Origin: a candidate division WOR-3 bacterium
Lineage (GTDB): Bacteria; Hydrothermota; Tepidihabitantia; Tepidihabitantales; Tepidihabitantaceae
Direction: 5' to 3'
Length of the DNA: 64,000 nucleotides
Assembly: GCA_024653355.1 (NCBI GenBank)
Contig: JANLFQ010000001.1
Coordinates: forward strand, 310,001-374,000
Shown here: piece after piece, positions 1 to 64,000 of the stretch
Layout of the letters: the number at the start of each line of letters is the position of its first letter
Numbering within the stretch: the first letter of the stretch is position 1
Position numbers and translations under genes: made by a program
Notes under the pieces: generated by a model
Databases searched by the model: none
The model's input: only the letters and a program-made list of their open reading frames with translations
What the model was told of the DNA's origin: nothing

Positions 1-2
1 GC

Positions 3-2048
3 AAAAAAAGCAAAGGTAAAGTTTTTCTCGACCGAATGGAGTATGAACGGATTGCGTTGGAATATGATATTGAAACCAGGGTTAAGGAAATTCAGCGGCT
101 GACCGCCAGACGCCAGGAGCTTGAAGGAAGATTGAATTCGTTGCAGGATGAAATAAACCGTTTAAAGCCTTGGGAGAGGTTGAACCATTCGGTTGCGGAA
201 CTCGGTCGTTTTTCGAGTGTCAAAGTTTTATTGGGGAAATTTCCCGGTCGCCAGGAGTTCCTTGGTGCCCGTTCAGCGCTGAGCGATAAGTTAGCGGTTG
301 TGGAAGAGGTGAGCGAAGACCGGGGCACACTGTTTGCTGTTGTTTTAGTTTATCGCGCTGCGTTAGAAGAGGTTACCGCGCTTCTCAACAGTTGGCGCTG
401 GGAAGGGGTTGACCTCAAGGAAAACGGTGGTTTACCAGCTGAGATAATCAGCCAGCGGCGCCAGGAGCAGGAGCAAATTAAGGCGGAAATTGAAGCGGTT
501 CAAAAGGAGATTGTCCGATATACCGAGGAGTTACCACGCTTAAAGGCACGGGCGGATGCAATTTTAAATCAAATAAAACGGGCGGAGGCGGAGGCGAGTG
601 CTCTTCGGACTGATTCTCTTTTAATAATTTACGGCTGGGTTAGAGAGCGAGATTATCAAAAATTGGGACGATTGGTTGAAGAGATGAAGACGGCGGTTGT
701 GACACGGATTCAACCTGACCCGGGTGAGGAGCCACCGGTGGCGCTTGTTAACCGCCGTCTCTGGAAGCCGTTTGAACTCGTTCTGGAACTGTACCAGTTG
801 CCTTTACCCAACGAACTTGACCCGACCTGGTTGATTGCACCCTTTTTTGGGGTGTTTTTTGCTCTTTGTCTGACCGATGCCGGATACGGGATAATTGTGG
901 CTCTGGCAGCACTTCTTCTAATGCGAAAAATGGGTAAGGATAACAAACTTTTGGGAATAATACTTATTGGCGGAATATTGACAATTCCCGCCGGAGCGTT
1001 GGTCGGAGGTTGGTTCGGTGATATACCCGATAGACTCGGAATTCCCTGGCTTCTAACCTTGAAGAATAAGTTTCTATGGTTTGACCCGATGAAAGAGCCG
1101 ATGAAGTTTTTTGTTCTTTCTCTGGCGCTGGGGTATCTCCAGTTGATTGCCGGTATCACTTTCGAGATTGTAGATTGTGCACGGGTAAAAAATTACGGCG
1201 ATGCGTTTTTGGGGCAATTGCCCTGGTTTTTGTTTCTCAACAGTTTGGTTTTTCGGTTAATTTTATTGCGCTCTTTACCCGGTTGGGCAAATGCACTGCT
1301 TTTAACTTTAACTCTTGTTTCTGTTGCCGGAATTGTGGTCTGGACCAGACGGGAGAAGGAGACCATGGTCTCACAGGCTCTGTGGTTTTTCCTTCTTGCT
1401 GGGCTATTAGTTTTCATCGCCAGTCGTCTGGGTTGGTTGCCTGAGAGATTCCTATTGACACGATGGGCGGTTTTAGGTTTGTTCTTAATTATGTTTGGAT
1501 ATGCTGTTTATTCCGTAATCCATCAAATATTGATGCAACAGCATGAGCAAAGAAGTCGAGCCTATTGGTTGCCATTACTGTTAGGTATTGGTACGATAGG
1601 GAGCATTGTGCTTTATTTCCTTAAACTCCTACCGGCAATAGTTCCAGGTTTGTTCGGAACCATATTCTACTTTTGGACGCCGGCGGGTAAAAAATTACTA
1701 AACAAATTTGTCTGGGGTGGGTACGCCCTTTATGGGGCAACAAGTTATATAGGGGTGTTACTTTCTTACATCCGCTTGATGGCTTTGGGGATGTGTACTG
1801 GGGGTGTGGCAATGGCGATAAATGTCATTGCCTGGATGGTTTTGCAGGTCCCGGTTGTCGGAATTTTAATGGCGTTAATTGTGTTGGTCATTGGGCATAC
1901 CTACAATATTGCGGTTAATGTTTTAGGGGCGTTTGTACATTCGCTCCGGTTGCAGTATGTAGAGTTCTTTCCCCGGTTTTATACCGGGGGTGGAGAACCT
2001 TTTGTGCCTTTTAAAGAGGTGCATCAATTTGTTGTATGGAAATCATAA
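3..2048 (+). CDS. atpI: V-type ATP synthase subunit I (5' end cut by window)
   Basis: Membrane stator and ion-channel subunit (family NtpI/AtpI, eukaryotic subunit a). It forms the half-channel against the K ring. The reading frame is open to the left edge of the window. The first ATG is at 36, but the N-terminal alpha/beta segment that normally precedes the coiled coil is missing, so the true start probably lies outside. A long charged coiled coil covers about residues 10-230 (counted from ATG 36), interrupted by a globular part. About seven hydrophobic segments follow in the C-terminal half. The family-typical stretch around PFFGVFFALCLTDAGYG opens the membrane domain. The stop lies 9 bases before the K-subunit start. 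The catalytic subunits A, B and D are not in the window and presumably lie upstream. The family call is firm; only the start is uncertain. Confidence 0.93.
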   Translation, partial: KKSKGKVFLDRMEYERIALEYDIETRVKEIQRLTARRQELEGRLNSLQDEINRLKPWERLNHSVAELGRFSSVKVLLGKFPGRQEFLGARSALSDKLAVVEEVSEDRGTLFAVVLVYRAALEEVTALLNSWRWEGVDLKENGGLPAEIISQRRQEQEQIKAEIEAVQKEIVRYTEELPRLKARADAILNQIKRAEAEASALRTDSLLIIYGWVRERDYQKLGRLVEEMKTAVVTRIQPDPGEEPPVALVNRRLWKPFELVLELYQLPLPNELDPTWLIAPFFGVFFALCLTDAGYGIIVALAALLLMRKMGKDNKLLGIILIGGILTIPAGALVGGWFGDIPDRLGIPWLLTLKNKFLWFDPMKEPMKFFVLSLALGYLQLIAGITFEIVDCARVKNYGDAFLGQLPWFLFLNSLVFRLILLRSLPGWANALLLTLTLVSVAGIVVWTRREKETMVSQALWFFLLAGLLVFIASRLGWLPERFLLTRWAVLGLFLIMFGYAVYSVIHQILMQQHEQRSRAYWLPLLLGIGTIGSIVLYFLKLLPAIVPGLFGTIFYFWTPAGKKLLNKFVWGGYALYGATSYIGVLLSYIRLMALGMCTGGVAMAINVIAWMVLQVPVVGILMALIVLVIGHTYNIAVNVLGAFVHSLRLQYVEFFPRFYTGGGEPFVPFKEVHQFVVWKS

Positions 2049-2537
<489 letters not shown>

Positions 2538-2540
2538 CCT

Positions 2541-3137
2541 GTGGGAACCACTGAACTTATTGAGAAGATATACACAGATGCCCGCGCGAAGGTGGCAGCG
2601 ATTCAAGAGGATAAGAAACGCAAATTGGCTGAAATTGACCAGCGCACTCAGCTGACAATTGATAGACTGAAAAGGGAGAGTACAGAACGTCTTGAAGAGA
2701 GGATCCGAGCAATCCACGACCGGGCTCGAAGTCAAGCCCAACTGGAGGGCAGAAAGGTTATTCTTAAAGCAAAATGGCAGGTGATTGACACAGTTCTGGA
2801 AGAGGCAAAAAAGGCGATTTTAAGCAGTCCAGACTATCCGAAGATAATCGAGATGCTGGTGAAAAAGTATGCTCCAACTCAGGCATCAGTTCATCTGTCA
2901 GCCGAAGACAGCAAACGATGGGATAAAATCGCAGGAATTAAAATCGGTGAACCGGTACCAATCACCGGCGGAGTGATTATTAGATCGGCTGCTGCCGGGC
3001 GTCTCACCGGCAAAGAAGAAATCGACCTCTCCCTTGATACAGTTTTAAGTCAGGTACGCGAAGAGTTGAGTACTGAACTTGCCGCAATTCTTTTTACGCC
3101 CGAAGGGAAACAGCACGAGTCTAAAGGGCAAAGGTAA
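2541..3137 (+). CDS. atpE: V-type ATP synthase subunit E (peripheral stalk)
   Basis: Peripheral-stalk subunit that holds the catalytic head to the membrane part. The protein has 198 residues. An N-terminal amphipathic, highly charged helix (about residues 1-85) is followed by a globular C-terminal domain with the family-like GGVIIRSAAAG segment, as expected for subunit E. The start is GTG, three bases after the stop of subunit K, with no clear Shine-Dalgarno, so translation is probably coupled. In many bacteria E is the first gene of the cluster; here it follows K and is the last ATPase gene visible. Confidence 0.85.
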   Translation: MGTTELIEKIYTDARAKVAAIQEDKKRKLAEIDQRTQLTIDRLKRESTERLEERIRAIHDRARSQAQLEGRKVILKAKWQVIDTVLEEAKKAILSSPDYPKIIEMLVKKYAPTQASVHLSAEDSKRWDKIAGIKIGEPVPITGGVIIRSAAAGRLTGKEEIDLSLDTVLSQVREELSTELAAILFTPEGKQHESKGQR

Positions 3138-3150
3138 TACAAGAGACAAA

Positions 3151-4011
3151 GTGCGCTGTCTTGTAACCGGGGCTCGTGGGCTTCTGGGAAAGTATTTGGT
3201 TAGACACCTGCAACTTCAGAAGAGCGAAGTTGTTCAATGGAATTTGCCCGAAAACGATATAACCGCCGTGGAACGGGTTATCAATGGAGTACACTCAGTG
3301 GCACCTGATGTAATATTTCATCTTGCAGCCTGGACCGATGTCGATGGGTGTGAGGAAAATCCGGCTCGGGCGATGGCGGTTAATTTTCAGGGAACCTGGG
3401 CAGTGGCGCTGGGTGCAGCGGAAATAGACGCCAAATTGATTTACATCTCCACTGATTATGTGTTTGATGGCAAATCGCACCGGCCCTATCGGGAATCGGA
3501 CCGCCCGAATCCGTTGTCGGTTTACGGTCGCTCAAAGATGATGGGCGAACAGGCGGTGATGCGAAACAGCCGTAAATGGTTTATCGTGCGCACAAGCTGG
3601 CTTTTTGGGAAGGGGGGTAAAAATTTTGTTGATATCATCTTGCAGAAGTGTGCGGTCGAATCGAGTATAAAAGTTGTTTCGGACCAGGTCGGTTCTCCGA
3701 CCTACGCTTTTGACCTGTGCGAGCCGCTGTTTGAACTTGCCCGGAGCGACTATTACGGTATTTACCATCTGACAAACTCAGGTTTCTGTTCGTGGTTTGA
3801 TTTTGCCCAGGAGATTGTTCGCCTTTCGGGAAGAAGTTGCCAAATAATTCCGACTACTACCGCAGAAAGTGGGCGCCGGGCACTTCGTCCCGCCTTTTCC
3901 GTGCTGGAAAACAGGAATTTTCGTCGTAGGTTCGGCAGAGTTTTAAGACCGTGGCAGGAGGCGTTAAAGGAGTATTTAAATGAAATATCGACAGCCCAAA
4001 TTAGCGGTTGA
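3151..4011 (+). CDS. RmlD-like NAD(P)-dependent sugar reductase
   Basis: Short-chain dehydrogenase of the extended RmlD type, which reduces dTDP-4-dehydrorhamnose in rhamnose synthesis. The protein has 286 residues from a GTG start at 3151. The nucleotide-binding motif TGARGLLG comes right after the first strand, which fixes the start. An in-frame ATG at 3079 would add 24 residues inside subunit E and is unlikely. Other marks are FHLAAWTDVDGCE, YISTDYVFDG and the catalytic Tyr-Lys pair in SVYGRSK. RmlA, RmlB and RmlC are not nearby, so the actual sugar substrate is uncertain. The last 32 bases overlap the Nudix gene. Confidence 0.85.
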   Translation: MRCLVTGARGLLGKYLVRHLQLQKSEVVQWNLPENDITAVERVINGVHSVAPDVIFHLAAWTDVDGCEENPARAMAVNFQGTWAVALGAAEIDAKLIYISTDYVFDGKSHRPYRESDRPNPLSVYGRSKMMGEQAVMRNSRKWFIVRTSWLFGKGGKNFVDIILQKCAVESSIKVVSDQVGSPTYAFDLCEPLFELARSDYYGIYHLTNSGFCSWFDFAQEIVRLSGRSCQIIPTTTAESGRRALRPAFSVLENRNFRRRFGRVLRPWQEALKEYLNEISTAQISG

Positions 4012-4405
4012 TTGCATTATTCTTCAGGGAAAACGAATAGTGCTGATTGAGCGGTTAAATGAGCCTAAGGGTTGGGCACTTCCTGGTGGCTTTGTGAATT
4101 ACGGAGAAACGGTGGAAGAGGCGGTGCGCCGGGAGATAAAAGAAGAAACCGGTCTGTCTCTGTCCGGGTTACGCCAGTTCCGGGTGTACTCGGCACCAAA
4201 CCGGGACCCCCGTGGTCACTGCGTCTCGGTAGTATTTGTTGCTCGCGGACACGGTCAATTAAAGGCCGGGGATGATGCCAGGGCATTTAAGCTGGTTGAG
4301 TTGTCCAAAGCAACAAGGGAAAAACTGGTGTTTGACCACAGAAAAATTATTGCCGATTACTTAAAAACGGTACGGTCAAAGACCGTCAAGAGGGATAAGC
4401 GTTAA
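3980..4405 (+). CDS. Nudix hydrolase (ADP-ribose pyrophosphatase-like)
   Basis: Hydrolyses a nucleoside diphosphate linked to another group. The protein has 141 residues. The Nudix box is complete: GGFVNYGETVEEAVRREIKE followed by ETGL, with the metal-binding Glu residues in place. It is preceded by WALPGG, typical of ADP-ribose or general housecleaning members. AAAGGAG lies 7 bases before the ATG, supporting the start inside the end of the preceding reductase gene. The basic tail overlaps by 20 bases the end of the convergent GlmL-like gene. Substrate cannot be read from sequence. Confidence 0.9.
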   Translation: MKYRQPKLAVDCIILQGKRIVLIERLNEPKGWALPGGFVNYGETVEEAVRREIKEETGLSLSGLRQFRVYSAPNRDPRGHCVSVVFVARGHGQLKAGDDARAFKLVELSKATREKLVFDHRKIIADYLKTVRSKTVKRDKR

Positions 4406-6200
4406 GTTGTATTGCCCATTTTGCCAAAGCTTCTCGGCGCGTTCGGTCATCGGCGGGTAAGGTCAACGGTCTGCCGCGGGCGTCAATAATCACTCCGGAA
4501 ATGCCACCTTCAACCCGTGATTCGTACGTCTTTCCGGAACCGGCTCCAACATCAAATCCTCGTTCCGGTGTAATAATCGCCCGTGCCGTTTCTCCAACCG
4601 GCAGCGGTAGGCACTTTATATCGCCAAAGTTAACCCGGGCTTCCATTTCCTCGCCGTTCGCTTTTACAATTTTTACATACACACAGGGTTTTCCTTCTTT
4701 ACCCTGCCCGGCAGGTGCAATGCTGGTGCCAAGATGAATCAGGCAGTCCTTTTCGAACACCTCCTGGGCCGCTTCGGGGTGAACTTCAGTCAAAACGCCA
4801 AGGTGGGGCATCATGAATATGGAATCGACGGTAAGTCGGGTTACTCCTTCAGGCTGGAAGGCGTCAAGAAGCATCATTGCGGCTTGCGCCCGGCGCGGCG
4901 CATGGGAAAGCGCACCACCAGAACCGACAACAAGATTTAATTCCATCATATTTACGAGGGTTTCGCCCGTCCTGGCTTGCGCAAAGGCGTCAGATATTGT
5001 GCGTTCTTGCTGAATGCCTTTTAAGCCAACCGCCATTGACTTGTGGTGTTCCAGTGCGAGACGGAGTGCTTCCCGGGCGATTGCCTGTTCCAGTTTAAGG
5101 TCTTCAAGGGTTGAAGGGATGGTGGTAGGACGAATCATTTTGTTACGGATGCGGTTTCTAACTTCGTTCGGGGAAATTTCCAGTGGTAGCCAGCGGATGA
5201 TGTTTTGTTCGCCCGCCTCAACGAGCACATTGGAAACCGAATAAGACATACCGAGGTTTGCTGAAACGGTACGATTGAAGATGCCTTGAAATACGCTGAA
5301 GACATCGGTTGTGGCACCGCCGATATCAACACCGAGAACAGCGATATTCTGCGTCTTCCCAATGTTTTCAATTAAGAGTCCAACCGCACCCGGTGTCGGC
5401 ATAATTGGAACATCAGTCCAGTCCATTAACTTTTTATATCCTGGGGCGTGCGCCATTACATGCTCCATAAAGAGGTCGTGTATCTTGTGGCGGGCCGGTC
5501 CGAGATTTTCCCTTTCCAGAACCGGTCGGATGTTTTCAACGATTACTAAACTGGTTTTATCTTTTAGTGTTTTCAAAACCAGTTCCCGGGCATCACGGTT
5601 TCCGGCGTATATCACCGGCAGGTTGTAGCCGATGCCGAAGCGCGGTTTGGGGTCCGCGGCGGCAATTAGTTCTGCCAGTTCAACGACATGAGAAATTGTC
5701 CCGCCATCGACGCCACCAGACAAAAGAATCATATCAGGCCGGAGGGTCCGGATGCGCTCAATTTTTTCGTGGGGTAGTCGTCCATCGTTGGAGGCGATGA
5801 CATCCATTACAATGGCACCTGCACCGAGTGCCGCCCGGGCAGCACTTTCGCCGGTCATCGTTAAAACAACCCCGGCGACCATCATTTGCAACCCGCCACC
5901 TGCGGAGGAGGTGGAGATATAAATGTCGGTGCCCTCTTTTTCACTTGATTTAGGCTTATAAATCTCATCGCCCCGGACAAGTTTGACGCCGGACAGTTCT
6001 TCGACCTCCATTACAGAATTGAGTACCCCTTTGGTTACATCTTCAAAAGGTGCTTCAACAGTAGTCGGGGCTTCGCCTCGGGTGATGAGCCGATATTCGG
6101 CGCCGCGTTTTTCGATAAGAATTGCTTTGGTGGTTGTTGAACCACAGTCAGTAGCAAGGATTCGGGTTATTTTTTCCTTTTCAAATTTTGGTTTGTTCAT
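4386..6200 (-). CDS. GlmL/MutL-like ASKHA ATPase (adenosylcobalamin mutase reactivase family)
   Basis: The 604-residue protein belongs to the family named GlmL or MutL (TIGR01319-type, from memory), an acetate kinase/Hsp70-fold ATPase. Its known members sit beside coenzyme B12-dependent glutamate mutase and are thought to reactivate such mutases. The phosphate-1 motif ATDCGSTTTKAILIE lies at about residues 16-30. GVDIGGATTD near residue 290 is the second nucleotide-binding motif. No B12-dependent mutase gene is in the window. Instead it is the last gene of the glycine cleavage operon, joined to the preceding 109-residue gene by an ATGA overlap. Its partner is therefore unknown here. Its end overlaps the convergent Nudix gene by 20 bases. 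Confidence 0.85.
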   Translation of the reverse strand: MNKPKFEKEKITRILATDCGSTTTKAILIEKRGAEYRLITRGEAPTTVEAPFEDVTKGVLNSVMEVEELSGVKLVRGDEIYKPKSSEKEGTDIYISTSSAGGGLQMMVAGVVLTMTGESAARAALGAGAIVMDVIASNDGRLPHEKIERIRTLRPDMILLSGGVDGGTISHVVELAELIAAADPKPRFGIGYNLPVIYAGNRDARELVLKTLKDKTSLVIVENIRPVLERENLGPARHKIHDLFMEHVMAHAPGYKKLMDWTDVPIMPTPGAVGLLIENIGKTQNIAVLGVDIGGATTDVFSVFQGIFNRTVSANLGMSYSVSNVLVEAGEQNIIRWLPLEISPNEVRNRIRNKMIRPTTIPSTLEDLKLEQAIAREALRLALEHHKSMAVGLKGIQQERTISDAFAQARTGETLVNMMELNLVVGSGGALSHAPRRAQAAMMLLDAFQPEGVTRLTVDSIFMMPHLGVLTEVHPEAAQEVFEKDCLIHLGTSIAPAGQGKEGKPCVYVKIVKANGEEMEARVNFGDIKCLPLPVGETARAIITPERGFDVGAGSGKTYESRVEGGISGVIIDARGRPLTLPADDRTRREALAKWAIQLNAYPS

Positions 6201-6526
6201 AATTTACTCTCTTTTGCCGAAGGTTGTTTTTCGTTCTTAGTGCCTTGGGAACGGTTTTCTTCCAGGGATTCAATTGTCTGGATGAGCAGTTCGATATTCT
6301 CTCTTTCTTCCAGTATGGCGGCGACTTCTTCGTACTGATGAAACGGGAAGATTGCGGTTATTATCGGTTGAAAGAAAACCATTAATTGAGAGCCAACAAA
6401 GGAAAGCGGTTTAACCGATTCAAGCAGGACAATAGCAATAGGTGTAAGTCGCAAGTTGACCGTTTTTTGGGCAATTTTGTTGATTATTTCGGCTCGTCTT
6501 TCCGGTTTGATATCAGTGGAGAACAT
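6197..6526 (-). CDS. Conserved-looking small protein between gcvPB and the GlmL-like gene
   Basis: I do not recognise this 109-residue protein. It has a short basic N-terminus, a hydrophobic middle (about residues 28-65, containing SFVGSQLMVFFQPII) and a charged, coiled-coil-like C-terminal third rich in Glu. It has no signal peptide. It is coupled on both sides: its ATG overlaps the gcvPB stop by one base (TGATG), and its stop overlaps the GlmL-like start (ATGA). That tight placement suggests a small partner of the GlmL-like ATPase or of a membrane-associated complex. The function is unknown. Confidence 0.75.
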   Translation of the reverse strand: MFSTDIKPERRAEIINKIAQKTVNLRLTPIAIVLLESVKPLSFVGSQLMVFFQPIITAIFPFHQYEEVAAILEERENIELLIQTIESLEENRSQGTKNEKQPSAKESKL

Positions 6527-7968
6527 CAGTCCTGAAAGTTAACGTCTAATTGCCGTGAGGCTTTGGCTTCGTCCAAGCGTCGTACCGGAGTGTTCCAGGG
6601 GGCATTGGTCAGATTTTCCGGTTTGGTCTGGGCTTCAAGGGCGATTGCCTTCATTGCGGCAATGAATTCGTCTAAAGACTCAATTGATTCCGTCTCAGTG
6701 GGTTCAATCATCAAAGCCTCAGGAACAATCAGCGGGAAATAGACGGTTGGTGCATGGAGCCCGTAGTCAAGTAAACGTTTTGCGACATCAAGGGTTCTGA
6801 CACCGAACTGTTTAAGATTTGTTCCTGAGAATACGACTTCGTGTAACGATCGCTGGGGATAGGGAAGGTCATAAACACCTTCTAACTCTTTACGAATGTA
6901 ATTGGCATTAAGAACAGCACATTCGGCTACATTTTTCAACCCTGCGGCGCCCAGCATTCTGATGTAGGTGTAGGCTTTGACAAGTACGGCGAACTGTCCC
7001 TGAAAGGCAAGAACCCGACCGATGGAATCAGGTCGGTCGTAATCAAGGATGTATTTTCCATCCCGAAACTGGATTACCGGTTTTGGCAGGAATGGTTCGA
7101 GGTGTTTTTTTACAGCGACCGGGCCCGAACCAGGACCACCACCGCCGTGCGGGGTTGAAAATGTTTTGTGAAGGTTGATGTGCATTACATCAAATCCGGC
7201 ATCACCGGGGCGATGGATACCAACATAGGCATTGAGGTTAGCGCCATCGAGGTAAACCAGCGAGCCGGAGCGATGCATAATTTCACAAATCTCTTTGATG
7301 TCTTTTTCAAACATTCCGAGCGTATTAGGGTTGGTGACCATAAGACAGGCAACGCAGTCCGAGCAAGCCCGTTGTAGCTCGGCGATGTCAATCAGCCCCT
7401 CAGGGGTGGATTTGATTTGAACTGCTTGGAATCCAGAGAGCGTTACAGAAGCCGGGTTGGTGCCGTGTGCTGAATCTGGAATCAGAACCACGGTCCGGTT
7501 TTCGCCTTTTTTCTCAAAATACTTCCGCACCATCAAAATTCCGGTGAGTTCTCCCTGAGCACCGGCTGCCGGTTCAAGCGTTATTGCATCAAATCCCGTC
7601 AGTTCTTTTAAGTATTCGCCCAGTTCAAACATCAACTGCAAGGCACCCTGCACCAGGGATTCGTTTTCATGCGGGTGCAAGCTGGTAAAGCCGGGAAATC
7701 TTGCGGTTTGTTCGTTGACCTTGGGATTGTACTTCATTGTGCAGGAGCCGAGGGGGTAAAATCCTTTGTCAACATGATGGTTCAGGATAGAAAGACGGGT
7801 GAAATGGCGAATAAGGTCGACTTCGGCAATTTCAGGTAGACGGTTGTCAGCACGATAATCTGTGCCGAACAGGTCCGCTAATTCGACTTCGGGGACATCA
7901 AGTTCGGGAAGAGACCAAGCCCGCCGTCCCCTTTTTGAGTAGGCAAAAAGCAGTTTTTCGTTAATCAT
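6526..7968 (-). CDS. gcvPB: Glycine dehydrogenase (decarboxylating) subunit 2
   Basis: C-terminal half of the split P-protein. With GcvPA it decarboxylates glycine and passes aminomethyl to the lipoyl arm of GcvH. The protein has 480 residues. The pyridoxal-phosphate lysine is Lys268 in [14 protein letters not shown], followed by the glycine-rich GGPGSGP loop. SCTMKYNPK near residue 75 and the SAHGTNPAS segment are typical of the family. The two-subunit form is normal for many anaerobes and thermophiles and is not a frameshift. The gene overlaps its upstream small Cys-rich neighbour by ATGA and is coupled downstream by TGATG. Confidence 0.97.
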
Positions 7969-8165
7969 TTCTTTCTCTGTAAGGTTTGAATAAAATAACT
8001 GATTGAGCGGTTATAGGTCCGTTCGGCTTCGGGTGGGAAAAGGCAGCCGGGTAGTTCGTTGTTCTGACGGTGATAGGCAATGCATTCACAGCATTTGCCT
8101 TTTCGGTGGCAAGGTTCGTAGGTGCAGGTGCAAATACTAAGATTCTTCTTTAATGAGCATTCCAT
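7965..8165 (-). CDS. Small cysteine-rich protein (DUF6485-like)
   Basis: A 66-residue protein with six or more conserved-looking cysteines in [17 protein letters not shown], then a YHRQ segment and [12 protein letters not shown]. The spacing suggests a metal or iron-sulfur site. It resembles the short family I remember as DUF6485; that name is from memory. It lies between gcvPA and gcvPB, overlapping gcvPB by ATGA and starting 5 bases after the gcvPA stop, so it is co-translated with the P-protein halves. Whether it acts in glycine cleavage is unknown. Confidence 0.8.
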
Positions 8166-8170
8166 AACGG

Positions 8171-9517
8171 TCAGTGACTAAAAGTTTTAAGGAAATTAAC
8201 GAAATGGTCAAGTTCAGCCCGGGTGCGTTTTTCGGTTGCGGTTATTAAAAGCCAGTTTTCCCATTCAGGGTTGAAACTCCCCAGGTCCACACCGGGAAGG
8301 ATACCGTACTCGATGCCCGATTTTACAATCTCCCGGGCGGGAACCGGTGTTTTGACCACAAATTCCCGGACGAACTTCTGGTTACTCAAAGATGTAAAAT
8401 TAGGAATGCGATTGATGGCATCGGCGAGGTAATGGGTTTTGGCACAGCACTGTCTTGCAATTTCTTTTATACCTTCTCGTCCTGCCCAGGTCAAAAAAAC
8501 GGTGGCGATCAGGGCACATAACGCCTGGTTGGTACAGATGTTGGAGGTGGCACGTTCCCGGCGGATGTGTTGCTCCCGGGTCTGCAACGCCAGAACATAG
8601 CCTGTTTTACCAGTAACATCGGTCGTCCTTGCCGCAATTCTGCCCGGCATATGGCGAATGTACTTTCTCTGAGTGGTGAAGATACCGAGATACGGACCAC
8701 CGAAAGATAAAGGAATGCCCAAACTTTGGCCCTCAGCAACGGCGATGTCGGCGTTATAGGCACCAGGTGGATTGATGATGCCCAGAGCGATTGGGTCCAC
8801 AGCGCAGACGAACAGGGCGTTATTTTTATGAGCAGTTTGGGCGATATGTTTGACCGGTTCAAGGTAGCCAAAGAAGTTGGGATGTTGAATCAGAACTGCG
8901 GCGGTATCGTTATCAATCGCGGCTTCAAGCGCGTTGAGGTCGGTAGTGAGTTCAGCAGTGTAGGGTAGCGTTTGAATCGGTACGTTTAAGCCGGTGGCGT
9001 AAGTGGTAACCACTTCACGATAGCGGGGGTTGACGGTGCCGGAGATGATGACTTTATGGCGGCTGGTTATGTCCCGTGCCATATGAACTGTTTCAGCAAG
9101 CGCGGAGGCACAGTCGTACATTGAGGCGTTGGCAACCTCCATTTCGAACAGCCGACAGATGAGCGACTGAAACTCGTAAATGACCTGCAGGGTACCCTGA
9201 CTGACTTCGGCTTGATAGGGTGTATAGGCGGTATAGAACTCGGGTCGGGAAATGATGGCATCAATCACCGGGGGAATGTAATGGTCGTAAGCGCCGCCGC
9301 CGGCAAAGCACACCAGCCGGTCGGTGCCGAGATTTTTATCGGCGAGTTTTTTGAGTTCGGCAATTGTTTCTGGTTCAGAAAGTGGCGGGGGCAGATGCAG
9401 AGGGTGTTTTATTTTTAGTTCTTCGGGAATAGAGTCAAAGAGCGCAGCGACATCTTTAACTCCAATCTTCTGTAAGATACGCTCGATGTCTTCCGGGGTG
9501 TGAGGGGTGAACTTCAT
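8171..9517 (-). CDS. gcvPA: Glycine dehydrogenase (decarboxylating) subunit 1
   Basis: N-terminal half of the split P-protein, partner of GcvPB. I chose the ATG at 9517, giving 448 residues that begin [16 protein letters not shown], the usual start of this family. The longer open frame back to 9589 would run through the end of gcvH. The fold-type I transferase body includes [14 protein letters not shown] near residue 70, [14 protein letters not shown] and the [14 protein letters not shown] segment. The gene starts 4 bases after the gcvH stop with only a weak AAAGAA ribosome site, so it is probably coupled. Confidence 0.96.
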
Positions 9518-9521
9518 TTCT

Positions 9522-9929
9522 TTAATGATGCTGGGACCGCTGGACGAGATTGGCATAGGCTTCGTGGTCAAGAAGTGATGCCAGCTCATCAGGATTGGTG
9601 ATTTTTATCTTGCACAGCCAGCCAAGACCATAAGGGTCGCGGTTGACCATTGCCGGTGCATCTCCCTCTTTTTTATTAATCTGGGGGTTGGCTTCGATGA
9701 TTTCCCCTGATAGAGGCGCATAGATGTCTGATGTCGCCTTGACCGCTTCAATAAAACCGATAGGCTCGCTCTGTTTTACCTTTTTGCCTAAAGCAGTGAT
9801 TTCCACATAGACAATATCGGAAAGTTCCTGCTGGGCAAAATCGGTGATGCCGACGAGCGCGGTGTCGCCCTCTACTCGCACCCACTCGTGGGTTTTGGTG
9901 TATTTCAAATCAGACGGAATCGTTGACAT
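9522..9929 (-). CDS. gcvH: Glycine cleavage system H protein
   Basis: Carries the lipoyl arm that shuttles aminomethyl between the P, T and L proteins. The protein has 135 residues. Lys64 in GFIEAVKATSDIYAP is the lipoylation site. The N-terminal segment HEWVRVEGDTALVGITDFAQ is canonical. A strong Shine-Dalgarno (AAGGAGG) lies 6 bases before the ATG. It follows gcvT by 9 bases. No dihydrolipoamide dehydrogenase (L-protein) or lipoate ligase gene is in this operon. Confidence 0.97.
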   Translation of the reverse strand: MSTIPSDLKYTKTHEWVRVEGDTALVGITDFAQQELSDIVYVEITALGKKVKQSEPIGFIEAVKATSDIYAPLSGEIIEANPQINKKEGDAPAMVNRDPYGLGWLCKIKITNPDELASLLDHEAYANLVQRSQHH

Positions 9930-9938
9930 TGTGCCTCC

Positions 9939-11036
9939 TTACTTTTTTCTTGAGCCATGTTTATAAAAAGGTGGCGCGACGACGACAACTTGGTGCCGGG
10001 TTCCCCGGAGTTCAATCGTCAGTTTGTTGCCGACGCTGGCAAATTCCCGTTGCACATAAGCCAGGGCAATTCCTTTATTTAGGGATGGCGAGAGGGTACC
10101 AGAAGTTACAAATCCGACCGGGTCACCATTGGCGTAGACGGTGAGTTTCGGTCGCGGTATTGCCCGATTTTCCGTCTCAAGACAGACAAGCCGGCGCCGC
10201 GGTTTTTCTCGGGCAACTTGTTGTAGAACATCAACCCCAATAAATCCACCTGGTTTGTCCAGTTTGACAACAAATCCCAAGCCTGCTTCAAGCGGGTTTG
10301 TGGTCTGGTCGATGTCATTGCCGTAAAGGCAGTACTTCATCTCCAGGCGCAGCGTGTCACGGGCACCAAGACCGATAGGTTCAATTTCAAATTCCTTACC
10401 AGCAGCCATAACTGCATCCCATACCTTGAGCGCCTGCTCTGCCGGGATGTAGAGTTCAAATCCATCTTCTCCCGTATAACCGGTTCGGGAAATCAGGACA
10501 TTGACACCAGCGACAGTTCCTTCTGCCGCCCAGTAAAATCCGATGGGCGATAGGTCGATAGAAGAAATTTTTTGCAAGCAGGCTTCGCTTTTGGGACCCT
10601 GAATCGCCAGCTGAGCAACTTCGGTGGTAACATTTTCCAACCGGACATCGCCGGTGAGATGTTCTCTTAACCAGGCGGTGTCTTTTTCATTGTTGGCGCC
10701 GTTGACAACAAGGAGGTAATGGTCGGGCAAACGATAAATCACCAGGTCATCGACGATACCGCCATCAGGGTAGCACATAACTGAGTACTGGGCTTGGTTT
10801 ACTGCGAGGTTGGAGGCGTCGTTGGTGGTCATTTGGTTGATAAATTGTAACGCGTCCCTGCCCCAGACTTTAATTCTGCCCATATGGGACACATCAAAAA
10901 CGCCAACTGTGGTTCTAACCCTGTGGTGTTCAGGAATTATACCCCGAAATTGAATGGGGAGTTGATAACCGGCAAACTCCACCATTTTGCCACCGGCGGC
11001 AAGATGCCGAGGATAAAAAGGCGTTGTTTTACTCAT
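9939..11036 (-). CDS. gcvT: Aminomethyltransferase (T protein)
   Basis: Transfers the methylene group from the lipoyl arm of GcvH to tetrahydrofolate and releases ammonia. The protein has 365 residues, the normal length. GVFDVSHMGRI and the catalytic Asp in GGIVDDLVIYR are present, with the folate-fold core and C-terminal barrel. It is the first gene of a seven-gene operon. A promoter (TTGACT, 16-base spacer, TAACAT) ends only 9 bases before the ATG and there is no Shine-Dalgarno, so the mRNA is probably leaderless. That leaves no room for a glycine riboswitch. Confidence 0.97.
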   Translation of the reverse strand: MSKTTPFYPRHLAAGGKMVEFAGYQLPIQFRGIIPEHHRVRTTVGVFDVSHMGRIKVWGRDALQFINQMTTNDASNLAVNQAQYSVMCYPDGGIVDDLVIYRLPDHYLLVVNGANNEKDTAWLREHLTGDVRLENVTTEVAQLAIQGPKSEACLQKISSIDLSPIGFYWAAEGTVAGVNVLISRTGYTGEDGFELYIPAEQALKVWDAVMAAGKEFEIEPIGLGARDTLRLEMKYCLYGNDIDQTTNPLEAGLGFVVKLDKPGGFIGVDVLQQVAREKPRRRLVCLETENRAIPRPKLTVYANGDPVGFVTSGTLSPSLNKGIALAYVQREFASVGNKLTIELRGTRHQVVVVAPPFYKHGSRKK

Positions 11037-11045
11037 AAGAGAAAA

Positions 11046-11073
11046 ATGTTAACAAGAAATACCGCATAGTCAA
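11046..11073 (-). promoter_or_regulatory. Promoter of the glycine cleavage operon
   Basis: On the minus strand TTGACT (11068-11073) and TAACAT (11046-11051) are separated by 16 bases. The -10 box ends 9 bases before the gcvT ATG. No ribosome binding site fits between, which suggests a leaderless message. Confidence 0.7.
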
Positions 11074-11187
11074 GGAGAATGGGACGAGGAAATGTTAAAT
11101 AATTTTATTCGATTTAATCCGGCGTTAATTGCATTATTGGGACGGCAAGTTAAAATAAAAAAGTTAATGATAAAAATGGAGGTGTTA

Positions 11188-11529
11188 ATGTGGACGGTAA
11201 GAGTGGTGCGTCATTTCAGTGCCGCTCACTTTTTACGCGGTCAGAACGGCAGATGTGAAAATATGCACGGTCACAATTATCGGGTTGAAGTAACGGTCGG
11301 CGCAAACCAGTTAACACCGCCCGGTATGGTGGTTGATTTCATCGAATTGCGCTCGGCGGTTGATTCAATTCTTCCCGACCATCAATTGTTAAATGAGGTG
11401 TACGACTTTCCGCCCACTGCGGAAAATCTCGCCAAACATTTTTACGATGAGTTAAAGAAAATTTATCCCGTCAATCGTGTTACCGTGTGGGAAAACGAAA
11501 ACTGTTGTGCCGATTATTTTGAAGATTAA
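11188..11529 (+). CDS. queD: 6-carboxytetrahydropterin synthase (QueD)
   Basis: Makes 6-carboxy-tetrahydropterin from dihydroneopterin triphosphate in queuosine synthesis. I place the start at 11188 because GGAGG lies 5 bases upstream, giving 113 residues; in-frame starts back to 11092 have no such site. Zinc ligands are His14, His27 and His29 (HFSAAH and MHGHNY). Cys23 in GRCENMHGH is the catalytic cysteine, and the conserved Glu lies in WENENCCADY. tgt, which uses the same pathway, is 14 kb away. The last 4 bases overlap the convergent subtilase gene. Confidence 0.88.
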   Translation: MWTVRVVRHFSAAHFLRGQNGRCENMHGHNYRVEVTVGANQLTPPGMVVDFIELRSAVDSILPDHQLLNEVYDFPPTAENLAKHFYDELKKIYPVNRVTVWENENCCADYFED

Positions 11530-13067
11530 CGGGTATTTATTATTTTGATTGTGTACCGGTTTCGATTTTCAGGATAAAGAGTCAGGTAATAAATTCCGGG
11601 CTGAGACAGGGTGATTTTTGATTGAAATTGGTTGATGGGGCAAACTCTTTTCCCGCAAGGGTCAAAAATTTCAAAAGTTTGTACCCCTTCCGGCAGGGTC
11701 AATTCAGTTCTGGTGAAAATTGTTTTACCCGAAATGGAATCTTTGACTTCACGGTATTGGAAACCGGTCAGAGCCGGGTTAATCGGTTTTGAACCGGTGT
11801 AAAGTTGCGTCAGTTGTAAGGTGCGTGCCGCATTTACCATACCGTAGCCGAACCGGTTGTCCTTTCCTGGTGTACCCATATCAATAGCACTTGCCGCAAG
11901 GATGGCTCGTACTTCATTTGGGGTAAGGGTGGGATTAAGCGCGAGGATAAGCGCGGCGACGCCGCTAACTTCGGGGCAGGACATCGAAGTGCCGCTGGCA
12001 ACCAGATAACTGTTGCCCGGGGCAGTAGAATATATCGTTACACCAGGTGCAACAACCTCCTGTTCGGTTCCATAGTTAGAAAATGATGCCAGTCCTGACA
12101 TCTCATCGGTTGCCCCAACACAGACACAACTGCTTAATCGTGCGGGATAGGACACATTCGCACGACCATCGTTTCCGGCAGCGGCGATTAAAATCGCTCC
12201 CCGGGAAAGGGCATAGTTGCAAGCCTCATTTAGTGGGGTGGTGGTGGCGTCGCCTCCTAAACTCAGATTTATTATGCGGGCATTATGGTCTACCGCCCAG
12301 CGAATACCGAGAGCGACATTGGTGAGATTCCCGTTACCCGAATCGTTGAGAACCCGCACCGCAAGGAGCTGGACCTGCGCCCAACCCGCCACACCGATGA
12401 GGTTATCAGTGACCGCGCCAATTATTCCCGCGACATGGGTGCCGTGAAAGGCATTGGGTAAATTGGGGTTGTCCGGTTTCGGGTCGTTGTCCTGGTTCAC
12501 ATAGTCATAGCCCAATTCGTTTGCCTGGAAGTTCCGGGCAAGGTCGTAATGGGTGTAGTCAACACCGTTGTCAACAACCGCAACCTTAACTGTGCCGCCT
12601 CTAACTACATCCCACGCCTGGTCGGCATACATAACCCATTTGTCCCACTGGTTACTCAAAAACATCGGGTCGTTTGGTAGAAACAGAGCGCGGGCAGGAT
12701 AGTCAGGTTCTACAAATCTGACACCGGCAGTTCCGCTTAATTGTTGTTTTATATTTTGGAGCGGGACATCAACGGGTGTTTCAATCACCAGGAATCGGGC
12801 TGATGTGTCAATGATTTTTACCTCAGCACTAGGGAGGTAAAGTTTGCGAATGATGTTTAGTTCAGCACCGGATTCAAAACCGATTACAAAGCGGCCCGGG
12901 ATGGGTTCGGGTTGATTCTTTAGCGAGCTGTCTTCGAACGGCTGTTCAATAACGTTCTGGTAGATGGCTTTTAAAGCAAACAACCGCTGTATGTCATCGG
13001 TGGTAACTGCCGGATATTCGGGCCTCGGGAAAAAGTTGAGCAGAATAATAATTAAGATATGTCCCAT
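11526..13067 (-). CDS. Secreted subtilisin-like serine protease (S8) with C-terminal sorting-like domain
   Basis: A 513-residue exported protease. A short signal peptide (about residues 1-19) is followed by a propeptide-like region (about 58-125). The S8 catalytic domain has Asp166 in VVDNGVD, His208 in HGTHVAG and Ser361 in GTSMSCPEVSG. The last 80 residues form a separate domain with EIFDPCGKRV and PGIYYLTL ending in a basic tail, like the type A sorting domain of type IX secretion cargo. The same pattern ends the M14 and phospholipase-D-like proteins of this window. It is the last gene of the minus-strand run that starts with nfo, 3 bases after the lipoprotein gene. Confidence 0.93.
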   Translation of the reverse strand: MGHILIIILLNFFPRPEYPAVTTDDIQRLFALKAIYQNVIEQPFEDSSLKNQPEPIPGRFVIGFESGAELNIIRKLYLPSAEVKIIDTSARFLVIETPVDVPLQNIKQQLSGTAGVRFVEPDYPARALFLPNDPMFLSNQWDKWVMYADQAWDVVRGGTVKVAVVDNGVDYTHYDLARNFQANELGYDYVNQDNDPKPDNPNLPNAFHGTHVAGIIGAVTDNLIGVAGWAQVQLLAVRVLNDSGNGNLTNVALGIRWAVDHNARIINLSLGGDATTTPLNEACNYALSRGAILIAAAGNDGRANVSYPARLSSCVCVGATDEMSGLASFSNYGTEQEVVAPGVTIYSTAPGNSYLVASGTSMSCPEVSGVAALILALNPTLTPNEVRAILAASAIDMGTPGKDNRFGYGMVNAARTLQLTQLYTGSKPINPALTGFQYREVKDSISGKTIFTRTELTLPEGVQTFEIFDPCGKRVCPINQFQSKITLSQPGIYYLTLYPENRNRYTIKIINTR

Positions 13068-13070
13068 TGG

Positions 13071-13745
13071 CTATTTAATTAGAAATCTTGCCCAGTAGGT
13101 TTGGGTGGTACCGGTGGTATTGAAAAACACAAGGTAAAATGTGCCCGAAGAGGAAAAATTGTAAGACAGGCTGACTTCGCGGCTGTTCTGTCTTTCATAA
13201 AGCGGGGTGCAGGATTGATTGGCACGGAAACGGTTGAAGTTCTCCTGGTCAAGAATGAGGAAACGGCTTATTGTGCCGCTGGTTGCGGTGCGGGCGTCGC
13301 CAATAAGGGTTTCGCCGCTCACAGCATCAAACTCCACCCATTGGTAGTAACGGTCGGGAAGGGTGAACTGACCATGAAACACATTGCGCTGTTCAATCGC
13401 GGCGATTTTGACATTAACCGTGTCGCTGTAACCTTTGTTTCCGGAAAGGTCGGTGGCGATACAAAAAAGTTGATGCCAGGTTCCTTCAGTTAACTGCCTG
13501 GTGTCCCATTGCACCGTTGCCTGCTCGCTACTCTCTTTCGCAAAAAGGGTGCCATCGGCGTAGAACTCGATTGCCGCAACCCCAACCGAATCAAAAGCCT
13601 CAGCCGAAATTTCAACGATACCGCTTACCGTGCTGGAGTCTGCTGGTGAGTGAATGACGCACACGGGCGGCGTTCGGTCGAGCGTGAGCAGCAGGTCGCA
13701 TCCCGTGCCGAGCAAGAGCAGCGCGACAAGGTATCTAAATTTCAT
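13071..13745 (-). CDS. Lipoprotein with Ig-like domain
   Basis: A 224-residue predicted lipoprotein with a basic start, a hydrophobic stretch and a lipobox ending at Cys in LLLLGTGC. Residues of about 30-110 look like a bacterial Ig-like domain (PPVCVIHSPADSSTVSG, then FYADGTLF). The C-terminal part is beta-rich with a FYLVFFNTTG segment. Either ATG 13751 or ATG 13745 could be used. The second has the better distance to the upstream AAGG, and both overlap the end of the preceding nuclease gene. No enzymatic motif is visible; a role beside the secreted protease is likely but unproven. Confidence 0.8.
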   Translation of the reverse strand: MKFRYLVALLLLGTGCDLLLTLDRTPPVCVIHSPADSSTVSGIVEISAEAFDSVGVAAIEFYADGTLFAKESSEQATVQWDTRQLTEGTWHQLFCIATDLSGNKGYSDTVNVKIAAIEQRNVFHGQFTLPDRYYQWVEFDAVSGETLIGDARTATSGTISRFLILDQENFNRFRANQSCTPLYERQNSREVSLSYNFSSSGTFYLVFFNTTGTTQTYWARFLIK

Positions 13746-15114
13746 ACTCATCGCCCTTGGCGGGAATCAAAACTTCGGGGACGCCCATTTCCATAAGTTC
13801 CGCGCGAAGTGCTGCCGCGGCTTCGGGTTCGGCATGGACCAGGAAAATCTTCTTCAGTTTTTGGAGGTTGATATTGCGCACATAATTCAGGAGTCCGTTG
13901 CGGTCGGCATGGGCGCTGAACTCATCCATCACCTCAACTTCTGCCCGCAGTTCGTACTCCTCGCCTAAGATTTTTACCACCGGCTGGTGTTCAGCGATAC
14001 GCCTGCCGAGGGTGTGCTGTGCCTGAAAAGAAACAATCAGTATCAGATTGTTGGGATTGCCGATGCTGTGTTTTAAGTGGTGCAGCACCCTGCCCGCCTC
14101 GCACATTCCGGAAGGAGCAATGATGATGCAGGGTTCGGTGTGGTAATTCAACTTCTTGGACTCCTCGGCGTCGTCGATGTAACGCAGCCCGGGAAAGTCA
14201 AAAGGTCCGCCAGCATCGTCCATTAAATTCTGGGTTTCGGGGTCGAAGTAGGCGCTATTGTTGCGGAAAACTTCGGTGACCCGGCTTGCCAGCGGGCTGT
14301 CAACGAATACCGGGATGTCGGGAATGGCGTTTTGTTCGCGGAGAAGTTTAAGATGATAGACGATTTCTTGCGCCCGTTCCACGGCAAATGCCGGAATGAT
14401 AATTCTGCCGCCGCGGTTGACAACCCGGTTAACAATTGTGGCGAGATGTTGGGCAACATCCTCGTAAGGTGCATGCTGTCGATTTCCATAAGTTGCTTCC
14501 ATTATCAAACAGTCAACCGCAGCAACCTGCACCGGGTCACGGATGATGGGCATCTTCTTGCGACCTAAATCTCCGGTAAAGAGAACCCGCTGGCCTTCGG
14601 CTTTGATGTCAATCAGTGCCGAGCCAAGGATGTGTCCGGCATCGTGAAAAACGAGCGTGAATGGACCAAGTTGCCGGGGCTGGGCGTAGTCGACACCTTC
14701 AAGACGGGCAATGGCGTCGGTCGCATCTTCTGTTGTATAAATAGGTTCCTTTGGTTTTTCACCGCTTGCCCGGCGCTTTTTATTTAGGTAACGGATATCG
14801 GATTCCTGGATTTTTGCCGAGTCAAGTAACAGCAGTCGGGCAAGGGCAACGCTCGGTTTGGTCATTAAAATTGGCCCTTTAAACCCGTTCTTCACCAGAT
14901 TGGGCAAATTGCCGATGTGGTCAATATGGGCGTGACTGGCGGCGCACCAGTTGACATTTGTCGCTTTAAACGGCAGATGGCGATTTATCTCTTCCGCCTC
15001 CTGACGATGTCCCTGAAACAGACCACATTCCAGAAGTAACTGGTGTTTGCCCGATTTCAGGATGTGTTGGGAACCGGTTACGGTCTGAACACCACCCCAG
15101 AACTGGACTCTCAC
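13735..15114 (-). CDS. Metallo-beta-lactamase/beta-CASP ribonuclease-like protein
   Basis: A 459-residue MBL-fold protein with the metal motif HAHIDHIGN, a distal Asp in FTGDLGRKKMP, a beta-CASP insert (about residues 210-380) and a C-terminal RMMBL motif with FSAHADRNGL. This order matches the bacterial and archaeal CPSF/YSH1-like RNA-processing nucleases. The substrate is probably RNA, but DNA activity cannot be excluded. Its ATG overlaps the nfo stop (ATGA), so the two are co-translated. Confidence 0.9.
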   Translation of the reverse strand: MRVQFWGGVQTVTGSQHILKSGKHQLLLECGLFQGHRQEAEEINRHLPFKATNVNWCAASHAHIDHIGNLPNLVKNGFKGPILMTKPSVALARLLLLDSAKIQESDIRYLNKKRRASGEKPKEPIYTTEDATDAIARLEGVDYAQPRQLGPFTLVFHDAGHILGSALIDIKAEGQRVLFTGDLGRKKMPIIRDPVQVAAVDCLIMEATYGNRQHAPYEDVAQHLATIVNRVVNRGGRIIIPAFAVERAQEIVYHLKLLREQNAIPDIPVFVDSPLASRVTEVFRNNSAYFDPETQNLMDDAGGPFDFPGLRYIDDAEESKKLNYHTEPCIIIAPSGMCEAGRVLHHLKHSIGNPNNLILIVSFQAQHTLGRRIAEHQPVVKILGEEYELRAEVEVMDEFSAHADRNGLLNYVRNINLQKLKKIFLVHAEPEAAAALRAELMEMGVPEVLIPAKGDEYEI

Positions 15115-15950
15115 TTTACCAGACTCCGGATGGTGCGCATATTTTCCAAGTCCTCTTTAGATGAGGTACGCGGCGTCTCCATTATTCCGGGCAGGTTTTT
15201 CAGCAAAGGATGATTGACGATTTCCCGGAAGCCGTTAATGCCGATTTCACCCTTGCCGATGTGCCAGTGCCGGTCCACCCGGGAGTTGAAAGCGGTTTTG
15301 GAATCGTTCAAATGGAGCAAATACAGTTTGCCAAATCCAATCGCCCGGTCAAACTGACGGAGGGTTTGGTCAATACCTTCTTTCGTGCGCCACTCGTAAC
15401 CGGCTTCAAATGAATGGGCGGTGTCAAGGGTTACGCCGATTCGGTCCTTCTGTTCCACCCGGTCGATAATCGCACCAATATCCTCAAAACGGTAACCAAT
15501 CTCCGAGCCCATTCCCGCGGTGTTCTCCAGAAGGATTTTTACCCGATTGGGCACGCGCTCGAAAATGAAGTTGATGTTGTCAACAACCCGGCGCAGTGCA
15601 CGCTGCTCGTCGTCACCCATCGCCTTGCCAACATGGGCGACGAGAAACTCAATCCCGAGGAAGTCGCAGCGTCGTAATTCCTCAGCAATGTTTTCAATCG
15701 ACCGTTTTCTAACTGTTGAATCTGCGGCGGCAAGGTTGGGCAAATAGGCGGCATGAGCAAAAACCGGGTAAATGTCCGCTTTTTTGATATCGGTTTTAAA
15801 CTTTGCAACATCATCTTCCTGGAGTTTAGTAATTGCCCAGCCGCGCGGAGAACGGGTAAACAACTGGATGGTATCGCAACCCAGTTCTAACGCTCGGGTC
15901 GTAACATTGGCAAAACCACCGGCGATGGAGATGTGAAAACCGAAACGCAT
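15111..15950 (-). CDS. nfo: Deoxyribonuclease IV (AP endonuclease)
   Basis: Cuts DNA at abasic sites in base-excision repair, using a trinuclear zinc site. The protein has 279 residues, standard length. The TIM-barrel signatures GFHISIAGG at the N-terminus, LLENTAG, GVTLDTAHSFEAGY and the HIGKGEIG motif near the C-terminus carry the metal ligands. It is the first gene of a four-gene minus-strand run. A promoter ends 10 bases before the ATG with no ribosome site between. Confidence 0.96.
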   Translation of the reverse strand: MRFGFHISIAGGFANVTTRALELGCDTIQLFTRSPRGWAITKLQEDDVAKFKTDIKKADIYPVFAHAAYLPNLAAADSTVRKRSIENIAEELRRCDFLGIEFLVAHVGKAMGDDEQRALRRVVDNINFIFERVPNRVKILLENTAGMGSEIGYRFEDIGAIIDRVEQKDRIGVTLDTAHSFEAGYEWRTKEGIDQTLRQFDRAIGFGKLYLLHLNDSKTAFNSRVDRHWHIGKGEIGINGFREIVNHPLLKNLPGIMETPRTSSKEDLENMRTIRSLVK

Positions 15951-15960
15951 TATCTGTTTA

Positions 15961-15988
15961 ATGTTAACACCTATTGTGTTTCAGTCAA
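15961..15988 (-). promoter_or_regulatory. Promoter of nfo
   Basis: On the minus strand TTGACT (15983-15988) and TAACAT (15961-15966) have a 16-base spacer. The -10 box ends 10 bases before the ATG. It is almost identical in layout to the gcvT promoter. Confidence 0.7.
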
Positions 15989-16507
15989 CTTATTGCCCGT
16001 AAAATTTAGTGGACATAAACACAATGGAATTAAAATTGGATGTTATCGGGCGGGTAAGTGATATACAGCCATAACCCTGAACAGGATTTGGATAGGGGCT
16101 CATTGAGCAAGTTTGGGATTTATCCGGGATTTTGTTCATAAGTCCACTCACGGAGTCGCTCTGGGGACGGCTTACTGATTGGTTCCACGATTGAATCGGT
16201 AATGCACCACCCGTTTGTATCTGGTGGTAACTTACAGATTTACTTACGGTTACAATTAGAGGACAAATTGCCCGGTTGTTTGATGGTTGAATCACTCCGT
16301 GACCTTCTGATTGGGATGACGATTTGCTCGCTGATTAAGTTACCGATTGCTTTTCCCACTATATTTGAGATGGTTTCTGAATTCCTGTTAACTGCCCAGC
16401 GGAATGTTGTTTTATTCATTTTGGAGTACTGAACATGCTCTTTTTTACGCTAAAAGAAGGCAAGGAGTTTGACCGCCGAGGCTGCCCTTTTTATGTCTGA
16501 AGAGTTG
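15989..16507. other. Long gap between nfo and the lipoprotein gene
   Basis: About 520 bases between two divergent promoters. Short open frames on both strands (for example 16202-16432 plus and 15990-16295 minus) have no ribosome site, no recognisable product and look random. Short dyads are present: ACCACC/GGTGGT around 16206-16228, and the 11-base palindrome CGATTGAATCG at about 16188. Several loose copies of a CTGATTGG-like word occur between 16170 and 16345, perhaps a decayed repeat. I see no RNA gene. Confidence 0.5.
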
Positions 16508-16535
16508 TTGACTTTGGTCTGGTTTGTTTTACTAT
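16508..16535 (+). promoter_or_regulatory. Promoter of the 16.56-kb lipoprotein gene
   Basis: TTGACT (16508-16513) and TACTAT (16530-16535) have a 16-base spacer. The predicted transcript starts near 16542, so the longer open frame from 16469 cannot be the expressed form. This supports the TTG start at 16562. Confidence 0.65.
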
Positions 16536-16561
16536 TTTTGATATATAAGATAGGAGGCTTT

Positions 16562-17257
16562 TTGTTTTCTTTTCGTCCTTTAAGAGTTCTGCCAATCGCG
16601 GGTGCGATGGTGATGGGTGTTGTTTTTCTTTTTTTTGTTGGTTGCGAAAATCAACCTCCTTCAACCCCGATTGTTTTTGGACCGCAGCGGGCAAGGCCGT
16701 TTGATACGGTGATGGTTTCGGCGCTGTCGGTGGATAAGGAAGCAGATTCGGTCGCCTACTATTTTGAGTGGAGCAATGGTGTCGAGTCGAGCTGGTCTGA
16801 ATGGGTTTCCGCAGGAATGGAGTATTACCGCAAGGTGGTTTTTCCTGATACCGGGCTATTTTTTCTTCGGGTGAAGGCAAGGGACCCAAGACGGGAATCA
16901 GGCTGGTCTGATACCTTTGCGGTTGATGTTCGATTCTGGACACCGCAGGTGCCCAGGACTCCTTCCGGACCGGATACCGCCTTTGTTGGTGATACGGTTA
17001 AGTTTATTTCCCTGGCGTTGCATCCACTTCAACAGTCGGTCGCCCTGCAGTTTCACTGGGGTGACACGATAGGTGATTGGAGCGGTTTTGTACCTCCGGG
17101 TACACTGGTGCGTCAGCGACACACTTATCATTTGCCCGGGATTTACGAGGTGCGCTGTCGGGCAAAAGACCGGGCCGGTTATGTTTCGGACTGGTCAATG
17201 CCGGAAACGGTTCTTGTGGTTGAGATGCGGTGGGGCGTAAAGGGCGGTGTTCGATGA
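16562..17257 (+). CDS. Lipoprotein with two beta-sandwich (PKD/Fn3-like) domains
   Basis: A 231-residue predicted lipoprotein. I chose the TTG at 16562 because AGGAGG lies 4 bases upstream and the promoter sits just before it. From there the protein has a basic N-terminus, a hydrophobic stretch and a lipobox ending FFVGC. Two domains of about 90 residues follow, each with repeated surface Trp/Ser motifs (SSWSEWVSAG; GDWSGFVPPG) and an HTYHLPGIYEVRCRAKD segment of the PKD type. No enzyme motif is visible. It is followed 17 bases later by the M14 carboxypeptidase start, so the two are probably co-expressed on the cell surface. Confidence 0.8.
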   Translation: MFSFRPLRVLPIAGAMVMGVVFLFFVGCENQPPSTPIVFGPQRARPFDTVMVSALSVDKEADSVAYYFEWSNGVESSWSEWVSAGMEYYRKVVFPDTGLFFLRVKARDPRRESGWSDTFAVDVRFWTPQVPRTPSGPDTAFVGDTVKFISLALHPLQQSVALQFHWGDTIGDWSGFVPPGTLVRQRHTYHLPGIYEVRCRAKDRAGYVSDWSMPETVLVVEMRWGVKGGVR

Positions 17258-17274
17258 ATAATAAATGGAGGTTT

Positions 17275-20200
17275 ATGAAAATGAAAAGGTTGATGCTGGT
17301 TGGAATGTTAATTCTCTGTGCGGGGATAATTACCGCCGCAGGACCGGCTACCGAGATGAAGGTCAAGGTGTTTTGCCCGCGGCAGGAATTGAGTACAGTG
17401 GCAAAGGATGTGCTCGAATTTTATGAGGTGAAGGACGACTACTTTGTTGGTGCGGTGACCGCTGAGACCTATAAAAATCTGCTGAGTAAAGGGTTCCGGG
17501 TGGAAGTGCTGGTTGCGGATATGCAGGAGTGGGCGAGGTTACAGTGTCCGGGCGAAGATTTTGGCCGATACCACACATATCAGGAGATAATGGACACATT
17601 TGCCCTGATTGCTGCCACTTATCCGAATATCTGTAAACTGGAGACGATTGCCGTCTCTCCAACCGGAAAGTTTTTGATTGCTTTGAAGATTACCCAGAAT
17701 CCAACGGTTGAGAACCACCGGCCCAGACTGGAGTGGGATGGTACGATTCATGGCAACGAGAATATCGGAACTGAAATCTGCTGGTACATAACTCGCCGCT
17801 TGACCGAAGGTTACGGTTCAGACCCTCAAATTACCCACCTGGTTAACACGCGAGAAATCTGGGTGATTCCCTGTATGAATCCGGAAGGTTTGATTAACCG
17901 CAGACGCAGCAACTCTAACGGTATAGACCTGAACCGCGATTTTGGCTACGCCTGGAATCAGGAGTCTGGCGCATATGTTCCCTGGAGTCAACCCGAGATT
18001 CAGGGGTTCAGAAATTTTATGCAGCGCCAACCGTTTGTGATAACGATGACCTATCACAGTGGTACCAGGTCGGTAATGTGGCCCTGGAGTTACTCGCAGA
18101 TTGCCACAAGGGATAGCGTTGCCCATCAGCAGTTGTGTCAGTTGTACAGTAGCATCACCGGTTATCCGGCATTTCAGATTTCCCGGGGGCTTTATGAGTG
18201 TGCCGGTACCTCTTCGGACTTTACCTATGGAGCAGAAGGCGCCCTGGGCCTGGCTGCCGAAGTGTCAAACGGTCAACCACCACCCCAGGGTGATATTGAT
18301 ACAATCTGTCGGGCGAACTGGACCGCGAGTGTCCAGTTGATGATTAAAGGGGCGTGGGGGATTCGTGGTCAGATAACCGATTCCGTTACCGGTTTACCGA
18401 TAAAGCGAGCGATTGTTGTTCCAGTCCCGACTGACTGGATGGTTTACACCGATACCACGGGCTGGTTTTTCAAATATGTTTTACCAGGAACATATACTTT
18501 GAAGGTGATGGCGGATGGTTACCACACTAAGACGGTTAGTGGCATCGCTGTTCCCAGCGACACATTTGTCGTGGTCAATGTTGCATTAAATCCGGATTCT
18601 GACTTACCGGTAACCGGTTACAAGGTTACTACTTGGATTTGCAAGAGTTCGACCGGTGCCGGTTCAACAATGGGGCTTGCGGCACTGGGCAGAAGGGATA
18701 ATATCACGCTGAGTCTGACAGCGCGTGGGTCAGCAGTTATTGAACTTTCCGATGAGATAATTAACGGTCCGGGCACAGATTTTACGGTCTATTCTACTAC
18801 CAACAAGCCCTGTTCAGTGTTTGTGTCCAGAGAGTGGAATGGACCCTGGTCCTTCTGTGCTTACGGTTCAGGAAACATCGCCTGCGACATCGCGAGTGCC
18901 GGTATTTATAGTGCAAAGTTCGTGCGACTGAACGATGCGGGTCAAAATTACGACCTTGATGCCGTTGAAGGGGTGATTGTTAATGCGCCGGCGCTGGTTC
19001 TCCAGAACAAAACGGTAATTGACTCTCCGCCCGGAGGTAATGGGGATGGGAAACTTGACCCGGGTGAGAGTGCGGGGTTGACCGTAACTTTGCGTAATAC
19101 CGGTCGTGTTGGTGCGAGCAATGTTAGCGGTGTTCTTCGAACTTTCAGTCCGTTCGTTTCGGTCTTTGATTCGAGCGGTTTTTTTGGGGAGATTCTGCCC
19201 GATTCGTCGCGCACCAACAGCGCTGACCGATTTGGCGTTGTTGCCGCACCTGAGACACCACGGGAGCATCAGGCATTGATGAGGCTTTATCTTTCGGGTA
19301 TCGGTTATTCGGATAGTGTCAGTTTTATCTTAACGGTCGGTGAATTGCGAGTTGTGGACCCTATTCCGGATAATGCAAACCCGGTAATTTATTGGGCTTA
19401 CGATGAAATTGATACCCTTTATGCTGAACATCCTGAGTTCAACTGGGTGGAAATCGATACCATTGGCACCAGGCTTAGTTTAAGCGATGACCAGACGGTG
19501 CAGATAAATCTACCATCATCATTCGGTCCATTCGTCTTCTATGGACAGCCCTACAATCAGATTTCGGTCTGTTCTAACGGCTGGTTGGCGCCAGGATATA
19601 CAACATCAACTTCTTACCAGAATACCAGTTTGCCCAGCAGTTCGATGCCTCAGTTGCTGGCTGCGAACTGGGACGACCTGTATCCACCCAGTGGCAATGG
19701 TGTCTGGTATTATCACGACAGCGCAAATCACCGTTTTATTGTGGAATGGGATTCGGTTCGATACTTCAATCCCAATACCATATGGGAGAAGTTCCAAATA
19801 ATCCTTTATGATACAACGCTGGCGGGTGAGGATGGCAACTGTAAGTTTACCTTTCAGTATCTAACCGCAAACTATCCGGGAGATTCAGCAACCATCGGTA
19901 TTCAGGACCAGGGTGGTGCGCGGTTTATTCAGGTACTCTACAATGGTACATATCACCGGGCGGCGGCGCCGTGGGTTCCGGGTCACGCGATTAAGTTTTC
20001 GACCGATTACCAGACCGGAATTGCGGAAAACCGGGTATCAGGGTTATCGCCGGTAAGATTGGCAGTACGGGTGGTAAAAAACCCTGCACAAAGTAGCGTT
20101 GTCCTGCATTACTTTTTACCTTTTGCCGACCGGGTAAGTATGGATGTGTTTGACCGGTCTGGTAGGCTGGTGCGCCGATTTGAATTTGGCGAACAGCGTT

Positions 20201-20328
20201 CAGGAAATTACAAAGCCCAGTGGGATGGGTGCGATAATCAAGGGCGTACAGTTCCCGCCGGGGTTTACTGGGTTCAGTTTTCAACCAGCAGAGATTTTAA
20301 AACGGTCAAGGCGGTACTAATGCGCTGA
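17275..20328 (+). CDS. Secreted zinc carboxypeptidase (M14) with FlgD-like C-terminal domain
   Basis: A large exported peptidase of 1017 residues. The start at 17275 has GGAGG just upstream; ATG 17281 is a close alternative. A signal peptide covers about residues 1-22. The M14 domain has zinc ligands His159 and Glu162 (HGNE), then NGIDLNRDFG, the third His in TYHSGTRSV and the catalytic Glu in LAAEVSNG. A carboxypeptidase-regulatory-like beta domain follows (GIRGQITDSVTGLPI). A long beta-rich middle and a C-terminal FlgD-like domain follow (VFDRSGRLV, QWDGCDNQGR, PAGVYWVQF), ending in a basic tail. Such tails act as outer-membrane sorting signals in type IX secretion; that role is inferred here. 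Confidence 0.93.
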   Translation: MKMKRLMLVGMLILCAGIITAAGPATEMKVKVFCPRQELSTVAKDVLEFYEVKDDYFVGAVTAETYKNLLSKGFRVEVLVADMQEWARLQCPGEDFGRYHTYQEIMDTFALIAATYPNICKLETIAVSPTGKFLIALKITQNPTVENHRPRLEWDGTIHGNENIGTEICWYITRRLTEGYGSDPQITHLVNTREIWVIPCMNPEGLINRRRSNSNGIDLNRDFGYAWNQESGAYVPWSQPEIQGFRNFMQRQPFVITMTYHSGTRSVMWPWSYSQIATRDSVAHQQLCQLYSSITGYPAFQISRGLYECAGTSSDFTYGAEGALGLAAEVSNGQPPPQGDIDTICRANWTASVQLMIKGAWGIRGQITDSVTGLPIKRAIVVPVPTDWMVYTDTTGWFFKYVLPGTYTLKVMADGYHTKTVSGIAVPSDTFVVVNVALNPDSDLPVTGYKVTTWICKSSTGAGSTMGLAALGRRDNITLSLTARGSAVIELSDEIINGPGTDFTVYSTTNKPCSVFVSREWNGPWSFCAYGSGNIACDIASAGIYSAKFVRLNDAGQNYDLDAVEGVIVNAPALVLQNKTVIDSPPGGNGDGKLDPGESAGLTVTLRNTGRVGASNVSGVLRTFSPFVSVFDSSGFFGEILPDSSRTNSADRFGVVAAPETPREHQALMRLYLSGIGYSDSVSFILTVGELRVVDPIPDNANPVIYWAYDEIDTLYAEHPEFNWVEIDTIGTRLSLSDDQTVQINLPSSFGPFVFYGQPYNQISVCSNGWLAPGYTTSTSYQNTSLPSSSMPQLLAANWDDLYPPSGNGVWYYHDSANHRFIVEWDSVRYFNPNTIWEKFQIILYDTTLAGEDGNCKFTFQYLTANYPGDSATIGIQDQGGARFIQVLYNGTYHRAAAPWVPGHAIKFSTDYQTGIAENRVSGLSPVRLAVRVVKNPAQSSVVLHYFLPFADRVSMDVFDRSGRLVRRFEFGEQRSGNYKAQWDGCDNQGRTVPAGVYWVQFSTSRDFKTVKAVLMR

Positions 20329-20333
20329 GCGGT

Positions 20334-20849
20334 ATGGAAAGGAAAAAAGGGAAAAAACAAGGCAAAAAGGGTATCACTACGACCCGAAACAGGTTGCAAT
20401 CCTGCCCACGCAAAACCTGGGATGAGTATTTTATCGCCATCGCCCGTCTTGTATCAGAACGGTCCACCTGTTTGCGCCGGAAGGTCGGTGCAATTCTGGT
20501 TCGGGATAAGCGAATCCTCTGCACCGGTTATAATGGGGCACCGCACGGATTGCTTCATTGTGATAAAGCGGGTTGCCTGCGTGATGAACTGAAAATTCCA
20601 GCCGGAGAGCGGATTGAGATTTGCCGGGGAATTCACGCCGAACAGAATACGCTGGTTCAAGCGGCAGCATTTGGTATCAATGTTTCCGGAGCCACTCTTT
20701 ATTGCACCCATGCACCTTGTATTACCTGCGCCAAGATGTTAATCAATGCCGGTATTCGGGAGTTTGTTATCGCGAATGACTATCCGGACGATTTTGCTCG
20801 CGCCTTTTTAGTCGAAGCGGGCATTGTGGTGCGACGGATACGGGGGTAG
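20334..20849 (+). CDS. dCMP deaminase family protein (ComEB-like)
   Basis: Zinc deaminase that turns dCMP into dUMP for thymidylate synthesis. The protein has 171 residues. The zinc site is visible in GIHAEQN (His-Ala-Glu) and APCITCAK (Pro-Cys-x-x-Cys). An extra Cys-containing loop, HCDKAGCLRDE, is typical of dCMP deaminases. The first 27 residues are very basic (many Lys and Arg), longer than usual and possibly not all translated; no clear ribosome site marks the start. It begins 5 bases after the carboxypeptidase stop. Confidence 0.9.
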   Translation: MERKKGKKQGKKGITTTRNRLQSCPRKTWDEYFIAIARLVSERSTCLRRKVGAILVRDKRILCTGYNGAPHGLLHCDKAGCLRDELKIPAGERIEICRGIHAEQNTLVQAAAFGINVSGATLYCTHAPCITCAKMLINAGIREFVIANDYPDDFARAFLVEAGIVVRRIRG

Positions 20850-20878
20850 AAAAGTCCAGAGGGGAATGAAGGTAACAT

Positions 20879-20906
20879 TTGACCTTAAAGGGTAGCACAT
20901 TATATT
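20879..20906 (+). promoter_or_regulatory. Promoter of the HPr-PtsI operon
   Basis: TTGACC (20879-20884) and TATATT (20901-20906) have a 16-base spacer. The -10 box ends 14 bases before the HPr ATG. No Shine-Dalgarno is evident, so the leader would be only about 8 bases. Confidence 0.65.
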
Positions 20907-20920
20907 TAGCACCGAGAACG

Positions 20921-21181
20921 ATGATTAAAGAAGAGTTGATTATTGGCGGTCCGGTTGGGCTTCATGCTCGACCAGCAGCGGAGTTTGTTCGGCTTGCCGA
21001 AAAGTTTCAATCGCGGGTACGGCTTGCCAAGGATGGCATTTGGGTCAATGGCAAGAGTATCTTAGCTATTTTAACACTTGCCGCAGAAAAAGGTAGTGTC
21101 GTAACACTTGAGGTCAGCGGTGTTGATGAGGAAGAGGCATTTCGGGTTTTAAAGGAGAAGTTGACTCAGAATGATACATAA
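20921..21181 (+). CDS. ptsH: HPr-family phosphocarrier protein
   Basis: Small phosphocarrier that takes phosphate from PEP via enzyme I. Starting at ATG 20921 it has 86 residues and places His15 (GLHARPAAEF) and Ser46 (VNGKSILAIL) exactly at the classical positions; an upstream TTG at 20879 lies in the promoter and is not used. An intact Ser46 site suggests control by an HPr kinase. No sugar-specific EII gene is in the window, so this pair may have a regulatory role. The last 11 bases overlap ptsI. Confidence 0.93.
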   Translation: MIKEELIIGGPVGLHARPAAEFVRLAEKFQSRVRLAKDGIWVNGKSILAILTLAAEKGSVVTLEVSGVDEEEAFRVLKEKLTQNDT

Positions 21182-22979
21182 GTCGGTAGATTCCCGGATG
21201 AGGAGTAAACCGAAAGAAAAGATTGTCCGGGGGATTCCTGTTTCAGCCGGTTTTGCCCGGGGAAAGGTTTTTGTTTACCGGTTGTATCTGCCGGAAGTTG
21301 AGGAAAGAGCGCTTTTACCTGATGAGGTGGCAAAAGAGGTTGAGCGGTTTAAAAAAGGGATTAAAATAACCAACGAAGATTTACGCCAGTTACGCGACCG
21401 GGTTAAAAAAGAGATGGGCCGGGATTTTGCCGATTTTATCGATGTGCAACTGGCGGTGCTGAACGACCAGGAGGTATTAAAGAAAACCGAGCAGTACATC
21501 AGCGAGAAGTTGCGAAACGCCGAGTTCGCCTATACCCAGACCTTAAAGGAGATTAGCGCCGGAGTGAGTCGCACCGGTTTATCATTTTTCCGCGAGCGGT
21601 TTGTTGATATCGCCGATGTTTCCGCGCGGGTGCTTTCGGTTCTTCTTGGTGAAGAGTTGCCTTCAATTCATACACTTGAACCCGGTTCGATAATCGTTGC
21701 CCAGGATTTGCCACCATCGGAAACGGCGTTGCTTGACCCGAAAAAAGTTGCCGGAGTTGTTCTTGAAGCGGGTGGAAAAACATCGCACACCGCAATTATG
21801 GCAAAGGCGAAGGAAATTCCGGCGGTGGTTGGCGCCCAGGGTATTACCCGTGAGGTTGATGACGGCGATGATGTGCTGGTTGATGGCTATCGGGGTATCG
21901 TGTTCATCAATCCAACACCAAGTCGCCTTACAACCTATAAGAGTGAGATTGAGCGCTACCAGGCACATCGGGCGTCGCTGAAAGCGCTGGTTGAAGAGGA
22001 GGCAGTAACGCTTGATGGTAAAGTTATCGACCTGTCGGCAAATGTTGAGTTTCTTATTGAAGCGAAAACGGCGCGACAGAATGGCGCGCGCGGCGTCGGT
22101 CTGTTTCGCACCGAGTATTTGTATCTGGCGAAACGCCGACCGCCGACAGAGGAGGAACAGTACCAGGTGTTTCGTGATGTCGCCGAAATGTTTAAACCCT
22201 ATCCGGTGATAATTCGGACTTTTGATTTGGGTGGTGATAAGGTGATTCCGGGTTATTCTGAGGCAAACCCGTTTCTGGGCTGGCGGGCAATCAGATTGTG
22301 TCTCGATGACCCGGTACTGTTTAAAGGTCAATTACGGGCGATTTTAAGGGCTTCGCTGCATGGGAATGTCAAGGTTATGTTTCCAATGATTGCGACAATT
22401 GAGGAGTTGCGTCGGGCAAAACTGCTGCTTGAGGAGGCGAAAAAGGAGTTACGCAAGGAGGGGAAAGGCTTTAACGAGCAGATGGAGGTTGGGGTGATGA
22501 TTGAAACACCGTCCGCGGCGCTGCTTGCGCAGCAATTAGCCCGCGAATGTAATTTTCTCTCCATCGGTTCCAACGACCTGACGCAGTACACACTTGCTGT
22601 TGACCGGGGAAATAAACTTGTGGCGAAGTTGTTTGATCATCTGCATCCTGCGGTGCTCCAGTTGATCAAAAAGACGATTGATGCCGCGCACCAACAGGGT
22701 GTCTGGGTCGGGATGTGCGGGGAGTTTGGTGCTGACCCTCTGGGTATTATCTTGTTACTGGGGATGGGAATAGACGAGATATCGGTTGTGCCCGGAATGA
22801 TTCCTGAGGCAAAAAGTATCATCCGCTCGGTTGATACAACAGTTGCCCGGGATGTGGCAAGTCAGGCGGTTGAACTTTCTACCGCGCTGGAGGTGGAACG
22901 GTTACTCTATCGGGAGTTACACCGGCGCTTTTCCAAACTGGCGCAGTCGCTTTTTGCAGTTGAGGCACGAAAAAGATGA
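21171..22979 (+). CDS. ptsI: PTS enzyme I (phosphoenolpyruvate-protein phosphotransferase)
   Basis: Autophosphorylates from PEP and phosphorylates HPr. The protein has 602 residues, slightly longer than usual at the N-terminus (an ATG at 21198 is an alternative start). His206 in GGKTSHTAIMAKA is the phosphorylated residue. The PEP-binding barrel carries GLFRTEYLY, the SIGSNDLTQYTLAVDR segment and the active-site Cys in GMCGEFGADP. It overlaps HPr upstream and the isomerase gene downstream (ATGA). Confidence 0.96.
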   Translation: MIHKSVDSRMRSKPKEKIVRGIPVSAGFARGKVFVYRLYLPEVEERALLPDEVAKEVERFKKGIKITNEDLRQLRDRVKKEMGRDFADFIDVQLAVLNDQEVLKKTEQYISEKLRNAEFAYTQTLKEISAGVSRTGLSFFRERFVDIADVSARVLSVLLGEELPSIHTLEPGSIIVAQDLPPSETALLDPKKVAGVVLEAGGKTSHTAIMAKAKEIPAVVGAQGITREVDDGDDVLVDGYRGIVFINPTPSRLTTYKSEIERYQAHRASLKALVEEEAVTLDGKVIDLSANVEFLIEAKTARQNGARGVGLFRTEYLYLAKRRPPTEEEQYQVFRDVAEMFKPYPVIIRTFDLGGDKVIPGYSEANPFLGWRAIRLCLDDPVLFKGQLRAILRASLHGNVKVMFPMIATIEELRRAKLLLEEAKKELRKEGKGFNEQMEVGVMIETPSAALLAQQLARECNFLSIGSNDLTQYTLAVDRGNKLVAKLFDHLHPAVLQLIKKTIDAAHQQGVWVGMCGEFGADPLGIILLLGMGIDEISVVPGMIPEAKSIIRSVDTTVARDVASQAVELSTALEVERLLYRELHRRFSKLAQSLFAVEARKR

Positions 22980-24003
22980 GTAAATTCAGTCTTAAAGCGA
23001 GAACGATGTTGAAACTGATTCAAGAGTTACCGCAACAACTGGGCCGAGCGGTTGCACTGGGAGATAACTGTCCAATTTTACATCTTAACGATATTGATAA
23101 TGTCATCATTGCCGGGATGGGTGGCTCGGCAATGGGCGGTGATATTGTTCGAACCCTTTTGCTGGAAGAGGGCGCGGTGCCGGTAACCGTGTGGCGTGAT
23201 TATCAGTTGCCCGCGCCGGTCAACAAAAAAACGATTTTATTTCTGAGTAGTTATTCGGGAAATACCGAAGAGACACTTACCGCCTATGAGGAAGGGCGGC
23301 GCCGCGGCGCGCGGATTTTCGTGCTGACGAGTGGCGGTCGACTGGCGGCGATAGCCCAGGCGGACAATTTGCCGCTTATTGTTGTCCCTGATGGGATGCC
23401 ACCACGAACTGCCGTGGGTTATATGAGTGTTCCAATATTGATTGTGCTTAACCGGCTCAAGTTGTGTCGAGACTACCGTGCCGACATTGCGGAAACTCAA
23501 AGATTACTTGAACGGCGGTTCGAGGGCTGGCGGCGCCGTGCCAACGGGCTGGGCGGTCTTATTACCGGGCGTCTGCCGGTGGTTTATTCTACCGCGCGGT
23601 TGCTTGATGTTGCGGCTTATCGGTGGCAATGTCAACTGAACGAAAATGCGAAGATGCTGTGTCATTCTGGTCAGTTACCGGAGCAGAGCCACAATGAGAT
23701 TATGGGGTACGGTGCACCGCATTTTTTAAAACGAATGATTTACACAATCGTCCTCGTGGACAAAAGTTCTCACCCTCGAACACTCCAGCGTTTAAAGGAG
23801 ATGGCTAAATTGCTCTCGGGGCATTGGGCGGGAATTCGTCTTGTTCCCAGCGAAGGTCGCTCGCCACTGGCACGACTTTTTTCAGCGGTGATGATGGCTG
23901 ATCTGGTGAGTGTTGCCGTTGCCCGAAAACGGGGTGTGGACCCGATAGCTATTCCGCGGATTGATGAATTGAAGCAGGCGCTGGCGCGCCGGGGTGGTGT
24001 ACT

Positions 24004-24007
<4 letters not shown>
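22976..24007 (+). CDS. Bifunctional phosphoglucose/phosphomannose isomerase (SIS family)
   Basis: Interconverts glucose-6-phosphate, fructose-6-phosphate and mannose-6-phosphate. The protein has 343 residues with a SIS fold: IIAGMGGSAMGGDIV at about residues 42-56, then LFLSSYSGNTEETL, and the C-terminal isomerase part with PEQSHNEIMGY holding the catalytic Glu and His. This is the bifunctional type found in archaea and many deep bacterial lineages. It is coupled by ATGA overlaps to ptsI and to the nucleotidyltransferase gene, giving a sugar-phosphate to sugar-nucleotide series. Confidence 0.92.
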
Positions 24008-26144
<2,137 letters not shown>

Positions 26145-26160
26145 ACCAACAGGAGGTATA

Positions 26161-27303
26161 ATGAAGATCATAAAAGCAATAAGTACCATCTGCCTGATGC
26201 TCGGAATGGGCATCCTTGCCTGTGGACCGGGCAATGTAATTAAAATCGGTGTGGTTGCCCCTTTAACTGGAGATGTTAAAACATTCGGCGAGTCAACCAT
26301 CAATGGTATTACCCTGGCGGTTGAAGAGGTAAATCGTGCCGGTGGTATCAACGGGAAACAGATAAAACTGTTCATTTCAGATGACAAGAACGACCCGACC
26401 GAGGCGGCGAATGCCGGTGGCAAGTTAATTGAGCTGGACGGTGTGGTGGCGATTATCGGCTCGGTTTCTACAAAGTGTTCCTTACCACTCGCGGATAAAT
26501 GTCAGGTGGCACGCATTCCGATGCTGACGCCCACTTCTACCAATCCCAAAGTAACAGTTACCGACGACGGCAAGCACAAAGATTATATCTTCCGTGCCTG
26601 TTTTACTGATTCCTTCCAGGGTGTGGTTGCGGCCCGTTTTGCGGCCGAGAGTTTAAAGGCAAAAACTGCGGCGGTGATGTTTGATGTTGGCAACGACTAT
26701 TCCAAAGGGCTGGCGGAGTACTTCAAGCGCTTTTTCGAACAAGCGGGCGGTAAGGTTGTGGCATTTGAATCGTATCAGAAGGACGACGCCGATTTCTCAG
26801 CGCTTTTGACCAAGGTCAAGCAGCAAAAGCCCGAGGTGGTTTTTCTGCCCGATTACTACAATAAGGTCGGTTTGATTGTCAAGCAGGCGTATCAACTGGG
26901 ATTAGAGACGAAATTTTTAGGCGGTGATGGCTGGGATTCACCGGCGATGCTTGAGATTGCCGGTAAAGAAGTTGCCGGTAGTTATTTTGTCAACCACTAC
27001 TCAGCTGACGACCCCAGACCGGAAGTCCAAAACTGGGTAAACAAATACCAGGCGAGGTTCGGTCAGAAACCGGATGCGATGGCAACGCTCGGGTATGATG
27101 CCGCGCTCCTGCTGATTGCGGCTCTTAAGAATGCGCCCAATGCCAAACCGGATGAGATTCGAGATGCGTTGAGCCAGATTAAGGACTATCCCTGTGTTTC
27201 CGGTGCAATATCCTTCGACGCTCTGGGCAATCCAATTAAGCGCGCGGCAATAATTCAGTGGACCGAAACGGGTCAGCGGTATGTGACTTCGTTCAACCCT
27301 TAA
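26161..27303 (+). CDS. Branched-chain amino acid-type ABC substrate-binding lipoprotein
   Basis: Periplasmic binding protein of the LivJ type (type I fold). The start at 26161 is set by AGGAGG 6 bases upstream. The N-terminus has a hydrophobic stretch and lipobox GILAC. IKIGVVAPLTGDVKTFGES and AVEEVNRAGGINGK are the usual family signatures, followed by two alpha/beta lobes. It has 380 residues. It is an orphan: no LivH, LivM, LivG or LivF genes follow, and a terminator closes the operon. Amino-acid or peptide uptake is a fair guess; the ligand is unknown. Confidence 0.92.
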   Translation: MKIIKAISTICLMLGMGILACGPGNVIKIGVVAPLTGDVKTFGESTINGITLAVEEVNRAGGINGKQIKLFISDDKNDPTEAANAGGKLIELDGVVAIIGSVSTKCSLPLADKCQVARIPMLTPTSTNPKVTVTDDGKHKDYIFRACFTDSFQGVVAARFAAESLKAKTAAVMFDVGNDYSKGLAEYFKRFFEQAGGKVVAFESYQKDDADFSALLTKVKQQKPEVVFLPDYYNKVGLIVKQAYQLGLETKFLGGDGWDSPAMLEIAGKEVAGSYFVNHYSADDPRPEVQNWVNKYQARFGQKPDAMATLGYDAALLLIAALKNAPNAKPDEIRDALSQIKDYPCVSGAISFDALGNPIKRAAIIQWTETGQRYVTSFNP

Positions 27304-27335
27304 TTAGTTACTGAACGGTTTAATCTCATCGAACG

Positions 27336-27365
27336 GTAGGGGCGGGAAACGCCCCTACTTTTATT
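27336..27365 (+). terminator. Rho-independent terminator after the binding-protein gene
   Basis: A perfect 9-base-pair stem (GTAGGGGCG 27336-27344 with CGCCCCTAC 27350-27358) with a GGAAA loop, followed by TTTTATT. The T-run overlaps the stop codon of the convergent M16 gene. It closes the plus-strand operon that starts at ptsH. Confidence 0.85.
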
Positions 27366-28698
27366 CTACCCATTCAACATCGGGCAGGTTGAGTTCATCC
27401 TTCGTTACATTGCCCATTATTACCATAATATAGCGGTCGGGGTGGAGGTGTTGTTTTGCCGTTTCGTTGACCTGTTGCAATGTTGTTGCCCGCACCAGAT
27501 CGGGGAATCTTTCCAGCCAGTCGATACCATAGTGGTAGAGTTCAATTTCGCTCAACCGGTCAAGTTTACCTTGATTGGAACTGTACGATAGCGGAAAACT
27601 ACCTGTGAAGTAATTCTGTGCCTTGAGTAATTCAGATTTAGTTGCACCGGTCTCGTGCATGCGCCGGATTTCAGTAAACATTTTTTCTATCGCCTCTTTT
27701 GGTTTTGCAGTTTGCACCGTGGCACGAAAGGCACCGGGTAACAGGCGGCGGTCGAACCAGCAACGAACATCGTAGGCAAGGCCCCCGTGCTCTCGAACCG
27801 CCAGGCCCATTCTTGAAGAGAGCGGAGGACCGCCAAGAATATATGACATCAAACGGGTGGCAATTAAATCATTATTGAATACTGAGATGCCAGGATGACC
27901 AAACTGGATGTAGGTCTGGTTCATATCTTTCCGAGTGATCAATTTGACCCGAATTTTTTCTGGTAAGATAGTTTCGGGCGATTGAGGGCTGCTGACCGGT
28001 CCTGGTTGCCAGTTGGCAAAACGGCGGTGGACTTCGTTTTTTATCTCCTCGTGGTCAACGGCACCAACAAAAACAATAAAGCAGTTGTTAGGAACAAAAT
28101 GAGTTTTATGGAAGTTTTTTAAATCATCGCGCGTAATTTTTCGGATTGTCGCAGTATCGCCGCGCGGCGGCAAAGAGTAACGATGTTTGCCGAATAAAAG
28201 CCGGTCGAATTCCATGGCAACAAGCGCTGATGGATAATCGTAGGCGCGCTGGGCGCTTGTCAGCGTTTGTTCTTGCGCCCGCGTAAATTCGTCTTCGGGA
28301 AAGGCTGGTTCGAGTACCATTTCTGATAAGATGTCGAGACCAAGGGATAGGTCCTTTTTCAAAAGGCGAAGGTTGAGAAAACAACGGTCAAAATCGGTTC
28401 CAGTACCATAACGGGCACCGATGAAATCGAGAATCTGGGCGATAGAGTCCGCGCTCAATTTTTTCGTGCCGCGCAAAAGCATATCAGTACAAAGGCTGGC
28501 AGTGCCGGCTTTGCCCTCAGGGTCGAAAACTGCGCCGCTGCGGCAAACGAATGAGATGTCAACGATGGGGAGACGATGGTCTTGATATGTCAGGATGATG
28601 AGTCCATTAGGAAGTGAGTCCCGAAAGAACATGGTTGCGAATAGATTGCCTATTAGCCCTAAAAGAACAACCAATAATTGTCGGGTGTAAATTTTCAT
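27361..28698 (-). CDS. M16-family peptidase homologue lacking the zinc motif
   Basis: A 445-residue exported protein with an N-terminal signal-like hydrophobic segment (about residues 5-22) and the two-lobed M16 fold (LPNGLIILTYQDHRLPIV at the start of the domain). The zinc motif HxxEH is replaced by Ser68-Leu-Cys-Thr71-Asp72, so it cannot be catalytic by itself. It follows an intact M16 gene by an ATGA overlap. Such active/inactive pairs form heterodimers in other bacteria. It is the last gene of the M14-M16-M16 operon. Confidence 0.92.
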   Translation of the reverse strand: MKIYTRQLLVVLLGLIGNLFATMFFRDSLPNGLIILTYQDHRLPIVDISFVCRSGAVFDPEGKAGTASLCTDMLLRGTKKLSADSIAQILDFIGARYGTGTDFDRCFLNLRLLKKDLSLGLDILSEMVLEPAFPEDEFTRAQEQTLTSAQRAYDYPSALVAMEFDRLLFGKHRYSLPPRGDTATIRKITRDDLKNFHKTHFVPNNCFIVFVGAVDHEEIKNEVHRRFANWQPGPVSSPQSPETILPEKIRVKLITRKDMNQTYIQFGHPGISVFNNDLIATRLMSYILGGPPLSSRMGLAVREHGGLAYDVRCWFDRRLLPGAFRATVQTAKPKEAIEKMFTEIRRMHETGATKSELLKAQNYFTGSFPLSYSSNQGKLDRLSEIELYHYGIDWLERFPDLVRATTLQQVNETAKQHLHPDRYIMVIMGNVTKDELNLPDVEWVE

Positions 28699-30041
28699 TG
28701 CGCCTCCTTGTCAGGCAGCAGAATGCCAACGATACGGCGTTCTCCGGTTAGATACTGGTTACAGAAAAAGCGGACCTGGTCGGCGGTAGTTTCCTCGATC
28801 TTTTCGATTTTTTGCAAAAAATAACGCCAGTTGCCGGCGGTAATTTGTGAGGTAGCCAAGAACCAGGCGATGTCCGAGATATCGTCACGGTCAAACAGCG
28901 CCGCGGCGAGGGTTTGATTTTTTACCCGTTGCAGTTCTTGGGTGTTTACCGGTTCGGTTGTCATCCTTTTTAGTTCGGCAAGGATGATATTCTCGACCCG
29001 CGGTATAAGGCTTTCATTTTTGGGAGTAACCAAAATTTCAAGAATTCCCGGGTCGCATTCCACTTCGTTCCATGCTGAAACCGATGTGGCAATGCCTGAG
29101 TCTATTACCAAAGTACGATAGAGACGGGAATTTCTGCCTCCACCTAAAATCGCCGCCACGACATCTCCCACGCTGTGAAATGAATCACGTATCCCCGGTG
29201 TTGGAAAGCCGATTACGAGCGTGGGGACATTAACCCGTTTGCGTATGATAAGCCGTCTTTCACCCGCCAGCGCGGGCTCGATATCGTAAAAATCTGTTCT
29301 TTTGACCGGTATTCCCTTGATTCTACCGTAATATTTTTCAACTTTTGCTTTTACTTCTTCGAATGGTACATCGCCGGCAATGACGATGACCGCATTTGAA
29401 GGGTTATAATATTTTTTGTACCAGTTGCGGACTTTCTCGACGGTGTAATTTTTCACATCATCAGGCCAGCCAATCGTCGGATTACGATGAGGATGGACAA
29501 GATATGCCATCGCCTCAAACTGTTCCCAGAGAGTACTGTTCGGCCGGTTGTCCCACAAACGCCTTTCTTCAGCGACTACCTGGTGTTCACTTTCGAACTC
29601 GGAGTCGGGAAAGATACATTTGTGCATTCTTGCCGCTTCCAGTTTCAGTGCAAGTTCCCAGTGCTCGTTAGCCAGTTCTTCGTAGTAACCGGTGTAATAT
29701 GTAGAGGTAAAGCCGTTGTTGTTGGCACCAACTGAATCAAGTATTCGGTCAAAGTCGCCGGGTTTGTAAATATCGGTATGTTTGAAGCTCATATGTTCCA
29801 GCATATGGGAGATTCCGGTGTTGCCGGTCTGTTCATCGTAGGAGCCTACTCGATAATAGACATTGACCGAAACGACAGGTGCCGAAGAGTCAAAGTAGTG
29901 AATGATATGCAAACCATTTTTCAGGGTGAATTCGTTGATACGCGATTCGAGCGCTGCTATTTCTATCAAGTCTGCCGAACGAGCAACTTCGAGCGGCGCT
30001 GCGAAGACAATCAGAGAAAGCATTATTGCGTACATAATCAC
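28695..30041 (-). CDS. M16-family zinc metallopeptidase (catalytic partner)
   Basis: A 448-residue exported peptidase of the pitrilysin/processing-peptidase class. The signal peptide lies at about residues 1-23. The zinc motif is His79-Met-Leu-Glu82-His83 in GISHMLEHMSFK, with the downstream Glu in the EHQVVAEERRLW region. A second M16 lobe follows from about residue 220. It overlaps the upstream M14 gene and the downstream inactive M16 gene by four bases each, so the three exported peptidases are co-translated and probably degrade peptides in the periplasm or outside the cell. Confidence 0.94.
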   Translation of the reverse strand: MIMYAIMLSLIVFAAPLEVARSADLIEIAALESRINEFTLKNGLHIIHYFDSSAPVVSVNVYYRVGSYDEQTGNTGISHMLEHMSFKHTDIYKPGDFDRILDSVGANNNGFTSTYYTGYYEELANEHWELALKLEAARMHKCIFPDSEFESEHQVVAEERRLWDNRPNSTLWEQFEAMAYLVHPHRNPTIGWPDDVKNYTVEKVRNWYKKYYNPSNAVIVIAGDVPFEEVKAKVEKYYGRIKGIPVKRTDFYDIEPALAGERRLIIRKRVNVPTLVIGFPTPGIRDSFHSVGDVVAAILGGGRNSRLYRTLVIDSGIATSVSAWNEVECDPGILEILVTPKNESLIPRVENIILAELKRMTTEPVNTQELQRVKNQTLAAALFDRDDISDIAWFLATSQITAGNWRYFLQKIEKIEETTADQVRFFCNQYLTGERRIVGILLPDKEAQ

Positions 30042-32044
30042 CTCGTAATTATGATACGGATTGCCGAATTAACTTCAAACCGAGCAAAGTATACCCCAGG
30101 ACTGACTGTCTTGCCTTTGCGGTCCTTTCCATCCCAGACAAGGGTGGTATTTAAGAGCGGTAAGTCGGTAACCATCCGGCCGCTTTTGTCGTAAATTTTA
30201 AGAGTTTGATTTTGGACTGTTTGATTAACGGTAAATCGCACCGGTAGTTTTGTCGGGTTTTGGTGAATTTTGATGGCCAAAGGCATTGATATTGCAGATG
30301 GATTGGAACTGATGCCCACATTCTTTACATCTTCTATCGCATCAAGGTGAAATTCGCCCCAGGCGGTGACTTTTATGTAACGGACACTGTCCAAGCCAAC
30401 AGCACCGATGTCAAACAGGCTCTGGTTGGTGCGGGCGGTGCCAATATTAATCCAGGGTCCTAACCAACTATTTGCTCCTTGAATAAGGGCGCTGTCAGTG
30501 CCGGCAGAGCGATAAACGATTAGGTCCATTCCTTCTTGATTACGAATCGGTTTCTGCATATCGAGACAGATATACTTGCCATTGTCAAGCCGGAACCCTT
30601 CACCATCGTGAGGCCCAAGCGCCCGAACCGGGTAGGTCCGGTTAAGTGCGGGGTTAACATAGTTGTTGTAGATATGGCGGAAGGCAAAAAGCGGTGCTGA
30701 TGGGTCCGAAGTTAACTGGACATCAACTGTTGTGACCGAGTCGCCGAAATCGGGTACAACAACATCTGTCAGGGTGGTTTCCCGATAGCCGGGCGCAAGA
30801 AATGTTATCTGATAGGTCCCGGGAAGATAAAACCGGTGAAAATCGCCCAGTGCGGGGTCGTTGTAACTGAGCCAGCGCGCCGGACTGACCCAGATTTGGC
30901 AGGGAACCGGTTCATTGGTCTCGGCATCGGTAACAGTACCTCTGATTCCCTGACCGGCGTGATGCATCAGAGCAAACATTGCCGGTTTATTCAGATTGAA
31001 AGTGGGGTCAATTTCAGAAGCGGGCGGGGTTTTGTAGATGTGAACTTCAATGGACCAGCCCATCATTCCATAACCGTAGTCAAAATCTTTGGTAGAACCG
31101 TTTATTGGGTACATCGAGTCCGCACCCTGACCGTAGGTGTAGTGGGTAAAGGCATCGTAACGGGCTGATAAAAATTGTATCAGGGGTAGTTCGGGAATCG
31201 TATTTACGTAAGTTGAGCAGCAACTCCAGGGGTGGGAGATGAAGGTGGTGCCAGCGTGATAGGAGACATAAGTCACCGCAGGATTACGCCAGATGTGCGC
31301 TAATACCGCCCTGTTCTCTGGTTCAGAAAACGGTGTGGCACCTTGACTTACTTCATTGCCCCACATCCAGCCCCAGTTGCGGTTTAAGTCAACGCCATTG
31401 CCGTTGTAGCGGCTTGCAGGGTTGCTGCTGTAGCCATCAGGGTTGTACATTGGTAGAAGGTAAATTTCCCGGTTGTCAACCATTCGGGTTACAATGGTGT
31501 CGGTGCCATAGTTTCGGACAAGGTATTTAAGCAACTCGAACACAATCGCCCAACCAATTTTCTCATCACCGTGGATTGCACCTTCAAAATGTACTACGGG
31601 TTCATCTTCGTTAATTTGGGGGTTATCCGAAATTTTCATCGCGAGGATTAAATTACCGTTGTAACTCAAGCCCAGCGTCTCCAGTTTGCAGATGTTAGGA
31701 TTGTTCTGGGCGATAATTGCCATTGTATCTCGGAATTCTGGGTAGGTTAAATAGCGACCATCGGTTGCAGGGGCGAGAAAATTTTGTTCATAAATTTTGC
31801 TGATGTTTGGAGTGATGATTTCTACTGTATATCCGATATTCCTTATTTTCTTCTGTTCGTCGGGCGTTGCTTCTGCCACAACACCTCGGGCATCAACATA
31901 GTTGACAATTGCGCCAAGTTTTTCGAGCGTGCGTACTTCGTCACGATTGGCACCAACTATGCGCACGAGGTCTCGAGCACTTTCAATGTGGGCAGTTGCT
32001 GTTAATAGAACGGTTAATATTCCGATAATAGTTTTCCATTTCAT
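30038..32044 (-). CDS. Secreted zinc carboxypeptidase (M14) with sorting-like C-terminus
   Basis: A 668-residue exported peptidase. The signal peptide covers about residues 1-22. The M14 zinc ligands are His158 and Glu161 (IHGDEKIG), followed by MYNPDGY, NGVDLNRNWG, a third His in SYHAGTTF and the catalytic Glu in WSIEVHIYK. A carboxypeptidase-regulatory-like domain follows (GIRGTVTDAETNEPVPC). The C-terminal domain carries IYDKSGRMV, VWDGKDRKGK and PGVYFARF with a basic end. A strong Shine-Dalgarno (AAGGAG) and promoter precede it. It is first in the M14-M16-M16 operon and related in layout to the M14 gene at 17.3 kb. Confidence 0.94.
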   Translation of the reverse strand: MKWKTIIGILTVLLTATAHIESARDLVRIVGANRDEVRTLEKLGAIVNYVDARGVVAEATPDEQKKIRNIGYTVEIITPNISKIYEQNFLAPATDGRYLTYPEFRDTMAIIAQNNPNICKLETLGLSYNGNLILAMKISDNPQINEDEPVVHFEGAIHGDEKIGWAIVFELLKYLVRNYGTDTIVTRMVDNREIYLLPMYNPDGYSSNPASRYNGNGVDLNRNWGWMWGNEVSQGATPFSEPENRAVLAHIWRNPAVTYVSYHAGTTFISHPWSCCSTYVNTIPELPLIQFLSARYDAFTHYTYGQGADSMYPINGSTKDFDYGYGMMGWSIEVHIYKTPPASEIDPTFNLNKPAMFALMHHAGQGIRGTVTDAETNEPVPCQIWVSPARWLSYNDPALGDFHRFYLPGTYQITFLAPGYRETTLTDVVVPDFGDSVTTVDVQLTSDPSAPLFAFRHIYNNYVNPALNRTYPVRALGPHDGEGFRLDNGKYICLDMQKPIRNQEGMDLIVYRSAGTDSALIQGANSWLGPWINIGTARTNQSLFDIGAVGLDSVRYIKVTAWGEFHLDAIEDVKNVGISSNPSAISMPLAIKIHQNPTKLPVRFTVNQTVQNQTLKIYDKSGRMVTDLPLLNTTLVWDGKDRKGKTVSPGVYFARFEVNSAIRIIITR

Positions 32045-32074
32045 TTAAACTCCTTTTGGTTACCCAATTAATTA

Positions 32075-32102
32075 AGTATAGTGTGTTAACATTGACTGTC
32101 AA
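32075..32102 (-). promoter_or_regulatory. Promoter of the M14-M16-M16 peptidase operon
   Basis: On the minus strand TTGACA (32097-32102) and TATACT (32075-32080) have a 16-base spacer. The leader is about 23 bases and carries an AAGGAG ribosome site. A second TTGACA lies about 26 bases further upstream. Confidence 0.75.
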
Positions 32103-32818
32103 AACTATTTTCCCGTAATGTCAATATCATGTGACAACCGTAAAGATGTAAAAATAGTATGCAAATTAGCGCAATCATTGCCGTTGACACTGTTTTTCGG
32201 GTATGGGTTTTACGCCTGTCGCAATTTGCTATCATATTGATTGCAAATGACTTAACGACATTATTCCATTTTAAATTAACCGGTCGCATTGTTAAATGTT
32301 GATATAACTGGTTTGTTAAGTTGTTGAATTTTAAAGGGTTGATACGGCAAGATAGATTTTGGCACGGATGCTGTAAATATACATTCCGGTGATTTTAATA
32401 AGATGCGAGAAATGGTTTTGGTGACATTGACAGGGTTTTAGGTGGAATAAGTTTGTCGGTTTTGCTCTTTACAATTGGGAATTTCGGTCCACCGGGCGAC
32501 CTCTTAAATTAAATGAAATTGTCCAAGACGGGTGACTACGGAGTCAAAAGGAAGCGCATTATTCTCTCTGCTCTCTTGCCTGTTGTTAAGAAGTGTACCC
32601 GAAACAATTGTGCTCCATAGTTTACTCGTCTTGAAGATTGGTGGGTTGAGGAAGGAGGGGTACCATTATCCCTTTTGGGAAGGAGGGATAATGAGCGAAG
32701 ATAAGCGGACCCCGGATGGTAGGTTGAAGGAGCGAAGTTAAAAAGAACCTTTGACCGAAGTCGAGACAAGATGATGCTCCTTGACCGTGTCGCGGTTATT
32801 GCTTTGTTTGAGCACATT
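32103..32818. other. Long AT-rich gap upstream of the structured leader
   Basis: About 700 bases with no convincing gene. Short open frames (32532-32741 plus, 32536-32817 minus) have no recognisable product. A perfect 10-base-pair hairpin is formed by CATTATCCCT (32664-32673) and AGGGATAATG (32684-32693). Two TTGACC words at 32751 and 32781 could be -35 boxes; the second has a weak TTTGTT 16 bases on. I looked for tmRNA, RNase P RNA and SRP RNA signatures on both strands and did not find them. Confidence 0.45.
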
Positions 32819-32982
32819 TGGGGTCCGCTGAAAGATTGTCTATCCTGGGGCCGGCATCTTAGCCTCCTTCTTGGGATTTTAAAAGCCCACGCCCAAGTCC
32901 TACCATAAACGGCCCCTTTTTCTGCGCCCGGTGGACCCCATTATTGAGGAGCTGCGGTACACCTGAAGGGTGTTTCTACACC
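32819..32982 (+). promoter_or_regulatory. Candidate structured RNA or mRNA leader (nested stems)
   Basis: Three perfect stems nest inside each other: TGGGGTCC (32819-32826) with GGACCCCA (32933-32940), GGGGCCG (32847-32853) with CGGCCCC (32910-32916), and CTTGGG (32870-32875) with CCCAAG (32892-32897). Two opposed internal loops separate them, giving a rod of about 120 bases. Just after it ACACC (32959-32963), GGTGT (32969-32973) and ACACC (32978-32982) can form two mutually exclusive hairpins. It lies about 110 bases before the lipoprotein start. It could be a small RNA, a regulatory leader or an inverted-repeat remnant; no known family was recognised. Confidence 0.45.
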
Positions 32983-33091
32983 ATTTAATTGGGAGAGAAT
33001 GCCGCCTTTTTTTAATATTCAGGCACTCTGGGACGCTCACAGGGTAGCCGCGGCTCCTTTAAGATTTACCGGGGGAGGAGAAGGGAGAAAG

Positions 33092-35047
33092 ATGTTGAGG
33101 GTAATGGGGTGGAGATTCAAATTTTTAACCATCGTTTTTTTAATTTTACTTGTATTTGGTGGTTCGTGCCTGAAGCCGCCGGCACTGCCTAAATGGGATA
33201 TCAATATACGAATTCCGGTTTATCAGAGAACGGTACGATTGGGCGAAATTCTATCTAACAATGAAAAATTTCAAATTCAGCCCGACTCGTCGTTAGTGGC
33301 CAATCTGGTTCACCAATGGGGACCAGTTGCGGTTGATGGAGCAGTTTCTCTAATTACGGTTGAGAAAAGAGAAAAAATTGCATTGGGGGATTTAGTTTTT
33401 TCCCGTGCGGGAAAAGGCAAGGAGGGAGTTAGTTGTAGCGAAATTTTTGGACCAATCCCTGATACGGGCTTACAACTACGGGTGGAACGATTTAGCAACA
33501 TTTTTGAAAAACATTGCGTGATAGAAAATATCGAATTCGTTGATCTCCATGAGGCGGTAGTAATTACAAAGGTCGAAAATAGAACCCCGTTGGTTTTTGA
33601 TGCGGTTACCATCAGGTTGCTGGGCAATACTGTCAATATTGAGAGTTTAGGTCCTGGTGAAGTTCAAGAAAAGAAAATTCGAGTGGGTGGAATGACGCTG
33701 GTTAATCCGATAGATGTTGAAATTGAAGTGTGTTCGCCGGGCAGTGGAGCAGATACGGTCAGGATTTTGCCGCAGGACAGCGTCTTGGTGAACATTGAGC
33801 TGGATTCACTCCGGATTGGCGGTGGCAGGTTGAAAATCCTTGATTGTAAGTTAGAGAAGAAGATGGAATTGGATATAGCGGCGAAGAATCCGTTGCGCAT
33901 TGATAGCGTAGTCCTTGAACAAGGGCAGTGTGTGTTTACGGTTGGCAATCGGCTACCGGTCTCGATAAATCTCGTCTACGACTTTCCCAAAATTGGGGTT
34001 AGTTCATCCCAGACGATTCAAGCCGGAGAGGGGATGAGTGTCGATTTCAATCTAACAGATGTGGTGATTGACAATTTACGCAAGAGCAGTGGGGTTCTTG
34101 AGCTGCGGGCTCAGGTGAATTTTGATTCGCGGGGGGAGTTTGTCGATGTGACAAAGGATTGCGAACTGGACATCGGTTATGTAATTTCCGACGCAATGCC
34201 CAAGATTCTCGTTGGCATGTTTCGGCAACCGGTGTACATATTTTCCCGTAGCGAAACGATTCCCGAACTGATTCCTTTTGGTGTTCGTGGTGCACGGTTC
34301 GCTTCCGCAGAGTTGGTTTTAGAGGGAGAAAACTATGTTGGTTTTCCAATGGATATTTTTGTCTCTTTGCGAGCAATAAAAAATCAAGGGGTGGTAGCAA
34401 CTATCGAAGATGTAATTGCGGTGTCGCAGCGCCAGGGGAACTTACCGGTTCGTTTTGATTGGAGAGTACCGGTGACATCGTTACTCAACACCGGACCGGA
34501 TTTTATTATCTGTGAATACAATGTCCGGATGAGAGGTTATGGTCGTTATGAAACGGGTCAATCGGTATGCGCCGGTACGATTTTGAATGTGCCATTGAGG
34601 CTGGCGTTGGTTCCGGATACGATAGCGTTGCCCGAAAGGCAGGTGGAACTATCTGATGAAGAGATACAGTCAACACGAAATCACCTCGTCGCCGGTGGTG
34701 CCGGTATCAGGTTGAAAAGCGCCCTGCCGTTTGGGATGAACGGGAAACTGGTATTGCACAATCGGACATCTGTTGTCCCGGATATCCTTGTTGACTCCGT
34801 AACAATCCCGTTTGCGATACCTGCGGGCATTGTTAACAATCAAGGTCGCTGTGTGGCAGAACGGGATACTCTGGTCTCGGTTTCTTTAGACAGTGTTGAA
34901 GTCACCCTGTTTAAAAGTCGTTCTTTAAGTGCCGGCTTGATATTGGAGCTGCCGGCAACCGATACGATTGTTGTCTATACCGGCGACCAGATGAAACTGG
35001 ATGCAGTTATTGAGCTCAAGGTGCGCATTGACAACGATAGCAGATGA
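33092..35047 (+). CDS. Large lipoprotein of unknown function
   Basis: A 651-residue predicted lipoprotein. I start it at ATG 33092, where GGGAG lies just upstream and a normal signal follows: basic start, hydrophobic stretch and lipobox VFGGSC. The longer frame from 32999 would add 31 residues before the signal. The mature part is beta-rich without enzyme motifs and has repeated segments of the type DTVRILPQDSVLVNIELDS, suggesting stacked beta-sandwich domains. It overlaps the next gene, a probable outer-membrane barrel, by ATGA, so the two may form one envelope assembly. I do not recognise the family. Confidence 0.8.
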   Translation: MLRVMGWRFKFLTIVFLILLVFGGSCLKPPALPKWDINIRIPVYQRTVRLGEILSNNEKFQIQPDSSLVANLVHQWGPVAVDGAVSLITVEKREKIALGDLVFSRAGKGKEGVSCSEIFGPIPDTGLQLRVERFSNIFEKHCVIENIEFVDLHEAVVITKVENRTPLVFDAVTIRLLGNTVNIESLGPGEVQEKKIRVGGMTLVNPIDVEIEVCSPGSGADTVRILPQDSVLVNIELDSLRIGGGRLKILDCKLEKKMELDIAAKNPLRIDSVVLEQGQCVFTVGNRLPVSINLVYDFPKIGVSSSQTIQAGEGMSVDFNLTDVVIDNLRKSSGVLELRAQVNFDSRGEFVDVTKDCELDIGYVISDAMPKILVGMFRQPVYIFSRSETIPELIPFGVRGARFASAELVLEGENYVGFPMDIFVSLRAIKNQGVVATIEDVIAVSQRQGNLPVRFDWRVPVTSLLNTGPDFIICEYNVRMRGYGRYETGQSVCAGTILNVPLRLALVPDTIALPERQVELSDEEIQSTRNHLVAGGAGIRLKSALPFGMNGKLVLHNRTSVVPDILVDSVTIPFAIPAGIVNNQGRCVAERDTLVSVSLDSVEVTLFKSRSLSAGLILELPATDTIVVYTGDQMKLDAVIELKVRIDNDSR

Positions 35048-36249
35048 GTATGTTCAGCATTATAACCTTTATCGTGGGAATTTTAAATCCGGTCTTTAGC
35101 GTGGGGACCGATGCGCTTTTTTTTAATCCCGCAAACCTCGGATTGCCGGCAAACCAGTTTTTTTCTCTTGATATTGTTGATGTAAATGGGGTGGGGGCAA
35201 ACAACTCTTTCAACATTGCTCAATACAATCGGTACAACGGGAAGTTTATTGACGAAACGGGAAAGGAAATTCTATTAAACTCGATACCCAGGAGCGGGTT
35301 AGTGATGGACACAAAAGTTCAGGCGGCAATACTGCGATTTAATTACGGCAACCTGGCTTTCGCGGTGCGGACCGAGGGTGCAGGTGATTTGGTAGTTCCG
35401 AAAAGCCTTGTTGATTTACTCCTTAATGGCAATGAACTGGACCGGACCTACAGTTCCAACGGTGCTCAATTTGAATTGGTTACACTCGCCAGGTCGAAAA
35501 TAGGGTTAGGCAAGCAATGGGGAAATTTTGTTGTTGGCGCCAGTTTAAACTATATCCGGGGTCTTTTCTACGTCCAGATGCTTAACTACGAAGCCCGGAT
35601 TTTAACCACCCGGCGCGGTTTTAGCGGTGAGGGATGTGTTGGTTATCTAAAGGCACAGGGTGGTAACGGCTGGACCGTTGATGTGGGTGCTGCGTACTGT
35701 CAAAACCGATTTTATCTCGGGGTGGCAATGTTTGATTTGGGGCCCGGGATAGTGTGGCGGGAAGGCGTTGAAGAACGGTACTGGACATTTAGCGTCGACT
35801 CTGCCAATCTTTACGAACTTCTTACCGAGTCCGGTAAGGTTTATTATCGGGAAGTCCGCGGTGCCGGTAATGAGGTTGTATCTTATTTGCCGGTTAAATT
35901 TAATGTCGGTATCGGATATCAAATCAATGAGGTGATTAATGCCGGTGTTGTCTTGAGTCCAGTTTTCGATTTAGAATCGGTGCGCTTAAACCGTTTCTCA
36001 GCGGAACTGACATCAGAAGTAACTATCAGAAACTTGGTGCCGGTCTGCTTGACCGCCGGATTTGATAACCGTTTTGGTCTTGTCGCCGGTATAAAAACCG
36101 GGTTAATCTGGAAACGGTGGAATTTTCGATTAGGCGTTAAGGAAGTGGGCGGGTTGTTTTGGTCCGGAAAAGGGGTCGAGGTGGGATTTGCGATTGGTTA
36201 TGCGGGGTATCCGAAATCGGTCACGCCCAAGTCGTTTTTCAAGATATAG
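35044..36249 (+). CDS. Probable outer-membrane beta-barrel protein
   Basis: A 401-residue exported protein with a short N-terminal signal (about residues 1-20) and alternating hydrophobic/polar strands through its length, many ending in aromatic residues. It begins after the signal with TDALFFNPANLGLPANQFF, the motif of the FadL/PorV-like or DUF5723-like barrels in which each strand pair is preceded by an NPA/NLG signature. It ends in a Phe-Phe-Lys-Ile tail. It is coupled by ATGA to the large lipoprotein. The barrel call is from pattern only. Confidence 0.7.
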   Translation: MSMFSIITFIVGILNPVFSVGTDALFFNPANLGLPANQFFSLDIVDVNGVGANNSFNIAQYNRYNGKFIDETGKEILLNSIPRSGLVMDTKVQAAILRFNYGNLAFAVRTEGAGDLVVPKSLVDLLLNGNELDRTYSSNGAQFELVTLARSKIGLGKQWGNFVVGASLNYIRGLFYVQMLNYEARILTTRRGFSGEGCVGYLKAQGGNGWTVDVGAAYCQNRFYLGVAMFDLGPGIVWREGVEERYWTFSVDSANLYELLTESGKVYYREVRGAGNEVVSYLPVKFNVGIGYQINEVINAGVVLSPVFDLESVRLNRFSAELTSEVTIRNLVPVCLTAGFDNRFGLVAGIKTGLIWKRWNFRLGVKEVGGLFWSGKGVEVGFAIGYAGYPKSVTPKSFFKI

Positions 36250-36258
36250 CGGTTTATC

Positions 36259-36286
36259 TTGACGAAAAACTTACATTGGTTATTAT
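36259..36286 (+). promoter_or_regulatory. Promoter of the alanine tRNA gene
   Basis: TTGACG (36259-36264) and TATTAT (36281-36286) have a 16-base spacer. The -10 box ends 8 bases before the first tRNA base, the right place for a start just ahead of the mature tRNA. Confidence 0.75.
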
Positions 36287-36294
36287 TCAAGAAA

Positions 36295-36367
36295 GGGGCT
36301 GTAGCTCAGTTGGGAGAGCACCTGCTTTGCAAGCAGGGGGTCGCCCGTTCGAATCGGGTCAGCTCCA
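36295..36367 (+). tRNA. tRNA-Ala (anticodon TGC)
   Basis: The cloverleaf is complete. Acceptor GGGGCTG (36295-36301) pairs with CAGCTCC (36360-36366), including the G3:U70 pair that marks alanine tRNAs. The D-loop has AGCTCAGTTGGGAGAGC. The anticodon stem is CCTGC/GCAGG with loop TTTGCAA and anticodon TGC at 36328-36330. The T-loop TTCGAAT and discriminator A at 36367 are present. The CCA end is not encoded. The gene lies between an outer-membrane protein gene and the convergent acyl-CoA synthetase gene. Confidence 0.97.
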
Positions 36368-36394
36368 CTCAAAACCGGCAAAATTTGTTAGTTC

Positions 36395-38518
36395 TCAAAG
36401 TAGCATGCGGGCATCAATCACCAGGGCACCTTTGCCTTCTTCGTAAACAAAAAGCGGATTGATATCAATTTCGTCAAACTCGGGGAAATCGGTTACCAGT
36501 TGCGATAGACGCTGAATCGACTCTTTGATTTTCTGTTTGTCCCGTGCCGGTTTTCCCCTAAACGGTTCAAGCAGGCGATATGCCCTGATGCCGGTAATCA
36601 TCGATTCGGCTGATAGGTCGTTGACCGGAGCAACGCGGAACACAACATCTTTCAGTACCTCTACCAAAATACCACCCAGTCCAAACATCAACAAAGGACC
36701 AAAATGCGGGTCCCGTTTCATTCCGAGGATTGTTTCCAATCCACCGGCTGGAGCCATCTTTTGTACCATTACACCCCAGATTTCGGCATCGGGCTTTTTG
36801 CTTTTTATCGTTTTCAGCATTTCGGTATAGCATTCTTGCAGCTGTTCATCGCTGGTGATGTTAATCCGAACGCCACCGAAGTCGGTTTTGTGGATGATGT
36901 CCGGGGAAACAATTTTAATTGCAACCGGATAACCGATTTTTTTAGCGGCGGTGAGCGCCTCAGAGATGCTGGTGGCAAGTTCGAATTCAGCCACCGGTAT
37001 ACCGTAGGCTTTGAGGATTTGATGGCATTCGGGTTCGGATATGAAAGGACGGGGCCGATTTTTTGCCCGTTCGACAATCTCCCGAACTTGTTCGGTTTGA
37101 ACATCGGTAAAGTTGACAACTTCTCCGGGTGGCCGCCGGCTCAATCGACCGAATTCAGCCATCGTTGCCAGCGCGCGGGCAGCATTTTCCGGGAAGAGAA
37201 AATGGGGGATTCGGACCCGGAGTAAGGCGCGGCGGATTGCGGTGTTGTCACCCATTGTTTGAATGCAGGCGAGGATTGGCTTATCGGTGTTCTGTGCTTC
37301 CTCGGCGATAACATTGGCAACATCAATCGCCTCTGCCATAACAGTGGGCGTCCAGATTGGGATAACCCCATCGATGTTTTCATCCTGGAGGAGGATGCGA
37401 AATGCGGCACGGTAGCGATTGGCATCACCGTCACCGATGATATCAACCGGATTGTTAATGGCAGCAGCAGGGGGCAGGACTTTTTTGAGTTCGGTGCGAG
37501 TTTTTTCGGTTAACGGTGCGATCTTGAGCCCATACCGGACACAGGCATCGGTTGCCATTATGCCCACGCCGCCCGCATTGGTGATAATCGCCACCCGTGG
37601 ACCACGCGGGGTCGGCTGGTAGGCAAGAACGGCAGCCTTGGCGATTAATTCGCTTACCGTGTCAACGCGAAGAATCCGTGCCTGTGAGAAGAAGGCGTTG
37701 TATGCCTCATCGGAACCGGCAAGGGCACCGGTGTGAGAAGATGCGGCACGGGCACCTTCGGTTGTCCGACCTGCTTTGATGGCGAGAATCGGTTTGGGTC
37801 TTCGGGAGTGGGATGTTATTTCCCGGGCAATGCGCATAAATTCCGGCGGGTTAACCAAATCTTCCAGATAGAGGGCGATGACATCGGTTTCTTCGTCATC
37901 CTTCAGGTATTCGAGCAGGTCACATTCGTTGATGTCCGCTTTGTTACCGATGGAGATAAATTTTGAGAGCCCGACCTCTTCTGATTCGGCATATTCAAGA
38001 GCGTTAACTCCGACGGCGCCGGATTGAGAAATGAGTGCGATGTTACCGGTGCGCGGCATAACGCGACCAAAGGTGGTGTTCAGCCGGACCGTCGGGCTGG
38101 TGTTTATCATTCCAAAACAGTTGGGCCCGACCAAACGGATTCCCCAGGTGCGCGCCCTTTCCTTCACTGCCTGTTCCAATGCAGCACCGGTAGTACCCAG
38201 TTCTTTGAATCCGGCTGAGATGACGATCGCACCCTTTATCTTCTTCTGACCGCACTCCGCGAGAACTGCCGGCACGGTGATTGCAGGTACAATGAGGATG
38301 GCAAGGTCAATTTCGTCATTGATGTCTAAAACCGAAGGGTAGGCTTTGACACCGAGGATGCTTTTTGCTTTTGGATTGACCGGAAAGACGACACCGGTAT
38401 AACCGTTAAATAGAATGTTGGCGAACAGGGCGCGGCCTACCGAGCCTTCCTTGCTTGAGGCGCCAATGACCGCAATGGAACGGGGTTTAAAGATAAAGTC
38501 CAAATTGTTTGATTTCAT
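36395..38518 (-). CDS. Acyl-CoA (acetate) synthetase, ADP-forming
   Basis: Converts acyl-CoA, ADP and phosphate into acid, CoA and ATP, the main energy-yielding step of peptide fermenters. The single-chain fused form has 707 residues. A CoA-binding Rossmann domain (FKPRSIAVIGASSKEGSVG) is followed by a succinyl-CoA-ligase-like domain with the phosphohistidine in AASSHTGALAGSD. The ATP-grasp domain covers about residues 470-700 (GYPVAIKIVSPDIIHKTDFGG). It overlaps by ATGA the upstream CoA-transferase gene. Acyl specificity (acetyl, branched-chain or aryl) is not readable. Confidence 0.94.
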   Translation of the reverse strand: MKSNNLDFIFKPRSIAVIGASSKEGSVGRALFANILFNGYTGVVFPVNPKAKSILGVKAYPSVLDINDEIDLAILIVPAITVPAVLAECGQKKIKGAIVISAGFKELGTTGAALEQAVKERARTWGIRLVGPNCFGMINTSPTVRLNTTFGRVMPRTGNIALISQSGAVGVNALEYAESEEVGLSKFISIGNKADINECDLLEYLKDDEETDVIALYLEDLVNPPEFMRIAREITSHSRRPKPILAIKAGRTTEGARAASSHTGALAGSDEAYNAFFSQARILRVDTVSELIAKAAVLAYQPTPRGPRVAIITNAGGVGIMATDACVRYGLKIAPLTEKTRTELKKVLPPAAAINNPVDIIGDGDANRYRAAFRILLQDENIDGVIPIWTPTVMAEAIDVANVIAEEAQNTDKPILACIQTMGDNTAIRRALLRVRIPHFLFPENAARALATMAEFGRLSRRPPGEVVNFTDVQTEQVREIVERAKNRPRPFISEPECHQILKAYGIPVAEFELATSISEALTAAKKIGYPVAIKIVSPDIIHKTDFGGVRINITSDEQLQECYTEMLKTIKSKKPDAEIWGVMVQKMAPAGGLETILGMKRDPHFGPLLMFGLGGILVEVLKDVVFRVAPVNDLSAESMITGIRAYRLLEPFRGKPARDKQKIKESIQRLSQLVTDFPEFDEIDINPLFVYEEGKGALVIDARMLL

Positions 38519-40371
38519 TTTTCAAACCTCAGGGTTAAAGTGTAAACGCCGTCTTCCCATTTGGTTTCAAGCGGGAAGCCAGTTTTGGTAACAAGTCGGT
38601 ATGCCCGGGTGTTGGAGTCAAGAACATAGCCCACGAACCCTTTTACTCCCTTTATCCGGGCAATGCGGATCAAATGGTTGAACAAAGCGGTGCCGATTCC
38701 TTTGTTCTGGTACTCGTCCTGAATTTCAATGGCGAATTCGGCAAAGCCAGTTGAAGGGTCAACATAGTAGCGGGTTGAACCAACAATTTGTTCGACGCCG
38801 TTGCGCCGGATGACAGCAACCAGCGCCATTTCCTTTTCGTAGTCGACATTGACAAACTTGGTCAGTTTCTCATGCGGCATTGCCTTGATGTAGCTGAAGT
38901 AGCGATAGAAAATTGTGTTGCGGGAGAAGGAGTAGAACAGTTCGCGCATCGCCGGTTCGTCGGTCGGTTTTATGGGCCGAATGAGGATTGTTTCGCCGCT
39001 GGGCAGTTGCACCTTGGTTTCGAACTCTTCCGGGTAGCGGGCGGAAACGAGCGAGTCTTCCGGTTGGTCCTGATAGACGAAATTCCTTCTTTTGGCTTCT
39101 CTTAACAGTTCGGCACGGAACTTAGGATGGGCGATTGATATTAAGGCAAGGGCACGTTCCCGGATTGATTTGCCGTGAAGGTATGCGACACCCCATTCGG
39201 TTACGACATAGTGGACATCGCCACGCGATGTGACCACTCCGGCACCTTCGGAAAGTACCGGAACAATGCGCGAGAATCGGTCATTGTCCCGCGTTGATTT
39301 TAAAACGATGATTGGTTTACCATCTTTTGCGCGGGCTGCCCCACGGACGAAGTCCAATTGTCCGCCGATGCCAGAATAGAAAAGGGAGCCGATTGAATCG
39401 GCGCAAACCTGGCCGGTTAAATCGACCTCAAGCGCCGAGTTGATTGAGACCATTTTTTCATTCTGAGCAATGACAAATGGGTCATTGGTATAGTCAACGG
39501 GATGAAACTCGAACATCGGGTTGTTGTTGATGTAGTTGTAAAGGCGCTGTGAGCCCATCGCAAAAGAGGCGACAACCTTCCCCGGGTGCAGGGTTTTCTT
39601 GCGATTGGTGATGACGCCGCTTTCAATTAAGTCGATGATGCCGTCAGAAAAAACCTCGGTATGGACGCCGAGGTCCTTTTTATCTTTCAGGTAGTAAAGC
39701 AGGGCGTCGGGAATGCCACCGTAGCCAATCTGGATTGTTGAACCATCGGCGATGAGTTCGGCAACATTTTTTGCAATGCGCTGGGCGACTTCACTCGGAC
39801 CCGGCGTGGTAAACTCATAAATTGGGGCGTCATTTTCAACCACAGTATGAATCTGGGAGATGTGGATAAAACTGTCGCCCAGGGTTCGAGGCATGCGCGG
39901 GTTGACCTCGGCGATGATGTGTTTTGCCGCTTCGGCAGCTGGTTTGGTGATGTCCACCGAAACCCCGAGACTGCAAAATCCGTGCTCATCAGGCGGTGTG
40001 ACCTGAATCAAGGCGACATCAATCGGCAGGCGTCCGGAGCGTAGCAAACGGGGCAGTTCGGACAAAAATATCGGGGTGTAGTCGGCTCGGCCCTTTTGCA
40101 CCGCCTCCCGGACATTAGCACTGATGAAGAAGGAGTTTGCCCGGTAACGAGTGGCAAGTGCCTCTTCAGCATAGGGTGCGACACCCAGCGTGAGAATATG
40201 AGTTACCTCGACATCTTCAACCGGCCGGTCGGCAAGCGCCTTTACCAGTTTCTGGGGTGTGCCACAAGCCGAGCCGATGAATATCCGGTCGCCGGGCTGG
40301 ATGAGTTCTAAGGCTTGCTCCGCGGTTTTGATTTTGTCTTTAAATTTCATTTGCCAGTTTTGGGTGTTCAT
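38515..40371 (-). CDS. Acetyl-CoA hydrolase/CoA-transferase fused to a GNAT acetyltransferase
   Basis: A 618-residue fusion. Residues up to about 430 form a CoA-transferase of the 4-hydroxybutyrate/acetate type: GSACGTPQKLVKAL, the GYGGIPDALL glycine loop and VCADSIGSLFYSGIGGQLDF. From about residue 450 a GNAT acetyltransferase follows, with IRPIKPTDEPAMRELF and the acetyl-CoA loop QNKGIGTALF. I chose the ATG at 40371 because AAGGAGG lies 9 bases upstream; it overlaps the end of the MBL gene by 32 bases. A longer frame to 40413 lacks such a site. The GNAT part may acetylate lysines or respond to acetyl-CoA level; this is inference. Confidence 0.9.
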   Translation of the reverse strand: MNTQNWQMKFKDKIKTAEQALELIQPGDRIFIGSACGTPQKLVKALADRPVEDVEVTHILTLGVAPYAEEALATRYRANSFFISANVREAVQKGRADYTPIFLSELPRLLRSGRLPIDVALIQVTPPDEHGFCSLGVSVDITKPAAEAAKHIIAEVNPRMPRTLGDSFIHISQIHTVVENDAPIYEFTTPGPSEVAQRIAKNVAELIADGSTIQIGYGGIPDALLYYLKDKKDLGVHTEVFSDGIIDLIESGVITNRKKTLHPGKVVASFAMGSQRLYNYINNNPMFEFHPVDYTNDPFVIAQNEKMVSINSALEVDLTGQVCADSIGSLFYSGIGGQLDFVRGAARAKDGKPIIVLKSTRDNDRFSRIVPVLSEGAGVVTSRGDVHYVVTEWGVAYLHGKSIRERALALISIAHPKFRAELLREAKRRNFVYQDQPEDSLVSARYPEEFETKVQLPSGETILIRPIKPTDEPAMRELFYSFSRNTIFYRYFSYIKAMPHEKLTKFVNVDYEKEMALVAVIRRNGVEQIVGSTRYYVDPSTGFAEFAIEIQDEYQNKGIGTALFNHLIRIARIKGVKGFVGYVLDSNTRAYRLVTKTGFPLETKWEDGVYTLTLRFEK

Positions 40372-41215
40372 AAATTTTATCCTCCTTAATTTGTTCAAAC
40401 TGATATTTGCCATCCTTTAATGTGATTTTTCCCATTACCGCTTCCCGGTCATGTTCTAAAACTGATAACCAGTTACCGTTGACCGCCTGGTTCAAAAGTT
40501 TTTCTTTCTGGTCCATTGAGTCGAGCGGAAAAAGGTCATAACCCATAATGTAAGGTACCGGAATGTGACTCTGGGTGGGAATCATATCGGACCAGAAGAT
40601 AGCGGTTTTGTTGTCACTGGTGATTTTGACTAATTGCATACCCCTGGTGTGACCGCCGGTGGGGAGTAATTGGATACCGGGGTAGATTTCAATTGAACCG
40701 TTGATCAGCTCAAGGAGATTGGTTTCTTTTAGAGGCAGAAAATTTTCGCCGAGGTAGGAGGCGCGCGAGCGCCGATTGGGATTGACTGCATCTTCCCATT
40801 CCGCCTGCTGAACTATGTAGCGCGCGCGGGGGAAGGTCGGAACCAATTTTCCGTCTTTTATTTGAGTGGAACCGCCACAGTGGTCAAAGTGCAGGTGGGT
40901 GAGTATTACCGTTGTAATATCTTCAGGCTTGAAACCAAGGCGGGCGAGACCGGACAGCACGGAGTCGGTCTTCTCAATGCGGTACCGTTCTGCGAAATTG
41001 GAGTCGTACTTATCGCCGATGCCGGTGTCGATAAGGATAAGTTCTTTTCCGGTAGCCACAAGGAGCGGACGCAGGGCGAGTTTGATACGATTCCGTTCAT
41101 CAGGGGGGTGTTTCTTTTCCCAGAGTGGTCTGGGAATGACGCCGAACATTGCCCCGCCATCAAGGCCAAAGAACCCGTCACAAAGAGGGTACAGTTTCAG
41201 TTTGCCAAAATCCAT
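40340..41215 (-). CDS. MBL-fold metallo-hydrolase
   Basis: A 291-residue metallo-beta-lactamase-fold hydrolase with the metal motif THLHFDHCGG, a further His in PTGGHTRGMQ and an Asp in IFWSDMIPTQ. The layout is like the quorum-lactonase or glyoxalase-II-like branch (it starts LYPLCDGFFGLDGGAMFGV). It has no signal peptide. It leads an operon with the CoA-transferase and acyl-CoA synthetase, so a thioester- or ester-related role in acyl metabolism is possible but unproven. A promoter ends 10 bases before its ATG, with no ribosome site. Confidence 0.88.
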   Translation of the reverse strand: MDFGKLKLYPLCDGFFGLDGGAMFGVIPRPLWEKKHPPDERNRIKLALRPLLVATGKELILIDTGIGDKYDSNFAERYRIEKTDSVLSGLARLGFKPEDITTVILTHLHFDHCGGSTQIKDGKLVPTFPRARYIVQQAEWEDAVNPNRRSRASYLGENFLPLKETNLLELINGSIEIYPGIQLLPTGGHTRGMQLVKITSDNKTAIFWSDMIPTQSHIPVPYIMGYDLFPLDSMDQKEKLLNQAVNGNWLSVLEHDREAVMGKITLKDGKYQFEQIKEDKIYEHPKLANEI

Positions 41216-41225
41216 TAGAAATGAT

Positions 41226-41253
41226 AGTTTAAAGGTATTTAACTACAAGTCAA
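41226..41253 (-). promoter_or_regulatory. Promoter of the MBL / CoA-transferase / acyl-CoA synthetase operon
   Basis: On the minus strand TTGACT (41248-41253) and TAAACT (41226-41231) have a 16-base spacer. The -10 box ends 10 bases before the ATG, the same layout as gcvT and nfo. Confidence 0.65.
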
Positions 41254-41530
41254 GATAACAGCAAGCGCCCGTTGGTAGTAACTGATCTTAATACCGGAAA
41301 AGGCAAATACAACCTTTAAGAAGGATGCATTTAGTATACTTTAAAGTATCCAGACAAAAACGGACAAATTTTGCCTATCATATTGAAATTTAAAATGTTA
41401 AATTGTACCGGGCTAATTTTCCCTACCCAACCCCGGGACAATATCGGGGATGGTATTGGAATTTATGAGCAGTCCCGCCCTTCAAGGTGGTTTATTCTGG
41501 GCAGGGAGGTCAATTCAACCTGTTAAATTG
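41254..41530. other. Gap with palindrome and hairpin between divergent promoters
   Basis: Part of a 393-base gene-free stretch (41216-41608). It contains a perfect 14-base palindrome ATACTTTAAAGTAT at 41336-41349, which could be a dimeric repressor site. It also has a hairpin CCAACCCCG (41427-41435) with CGGGGATGG (41445-41453), one mismatch in nine pairs. No coding potential was found. Confidence 0.5.
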
Positions 41531-41558
41531 TTGACATAGGCGTTTGTTGTGATATAAT
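41531..41558 (+). promoter_or_regulatory. Promoter of the P-domain lipoprotein gene
   Basis: Perfect consensus boxes TTGACA (41531-41536) and TATAAT (41553-41558) have a 16-base spacer. The leader is about 43 bases and carries AAGGAGGGAG before the ATG. Confidence 0.85.
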
Positions 41559-41608
41559 AAAATGTCGCTTCGGTCAAAGGAAGTAGATAAATCAAAAAGG
41601 AGGGAGTA

Positions 41609-42334
41609 ATGTTTCGTAGTAGACACGCGGTCGCATTCAGCGCTCTGTTCATTGCTGCCCTTGTCGTTGTAACAGGATGCAACCGCAATCACAAACCGCT
41701 AATCGCTTCTATTACTACCAGTCCGGCGGATTCGGTAACACCCAATGGTTTGGTTGTGCTAAAAGTCTTTGCGAGCGATGCCGATGGCGACCCGCTAACC
41801 TTTACCTGGACAGCAACCACCGGTACCCTTTCCGCTACGACCGGCGACAGCGTTATCTGGACGGCACCGAATGCGCCCGGGAGCGGAACGGTTACGGTAG
41901 TTTGTGATGATGGTAAAGGGGGAACAGATAGCGAAAGTGTGACGCTGAATGTCAGGGCGTGGCGTTACGGCAATGTGGACGAAACATTTGATGGTCCGGT
42001 TGCAATACCGAACCCCGGTTCCGTTGAGGTGAGCCTTGACCTTACGAATGAAGTTCCGGCCGGTGCGCGGGCAGAATCGGTATGGATTACGGTTGAGTTT
42101 GACCCGGACAGTTTGGACGGTGAATTTTTCGAAATGCGGCTTTATACGCCTTCAGGCCGGGAAATCCTTTTCTGGGACAATCGCGCCGCTCCCCTGGTGG
42201 TTGATGGCGAGTTGATACCTGCACTCACTGATGAGCCGGTGAAGGGTAACTGGCGTTTGAAGGTCATCCGTGAGGTGGCGGGTGAAGAGGGTGTCCTTGA
42301 CGCCTTTAACCTGGATATTGACTACCGCTGGTAA
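41609..42334 (+). CDS. Lipoprotein with PKD/cadherin-like and P-domain-like modules
   Basis: A 241-residue predicted lipoprotein with signal and lipobox VVVTGC. Residues of about 30-115 form a PKD or cadherin-like module (SDADGDPLTFTWTATTG, then VVCDDGKGGTDSESV). The rest resembles the proprotein-convertase P domain, with the closing GNWRLKVIREVAGEEGVLDA segment. P domains usually accompany secreted proteases; here it stands alone. It has the strongest promoter in the window plus an excellent ribosome site, so it is probably abundant. Its stop is 14 bases from the end of the convergent iorB. Confidence 0.85.
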   Translation: MFRSRHAVAFSALFIAALVVVTGCNRNHKPLIASITTSPADSVTPNGLVVLKVFASDADGDPLTFTWTATTGTLSATTGDSVIWTAPNAPGSGTVTVVCDDGKGGTDSESVTLNVRAWRYGNVDETFDGPVAIPNPGSVEVSLDLTNEVPAGARAESVWITVEFDPDSLDGEFFEMRLYTPSGREILFWDNRAAPLVVDGELIPALTDEPVKGNWRLKVIREVAGEEGVLDAFNLDIDYRW

Positions 42335-42348
42335 CAGGTAAAGCGAGT

Positions 42349-42945
42349 TTAGGATTGTGGGGCATTGGGCGGCGGGATTAGTTCCAGTCCCGCCGCAAAT
42401 GCCTGCAGGTTGGGTTCAACAAATTGGGGTTTGACCGTGGCACTGATGACCTGGCGATAGAGGTTCAAAGGGAAGTCAAGGAGACGCGATACGGCGCCCA
42501 GCATCACGGTATTTTGCATCCGCGGATTGCCCAGTTTGCAGGCAACATCAAACGCCGGAACAGGATAGTTCTTTGGTGCCCTGACGGCGATACGTTCATC
42601 AATGATTGTATCGGGAACTTTTTCCACCGCACCAATAAGAACCGGCAAGGGCTCGCTGCGAAGCGGGTCGTAGATTAAAGTACCGGACGGGGACAGGAAG
42701 TGAATGTAACGCAGTGCCTCCATTTTTTCAAAGGCGATGATGATATCAGCGTGCCCTTCTTCAATTAATGGTGCATAAACCTTTTTTGCCCAGCGAATGT
42801 GGCTGGTGACACTGCCCCCGCGCTGTGCCATACCGTGCACCTCGCTTTTTTTCACATCCAGTTTAGCCATAAGGGCGATGCGCGCCAGGACATCAGAGAA
42901 GAGTAAAACACCCTGACCACCAACACCGCAGACGAGGACGTTCAT
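42349..42945 (-). CDS. iorB: Indolepyruvate ferredoxin oxidoreductase, beta subunit
   Basis: Gamma-domain subunit of the two-subunit aryl-2-oxoacid oxidoreductase. The protein has 198 residues. GVGGQGVLLFSDVLA at the N-terminus and the KSEVHGMAQRGGSVTSH segment are diagnostic. It oxidises aryl pyruvates from aromatic amino acids to aryl-acetyl-CoA together with IorA. The ATG overlaps the iorA stop (ATGA). Confidence 0.95.
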   Translation of the reverse strand: MNVLVCGVGGQGVLLFSDVLARIALMAKLDVKKSEVHGMAQRGGSVTSHIRWAKKVYAPLIEEGHADIIIAFEKMEALRYIHFLSPSGTLIYDPLRSEPLPVLIGAVEKVPDTIIDERIAVRAPKNYPVPAFDVACKLGNPRMQNTVMLGAVSRLLDFPLNLYRQVISATVKPQFVEPNLQAFAAGLELIPPPNAPQS

Positions 42946-44663
42946 TCAATCGCCCCCTTCGGGCAGATTTCAACACACATCCCGCAGCCGGTGCAGGTGG
43001 TTGCGAGGATAAACGCTTTGTTATCGGCAAACGATAGCGCCGGACAACCAAGGGCAAGACAGGCTTGACAACCAATGCACTTTTCTTTATTCACTTTTTT
43101 GGATTCACCCTGTTTACCGGCGAGCAGGGCACAGGGTCTTTGCGATATGACAACCGCACTTTTATTTTCTTTAAGCAGGTTTTGAATGGTCTTTTTCGTT
43201 TCCCGTGGGTGGTAAGGGTCAATCCGAATTACCTGTTCCACACCGCAGGCGCGACAGAGCGTTTCAAGGTCAATCGGTTTGCTCGGTTCGCCTTTTAATG
43301 TTTTACCGGTGCCGGGGTGGTCTTGATGGCCGGTCATTCCGGTGGTGCGGTTGTCGGCGATTATCGTTATGACATTGGAATTGTTGTAAGTAGTGTTTAT
43401 AAGACCGGTGATACCGGAATGAAAGAAGGTGGAGTCACCGAGAACGGCGATGCGGGGGCGCGGGTCCGATTTCCCCAGCGCTTTGTCAACACCGTGGGCA
43501 AAGGTAATGGAAGCGCCCATATCAATACAGGTGTCCATTGCGCTGTGCGGTGGTAGGGCACCAAGCGTATAACAGCCGATGTCGCCGGCGATGATTGCCT
43601 TCTGCTTCTGCAGGGCGTAGAACAGTCCCAGATGCGGACAGCCCGGGCAAAGGGCAGGCGGGCGATTGGGAATTTCTTCTTCTAAAACCGGTTTTTCAAT
43701 CTTCTTTTCCGCAAAGGCAATGCGCACGATTCCCGAGTTGAGTTCACCATAGCGGGGCAGAAAATCTTTACCTTTTACCGGTAAGCCAAGGGCGCGGGTC
43801 TGGAGTTCGATAAATGGGTCAACCTCTTCAATTACAATCAGTTCTTTTACTTTTCGGGCAAAGTCAAGGACTAAATTACGGGGGAAGGGATAAACGAGTC
43901 CGAGTTTAAGGAATGACGCGTCCGGGAAAACCTCGCGGGCGTACTGGTATGCTACCCCGTCGCAGATTATGCCGAAATCAGGCTTACCCAGTTCCATACG
44001 GTTGATGGGTGATTTATCAGAATAGTCCTGTAACCTTAACAGACGCTTTTCAAGGTCAATGTGGCGGACCCGGGCAAATACAGGCAAGAGGGTAGTTTTG
44101 AAAAGTTGCTTTTCATAGCCCCGGGGCTTTTCAGCGCGGCGCGGCTCGAGTGTTACCACAGAACTGGAATGGGCGATGCGAGTTGTGATTCGGAGCAGGA
44201 CCGGTATGTCAAACTGTTCTGATAAGTCGAATGCCAGTTTTGTAAAATCTTTTGCCTCCTGGCTATCTGAGGGACTGAGCAGGGGAACTTTGGCGGCAAG
44301 GGCGTAAAAACGGTTATCCTGTTCGTTTTGCGAGGAGTGCAGTCCGGGGTCGTCGGCGGTGACAATTACCAGTCCAGCGTTGACACCGATGTAAGCCGCC
44401 GAGAACAAAGGGTCGGCAGCAACATTCAGACCTACATGTTTCATCGCTGCCAGACTGCGGACGCCGGCGAGCGCGGCACCGAGGGCGACTTCCAGCGCCA
44501 CCTTTTCATTTACCGACCATTCACAATAGACTTCTTGATATGTGGCAAGGGCTTCAAGGATTTCGGTTGATGGGGTTCCGGGATAGGCAGCGGCGACCAC
44601 GCAACCCGCTTCCCAGGCACCGCGGGCAATCGCCTCATCACCCAGTAGCAGTTCCGTGTTCAT
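42942..44663 (-). CDS. iorA: Indolepyruvate ferredoxin oxidoreductase, alpha subunit
   Basis: Thiamine-diphosphate and iron-sulfur subunit. The protein has 573 residues. The N-terminal domain opens LLGDEAIARGAWEAG, with AAYPGTPSTE; the thiamine-binding part has LCPGCPHLG and GDSTFFHSG. Two C-terminal clusters are visible: CIGCQACLALGCP (altered spacing) and CTGCGMCVEICPKG. Electrons go to ferredoxin. It has a ribosome site (AAGAAGG) and a leader of about 23 bases. Confidence 0.96.
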   Translation of the reverse strand: MNTELLLGDEAIARGAWEAGCVVAAAYPGTPSTEILEALATYQEVYCEWSVNEKVALEVALGAALAGVRSLAAMKHVGLNVAADPLFSAAYIGVNAGLVIVTADDPGLHSSQNEQDNRFYALAAKVPLLSPSDSQEAKDFTKLAFDLSEQFDIPVLLRITTRIAHSSSVVTLEPRRAEKPRGYEKQLFKTTLLPVFARVRHIDLEKRLLRLQDYSDKSPINRMELGKPDFGIICDGVAYQYAREVFPDASFLKLGLVYPFPRNLVLDFARKVKELIVIEEVDPFIELQTRALGLPVKGKDFLPRYGELNSGIVRIAFAEKKIEKPVLEEEIPNRPPALCPGCPHLGLFYALQKQKAIIAGDIGCYTLGALPPHSAMDTCIDMGASITFAHGVDKALGKSDPRPRIAVLGDSTFFHSGITGLINTTYNNSNVITIIADNRTTGMTGHQDHPGTGKTLKGEPSKPIDLETLCRACGVEQVIRIDPYHPRETKKTIQNLLKENKSAVVISQRPCALLAGKQGESKKVNKEKCIGCQACLALGCPALSFADNKAFILATTCTGCGMCVEICPKGAIE

Positions 44664-44693
44664 TTATACCTTCTTGAGAGGACCTTGATGTTT

Positions 44694-44722
44694 ACTTTAA
44701 CTAAAACCAGTCAGTGTGTCAA
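44694..44722 (-). promoter_or_regulatory. Promoter of iorAB
   Basis: On the minus strand TTGACA (44717-44722) and TAAAGT (44694-44699) have a 17-base spacer. The -10 box ends 30 bases before the ATG, leaving room for the AAGAAGG ribosome site. Confidence 0.55.
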
Positions 44723-44732
44723 ATCGGGCGTG

Positions 44733-45959
44733 CTATTTTACGATAATGAGTTGAATGGGTTTGTCCTTCTCTGTTTTAAAGAAAACACCGCTGGAACCCG
44801 GTTTGCCGGTAACAACTTTTCTACCCGCAGCGTCGAAGTAGACGCCTTTAAGTAACGACCGGGCACGGGAGATACTGGAGAAAATTTTCTGCGTTGGCGG
44901 GGATACAGGTGGTTCAAAAACCGCGGGCGGGTAGGTGCCACTGGCTTCAAGATAACGGGTGAGAATTTCGTTACGGAAGCGTTCGGTAACAGCCGGGTCG
45001 GTCAAGAGCAGGGTATTTTCATCGTTGGAAAGGTTGGCGTTCTGAGACCAGTTGGCAGAGCCGGTGATGATTAAACAGGAGTCGATGAGCATAATCTTTT
45101 CGTGCAGGACGCCGTTGCCAAATGGTATTGAGTCAATAAGAATCGGAATGTGCCATTGCCGGAGGCGAGGATACTCTGAAGCCGGGTCATTAGCACCGGC
45201 TTTGTCAATAGTACCGGCGATGGTTAATCCTCGATTCCAGAGAGCGATAAGTGTGTCACCGAGCGGGTCATAGGTAAAGGAGTTGATGGCGAAGAAGAGT
45301 TCACTGCGGGCGCGGCCAGCAATAGCGGCAATGGTATCAACCACCCGGTTTTGCGGTGAGAAGTACAGGTATGCCGGATAGCCGTTGATGAGAAACTGAT
45401 GGCTGGCAAGACGGTCCTGTTTCGCATTGTGAAAACGGGCGCTTTCCGGGACCGGGTTTGCTCCGGCTGAACCCCACATCTGGTTGAATTCGGCAAGATA
45501 GGCGGCGCAAAGGGCGGTGCTCGGTATTTCGAGGGCGCAGTCGGCAGACAGTTCATTCTGGTTGGCATTGTAGGATGCCACCCACACCACATCATTGGTG
45601 GGGTCTTCATCGATAAAATCCCGAATGGCGAATTTGTTGTGCATATAAGCCGAGCGCCCGGAAGAAGCGGAATCGGACCAGACTGTGATTCCGGCACTGC
45701 GCAGATAGGCAACCCAGGTGTTATTGAGCCGGGAATCATCGGTAATAACGCGCACCCGAACTCCCCGGTTATGGGCGTTGATTAAAGCGAGTGTGACATC
45801 AACCCGGGATGAGTTGTAGCAACAGTAATCGATGGAACTGGCGGCAGCGTTAAAAAATTCCACCAGCCGCAAACCGATGCTGTCCTGAGCAAACCAGACT
45901 TTTATTGTATCAGAAGATTCTGGGATAATAGCCAGTAGAAAGAGGAAGCAGAGATGCAT
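44733..45959 (-). CDS. Secreted phospholipase-D-like protein with sorting-like C-terminus
   Basis: A 408-residue exported protein with two HKD motifs: MHNKFAIRD (about residue 108) and LHEKIMLID (about 280). The second is followed by the typical GSANWSQNA. It can cleave phosphodiesters in lipid or nucleic acid; the substrate is unknown. The signal peptide lies at about residues 1-14. The C-terminal 45 residues carry VYFDAAGRKVV, SSGVFFK and a basic end, like the type IX sorting tails of the S8 and M14 proteins here. A GTG codon directly before the ATG is an alternative start. A TTGACA box (45989-45994 on the minus strand) lies at the right distance, but its -10 partner is poor. Confidence 0.92.
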   Translation of the reverse strand: MHLCFLFLLAIIPESSDTIKVWFAQDSIGLRLVEFFNAAASSIDYCCYNSSRVDVTLALINAHNRGVRVRVITDDSRLNNTWVAYLRSAGITVWSDSASSGRSAYMHNKFAIRDFIDEDPTNDVVWVASYNANQNELSADCALEIPSTALCAAYLAEFNQMWGSAGANPVPESARFHNAKQDRLASHQFLINGYPAYLYFSPQNRVVDTIAAIAGRARSELFFAINSFTYDPLGDTLIALWNRGLTIAGTIDKAGANDPASEYPRLRQWHIPILIDSIPFGNGVLHEKIMLIDSCLIITGSANWSQNANLSNDENTLLLTDPAVTERFRNEILTRYLEASGTYPPAVFEPPVSPPTQKIFSSISRARSLLKGVYFDAAGRKVVTGKPGSSGVFFKTEKDKPIQLIIVK

Positions 45960-46128
45960 CACTACCCCAACAAAATTTGCCCGAACTTTGTCAATCGGCG
46001 GAAGTTGATATTTAGTAGTGCGGGGGAGTGTATTAACACAAGACCGAGGATTAGATTAATATGCATTAAAATATTTTGATTATTACATTTTAGTTTTTGA
46101 TAAACAATTGTCAATCTGGAGGCAAAAT

Positions 46129-46156
46129 TTGACAGTGGCGGTTTGATGAATAATTT
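46129..46156 (+). promoter_or_regulatory. Possible promoter of the PEBP lipoprotein gene
   Basis: TTGACA (46129-46134) and TAATTT (46151-46156) have a 16-base spacer. A start at the usual distance would fall within the AAGGAGG ribosome site at 46161, so this pair may be shifted or wrong. Confidence 0.45.
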
Positions 46157-46174
46157 TGAAAAGGAGGTAAATGT

Positions 46175-46747
46175 ATGAAGTTTACTGGCTGGCTGATTAC
46201 GGGCTTTTTCTTTTTCTGCTACTGCGGTGGGGCAAAGACCCCAACTTCAGCAGGCAGTACAGGTAAAGTTGAACCGTTGCCGGTATCAAAAATGCAACTT
46301 TTGAGTCCGGCGTTTGCCGAAGGCGATAGGATTCCGGTTCGCTATACCGGTGACGGAGAAGACATCTCGCCCGAACTGGTATGGGATAGTGTTCCTGAAG
46401 GCGTTGTCAGTTTTGCCTTGATCTGCGCAGACCCGGATGCGCCTTTGGGCACCTTTATTCACTGGGTGATTTACAACATCCCCGCTCCGGTGCGGCGTCT
46501 ACCTGAAGGCGTTGCCAAAAAGGAGCAACTGGACGATGGAATTAAACAAGGGGTTAATTCGTTTCAGCGCATAGGATACAATGGACCAAAGCCACCGCCC
46601 GGCAAACCGCACCGCTATGTTTTCCAGTTGTATGGATTGGATACGGTGCTTGATTTACCATCGGGTGCTTCCGCCGGGAAAGTTCAGGAGGCGATGGCGG
46701 GTCATATTAAGGCAGAAGCAAGGTTAATGGGGATTTATGGCAGATAA
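46175..46747 (+). CDS. YbhB/YbcL-family (PEBP-like) lipoprotein
   Basis: A 190-residue member of the phosphatidylethanolamine-binding/Raf-kinase-inhibitor-like family. The N-terminus is a short signal with a possible lipobox ending FFCYC. The family body has SPELVWDSVPEGVVSFALIC, DPDAPLGTFIHWVIYNIP and GYNGPKPPPGKPHRY, which carry the conserved ligand pocket. Bacterial members have no settled function. A strong ribosome site (AAGGAGG) precedes the ATG. Its end overlaps the DUF6125-like gene by 11 bases. Confidence 0.92.
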   Translation: MKFTGWLITGFFFFCYCGGAKTPTSAGSTGKVEPLPVSKMQLLSPAFAEGDRIPVRYTGDGEDISPELVWDSVPEGVVSFALICADPDAPLGTFIHWVIYNIPAPVRRLPEGVAKKEQLDDGIKQGVNSFQRIGYNGPKPPPGKPHRYVFQLYGLDTVLDLPSGASAGKVQEAMAGHIKAEARLMGIYGR

Positions 46748-47267
46748 AGAAGAACGTTTTCCGCAACTGAAAAGTTTGTCCCGAGAGGATTTAATCGGTC
46801 TTTTAGAAGATGCGGCGAAAAACTGGCTGGCGCACGACGGGTTGTGGTTTCAGGCGGTGGAAGCAAAGTTCGGGATGGAAGCGGCAATTGAACTTGACCG
46901 TGAAGCGTGGCGCCGGTTTACGGTAGTTGAGGCAAAGCGGATTATGGAGCGGCATAAAATACTGCCCGGGGGCGGAATTCCAGCGCTCGTGAAGGCGCTT
47001 TCCTTTCGGCTTTATGCATATATCAACCGCCAGGAGGTGATTGAGGTAAGTCCAAACCGGGTGGTGTTTCGGATGAACGACTGCCGGGTTCAAAGCGCCC
47101 GGCAACGCAAAGGTTTGGCGGATTTTCCCTGCAAAACGGTCGGGCTTGTTGAGTATGAGTGGTTTGCCAAGACAATTGATGAACGCATCCAGACCCGCTG
47201 CCTTTATTGCCCTCCAGATGAGCATCCACCAGATGCCTGGTGTGCCTGGGAGTTTGTCATTAAATGA
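46737..47267 (+). CDS. DUF6125-like cytosolic protein
   Basis: A 176-residue protein with a family-like N-terminal part (AAKNWLAHDGLWFQAVEAKFG and DREAWRRFTVVEAKRIM) and a C-terminal Cys-containing part (MNDCRVQSARQRKGL, DFPCKTVG, RCLYCPPDEHPPDAWCAWEF). It resembles what I remember as DUF6125, of unknown function; the four or five cysteines could bind iron-sulfur or zinc. It is coupled by overlap to the PEBP gene before it and radC after it (ATGA). Confidence 0.8.
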   Translation: MADKEERFPQLKSLSREDLIGLLEDAAKNWLAHDGLWFQAVEAKFGMEAAIELDREAWRRFTVVEAKRIMERHKILPGGGIPALVKALSFRLYAYINRQEVIEVSPNRVVFRMNDCRVQSARQRKGLADFPCKTVGLVEYEWFAKTIDERIQTRCLYCPPDEHPPDAWCAWEFVIK

Positions 47268-47974
47268 AAAAAGATTCATCATCAGAACGCCGGCATTTCA
47301 CAATGCGGGATTTGCCGGTAACTGAGCGGCCCCGAGAACGGCTGCTGCGTTACGGTGCTGATAAACTATCGGGCGAGGAGTTACTGGCGGTGCTAATCAG
47401 TCGTGGTGCTGGTGGTGCTCCGGTGCGGGACATCGCCCATGAACTTTTGGTACGGTTTGGTTCGGTGGCGGCGATTGCGGATGCAACTGTCGAAGAGTTA
47501 AAACGCGTACCCGGAATCGGTACCGCAAAGGCATGCCAGATTAAGGCGGCGTTTGAACTGGCACGGCGGTTTCAGGAGAGTCTTGCGCCCGATACCCGGG
47601 AGGCATTGACTTCGCCCGAGGCGGTGGTTAAGGTGATAAAGCCAATGCTCGTGGAAAGGAAGAAGGAGTGTTTCTTTACAGTTTTGCTTGATGCGCGCAA
47701 TCGTTATATTCGAACCGAACTGGTTTCAGTGGGCAGTCTCGATGCGACGATTGCCCATCCCCGGGAGGTGTTTAACCCCGCGCTGCACGACCGCGCGCCA
47801 TCGATCATTATTGTCCACAACCACCCTTCTGGTGACCCAACACCTTCAGGTGAGGACATCAGCCTTACCCGGCGGTTACGGGAAGCGGGTAATGTTCTGG
47901 GAATCAAACTTCTGGACCACATCATCATCGCCGGCGAAAAGTTCTACAGTTTTCGAGGTCAGGGGTTGTTGTAA
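47264..47974 (+). CDS. radC: RadC/JAB-domain protein
   Basis: A 236-residue protein with an N-terminal helix-hairpin-helix region (VEELKRVPGIGTAKACQIKA) and a C-terminal JAB/JAMM metalloprotease-like domain with the metal motif HNHPSGDPTPSGED and upstream Glu in KKECFFTVLLDA. RadC is widespread and was named for DNA repair, but its true role is unsettled. The start overlaps the previous stop (ATGA). It ends 2 bases before the convergent zinc-ribbon gene. Confidence 0.95.
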   Translation: MKKDSSSERRHFTMRDLPVTERPRERLLRYGADKLSGEELLAVLISRGAGGAPVRDIAHELLVRFGSVAAIADATVEELKRVPGIGTAKACQIKAAFELARRFQESLAPDTREALTSPEAVVKVIKPMLVERKKECFFTVLLDARNRYIRTELVSVGSLDATIAHPREVFNPALHDRAPSIIIVHNHPSGDPTPSGEDISLTRRLREAGNVLGIKLLDHIIIAGEKFYSFRGQGLL

Positions 47975-47976
47975 AA

Positions 47977-48201
47977 TTACAACGGTTCAGGCGGAGGCCA
48001 GACCGCCATACACGCGGGATTGGCACAGCGTACCGCTTCAGGCCGGGTTATTTGGAGGCAGCGGGGGCAAGGCGATGAGTGAACCGTGCCGTTGGGTTCC
48101 AGTTCGGCTTCTTCTTCCCAGTTGTAGTCACACCGGGTACAGAAGTACTCCGCCCAGGTTTCTTTGCCGTTACAACTCGGGCAGCGGCAGCGTTGATTCA
48201 T
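47977..48201 (-). CDS. Small zinc-ribbon protein
   Basis: A 74-residue protein with three Cys pairs in ribbon-like spacing: CRCPSC, FCTRC, and CPRCLQ followed by CANPAC. The first pairs resemble a transcription-factor-S or DUF-type zinc ribbon. It has its own promoter inside the spacer after tolB, ending 8 bases before the ATG with no ribosome site. That promoter supports it as a real gene. The function is unknown; a nucleic-acid-binding or metal-storage role is possible. Confidence 0.78.
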   Translation of the reverse strand: MNQRCRCPSCNGKETWAEYFCTRCDYNWEEEAELEPNGTVHSSPCPRCLQITRPEAVRCANPACMAVWPPPEPL

Positions 48202-48209
48202 TAGGTATT

Positions 48210-48237
48210 ATGATATATCGTTTCAACACCCCGTCAA
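48210..48237 (-). promoter_or_regulatory. Promoter of the 74-residue zinc-ribbon gene
   Basis: On the minus strand TTGACG (48232-48237) and TATCAT (48210-48215) have a 16-base spacer. The -10 box ends 8 bases before the ATG. Confidence 0.65.
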
Positions 48238-48245
48238 GCAAATTA

Positions 48246-49565
48246 TCAACGGCTGAGGCGGGGGCTCCAGGTCGGAAACTGGGCGCCACCGGTGCGGGTG
48301 ATTTGACGCTGATTGGCACCGTTCCAGTCCATCGTGTAGATTTCCCAGACACCGGTGCGGTTTGAGCTAAAGGCAAGGTGTAAACCGTCAGGAGACCAGA
48401 CCGGGTCTTCGTTGTTGCCCGCACTGGTAAGTCTCAGGTAAGTGTCACCGAGAATGTTGGTAATACAGATTTGATTTGAGCCATCGGGTTGGCGTTGCAC
48501 AAAGGCAATCAGGTCGCCTTTTGGTGACCAGGCAGGCGAGGTGTTGTAGGAACCAGAAAAGGTTAAGCGGCGCAGGTCGGTGCCGTCGATGTTCATTATG
48601 TAAATTTGGGGCGTGCCGGTACGGTCGGACACAAAGGCAATTTCCCGGCCACTGGGCGAAAAGGTAGGGGAGATGTCAATTGCCGGACTGTTGGTGAGCC
48701 GGCGGATGTTTTTGCCATCAGGACTCATTAAGTAAATTTCTGGATTTCCTTCAAAGGTAAGAGAAACGGCAAGTAATTTGCCGTCCGGTGAGAAAGCGGG
48801 TGTTGTGTTCAATCCTTTACGGTCTGATATCGTGGTTACCCGTCGGGAAGCAATGTCCAGGGAGTAGATGTTTAACGAGCGGTCGGAATATGAGCAGTAG
48901 GCGATACGGTCGCTTTTCGGTGACCAGTCCGGATACAACTTCATTCCTCCGGATGATGTCAGTTGCTCAAGAGCCGCGCCGTCGTAATCAATCGCCGCCA
49001 GTTCTTTGTGACCCGGTCCAAGAGTCCGGGAAAAGGCGATGCGAGTGCAACTGACTCCATCCTCGCCGGTTAAGAGTTTTATCACTTCGTCCGCCATTTT
49101 GTGAGCAACCCAGCGATAATTCCCGGTTAGCGGGTAACTTTTCGAAGCAATTAGTTTTGAACTGGCAAGGTCGTAAAGTCGCAAGCCGATGTTGGCACCA
49201 CCTTTCTTGAGAATGAAGTCACCGCAGATTAACACCTCAGCCCCGGTTGTTGCCCAGCCTTTGAGGTCGGGTTTTTTAGGGTCGGTGGAAAAATTGTAAA
49301 CCTTGCCCGATTCGGGTTCTTCAAAGGTGAAGTAAAGGGAGAAACGCAGGTCAGAAGTGAATACTTCTTGAAGCGCCTTTATCAGTGCCGTGGTATCAGG
49401 TTTTGTACCTTTAGGGATGGTAAAGTCGGCGATGACAAGCGACATACGTTTACGGGTACCCGAGAGTGTAATTTTGAGCCACAACTCATCAACTGAGTAG
49501 GAGGGTTTCTGGGTTGTATCTGGAGTTTGAGCGAGCAGGAGCAAGAGGAGGGCGCCCAATATCAT
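48246..49565 (-). CDS. tolB: TolB-like beta-propeller protein
   Basis: A 439-residue exported protein of the Tol-Pal type. From ATG 49565 it starts with a short signal (MILGALLLLLLAQ), then a TolB N-terminal alpha/beta domain (about residues 25-160). Six propeller repeats of the form DISPTFSPSGREIAFVSDRT and NEDPVWSPDGLHLAFSSNRT complete it. TolB links inner and outer membrane in envelope upkeep and cell division. TolA, TolQ, TolR and Pal are not in the window. A TTG at 49592 lies in the promoter and is rejected. The consensus promoter ends 9 bases before the ATG, so the message appears leaderless. Confidence 0.9.
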   Translation of the reverse strand: MILGALLLLLLAQTPDTTQKPSYSVDELWLKITLSGTRKRMSLVIADFTIPKGTKPDTTALIKALQEVFTSDLRFSLYFTFEEPESGKVYNFSTDPKKPDLKGWATTGAEVLICGDFILKKGGANIGLRLYDLASSKLIASKSYPLTGNYRWVAHKMADEVIKLLTGEDGVSCTRIAFSRTLGPGHKELAAIDYDGAALEQLTSSGGMKLYPDWSPKSDRIAYCSYSDRSLNIYSLDIASRRVTTISDRKGLNTTPAFSPDGKLLAVSLTFEGNPEIYLMSPDGKNIRRLTNSPAIDISPTFSPSGREIAFVSDRTGTPQIYIMNIDGTDLRRLTFSGSYNTSPAWSPKGDLIAFVQRQPDGSNQICITNILGDTYLRLTSAGNNEDPVWSPDGLHLAFSSNRTGVWEIYTMDWNGANQRQITRTGGAQFPTWSPRLSR

Positions 49566-49574
49566 AGAATGGTG

Positions 49575-49602
49575 ATTATAAGAAATAAACAACTCCGGTC
49601 AA
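49575..49602 (-). promoter_or_regulatory. Promoter of tolB
   Basis: On the minus strand TTGACC (49597-49602) and the consensus TATAAT (49575-49580) have a 16-base spacer. The -10 box ends 9 bases before the ATG. Confidence 0.75.
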
Positions 49603-49652
49603 TGTTTTGTGATGCTTGGGCAAGATATGGTGGGCAACAAAGATGTTTAAAA

Positions 49653-49680
49653 TTGACTCAGGGGATTTAATTGATATAAT
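49653..49680 (+). promoter_or_regulatory. Promoter of the 92-residue zinc-ribbon gene
   Basis: TTGACT (49653-49658) and TATAAT (49675-49680) have a 16-base spacer. The -10 box ends 6 bases before the GTG start, so transcription should begin on the start codon itself. It is divergent from the tolB promoter. Confidence 0.7.
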
Positions 49681-49686
49681 ATAACG

Positions 49687-49965
49687 GTGCACGGGAAGGG
49701 CGGGGAAATTTTTTCATGCCCGCATTGTGGCGGCAAGATCCACAATTACGGTTCATTCTGTCCTTATTGTGGTCGGCGGACAGGTAAAAGAGCCGGTCAG
49801 GAAAAGAACCCACACCGCAATCGGAAAAGGGTGCAGAGATTGATTGCTCCTTTGCGATGTAGCGCCTTTCAGCATGAACTTATGTTAAGGCTTTTCCGCT
49901 ATCGATTCTGTCCGGAATGCGGGATGGAGCTGCGCTGGGGTACCCCGGGTTTGGAACCGTTGTAG
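49687..49965 (+). CDS. Small double zinc-ribbon protein
   Basis: A 92-residue protein with an N-terminal zinc ribbon (SCPHCGGKI, then FCPYCGRRT), a basic linker and a C-terminal half-ribbon (FCPECGMELRW) with a further Cys in PLRCSAF. The start codon is GTG and no ribosome site exists; the promoter places the mRNA start at the GTG. It is divergent from tolB. The last base lies 2 bases from the end of the convergent membrane gene. The function is unknown; DNA or RNA binding is possible from the basic middle. Confidence 0.75.
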   Translation: MHGKGGEIFSCPHCGGKIHNYGSFCPYCGRRTGKRAGQEKNPHRNRKRVQRLIAPLRCSAFQHELMLRLFRYRFCPECGMELRWGTPGLEPL

Positions 49966-49967
49966 TT

Positions 49968-50594
49968 TTAACGGATTAAAGGAAGCCAGTCGTGGAAGAG
50001 GAAATAGAAACGGCCAATTAAAAGGGAGATACGAGCCATCACCGTGTAGCCAAACGAGGCGCCAAACGCCACCATAATAAATACAATTCCGATACGGGAA
50101 AAAATTCCCAGTAAACCGGCATGCTCCTTGGAAAAGTAAAAGTATGTCAGGGTGGTTATGACCCCGATGTAGAGGACGGCGTTGTTTAAATTGATTAGAG
50201 GACGCAGGGTGTCAGAAATCTGGGGTAAAAGATAACCCTGGACGCCGGCGATTAGTCCCAAGCCGGCACCGATACCGATGGTGAAAGATATTGACCAGCG
50301 AGAGAGCCAGACCAGTTTGGGTATTGAGCGCAAGAGCATCACCATGCCAAGTAGTGCGGGAATAATCAGGATGTAGGCTTCAAGGTAATTGCGGGTGTTG
50401 AGGTTGGTTTTGAAAGCGTCAATGAGCATCGGGTAAACATCAAATGCCCAGGCGTAGATGACGGCGAAGCCCGCAGAGATACCAACATAGATATGTTCGG
50501 CTGCTCGATAAAGCGGATTGTCTTTATAGAGAAAGGATAATATGGCGATGGTTAAGGTTGCTGCAATCCAGGTGCCGATGATATCGGAAAGCAT
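49968..50594 (-). CDS. Six-helix membrane protein, fourth gene of an unknown membrane cassette
   Basis: A 208-residue protein with about six hydrophobic helices (near residues 4-22, 34-52, 70-88, 98-119, 136-153 and 163-184) and few charges. HIYVGISAGFAVIYAWAF and KEHAGLLGIFSRIG are its most striking stretches. I recognise no known family. It starts right after the stop of the previous gene and ends the cassette. A pore, anchor or channel part of a complex is plausible from the layout, but nothing in the sequence proves it. Confidence 0.8.
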   Translation of the reverse strand: MLSDIIGTWIAATLTIAILSFLYKDNPLYRAAEHIYVGISAGFAVIYAWAFDVYPMLIDAFKTNLNTRNYLEAYILIIPALLGMVMLLRSIPKLVWLSRWSISFTIGIGAGLGLIAGVQGYLLPQISDTLRPLINLNNAVLYIGVITTLTYFYFSKEHAGLLGIFSRIGIVFIMVAFGASFGYTVMARISLLIGRFYFLFHDWLPLIR

Positions 50595-51422
50595 TTACTT
50601 CCCCCGGCTTTTCTTTCGAGAGAGGAGAAAACCGATATTACCGATGATAAGGAGGAGGATAAGAAGCCCATGGGCCGCGGATTGGGCAGGCATTCCCAGT
50701 GTGGCGGAACCGGGTTTCTGGACGAGCGTTTCGTATTCTGATGCCCCCTGAAGGCCACCGATGATGCCTTCAATCTGATGGGCACTGTAGTACTGGTACA
50801 TTCCGGGCGCGTTGACCCCGGTGCAGCCGACGATGATTTTTTGCTTAAAGCGAGCACCGGCGTACTGAATCCAGGCATCAGCCACCGCACCGTGGGCTAA
50901 GGAGACAAGCAGGGCAATATCGTGGTAGTTGTGCACGCCACGCATAAATTCGAAACTGTCAATTGGTACCCCACGGTAATCGGTTTTGAAAAAGTCACGG
51001 ATTTCCCGACCGATGCCAACCATCATCGCTGCGTAACCTGGACGATAGCCAATGTTCACATAATCCTTTCCGTACACCTTCTGGTATTCGGGCGCCACCT
51101 GGTTTAAGGCAATTTCGCCCATTGGTAAGCCAAGTGCCAGCTGACCGGTGAGGATAACTTTGAGGTTTTTCTTGAAACAGTGGCGGAGCAGGGCGATAAG
51201 CATCGGTTGAACTTCCGGGGCTGAGGAAGGGTCAAAGTCGATGGAAATCATTACCACGGAATTGGTCGGCAGTTGTTCAATCGCATTGTAGGCATCGCGC
51301 ACCGGCTCGGATACGCGCACGCCGATTTTCGGTTTAAGAATCAACGGAAGAATCACGACTAGGGCAAGAATTGAGTAGATGATACGGCGGTCAATGGTCG
51401 CAAGGCGTTCCCAGAGTTTCAT
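50595..51422 (-). CDS. Twice-membrane-anchored protein, third gene of the membrane cassette
   Basis: A 275-residue protein with one N-terminal membrane helix (about 14-30), a 215-residue alpha/beta domain and one C-terminal helix (about 248-266) followed by a basic tail. The soluble domain contains SVVMISIDFDPSSAPEVQPM, NIGYRPGYAAMMVGIGREI and IIVGCTGVNAPGMYQYY, a Rossmann-like pattern without nucleotide-binding motifs I can name. I use ATG 51422, one base after the previous stop; a TTG at 51449 is an alternative. Orientation of the soluble domain is uncertain. The family is not recognised. Confidence 0.78.
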   Translation of the reverse strand: MKLWERLATIDRRIIYSILALVVILPLILKPKIGVRVSEPVRDAYNAIEQLPTNSVVMISIDFDPSSAPEVQPMLIALLRHCFKKNLKVILTGQLALGLPMGEIALNQVAPEYQKVYGKDYVNIGYRPGYAAMMVGIGREIRDFFKTDYRGVPIDSFEFMRGVHNYHDIALLVSLAHGAVADAWIQYAGARFKQKIIVGCTGVNAPGMYQYYSAHQIEGIIGGLQGASEYETLVQKPGSATLGMPAQSAAHGLLILLLIIGNIGFLLSRKKSRGK

Positions 51423-51423
51423 A

Positions 51424-52128
51424 TTACGATGAAAGGTAGGTGCGCTCAATTCCTAAAATGATGCGTAACGACATGGCAATTCCCCCGAGAGCGAGACCGA
51501 TACCAATGCCCCTGCCGGCGGCTGCTTGGGGAATCGCCATCAACCAGTCTTTTATCTGAGCAAACAGTTCAATTTGATAGAGAAGGTCGAGGCGGGTGTT
51601 TGGGAAAACGAGATGGACAAGCTGGCTGATTCTCTGCCAGATGGAACTGCCCAACGGCACATTGCCGAGCATTACCAGGCAGGCAGCAATTAAAAGCAGG
51701 GTGGCGCCAAGGTTACGAATGCGAAATGCCCGATAGGCAGCCGAAAAGATGAAAAAGGCGAGGGTGGCGAACATCGTTGCCTGCAGTGGTATAATCATAT
51801 ACTTGTAGAGCCACATAAACGGTGCCCGCAGGGCAAAGGGGCTGGAGAATTTTACCCAGGAGTAAAGTCCGACTGTTAGGGTCGCGAAAAGGCTCAGAAC
51901 CAGCAGGAGGCTGTAAAACCAGCCTTTTTCCCGGCGGATGACTTTAAGCAGGTGGTGTCGGGTTAAAGAGTCGAGCCCTAAAAGGAAGGTAAAGCCGGAG
52001 ATGATTGCATACCAGTTAAGGAAACGGGATTCAAGGTCGCCAAAAGGTTTGTGGGGGATAAAGAAGGCAACAATTAGTAAAAGGGCGGTAAAGAGGACGA
52101 TGAAAAGGGGAATGCTGCGCTGGAACAT
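51424..52128 (-). CDS. Six-helix membrane protein, second gene of the membrane cassette
   Basis: A 234-residue protein with about six hydrophobic helices (near 6-24, 36-52, 70-89, 108-132, 139-157 and 208-228) and a longer loop after helix five. LNWYAIISGFTFLLGLDSL and the AGRGIGIGLALGGIAMSLR end are notable. I recognise no family. It starts 2 bases after the DUF6754-like gene's stop. Together with the fourth gene it would give a 12-helix membrane core. Confidence 0.8.
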   Translation of the reverse strand: MFQRSIPLFIVLFTALLLIVAFFIPHKPFGDLESRFLNWYAIISGFTFLLGLDSLTRHHLLKVIRREKGWFYSLLLVLSLFATLTVGLYSWVKFSSPFALRAPFMWLYKYMIIPLQATMFATLAFFIFSAAYRAFRIRNLGATLLLIAACLVMLGNVPLGSSIWQRISQLVHLVFPNTRLDLLYQIELFAQIKDWLMAIPQAAAGRGIGIGLALGGIAMSLRIILGIERTYLSS

Positions 52129-52130
52129 AA

Positions 52131-53276
52131 CTATGACGGCGGGGAAAACCAGTTGACAATTGCCTCAAATACCGTTTGCAGTGATGGGATGTTTCTGTTG
52201 AGGAGGGTGGCCGCGGTACCGAAAAACACCAAAACAGTGATGATAAAAATCAGAAGCATCTTGATAAAATCTTCACCTTTGATTGTGCCGAGCATCACCG
52301 GTTCTGGTTTGAGATAGCACGAGGCGGCGTAAATCTCTTCGCCAATCATCGTGTAGTCACAGGCGGCAACAAAGAATGGTAACTGGGTGGTTTCGGTTGT
52401 TCCGGCGAGTTGAATTGCGCCGACCGTGTGGCCGGTTTCGGCAAGAATGAGGGATTCGGCATAGAAATAACCCAGCCAGAATATTGCCCCGGGCCGTTCG
52501 CGCAGTATGATGCCATCAACCCCGGCGGCGTAGCCAAACTGGTCAGAAGTAACAAAGGTGATGTTGTCAGGGTTGTAAAGGTCAGGTCGGCCCGCTTCGG
52601 TGTAGGCTTCTTTAACCGTCTCCTGAGCCGCGGTCATCACAATCGGGTCAGAATTGGGAACGATTAACCGGACCGCATACTCTGCCGACTTTTTGCCAAT
52701 TCGCCGTAAAAGCGGTAGGGCGGCGATTACCACCATATCGGTGATGTAACCTAGGCCAAAACTGAATAGAATTGGCTTACCCATCTCAGTTGCCCGACCG
52801 AGTGCATCATCAATTGCATCCAGACCACTGATTTTTCGGATAAACATCTGTTTTCCCTGTCGTGCCCTTAGGATGTAATAGATAAAAAGGGCTGAAATAA
52901 TGAGCGTCAGAACCAGAACATTGAGCCGGCTGGCGTTGAACCACTGGGCACGGGCGATTACAGGACCGGCAACTGCCGAACTCGCTGAATCGTTTGCGGA
53001 ATAGGCACGGATGAGGTAATAATAAGCGACGCCGTCTCTTAGTAATGTGTCAGTATCAAGATAGTCGGTGCGGTTCAAAAGTTCGGGTTCGACCGGGGTA
53101 AAATCTCCAGTTGGTGAAGTCGAGCGGAATATCCGAAAGCCGAGAAGTGATTCTGGTGCAGGATGGGTCCAGGTGATAACAATCGCCTGTCCCTGGTCGT
53201 TGGGGTTATCTTTAACTAACACCGACTCTGGGAGTGTTAAAGCAAAAAAGGTCAAAAGGATATGGAGATGTAACAT
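52131..53276 (-). CDS. DUF6754-like membrane protein with Fn3 domain, first gene of the membrane cassette
   Basis: A 381-residue protein. From ATG 53276 it starts with a signal-like stretch (MLHLHILLTFFALTLP), then a fibronectin-type III domain (about residues 18-105; WTHPAPESLLGFRIFRS). One membrane helix follows (about 117-137). A mainly cytosolic domain (IDDALGRATEMGKPILFSFG; VTSDQFGYAAGVDGIILRE) and a C-terminal helix (FIKMLLIFIITVLVFF) complete it. It resembles what I remember as DUF6754. The promoter is back-to-back with that of the PorY-like kinase. An ATG at 53306 is an alternative start but overlaps the -10 box. Confidence 0.8.
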   Translation of the reverse strand: MLHLHILLTFFALTLPESVLVKDNPNDQGQAIVITWTHPAPESLLGFRIFRSTSPTGDFTPVEPELLNRTDYLDTDTLLRDGVAYYYLIRAYSANDSASSAVAGPVIARAQWFNASRLNVLVLTLIISALFIYYILRARQGKQMFIRKISGLDAIDDALGRATEMGKPILFSFGLGYITDMVVIAALPLLRRIGKKSAEYAVRLIVPNSDPIVMTAAQETVKEAYTEAGRPDLYNPDNITFVTSDQFGYAAGVDGIILRERPGAIFWLGYFYAESLILAETGHTVGAIQLAGTTETTQLPFFVAACDYTMIGEEIYAASCYLKPEPVMLGTIKGEDFIKMLLIFIITVLVFFGTAATLLNRNIPSLQTVFEAIVNWFSPPS

Positions 53277-53301
53277 CGCCTTAGAAAAAGTCCTGAGGTT
53301 G

Positions 53302-53329
53302 AGCATAGCCAAATTTTGGTTTATGTCAA
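53302..53329 (-). promoter_or_regulatory. Promoter of the four-gene membrane cassette
   Basis: On the minus strand TTGACA (53324-53329) and TATGCT (53302-53307) have a 16-base spacer. Its -35 box is only 11 bases from the -35 box of the kinase promoter, so one bound protein could affect both. Confidence 0.65.
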
Positions 53330-53340
53330 ATTGATTTTTC

Positions 53341-53368
53341 TTGACCAAGGTGAATCAGCGGTTATTAT
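53341..53368 (+). promoter_or_regulatory. Promoter of the PorYX-like genes
   Basis: TTGACC (53341-53346) and TATTAT (53363-53368) have a 16-base spacer. A shifted TATAAT is present at 53368-53373. The leader before the TTG start is short and has no Shine-Dalgarno. Confidence 0.6.
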
Positions 53369-53387
53369 ATAATGAAAATTAAAGTTT

Positions 53388-54647
53388 TTGAAGCGCAATA
53401 AGTTAAGTTTCGGACCCCGGACCCTGCAGGTCTATTTTGTCATTGGTTTGATTGGACTGGCGGGCGTCTGGTTTTTCTATTCCCAATATCTGCTGTTAAG
53501 ACTGTCGCGCTTGTGGCGTAATTATGCAACTACGCTCTTGACGCAACTGGAGAACGAAACTCAAGTGCGGACCAATATTTACGCCAAGTTTATGAGCCGG
53601 GTGACCGAACCAGGTGAGCCAGGTTCGCCCGAACTGGACATCATCTTTGACGAGGTGATTCAGAAAATTGACTTTCCGGTGGTGATTACAGACCCTGATG
53701 GTGTGCCCACGGCGTATCGGAACTTACCCGTATCCGATACTAGTCAAAATGGACTGTTGAAGGTTGTCGCGGAATTGGACCGAGAGCATGAGCCAATCCC
53801 GGTTCTGGTCCGGGAGGGCGATTCTTTGCGCTGTTTGAATGTAATTCACTATGGGGTGTCACCTTCCACAGTAACTTTACGAAAAATCAGCCTTAATTTA
53901 GCAAATTCGGTGCGGCAGTTGCGGCTGTTTTCTTTTGTCCAGCTGGTTTTGTTTTTGGGTTTTATGCTTATTGGCATCTGGGGAGTTTTAGCCTACAAAC
54001 GGCAGGAGGAGGAGCATATCTGGACAGCGCTTGCCAAGGAGACCGCTCATCAACTGGCAACACCGATATCTTCGTTTTCTGCCTGGCTTGAGATGCTTAA
54101 AGAGAATGGTCCAAAAGATATTGTTTTGCAAATGGAGGAGGACCTGGCGCGGATGAAGGAGGTGCTTTCGCGATTCAGCCGTATCGGGCTACCGCCAGAT
54201 TTGGAATTGCGAAGGTTGGGTGATTTGATCAGGCATTCGGTTGAGTTTGTTCAGCGTCGTTCGCCCCAAGGAGTGCGTTTTCAGGTTGTGGTTGAAGATG
54301 ACCCACTGGTTAAGGTTGATGGAGTTCTTTTTTCCTGGACGCTGGAGAACCTGTTGAAAAACAGTGTTGATGCGATTGGTGAGCGGGAAGGAAAGGTAGA
54401 GGTACGAATGGCACAGACTGCAGACCGCCGTTATGCCGAAATACTGGTTACCGATTCTGGTGAAGGAGTAAAGTTGGCAAAGCTGTTTGAACCTGGTGTG
54501 ACCACCAAGCCTTATGGCTGGGGTGTGGGATTGACACTGGCAAAGCGGATTGTTGAAGGGTACCACCAGGGGCGGTTAATTTTGAAGGAGTCGCATCCCG
54601 GACGAACGGTGTTTGCTATTTATCTACCAGTAGTAAGAGAGGCTTGA
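53388..54647 (+). CDS. PorY-like sensor histidine kinase
   Basis: A 419-residue membrane kinase. Two helices (about 16-36 and 181-203) flank a 145-residue sensor region predicted to lie outside the cytoplasm. The phosphorylated residue should be His221 in AKETAHQLATPISSF, close to the H-box of PorY. The ATPase domain has the N-box ENLLKNSVDAIG, the G1 motif DSGEGV and a G2-type GWGVGLTLAKRIV. The start is TTG at 53388; no ATG fits before the first helix. Its stop overlaps the response-regulator start (TGATG), so kinase and regulator are made together. Confidence 0.88.
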   Translation: MKRNKLSFGPRTLQVYFVIGLIGLAGVWFFYSQYLLLRLSRLWRNYATTLLTQLENETQVRTNIYAKFMSRVTEPGEPGSPELDIIFDEVIQKIDFPVVITDPDGVPTAYRNLPVSDTSQNGLLKVVAELDREHEPIPVLVREGDSLRCLNVIHYGVSPSTVTLRKISLNLANSVRQLRLFSFVQLVLFLGFMLIGIWGVLAYKRQEEEHIWTALAKETAHQLATPISSFSAWLEMLKENGPKDIVLQMEEDLARMKEVLSRFSRIGLPPDLELRRLGDLIRHSVEFVQRRSPQGVRFQVVVEDDPLVKVDGVLFSWTLENLLKNSVDAIGEREGKVEVRMAQTADRRYAEILVTDSGEGVKLAKLFEPGVTTKPYGWGVGLTLAKRIVEGYHQGRLILKESHPGRTVFAIYLPVVREA

Positions 54648-56155
54648 TGAAAATTCTGTGGATTGATGACGAGATTAATCTTTTAAGGCCATTTATCTAC
54701 GCCCTGGAGAAAAAGGGTTATACGGTAACAACCGCAACAAATGGTCCGGATGGCTTGTCACTGTTGAAGCAGGAAAGTTTTGACCTGATTTTACTGGACC
54801 AGATGATGACCGGGATGCAGGGGTTGGAGGTTTTACGCCGTGTTAAAGAGATCGATCCCCAGGTTTTAGTGGCGATGGTTACCAAGTCTGAGGACGAGGC
54901 ATTGATCAATGAGGCACTGGGTAAGCTGGTGGACGATTTTATCATCAAGCCTTTTACACCCACCCAGCTGCTGGCGGTGTTGAAGCGACTTCTGGAGAAG
55001 CGGCAACTTGTTGCCGGACACATCGCGCAGGATTATCTGGCAACGATGAATCGGGAACAAAACCTTACCACCCCTGAAGAATGGGCTGACTATTACCGAA
55101 GCCTTGGTTACTGGGAGACAGTGCTTGCCCGGTTTGGAGACCGGTCGTTGATTGAGTTGCATCAGGACCGGCGGCGCGAGGCAAATGACCGGTTCAGCCG
55201 CTATGTCGAAGAAAATTATCTGTCCTGGATAAAAGGGTCCGGTCCGGTAATGAGTCATCAATTGATGGAGAAGAGGGTAAAACCGCTCTGGGAAGAGGGT
55301 CAGACCTACCTGGTGGTTTTGGATTCAATGCGGCAGGACCAGTGGGAGGCGATTGTCCCGCTCTTGAAAGATTTCCTCAATGTCGATACCGATTACTATT
55401 ACGCAATTCTGCCAACAGCAACACCTTATTCGCGTAATGCAATTTTTAGCGGGCTTTTACCACTGGAAATCTATCGCCGTTATCCACGCTGGTGGGTTTT
55501 TGAGGAAACAGGACAGAATCGTTATGAGCAGGAACTTTTAAGCGAGTTGCTAAACCGGCTGGCGTTTAAGTGGCGTTATTCATTTGTTAAAGCATCCCGC
55601 GCTGATGAACTGCAGGCGACCCGTTCAATGCTGTTTGACAGCAATCTCCGCTTTGTGGTTTTGGTGATCAACTTTCTTGACCTCTTAATTCATTCGGTTA
55701 AGTCCACACGGCTTCTGGATGAGATTATTCCCGATGATGCGGCACTTGTCGGAACAACGCGGGTCTGGTTCTCTTCTTCGCCGGTATATGAACTTTTAAA
55801 AGAGTTGTCCCGGCGTAACTGCCGTATCGTAGTTACCAGTGACCACGGTTTTATTCGGGTGAATCGGCCGACACTGATCTACGGCTCAAGGGAAATTTCC
55901 GCAAATCTGCGTTACAAGCACGGCGCCGCATTGCGGGTCGAAGAACGGGACGCCTTCTTGTTGCATCATCCAGAGGATTTTTTCCTGCCGGTTGAGCATT
56001 CTGGGGTCAAGTTTGCTATTGCCAAATCGGACTTTTATTTCATCTATCCGACCAAGCCCCGGGAGTATGAAAAGACCTACAAATGGACATTCCAGCATGG
56101 GGGCATCTCGCTTGAAGAGATGATTGTGCCATTTGCGGTCCTGAGGCCGCGTTAG
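54647..56155 (+). CDS. porX: PorX-like response regulator with PglZ phosphodiesterase domain
   Basis: A 502-residue protein with an N-terminal receiver domain (acidic pair Asp7/Asp8, phospho-acceptor Asp51 in LILLDQMM, Lys101) joined by a helical linker to a PglZ domain of the alkaline-phosphatase superfamily. Its metal and nucleophile motifs match those of PorX: VLDSMRQDQW (Asp226), PTATPYSRNAIFSGLLP (Thr about 257-259), TSDHGFIRVNRP and QHGGISLEEMIVP. PorX controls type IX secretion genes in Bacteroidota and cleaves oligonucleotides. GAGAGG lies 5 bases before the ATG. The name rests on motif likeness, not on a search. Confidence 0.9.
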   Translation: MKILWIDDEINLLRPFIYALEKKGYTVTTATNGPDGLSLLKQESFDLILLDQMMTGMQGLEVLRRVKEIDPQVLVAMVTKSEDEALINEALGKLVDDFIIKPFTPTQLLAVLKRLLEKRQLVAGHIAQDYLATMNREQNLTTPEEWADYYRSLGYWETVLARFGDRSLIELHQDRRREANDRFSRYVEENYLSWIKGSGPVMSHQLMEKRVKPLWEEGQTYLVVLDSMRQDQWEAIVPLLKDFLNVDTDYYYAILPTATPYSRNAIFSGLLPLEIYRRYPRWWVFEETGQNRYEQELLSELLNRLAFKWRYSFVKASRADELQATRSMLFDSNLRFVVLVINFLDLLIHSVKSTRLLDEIIPDDAALVGTTRVWFSSSPVYELLKELSRRNCRIVVTSDHGFIRVNRPTLIYGSREISANLRYKHGAALRVEERDAFLLHHPEDFFLPVEHSGVKFAIAKSDFYFIYPTKPREYEKTYKWTFQHGGISLEEMIVPFAVLRPR

Positions 56156-56630
56156 TCATACCGGTTAATAAATTTTTACGGGTTTCGGTCTGTTGATCTG
56201 GGGTTTACATTCCAGGGGTCGGTATTGCATTACAGATGACTGACCTGAAGTCAACCAGCGGAACAGCACCCAAGATATTAGTGCAAACAGTAGCAAAGGC
56301 GGTTTTGGTGATTACCGGACTTATTAGCCAGGAAGGGGTGTTAGATGGCACACCGGACATAACCTTAAATATTATCAAGAGGATAGACGATAAAATGGTG
56401 TTGGATAGGGTCTCTCGGGTGTTAATAAGGGCGGTAAAAGGATTAATGAGTTAAATGGTATTGGAGGCTATCCCTGGAACTGCCCCCGGACTGTGTAGGG
56501 GACGGTTTTTTGTCACTTTTTCTTAATTTTTCGTATATAAATATAGCGGCTAAGTAGGAACCAGAACGAAAAAGTTTTTATGTGATTGAATCGGGACTGT
56601 TATAGGGATTCACAAATAAGGACCTCAAGG
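56156..56630. other. Long gap after the PorX-like gene
   Basis: About 475 bases without a supported gene. A 72-codon frame at 56236-56454 has no ribosome site or known product. Loose GGTGTTNGATAG-like words recur between 56335 and 56465, suggesting a decayed repeat. The sequence GGGGACGGTTTTTTGTCAC (56499-56517) resembles, from memory, tails seen beside Y1/REP-type transposons in other genomes, but no transposase is present. No clear terminator was found for porX. Confidence 0.45.
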
Positions 56631-56659
56631 TTGACTTAAAAGCAATTTCTTGGTAAATT
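56631..56659 (+). promoter_or_regulatory. Promoter of the P-loop ATPase / 2-oxoacid oxidoreductase operon
   Basis: TTGACT (56631-56636) and TAAATT (56654-56659) have a 17-base spacer. The -10 box ends 9 bases before the ATG and there is no ribosome site. Confidence 0.65.
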
Positions 56660-56668
56660 TTATGCTTA

Positions 56669-57445
56669 ATGTTATCGGAATCAAAAAGCGGACATTTTGA
56701 TAGCGCCAGACATTGGGTCAATGCCAACCATTTTCTTCAGGGTTTACATCGGGTTAATATTTTTGTTGGTGGTTATGGTTCGGGTAAGAGTGAAGTGGCG
56801 GTTAACTTTGCTATCTCTTTAAAAGAAAACGGTTTTCCGGTTAAGCTCGGCGACCTCGATATCGTAAATCCTTATTTCAGGAGTCGAGAGGCACGAGCGG
56901 TGCTAAAGGAGTATGGGGTTGAATTACTTTTGCCACCGGTTGAAATTATGGAGTCGGATTTACCGTTAATTCAACCGGAAGTCGCGGGCGCGCTACAGAA
57001 TCCTGATGGATTTCTGGTGCTCGATATTGGCGGTGACCCGGTTGGTGCTCGGGTTCTGGCAACACTGCGCGGCACGATTCCCGTGGGGGATTTTAACTGT
57101 TTCTTTATTTTGAACTCGCGCCGGCCTTTTAGTGGTACAGTCTTTGAGGTCAAAAAGATGGTTGAAGCGGTTGAGCGGGCAAGTGGGATTAATGTGACTC
57201 ATCTGGTTGTTAACTCCCATTTGATTGAGGAGACGAGCGCGGCGGTGATTGAAGAGGGGGTCCGGCTTGCTGAGGCGGTTCAGGAAGAAATGGGTAAGCA
57301 AATTGGGTTTGTGGCGGTTGAGCGCCGGATGCTGAGGCAGTTTGATATCAATAGGCTTACTTATCCGGTGCTTGTTCTTGACCGTCAACTATTAAAACCA
57401 TGGGAGCAAAAAGAACAACTTGGTCCGCAGAAGTTTAAACTTTGA
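56669..57445 (+). CDS. P-loop NTPase (MinD/CobQ-like fold) heading the oxidoreductase operon
   Basis: A 258-residue ATP- or GTP-binding protein. The Walker A motif is GGYGSGKSE at about residues 34-42, with DLDIVNPYFRSREAR as a switch-like stretch and LVLDIGGDPVGA as Walker B. The MinD signature lysine of the deviant Walker A is absent. It heads the korDABC operon, 8 bases ahead of the ferredoxin gene. Similar ATPases beside such enzymes are known to me from other anaerobes, but their role (cluster insertion, maturation or regulation) is open. The message looks leaderless. Confidence 0.82.
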   Translation: MLSESKSGHFDSARHWVNANHFLQGLHRVNIFVGGYGSGKSEVAVNFAISLKENGFPVKLGDLDIVNPYFRSREARAVLKEYGVELLLPPVEIMESDLPLIQPEVAGALQNPDGFLVLDIGGDPVGARVLATLRGTIPVGDFNCFFILNSRRPFSGTVFEVKKMVEAVERASGINVTHLVVNSHLIEETSAAVIEEGVRLAEAVQEEMGKQIGFVAVERRMLRQFDINRLTYPVLVLDRQLLKPWEQKEQLGPQKFKL

Positions 57446-57453
57446 GGTGAAAT

Positions 57454-57699
57454 ATGGCAAGAAAGGCAAAGGTTACGATTGACCGAAATCGCTGTAAGGG
57501 TTGTGAGCTGTGTGTGCGGTTCTGCCCGAAACAGGTGTTGGCGATGTCGAAAGAGATTAATGACAAGGGGTATTTTTTTGCTCAGGTGGTGAATCAAGAG
57601 GCGTGCATCGCCTGTCGGTTTTGTGGATTCATCTGCCCGGACACGGCAATTGAAATAGCCCTTGAAGTGGAGGAGAAAGCGGAGGCGAAGAATGGGTAA
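57454..57699 (+). CDS. korD: Ferredoxin-type (delta) subunit of 2-oxoacid oxidoreductase
   Basis: An 81-residue two-cluster ferredoxin subunit. The motifs CKGCELCVRFCPK and CIACRFCGFICPD bind two [4Fe-4S] clusters and pass electrons from the thiamine centre to ferredoxin. The tail is acidic ([11 protein letters not shown]). A ribosome site (GAGGTG) precedes the ATG. The last 8 bases overlap korA. It lies in the order ATPase-korD-korA-korB-korC, typical of KGOR/VOR-type enzymes. Confidence 0.94.
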   Translation: MARKAKVTIDRNRCKGCELCVRFCPKQVLAMSKEINDKGYFFAQVVNQEACIACRFCGFICPDTAIEIALEVEEKAEAKNG

Positions 57700-58753
57700 G
57701 GTTTTGATGAAAGGAAATGAGGCGATAGCCGAGTCGGGAGTACGCGCCGGTGGCCTTTTATACTTTGGCTATCCGATAACACCGCAGTCGGAAATTGGTG
57801 AATATCTTGCCCGTCGCATGCCTGAGGTTGGCGGGTGTTTTTTGCAGATTGAAAGTGAGGTTGCGGTAGTAAATGTCCTTTATGGTGCGGCTGGCGCCGG
57901 TGCCCGGGTCTGGACCTCCTCTTCAAGTCCGGGCATCAGTTTGATGATGGAAGGGTTGTCCTACATCGCTGCGGCTGAATTGCCCTGTGTTGTTGTGAAT
58001 ATCGTTCGATGTGGACCGGGGCTCGGTGGAATTCTCCCTTCACAGGGTGATTACTTCCAGGCGGTTAAGGGGGGCGGACATGGTGATTACCGGTGTCTCG
58101 TGTATGCCCCTTCTTCAGTTCAGGAGGCGGTGGATATTATGCCGCTGGCGTTTGACCGGGCAGACCGCTATCGAAACCCGGTCATAGTAATTGGGGACGG
58201 AATGATTGGACAGATGATGGAACCGGTGGAGTTTAAGGAACAAAAGTTCCCACCATTGCCTCCCAAGGACTGGGCAACTACCGGGTGTAAAGGCCGAAAA
58301 CCCAATGTGATAAATTCACTTTACCTTGACCCAATTGAGGAGGAAAAACTGAATTTCAAACTGGCGGCGAAGTATGAGGAGATGAAAAACAACGAGGTAC
58401 GGTTTGAGGAGTTTAATACCGAGACCGATTATCGGGTACTGCTGGTTGCCTACGGTACTACCGCCCGGGTCTGTAAAACAGCGATTCGCCAGTTAAAAGA
58501 GAAGGGTATTGATACGGCACTGTTGCGGCCGATAACCCTTTTCCCGTTTCCTGTCGAGCGGGTTTTTGAACTGTCACAGCGGGCAGATTTTGTTATGTCA
58601 ATTGAGATGAGTACCGGTCAAATGGTCGAAGATGTCCAACTGGCGGTGGGAAGGACCAAACCGGTTTTCTTCTACGGAAGAACCGGTGGTATGGTGCCCA
58701 GTCCAGAAGAGGTTGTTGCCGCGGTGGAAAAACATCTGGGAGGAAAAGAATGA
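57692..58753 (+). CDS. korA: 2-oxoacid:ferredoxin oxidoreductase, alpha subunit
   Basis: Binds the 2-oxoacid side of the active site. I start at ATG 57692, giving 353 residues, because GGAGG lies just upstream; the longer frame to 57662 lies inside kor[31 protein letters not shown] and [14 protein letters not shown] are signatures of the KGOR/VOR alpha subunit. The substrate may be 2-oxoglutarate or a branched-chain 2-oxoacid. It overlaps korB by ATGA. Confidence 0.92.
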
Positions 58754-59508
58754 AGGTAATTTTTAAGCGCCCTGAGTCGCTAAGTAGCACACCAACGCAT
58801 TACTGTCCAGGATGCACTCACGGGGTTATTCACCGATTGATTGCTGAGGTAATTGACGAGTTGGGATTAAGGGAAAGAACCGTAGGGATAGCACCGGTAG
58901 GCTGTTCGGTTCTGGCATTTAACTACTTTAACTTTGATTTCCAGCAAGCGGCCCATGGTCGTGCTCCCGCGGTAGCCACAGGAATAAAACGTGCCCGGCC
59001 TGATTTAATTGTCTTTACCTATCAGGGTGACGGTGACCTCGCTTCAATTGGAATGAGCGAGATTGTCCATGCGGCGAATCGCGGAGAAAAGTTCACGGTA
59101 GTTTTCATAAACAATGCGATTTACGGCATGACCGGTGGCCAGATGGCACCAACAACGATGCCCGGACAGGTTACTACAACATCACCCCGCGGCAGGGATG
59201 TTGGTGATGTAGGTTATCCAATCCGGATGTGCGAGCTGCTGGCAAGTTTACGCACACCAGCGTTTATTGAGCGTGTGGCGGTTCATAATCCCAAACAGGT
59301 TGTTAACGCCCGCAGAGCGCTTAAGGAAGCTTTCGCTTTACAAAAGGATAATGTCTGCTTTTCGTTTGTGGAGTTCCTTTCAACCTGTCCAACTAACTGG
59401 GGTTTACCACCTTATGAGGCTACTAAATGGCTGGAAGAAAATATGCTGCCTTACTATCCAGTTCAGAACTTCAAGCGTCCGGAGAAGGAGGAGAAAAATG
59501 CAGGTTGA
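58750..59508 (+). CDS. korB: 2-oxoacid:ferredoxin oxidoreductase, beta subunit (thiamine-binding)
   Basis: A 252-residue thiamine-diphosphate subunit. [16 protein letters not shown] at the N-terminus supplies cluster or metal cysteines. The thiamine motif is [21 protein letters not shown] with the closing [15 protein letters not shown]. It oxidises the 2-oxoacid to acyl-CoA with CoA and ferredoxin. The end overlaps korC by 11 bases. Confidence 0.95.
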
Positions 59509-60046
59509 GATTGTATTTGCCGGATTTGGCGGTCAGGGGGTGATGCTGGCGGGTAAGGTACTTGCTGAAGTCGGAATGAAGATGGGCAAGGAGGTGGTTT
59601 GGTTGCCTTCTTACGGCCCGGAGATGCGCGGTGGAACTGCCAATTGTACGGTGATAATTGCTGATGAACCCATCGCTTCACCGATAATTGCCCATCCCAG
59701 GGACACGGTGGTGATGAATAGACCATCGCTGGAAAAGTTTTGTCCTACGCAAAAGCCGGGCGGAGTTGCTGTTGTTAACAGCTCTTTGATTAATATTCGA
59801 CCCAATCGGGATGACATTCTAATAGTTGAAGTTCCAGCAAACGAAATAGCGATTCAAGCGGGTAGTTCGCGCTCTGCCAATATGGTAATGCTCGGGGCTT
59901 ACGCTGGTGCAACCAAAATTGTGCCGCTGAATATGGTGCTTGAACAGGTCAAGGAAGAGTTTGAAAAAAGACCTAAACTCATCCCCGTAAATCTGAAATG
60001 CGTGGAACAGGGGTTCAATATCGGTAGCGCCGCTGCGGTGCGGTGA
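59498..60046 (+). CDS. korC: 2-oxoacid:ferredoxin oxidoreductase, gamma subunit
   Basis: A 182-residue subunit that starts at ATG 59498, where GGAGGAG lies 4 bases upstream; frames reaching back to 59267 are read-through of kor[20 protein letters not shown] is the family N-terminus and [15 protein letters not shown] its hallmark. The rest is an alpha/beta fold closing the CoA site. It is the last gene of the operon; no clear terminator follows. Confidence 0.95.
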
Positions 60047-60359
60047 AAACGGTCGTTGTTCCCACAAATCGGTCGCAATCCAATTTAATCAAGATAAGTT
60101 TTAAGCTTTCATAGCGATACACATATGGGCGATTAAATGCTACAGACCCCATCAAAATTTATGTTATGGTATTTCGTTAAGTTACTGTTTTGATTTATGT
60201 TAGAGGTAATTTTTACAATTTTTGTGAGTTGGGGGAATTTTATAGTTCAGCGAACGTCTAATTCTTTAGTGAATTGTCGCATCTTATAACCATTAAATCA
60301 AGTAAGGTAAGCGTTGGAATCGATTTTAGTATGCTAGAGGTCTAATATATTGATAGATT
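60047..60359. other. AT-rich gap before the heat-shock genes
   Basis: About 310 bases, strongly AT-rich, with no gene. No CIRCE element (TTAGCACTC type) and no ordinary TTGAC-type promoter was found before grpE. A TAATAT box 11 bases before the ATG has no good -35 partner, so a different sigma factor or regulator may act here. Confidence 0.5.
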
Positions 60360-60911
60360 ATGGGTAGTGAAAAAAAAGGTCCTGTAACAGAATTGAAAGA
60401 GCGGGTGGCGTTACTTGAAGCCCGAATTAAGGATTTGAATTCCGATTATCTGCGGGCACTTGCTGACTTTGACAACTTTCGGAAAAGGGTTGAGCGAGAC
60501 CTGGAACTAAAACAGCGCGCCGGCATTGATTCACTTCTCGAGGCTCTGATACCGGTTCTCGATAACTTTGAGCGAGCGCTCAAAGCGTATGAGCCGGTTG
60601 ATGTGTCTAAGGACAATAATATGACGAGTTGGAAAAAGGGTGTAGAGATGATTTACAAGCAGTTGTGCGAACTACTTGCCCGTTACGGGTTACAGGGCTA
60701 CAGTTGTCTCGGGGAAAAGTTTGACCCGCGCCGGGCAGAAGCGCTGGGTTTTGTTGAAGTTGCGGACGGCGAGGAAAATCAGGTCATTGAGGAGTTGTGC
60801 AAAGGCTACGAGTGTGCGGGTAGGGTTATTCGTCCGGCAAGGGTTAAGGTTACACGCAGGAATGAGCCTGAGAAAAAAATCTCGGAGGAAAAAAAAGAGT
60901 CTAAAAGTTAA
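60360..60911 (+). CDS. grpE: Nucleotide exchange factor GrpE
   Basis: A 183-residue co-chaperone that drives ADP release from DnaK. It has an N-terminal coiled coil (about residues 8-60; ARIKDLNSDYLRALADFDNFRKR), then VLDNFERALKA, and a C-terminal beta domain with FDPRRAEALGFVEV. The start ATG has no Shine-Dalgarno and lies about 11 bases after a TAATAT box, so the leader may be very short. It precedes dnaK by 63 bases. Confidence 0.93.
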   Translation: MGSEKKGPVTELKERVALLEARIKDLNSDYLRALADFDNFRKRVERDLELKQRAGIDSLLEALIPVLDNFERALKAYEPVDVSKDNNMTSWKKGVEMIYKQLCELLARYGLQGYSCLGEKFDPRRAEALGFVEVADGEENQVIEELCKGYECAGRVIRPARVKVTRRNEPEKKISEEKKESKS

Positions 60912-60974
60912 GGGGGTAAAGGTTGGAAGGATTTAATATTGTAATTATTGTTGAAAAACGAAGGGAGGATTGTA

Positions 60975-62858
60975 ATGAGTAAGGTTATTGGTATTGATTT
61001 GGGCACAACCTTTTCATGCGTTGCTGTTATGGAGCGTGGACAACCGGTTGTCATCCCCAATCCTGAGGGGGGGAGGACAACGCCATCGGTTGTTGCTCTT
61101 GGTAAGGAAAGGTTGGTCGGGACGCTGGCAAAGCGTCAGGCGGTAATTAATCCGCAATCAACGATTTACTCCATCAAACGCTTTATGGGCCGGCGCTTTT
61201 CCGAGGTAACCGAAGAGGTTAAACGCGTACCATATCGAGTTGTTGAAGCGGCAAACGGCGATGCGTGGGTGGAGGTGGACGGTAAGCGTTACTCACCGCC
61301 CGAGATTTCGGCGATGATTCTTGCCTATCTGAAACGGGCGGCTGAGGCATACCTTGGAGAGGCGGTTACCAAAGCGGTAATAACCGTGCCGGCGTATTTT
61401 AACGACTCGCAGCGGCAGGCGACCAAAGATGCGGGTAAGATTGCCGGGCTTGATGTGTTAAGGATAATCAATGAACCGACTGCAGCAGCGCTTGCATACG
61501 GATTGGACAAGAAGCGGGCTGAGAAGATTGCCATTTACGACCTTGGTGGAGGTACCTTTGATATTTCAATTCTTGAGATTGGCGAAGGGGTTTTTGAGGT
61601 ACGTTCGACCAACGGGGATACGCATTTGGGTGGCGATGATATCGACCAGCGAATTATGGATTGGATTATCGATGAGTTCCGCAGGGAGCAGGGAATTGAC
61701 CTATCTCGAGACAAAACTGCTTTGCAGCGGATAAAAGAGGCGGCGGAAAAGGCAAAGTGCGAACTGTCGACATCTATGGAAACGAGTATCAGTTTACCTT
61801 TTATCTATGCGGACGAGAAGAAAGGACCGTTACACATCGAGATGCGTTTGACCCGGGCGAAACTCGAGGCGCTGGTTGAAGACCTTTTGCAGCGGACTTT
61901 GGGACCGGTAAAGCAGGCGCTGGCGGATGCCAAATTGACCCCCCGGGATATCGATGAGGTGATTCTGGTTGGCGGTCAAACGAGAATGCCCAGAGTCCAG
62001 CAACTGGTTCGTGACTTTTTCGGCAAGGAACCCCACAAAGGAATCAATCCCGATGAGGTTGTGGCAATTGGAGCGGCAATTCAGGGAGCGGTGCTTGCCG
62101 GCGAGGTTAAAGATGTTGTGCTTCTTGATGTCACGCCACTTTCCCTCGGGATTGAGACCTACGGCGGTGTTATGACTAAAATCATTGAGCGCAACACAAC
62201 AATTCCCACCCGAAAGAGTCAGGTATTTACGACCGTAGAAGATAACCAGACAACGGTGAGCGTTCGAGTTCTCCAGGGTGAACGGGAAATGGCAGCTGAT
62301 AACCGCCTTCTTGGACAGTTCGATCTGGTTGGTATTGCACCTGCACCACGAGGTGTTCCGCAGATTGAGGTGACATTCGACATCGACGCCGATGGAATTC
62401 TCCATGTTACCGCTAAAGATAAGTTGACCGGAAAAGAGCAGGGAATTAAAATAACGGCTTCTTCTGGTTTAAGCAAAGAGGAGATCGACCGGATGGTAAG
62501 TGAAGCCCAGGCTTATGCGGCAGAAGACCGTCGCCGGCGCGAACTTGTTGACAGTCGCAATCGAGCGGATACCATTATATACCAGACAGAGAAGACACTG
62601 AAGGAGTTAGGTGAACGGGTTTCGGCGGAAGAGCGTCGGCAAATCGAGGCGGCAATTAGTCGGGTAAAAGAAACGATAAAAGGTGATGATAAAGCTGCAA
62701 TTGACCGTGCCGCGGATGAGTTACAGAAGTCTTTAAGTACCGTTGCTGAACGACTTTACCGAGAGCAAGCCACACAGGAAAAAGGTTCTGCTGGGAAAGA
62801 GGATAAAAAGGTTGAAGCCGATTATACCGTGATTGATGGAGAAGACAAAAAGCAATAG
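60975..62858 (+). CDS. dnaK: Chaperone DnaK (Hsp70)
   Basis: A 627-residue chaperone. The start at 60975 has GGGAGG upstream and gives the standard N-terminus [18 protein letters not shown]; an ATG at 60948 would add nine residues. The ATPase domain has [27 protein letters not shown] and [14 protein letters not shown], the linker is [16 protein letters not shown], and the peptide-binding domain ends in an acidic tail. grpE lies upstream and dnaJ downstream, the classical order. Confidence 0.97.
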
Positions 62859-62930
62859 GAGGTAGAATTAACCTGAAGGTGCTAAGGAGGTGGATTTTTT
62901 AGCCCCGTGTTTGCTGGGCTTTAATAACAG
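62859..62930 (+). promoter_or_regulatory. dnaK-dnaJ spacer with detached ribosome site and hairpin
   Basis: The spacer has an AAGGAGG (62884-62890) 40 bases before the dnaJ ATG, too far to be used directly. Between them a hairpin AGCCC (62901-62905) with GGGCT (62916-62920) could bring the two closer, or act as a weak attenuator. A second AGGAGG overlaps the dnaK stop at 62858. Very short frames (such as GTG at 62879) lie after the first. Confidence 0.5.
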
Positions 62931-64000
62931 ATGGCGGTAACAAAGCGGGACTATTATGAGGTCCTGGGTGTTTCCCGTAATGCAACGCCGGAAGAAATAA
63001 AAAGCGCTTACCGACGTTTAGCAAAAGAGTATCATCCAGACCGCAATCCTAACAATAGGGCTGAAGCCGAAGAGAAGTTTAAAGAATTATCCGAGGCCTA
63101 TGAGGTGCTTGCCGATCCGGAAAAACGGCGAATTTACGATATGTATGGCCATGAAGGGATTGCGGGACAGTTTGGACCGAATGGTTTTGATTTCCGCCGG
63201 CACTTTACACACAGTGAGGATCTTGAGGATATCTTTGGCGACATTCTGAGGGGGTTCGGAGGCGAAGGTGGCACGATTTTTGATTTGCTGTTCGGAGGCT
63301 CAGCCCCACGCGCCACGGGCAGGCGGGTGCGCGGAAGGGATATCATTATCCGGATGCGGTTAAGTCTGGAGGAGATTAGCAAGGGAGTTACAAAAGAGGT
63401 GACATTTTCCCGCTACGAAATGTGTCCGGATTGTAGCGGAGCCGGTGGAACCGGCAAGACGGTTTGTTCAACCTGTCGAGGTCAGGGTAGGGTTAAACAT
63501 CAAAGCCGGTCGATTTTTGGCCAGTTTGTCCAGGTTTCCACCTGTCCGGATTGCGGTGGAACCGGAGAGCGTTATCGTAATACCTGCCGGAGGTGCAATG
63601 GAGAGGGTAGAGTCCGGCAATCAAGGACATTGAAGGTTCGTATTCCTGCTGGTGTTTCTGCTGGTATTCCGATTGTACTCCATAATGAAGGACATTGGGG
63701 GCCTGGCGGTCAGGGCGATGTTGTAATTGAGGTTGAGGAAAAAGAGCACCCGCTTTTTTTGCGTCAGGGGGACGATGTTATCGTCGAGGTTCCGATTTCA
63801 ATTCCGGTTGCGGTCCTGGGGGGACGAATAAGTGTGCCCACCCTTGACGGCGTTAAGGAGATTGAACTGCCTGCGGGAACGCAATCGGGTACCGTTTTTC
63901 GCCTGCGAGGTGCCGGTATCAAACGATTAGAAGGTGGCGGAAGCGGAGACGAACTGGTAAGGGTCGTAGTCCACATCCCTAAACATCTCAGTCGGGAGGA
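62931..64000 (+). CDS. dnaJ: Chaperone DnaJ (3' end beyond the window)
   Basis: Type I Hsp40 co-chaperone. From ATG 62931 the visible part has 356 codons and runs off the right edge. The J domain opens with [20 protein letters not shown] and has the HPD motif in YHPDRNPN. A Gly/Phe-rich linker follows. The zinc domain has four Cys pairs: [32 protein letters not shown] and [10 protein letters not shown]. The C-terminal client-binding domains follow. No ribosome site is next to the ATG; see the spacer entry. Confidence 0.96.

Follow-up and report, generated by a model that had tools for sequence, protein, structure and literature searches.

What does the gene-free region at positions 32045-33091 encode in the window, the 64,000-nucleotide stretch of a candidate division WOR-3 genome analysed here? 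A sequence-only reading had described a region of about 1 kb without genes followed by a large lipoprotein gene, and both are in place: the region spans about 1,047 nt, and the gene behind it is a 651-amino-acid ORF with a lipobox-like FGGSC. Inside the region, the same reading had proposed a 164-nt, rod-like structured RNA with a switch-like tail. A DNA search of 61 related genomes found conservation far longer than this 164-nt piece, and a second query, taken from a relative and run against 28 genomes of the order, confirmed the long conserved stretch. The hairpin cluster of the 164-nt piece is part of the 3′ half of an RNA of ~670 bases (668 nt were folded), which measures ~370-800 nt in relatives. 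The conserved structured RNA gene occupies 32360-33059 on the + strand, and 12 of the 147 genomes of the phylum carry a homologue. We consider it reasonably probable that this is a separate gene for a large structured non-coding RNA, one that probably acts in trans and whose transcription unit resembles a small, enhancer-controlled rRNA operon. The features of the locus are the following.

32217-32223, + strand: enhancer-like TGTCGCA, 143 nt before the promoter motif
32282-32288, + strand: GGTCGCA, a degenerate second enhancer copy (near-match to TGTCGCA)
32360-32374, + strand: sigma-54-like −24/−12 element TGGCACGGATGCTGT
32464-32474, + strand: boxA-like antitermination element GCTCTTTACAA
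32486-32498, + strand: 5′ strand of helix P1 (pairing probability 0.80-1.00 in the full-length fold)
32524-32535, + strand: 5′ strand of helix P2 (covariation)
32622-32633, + strand: 3′ strand of helix P2 (covariation)
32638-32664, + strand: purine-rich motif that resembles a ~70-nt hairpin located at another place in the genome
32704-32714, + strand: 5′ strand of helix P3 (covariation)
32819-32829, + strand: 3′ strand of helix P3 (covariation and full-length fold), which is the 5′ arm of the outer stem first noticed here
32847-32916, + strand: P4 core with near-invariant CCUCCUU and AGUCCU, the most conserved block
32925-32937, + strand: 3′ strand of helix P1 (covariation and full-length fold)
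32946-33059, + strand: P5, the 3′ domain; in four relatives, U5-U7 stands at the end of its basal helix
33092-35047, + strand: downstream lipoprotein gene, a neighbour outside the RNA, with no Pfam match

A covariance model of the 3′ half of the RNA, built from an alignment of eight sequences, produced the 12 matches in the phylum, four of which (G017, G024, G019, and G022) lie outside the model. In the last three, which belong to another family, the match is found 35-49 nt before the lipoprotein orthologue; as the model had no knowledge of that gene, this position constitutes independent support. A second model of 12 sequences returned the same 12 of 147 genomes. Occurrence is patchy: of the order's 28 genomes, 12 have the RNA. 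When genome contigs from 84,980 species were scanned for an exact pattern, 12 stretches came up; five are loci of the large RNA, and the other seven were rejected as homologues, having scored at most 12.2 bits or gone unreported by the model. No match to the large RNA was detected in the phage and plasmid records searched, and it was absent from the RNA libraries searched and from the genomes searched outside its own phylum.

Three long-range helices, P1, P2, and P3, emerged from per-genome lists of best helices, without the use of an alignment. P1 encloses P2, P3, and P4, while P5 forms a 3′ domain after P1. With the arms registered by hand, the 13-bp P1 is paired in 98 of 104 cells and has double changes in 8 of 13 columns (eight sequences); the corresponding counts are 89 of 90 cells and 9 of 10 columns for P2 (nine sequences), and 98 of 108 cells and 6 of 9 columns for P3 (12 sequences). 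For each of the three, 5000 whole-arm swaps failed to match the observed pairing even once. In five genomes no helix of the whole sequence is stronger than P2, and in six relatives P2 comprises 14-20 uninterrupted pairs of differing sequence. Family f3 departs from this layout, with P2 missing and P1 not clearly homologous. P4 and much of P5 are too invariant for covariation testing. Because the P4 stem is nearly invariant, its covariation is small, and across the 3′ half (P4 and P5) 8 of 47 predicted pairs are changed on both sides in at least one of eight sequences. The full-length fold gives P1, P2, and P3 pairing probabilities near 1 over most of their length. The full RNA folds with a z-score of −2.86, and folding was better than the shuffle mean in all 12 genomes (z −1.85 to −5.92, 40 shuffles each). 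A protein-coding origin of the conserved block was rejected, given that the helices covary and indels break the frames.

The letters of all three stems of the sequence-only reading are present: the outer stem at 32819-32830/32929-32940 (12 pairs with G-T), the middle at 32847-32852/32911-32916, and the inner, CUUGGG, at 32870-32875/32892-32897. As a real pairing the outer stem has to be given up, with a probability of 0.00 in the full-length fold, where the same bases are used by P1 and P3 (mostly ~1.0). It is built from the 3′ arms of P3 and P1; of the nine sequences tested, two (this genome and G001) have 11-12 pairs of it, G002 has seven, and the remaining six have 3-5. In the full-length fold the inner stem has a probability of ~0.16, and f3 does not conserve it. 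The label rod-like does not fit either, for the RNA is multi-branched and has about four times the length, and the outer stem is a by-product of the P1 and P3 arms. The supposed switch-like tail, ACACC/GGTGT/ACACC near 32960-32982, is there but is genome-specific, being absent from the other aligned sequences. Compensating changes in relatives, which had been named as a check, are many in P1, P2, and P3, while the outer stem was refuted. Taken together, that first interpretation is partly supported, and its core, a structured RNA outside known families, is borne out by homologues, covariation, and the lack of an Rfam match.

The Rfam search, which had likewise been suggested, gave no family for the RNA. 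With 4227 models (release 15) and a score above the curated threshold as the criterion, the only match in the window was a tRNA-Ala at 36295, with none at the RNA locus; a permissive scan of 32040-33200 yielded four weak, chance-level matches (best E 1.7), and scans of nine relatives' loci found tRNA only. The OLE, ROOL, and GOLLD covariance models had no match in the window, in 32040-33200, or at the nine relatives' loci. We take these models to be present in the scanned library, since PMC12286853 states that its profiles for the three came from Rfam. Neither 6S RNA nor SRP RNA matched the locus in the scans of the window and of 32040-33200. RNase P RNA and tmRNA were rejected as identities, as the genome has an ordinary RNase P RNA (RF00010) at C1:950193 (297.5 bits) and a tmRNA (RF00023) at C1:132562 (192.2 bits). 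Literature searches on WOR-3 riboswitches, and on boxA, sigma54, or NusB with non-coding or structured RNA, found no paper on the large RNA.

How might such an RNA be made? All 12 genomes have a single match to a sigma-54-like element (TGGCAY, GG-N10-G) in the 200-250 nt upstream of boxA, at a shuffled frequency of 0.000-0.056 per genome; the shuffle control matters here because the sequences for this count were chosen by anchoring on that element. Within the window alone, the element is within chance (4 matches vs 2.0 expected). GG-N10-G stands at a conserved place with enhancer-like sites upstream, the −12 position reading GT in this genome and GA in f3 rather than the canonical GC. RpoN is encoded in 25 of the 28 genomes of the order. 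TGTCGCA lies upstream in all 11 testable genomes (the contig of the twelfth ends), near −85 to −99 and/or −142 to −154, and the best-shared 7-mer in 200 shuffles reached at most seven genomes; as three of the 11 come from one genus and three from one other family, the count represents fewer than 11 independent lines. A literature search on TGTCGCA as an enhancer motif found no paper.

A pattern scan for a possible regulon returned 25 matches (five of them the large RNA) vs 12 for the reversed pattern, which is suggestive only. At locus L117 (G014), a sigma-54-like promoter and TGTCGCA-type sites precede an RBS, a ~20-residue proline-rich peptide, and a terminator-like hairpin. A similar promoter at L114 (G018) precedes PAS/histidine-kinase-like and response-regulator-like genes (domains assigned by eye), a pair that could serve as sensors for these enhancers. 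At L129 (G003), another apparently non-coding, hairpin-bearing stretch is preceded by a sigma-54-like promoter and three TGTCGCA-type sites. In G012, G005, G003, and G018 (loci L005, L006, L009, and L008), though not in this genus, a further hairpin, GAAGGGAGTGC/GCACTCCCTTC, sits between the promoter and boxA.

A boxA-like element precedes the RNA in all 12 genomes, and GYTCTTTACAA has a single match in the 64-kb window against 0.04 expected. The element of this genome's RNA lacks one base of the usual motif and is like the boxA of its own 16S leader, where GCTCTTTGATAA is followed by a helix strand that, by eye, pairs with the 16S trailer. The distance from boxA to the aligned start of P1 is 11-13 nt (hand-counted) in the eight genomes with P1. 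In Enterobacteriaceae rRNA, according to PMC10250234, the spacing of boxA and boxC is 18-19 nt in 98% of cases, and boxA tethering is proposed to promote the rRNA leader-trailer helix. As in rRNA units, the structured RNA is enclosed by a long-range helix whose 5′ strand begins shortly after boxA; the large RNA is, however, not an rRNA, and its promoter is sigma-54-like whereas that of rRNA is the housekeeping type. boxA is also described outside rRNA, such as at suhB, in a survey that by its own statement excluded non-coding RNAs (PMC5725501). The two cases are alike in having boxA outside rRNA, but at suhB the element sits in the 5′ UTR of an mRNA and here the product is a predicted non-coding RNA.

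The main rival to a separate gene is that the RNA acts in cis, as an attenuator or translational switch in a very long 5′ leader of the lipoprotein-DUF5723 operon; P5 and a U-run would then form a terminator just ahead of the RBS, and upstream binding of a metabolite or protein would decide read-through. It is the strongest of the alternatives, and we still regard it as unlikely. The lipoprotein gene follows the RNA in 10 of the 12 genomes, and because it starts only about 32-109 nt after the RNA there, it is probably co-transcribed. Like riboswitch and attenuator leaders, the RNA has an upstream position and, in some relatives, a terminator-like 3′ end: the last helix is followed by at least five T in the divergent relatives G018, G019, G022, and G024, a U-run after P5 that also speaks for a separate gene. 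In f3, moreover, the U-run is succeeded almost at once by AAGGAGGTG, with which CACCTCCTT near the 5′ end pairs perfectly in three of three cases. Such complementarity of an anti-Shine-Dalgarno-like stretch to a Shine-Dalgarno sequence would be expected anyway. A cis leader would also always accompany its downstream gene, yet the RNA is kept without it in G003, where tRNA-Ala is next, and in G017, where an unrelated ORF is next. Conversely, five f4 genomes and G008 keep the lipoprotein gene without the RNA, other genes or unrelated sequence preceding it. A leader would not usually measure ~370-800 nt and carry boxA and enhancers, and this size, the boxA, and the persistence without the gene set the RNA apart from riboswitch and attenuator leaders. 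On the other side, rimP, identified by Pfam match, is the divergent upstream neighbour in six of the 12 (G005, G012, G017, G024, G019, and G022), and the rimP locus of 11 genomes, checked with filters off, held no RNA. The RNA can thus occur apart from either neighbour, and this speaks for an independent gene rather than a leader; trans action is not thereby proven.

Tight linkage combined with separability could also be explained by a bifunctional transcript, in which the leader of the lipoprotein mRNA would be processed to release the RNA as a trans-acting product, but the terminator in f2 and f3 argues for an end at P5, and we find this improbable. That there is no functional RNA, merely chance hairpins in a drifting intergenic region, would agree with the folding of the 164-nt piece alone, which is no better than that of shuffles (z −0.97; 36 of 200 fold at least as well), but is scarcely credible, since it is already refuted by the compensatory changes in three long-range helices and the RNA was recovered at the syntenic place in another family.

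For a separate gene with a trans-acting product, an enhancer-binding protein bound at the TGTCGCA sites would activate the sigma-54 RNA polymerase to transcribe the RNA. NusB/NusE on boxA would shield the untranslated transcript from Rho and, by analogy with boxA and boxC in rRNA leaders, may hold the 5′ strand of P1 until the 3′ strand emerges ~430 nt later. Made as needed, the folded product would then act in trans, as a particle of RNA or RNP. More tentatively, the near-invariant CCUCCUU of P4 is anti-Shine-Dalgarno-like in its letters and might contact mRNA or the ribosome, and the folding model suggests that it may possibly pair alternatively with upstream or downstream purine runs.

The purine-rich motif resembles the ~70-nt hairpin, which is nearly invariant over eight genomes, three of them without the large RNA. 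Two pieces of this hairpin occur, by eye, in opposite order in the large RNA of G005 and G011. The ~70-nt hairpin itself, located on contig C3 near 125565 in this genome (L040, L054) and at L047-L053, has a G-rich loop, one covarying stem position, and an uncertain orientation; in this genome it lies immediately beyond a clpB-like gene (identified by eye), at that gene's 3′ end. It had no Rfam match above threshold at the five loci scanned. That the two RNAs have a common partner is a lead and not a result. A fuller and distinctly tentative version of the separate-gene reading, which we doubt more than we believe, is an inducible trans-acting RNA particle from an rRNA-like, enhancer-controlled unit, with boxA-bound Nus factors chaperoning the closing of its 430-nt domain; the two-piece module shared with the hairpin would then point to one partner for both RNAs, with one of them perhaps titrating.

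To our knowledge, classes of large bacterial non-coding RNA are few and mostly unexplained. OLE adjoins a membrane-protein gene, and the large RNA lies beside a lipoprotein gene. It resembles OLE, ROOL, and GOLLD as a single-copy structured RNA of several hundred nucleotides with long-range helices; it differs from them in having no Rfam match, in not being found in phages or plasmids, and in its sigma-54-like promoter, enhancer sites, and boxA, none of which is described for the three in the accessible text of PMC12286853. We conclude that it represents a new class of large structured non-coding RNA, in kind like OLE, ROOL, and GOLLD and unrelated to them by the tests available. Its promoter type, putative enhancer sites, and antitermination signal indicate when and how the RNA is made, and the structure model is ready for probing. 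If the separate-gene reading is true, this would be a non-ribosomal, non-coding user of the arrangement of boxA and long-range helix, and the chaperoning of long-range RNA folding by Nus factors would become testable outside the ribosome.

What the first reader, a model, noticed from the sequence alone, without database searches (positions are those of the whole stretch)
49968..56155. PorX/PorY-like regulators divergent from an undescribed four-gene membrane cassette
Seen: a kinase gene and a receiver-PglZ gene (TGATG overlap) are transcribed away from four tightly packed membrane-protein genes: Fn3 plus DUF6754-like, six helices, twice-anchored soluble domain, six helices. Their -35 boxes are only 11 bases apart. 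Known: PorXY controls type IX secretion in Bacteroidota. Inference: here PorXY may control or sense an envelope complex built by the cassette, possibly a secretion or surface-anchoring device for the sorting-tail proteins of this window. I could name no family for three of the four cassette proteins.
Basis: partly seen in the sequence, partly recalled or inferred. Interest (0 to 1): 0.72.

Follow-up and report, generated by a model that had tools for sequence, protein, structure and literature searches.

The report
Undescribed four-gene membrane cassette, WOR-3 bacteria
Next to the regulators of a protein-secretion system lies a tightly packed set of four unnamed membrane-protein genes that every sampled genome of two little-known bacterial phyla appears to carry, often in several copies, and that in some lineages is joined into one long operon with the proton-powered TonB/ExbB/ExbD motor, so it is probably an undescribed inner-membrane part of energy-driven cell-envelope machines.

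Summary
A histidine kinase and a genuine PorX (NF052313, 550 bits, cut-off 300) are divergent from four packed genes: Fn3+DUF6754, a six-helix protein, a twice-anchored alpha/beta protein, and another six-helix protein. Three of the four match no Pfam or NCBIfam family.

DUF6754 occurs in 61/61 WOR-3 and 80/80 Zixibacteria genomes sampled (1-7 copies), nearly always followed by the same three genes. PorXY adjacency is local (5 genomes of one subclade), is missing in another member of that subclade, and in G001 a 1.1-kb insertion separates the two promoters.

Other neighbours say more. In three other families, with three different cassette lineages (one of them the window's own), the cassette heads a conserved 13-gene operon: cassette, DUF4388, two unnamed soluble proteins, two small membrane proteins, ExbB, ExbD, ExbD, TonB. 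In the window's family it is followed by TolB.

The genome encodes T9SS parts (SprA, two PorU, PorV family, 68 sorting tails), but GldL and GldM were not detected in 21 genomes.

Best reading: an undescribed inner-membrane complex serving proton-motive-force-driven envelope machines. Mechanism inferred, not shown.

The parts
52131..53276 (-). Cassette gene 1: signal/TM, Fn3-like domain, TM, DUF6754 domain, C-terminal TM (longest ORF reaches 53348)
   Evidence: PF20539 362 bits; Fn3 match in PDB sequences, E 0.0028; start conserved in G001
51424..52128 (-). Cassette gene 2: membrane protein, 5-6 helices, no named family
   Evidence: recurs as second gene in 43 complete cassettes
50595..51449 (-). 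Cassette gene 3: alpha/beta soluble domain between two TM helices, no named family (likely start ATG 51422)
   Evidence: AF2 model pLDDT 71 with Rossmann-like alternation; no confident PDB match
49968..50594 (-). Cassette gene 4: six-helix membrane protein, no named family
53388..54647 (+). Membrane histidine kinase, PorY-like by position before porX
   Evidence: HATPase_c 48 bits; no PorY-specific model matched; pairs with PorX in relatives
54647..56155 (+). PorX: receiver plus PglZ domain (ORF opens at TTG 54644)
   Evidence: NF052313 550 bits, cut-off 300; Response_reg and PglZ
53302..53329 (-). Promoter-like site of the cassette, TTGACA-16-TATGCT
   Evidence: conserved in G001
53341..53368 (+). 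Promoter-like site of the kinase gene, TTGACC-16-TATTAT
   Evidence: similar site kept in G001, about 1 kb from the cassette promoter
48246..49592 (-). TolB, downstream of the cassette on the same strand
   Evidence: TIGR02800 360 bits, cut-off 343; abuts gene 4 in G004, L072, L073

Best explanation
The four genes encode one inner-membrane complex, a core and multi-copy feature of WOR-3 (Caldifarciminota) and Zixibacteria. It most likely works as a partner or regulator of proton-motive-force-driven trans-envelope machines of the TonB/Tol class. The copy in this window sits with tolB downstream and porXY divergent, and its orthologue in G029 heads an operon that ends in ExbB-ExbD-ExbD-TonB. Proposed working, inferred: the two six-helix proteins form a membrane core; the DUF6754 domain faces the cytoplasm as a ligand- or protein-binding module; the Fn3 domain and the alpha/beta domain of gene 3 face the periplasm and contact the energiser or its outer-membrane client. 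PorXY is a local neighbour that may add T9SS-related control. Shown: gene content, fixed order, ubiquity, purifying selection, operon linkage to ExbB/ExbD/TonB and to TolB. Inferred: the physical complex, domain sidedness, coupling to the motor.
For: Fixed order D6754-M6h-Sol-D6h in nearly every readable locus with median gaps of 8, -4 and -4 bases. Presence in 61/61 WOR-3 and 80/80 Zixibacteria. Conserved 13-gene operon with ExbB-ExbD-ExbD-TonB in families f6 (L042, L148, L151, L155; L149 to the contig edge), f7 (L127) and f9 (L163), with cassettes from three different clades including the window's clade A. TolB next to the clade-A cassette in the window, G001, G004, L072, L073. dN/dS 0.028-0.055.
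Against: Most cassette copies, including the two others in this genome, are not next to ExbB or Tol genes. No biochemical evidence. Linkage shows association, not which component acts on which. The highly conserved DUF6754 residues could mean an enzyme with a wholly different task.
Confidence: 0.45

Rival explanations
1. One reading: the cassette is an envelope device of the type IX secretion pathway, controlled or sensed by PorXY.
For: PorX is genuine; the genome has SprA, PorU, PorV-family and many sorting tails. PorV-family genes lie near other cassettes (L043, L044, L116) and a sorting-tailed C25 peptidase precedes the clade-A cassette in family f4.
Against: PorXY adjacency is confined to one subclade and is broken in G014 and interrupted in G001. 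PorX occurs without the clade-A cassette and far from any cassette in most genomes. PorV-family and sorting-tail genes are so common here that proximity means little (82 tail matches).
Confidence: 0.2
2. The cassette replaces the PorL/PorM (GldL/GldM) inner-membrane motor of type IX secretion in these phyla, and PorX docks on it as it docks on PorL in Bacteroidota.
For: GldL and GldM models find nothing over cut-off in 21 WOR-3 genomes although SprA, PorU, PorV and PorX are present. In Bacteroidota the phosphorylated PorX receiver binds PorL/GldL (PMC5005315, PMC10951265).
Against: No positive control for divergent GldL/M was available, so absence is weak. Three ExbB/TolQ-type motors exist in the genome, one beside PorV-family genes, and could power secretion. 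The cassette shows no homology to any motor protein. PorX is rarely next to it.
Confidence: 0.08
3. The cassette is a general membrane sensor or transporter with no fixed tie to envelope motors; its neighbours reflect chance and local operon history.
For: Neighbours differ widely between paralogues: MazG-like, recombination-nuclease-like, metG-tatD-ksgA, SLBB export protein.
Against: The nine downstream genes of the ExbB/TonB operon are conserved in order across three families and with three cassette lineages, which is hard to get by chance.
Confidence: 0.25
4. PglZ gene plus membrane genes as part of a phage-defence island (BREX/Pgl-like).
For: The PglZ domain matches PADLOC PglZ models.
Against: The protein is PorX by a curated model; no cassette protein or kinase matches any defence model; universal, vertically inherited presence is unlike defence islands.
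Confidence: 0.02

Closest known systems
PF20539 (DUF6754)
   Same: Gene 1 is a clear member (362 bits, cut-off 27)
   Different: It is only a domain of unknown function; no paper in the library mentions it, and the four-gene unit and its other three proteins have no family
PorXY two-component system of the type IX secretion system (Bacteroidota)
   Same: PorX matches the curated equivalog model; a membrane kinase gene precedes it in many relatives, overlapping it here
   Different: In a phylum where papers do not place T9SS; no GldL/GldM found, so the known PorX target is missing or unrecognised; the kinase matches no PorY-specific model
TonB-ExbB-ExbD energiser
   Same: In families f6, f7 and f9 the cassette shares an operon with ExbB, two ExbD and TonB
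   Different: Known TonB systems are not reported, to my knowledge, with this cassette or with the DUF4388 and four further unnamed genes in between; most cassettes stand alone
Tol-Pal system
   Same: TolB abuts the clade-A cassette in family f1
   Different: TolQ, TolR and Pal homologues lie in a separate operon in the same genome (L146); the cassette has no homology to Tol proteins

Membership tests
PorX | Score over the curated NF052313 cut-off along the full length | tested here: met
   550 bits against 300, residues 3-503
PorX | Phospho-acceptor Asp and PglZ metal/nucleophile motifs | tested here: met
   Read directly in the translation: LLDQMM (D51 from ATG), LDSMR, TATPYS, SDHG, QHGG; activity not tested
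PorX | Interaction with PorL/GldL and SigP | not testable with these tools
   Known from PMC5005315 and PMC10951265; no GldL found here; SigP not searched
PorY | Orthology to Bacteroidota PorY | tested here: inconclusive
   Histidine kinase domains only; best NCBIfam hits are general kinases below cut-off; named by its pairing with PorX
Type IX secretion system | SprA/Sov translocon | tested here: met
   TIGR04189 473.5 bits, cut-off 200, one ORF of 1882 aa
Type IX secretion system | PorU sortase, PorV family and C-terminal sorting domains | tested here: met
   Two PorU over cut-off, eight PorV-family over cut-off, 68 tails over cut-off
Type IX secretion system | GldL/GldM (PorL/PorM) motor | tested here: not met
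   TIGR03513 0 of 21, PF12081 none over cut-off in 21 genomes; no positive control, so divergent forms are not excluded
Type IX secretion system | PorK/PorN ring, PorT, PorP, PorE/W | not tested
PF20539 (DUF6754) | Score over gathering cut-off | tested here: met
   362 bits against 27
TonB-ExbB-ExbD system | Cassette proteins homologous to ExbB, ExbD or TonB | tested here: not met
   No such matches; the link is by operon only
BREX/Pgl defence | PglZ accompanied by other BREX proteins | tested here: not met
   Only the PglZ domain of PorX matched PADLOC models in a defence context; none of the five other proteins did

The most novel reading that the evidence does not exclude
The cassette is a previously unknown inner-membrane module shared by several proton-driven envelope machines in WOR-3 and Zixibacteria, and in these phyla it takes the place of the undetected PorL/PorM platform of type IX secretion, with PorX docking on the cytoplasmic DUF6754 domain instead of on PorL.
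Probability: 0.1. Interest if true: 0.9.

Novelty: categorically new. Interest (0 to 1): 0.62.

Why it matters
A four-gene membrane unit whose marker gene is in all 141 genomes sampled from two phyla, in up to seven copies, without a name or proposed function, is likely to be a basic piece of their envelope biology. The 13-gene operon with ExbB/ExbD/TonB gives a first concrete, testable handle on DUF6754. The accompanying T9SS-like gene set without a detectable GldL/GldM raises the question of what powers type IX-like secretion outside the groups where it is described, and what PorX binds there.

Tried and rejected
1) Homology of gene 3's domain to the DUF6754 domain, suggested by eye: profile-profile comparison of full length and of domains gave no support. 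2) Known fold for gene 3: Foldseek against the PDB gave no match at E<=0.001, only generic Rossmann-like folds; profile search of PDB sequences found nothing. 3) DUF6754 fold: AF2 model too poor to search (pLDDT 55.6). 4) Families for the two six-helix proteins: distant members give only sub-threshold, mutually inconsistent Pfam hits. 5) Defence island: rejected. 6) Plasmid carriage: no match. 7) The 1168-aa gene before the clade-A cassette in G023 as PorU: it is a sorting-tailed C25 peptidase, 39 bits against the PorU cut-off of 420. 8) The two soluble proteins after DUF4388 look roadblock-like to me, but Pfam gives no match, so I do not name them. 9) A hydropathy script for all four families stopped with an error after gene 4; the per-family counts used are those. 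11) Literature: nothing in the library for DUF6754, for WOR-3 or Zixibacteria with type IX secretion, or for Caldifarciminota.

Full report
WHAT IS THERE. The window is G000:C1:310001-374000 of a 1.88-Mb genome. Its closest named relatives are candidate division WOR-3, phylum Caldifarciminota. The six genes are as described. The two promoter-like sites have -35 boxes exactly 11 bases apart, and the kinase and porX genes overlap in TGATG. Gene 1 carries an Fn3-like domain (best PDB sequence match 3mpc, E 0.0028) and DUF6754 (362 bits). Genes 2, 3 and 4 match nothing in Pfam or NCBIfam. The regulator is PorX by a curated equivalog model (550 bits against a cut-off of 300). Between the two closest genomes all six genes evolve under strong purifying selection (dN/dS 0.028 to 0.055).

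THE CASSETTE IS A CORE, MULTI-COPY MODULE. DUF6754 is present in all 61 WOR-3 genomes sampled and all 80 Zixibacteria genomes sampled, in 1 to 7 copies, and in none of the 14 control genomes. Where the neighbourhood could be read, the DUF6754 gene is followed by the same three genes in the same order; 42 of 57 scanned copies are complete, and the rest include overlapping or fused frames, truncations, DUF6754 duplicates and contig edges. Typical spacing is a few bases or an overlap. Some genomes carry triple tandem cassettes (L044, L113, L153). The window genome has three copies (near 117, 362 and 418 kb of contig 1).

PORXY ADJACENCY IS LOCAL. A 94-row maximum-likelihood tree puts the window's copy in clade A (21 rows, support 100/99), spread over six families. 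PorXY lies next to it only in G000, G001, L071, G006 and G010. In G014, in the same subclade, the kinase-porX pair lies elsewhere. In more distant PorX loci the neighbours are other genes. Genomes such as G008, G028, G043 and G047 have PorX but no clade-A cassette. In G001 a 1.1-kb insertion with a lipoprotein-like gene separates the two promoters, each of which is recognisable on its own side.

BETTER NEIGHBOURS. In family f1 the next gene on the same strand after the cassette is TolB (TIGR02800, over cut-off): it abuts gene 4 in G004, L072 and L073, and lies about 400 bases on in the window and G001. In families f6, f7 and f9 the cassette heads a conserved 13-gene operon: cassette, DUF4388, two unnamed soluble proteins, two small membrane proteins, ExbB, ExbD, ExbD, TonB (complete in L042, L148, L151, L155, L127, L163; partial in L149, L150 and L152, which end at contig edges, and in L039). 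The cassettes in these operons belong to three different DUF6754 clades, including clade A in G029. The same arrangement kept with different cassette lineages argues for functional coupling rather than hitch-hiking. In Zixibacteria L115 a DUF6754 gene lies about 5 kb from TolQ, TolR and TolB homologues; proximity of that kind could be chance.

MECHANISM, INFERRED. By hydropathy and the positive-inside rule read by eye, not run through a topology program, the DUF6754 domain should face the cytoplasm and the Fn3 and gene-3 domains the periplasm. Gene 3 has a Rossmann-like alpha/beta fold in a moderate AF2 model (pLDDT 71). I propose an inner-membrane complex that partners proton-driven machines of the TonB/Tol class, with T9SS-related control by PorXY possibly added in one lineage. 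No step of this has been tested biochemically. A general sensor or transporter reading remains open.

T9SS CONTEXT. [quoted passage not shown] The window genome nevertheless has SprA (473.5 bits), two PorU, eight PorV-family proteins and 68 sorting tails over cut-off. GldL and GldM were not found in 21 WOR-3 genomes, though no positive-control genome was available. Three MotA/ExbB-family proteins are present, one in a gene cluster with PorV-family genes (L144), so another motor could drive secretion. In Bacteroidota the PorX receiver binds PorL/GldL (PMC5005315, PMC10951265); what it binds in WOR-3 is unknown. That the cassette replaces PorL/M is the most novel reading not excluded; I give it 0.1.

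NOVELTY. No known system that I could name contains this cassette. 'Categorically new' refers to the module. The caution is that unknown function is not by itself new function; if the module proves to be only a TonB accessory, the label would drop to a new variant of a known kind.

Noticed in passing
G000 genome: SprA at L143:5357-11005; PorU at C1:582764-585892 and C4:46495-49608; 68 sorting tails: A type IX secretion gene set (SprA, two PorU, eight PorV-family proteins, many sorting tails) in a WOR-3 genome, with no detectable GldL or GldM. PorU is found in all 61 relatives.
   Followed up: partly
L144:7328-13725 (G000:C1:147-154 kb): A cluster of PorV-family protein, TPR protein, ExbB, two ExbD-like proteins and a TonB-like protein: a candidate energiser for type IX-like secretion without GldLM.
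   Followed up: partly
L042:9145-17544, L148, L151, L155, L163, L127: Conserved 13-gene operon cassette-DUF4388-two unnamed-two small TM-ExbB-ExbD-ExbD-TonB; five of its genes have no functional family.
   Followed up: yes
window 48246-49592 and L146:7376-9794: tolB lies beside the cassette while TolQ, TolR and Pal homologues sit together some 460 kb away.
   Followed up: partly
window 49687-49965: A 92-aa zinc-ribbon-like ORF on the opposite strand between the cassette and tolB, conserved in G001 (L051:16702-16980).
   Followed up: no
L044, L113, L153; L114:7542-9318 and L132:7830-10152: Triple tandem cassettes, and loci where the DUF6754 gene itself is duplicated in tandem before the other three genes.
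   Followed up: no
L116:12841-14520, L120:731-2623: Unnamed 559- and 630-aa proteins next to Zixibacteria cassettes, with no confident family match.
   Followed up: no
L081 (G025:C32): A 9.9-kb contig carries a clade-A copy scoring the same as the G006/G010 copies (622 bits), although G025 is in another family and has its own clade-A copy; possibly a misbinned contig.
   Followed up: no
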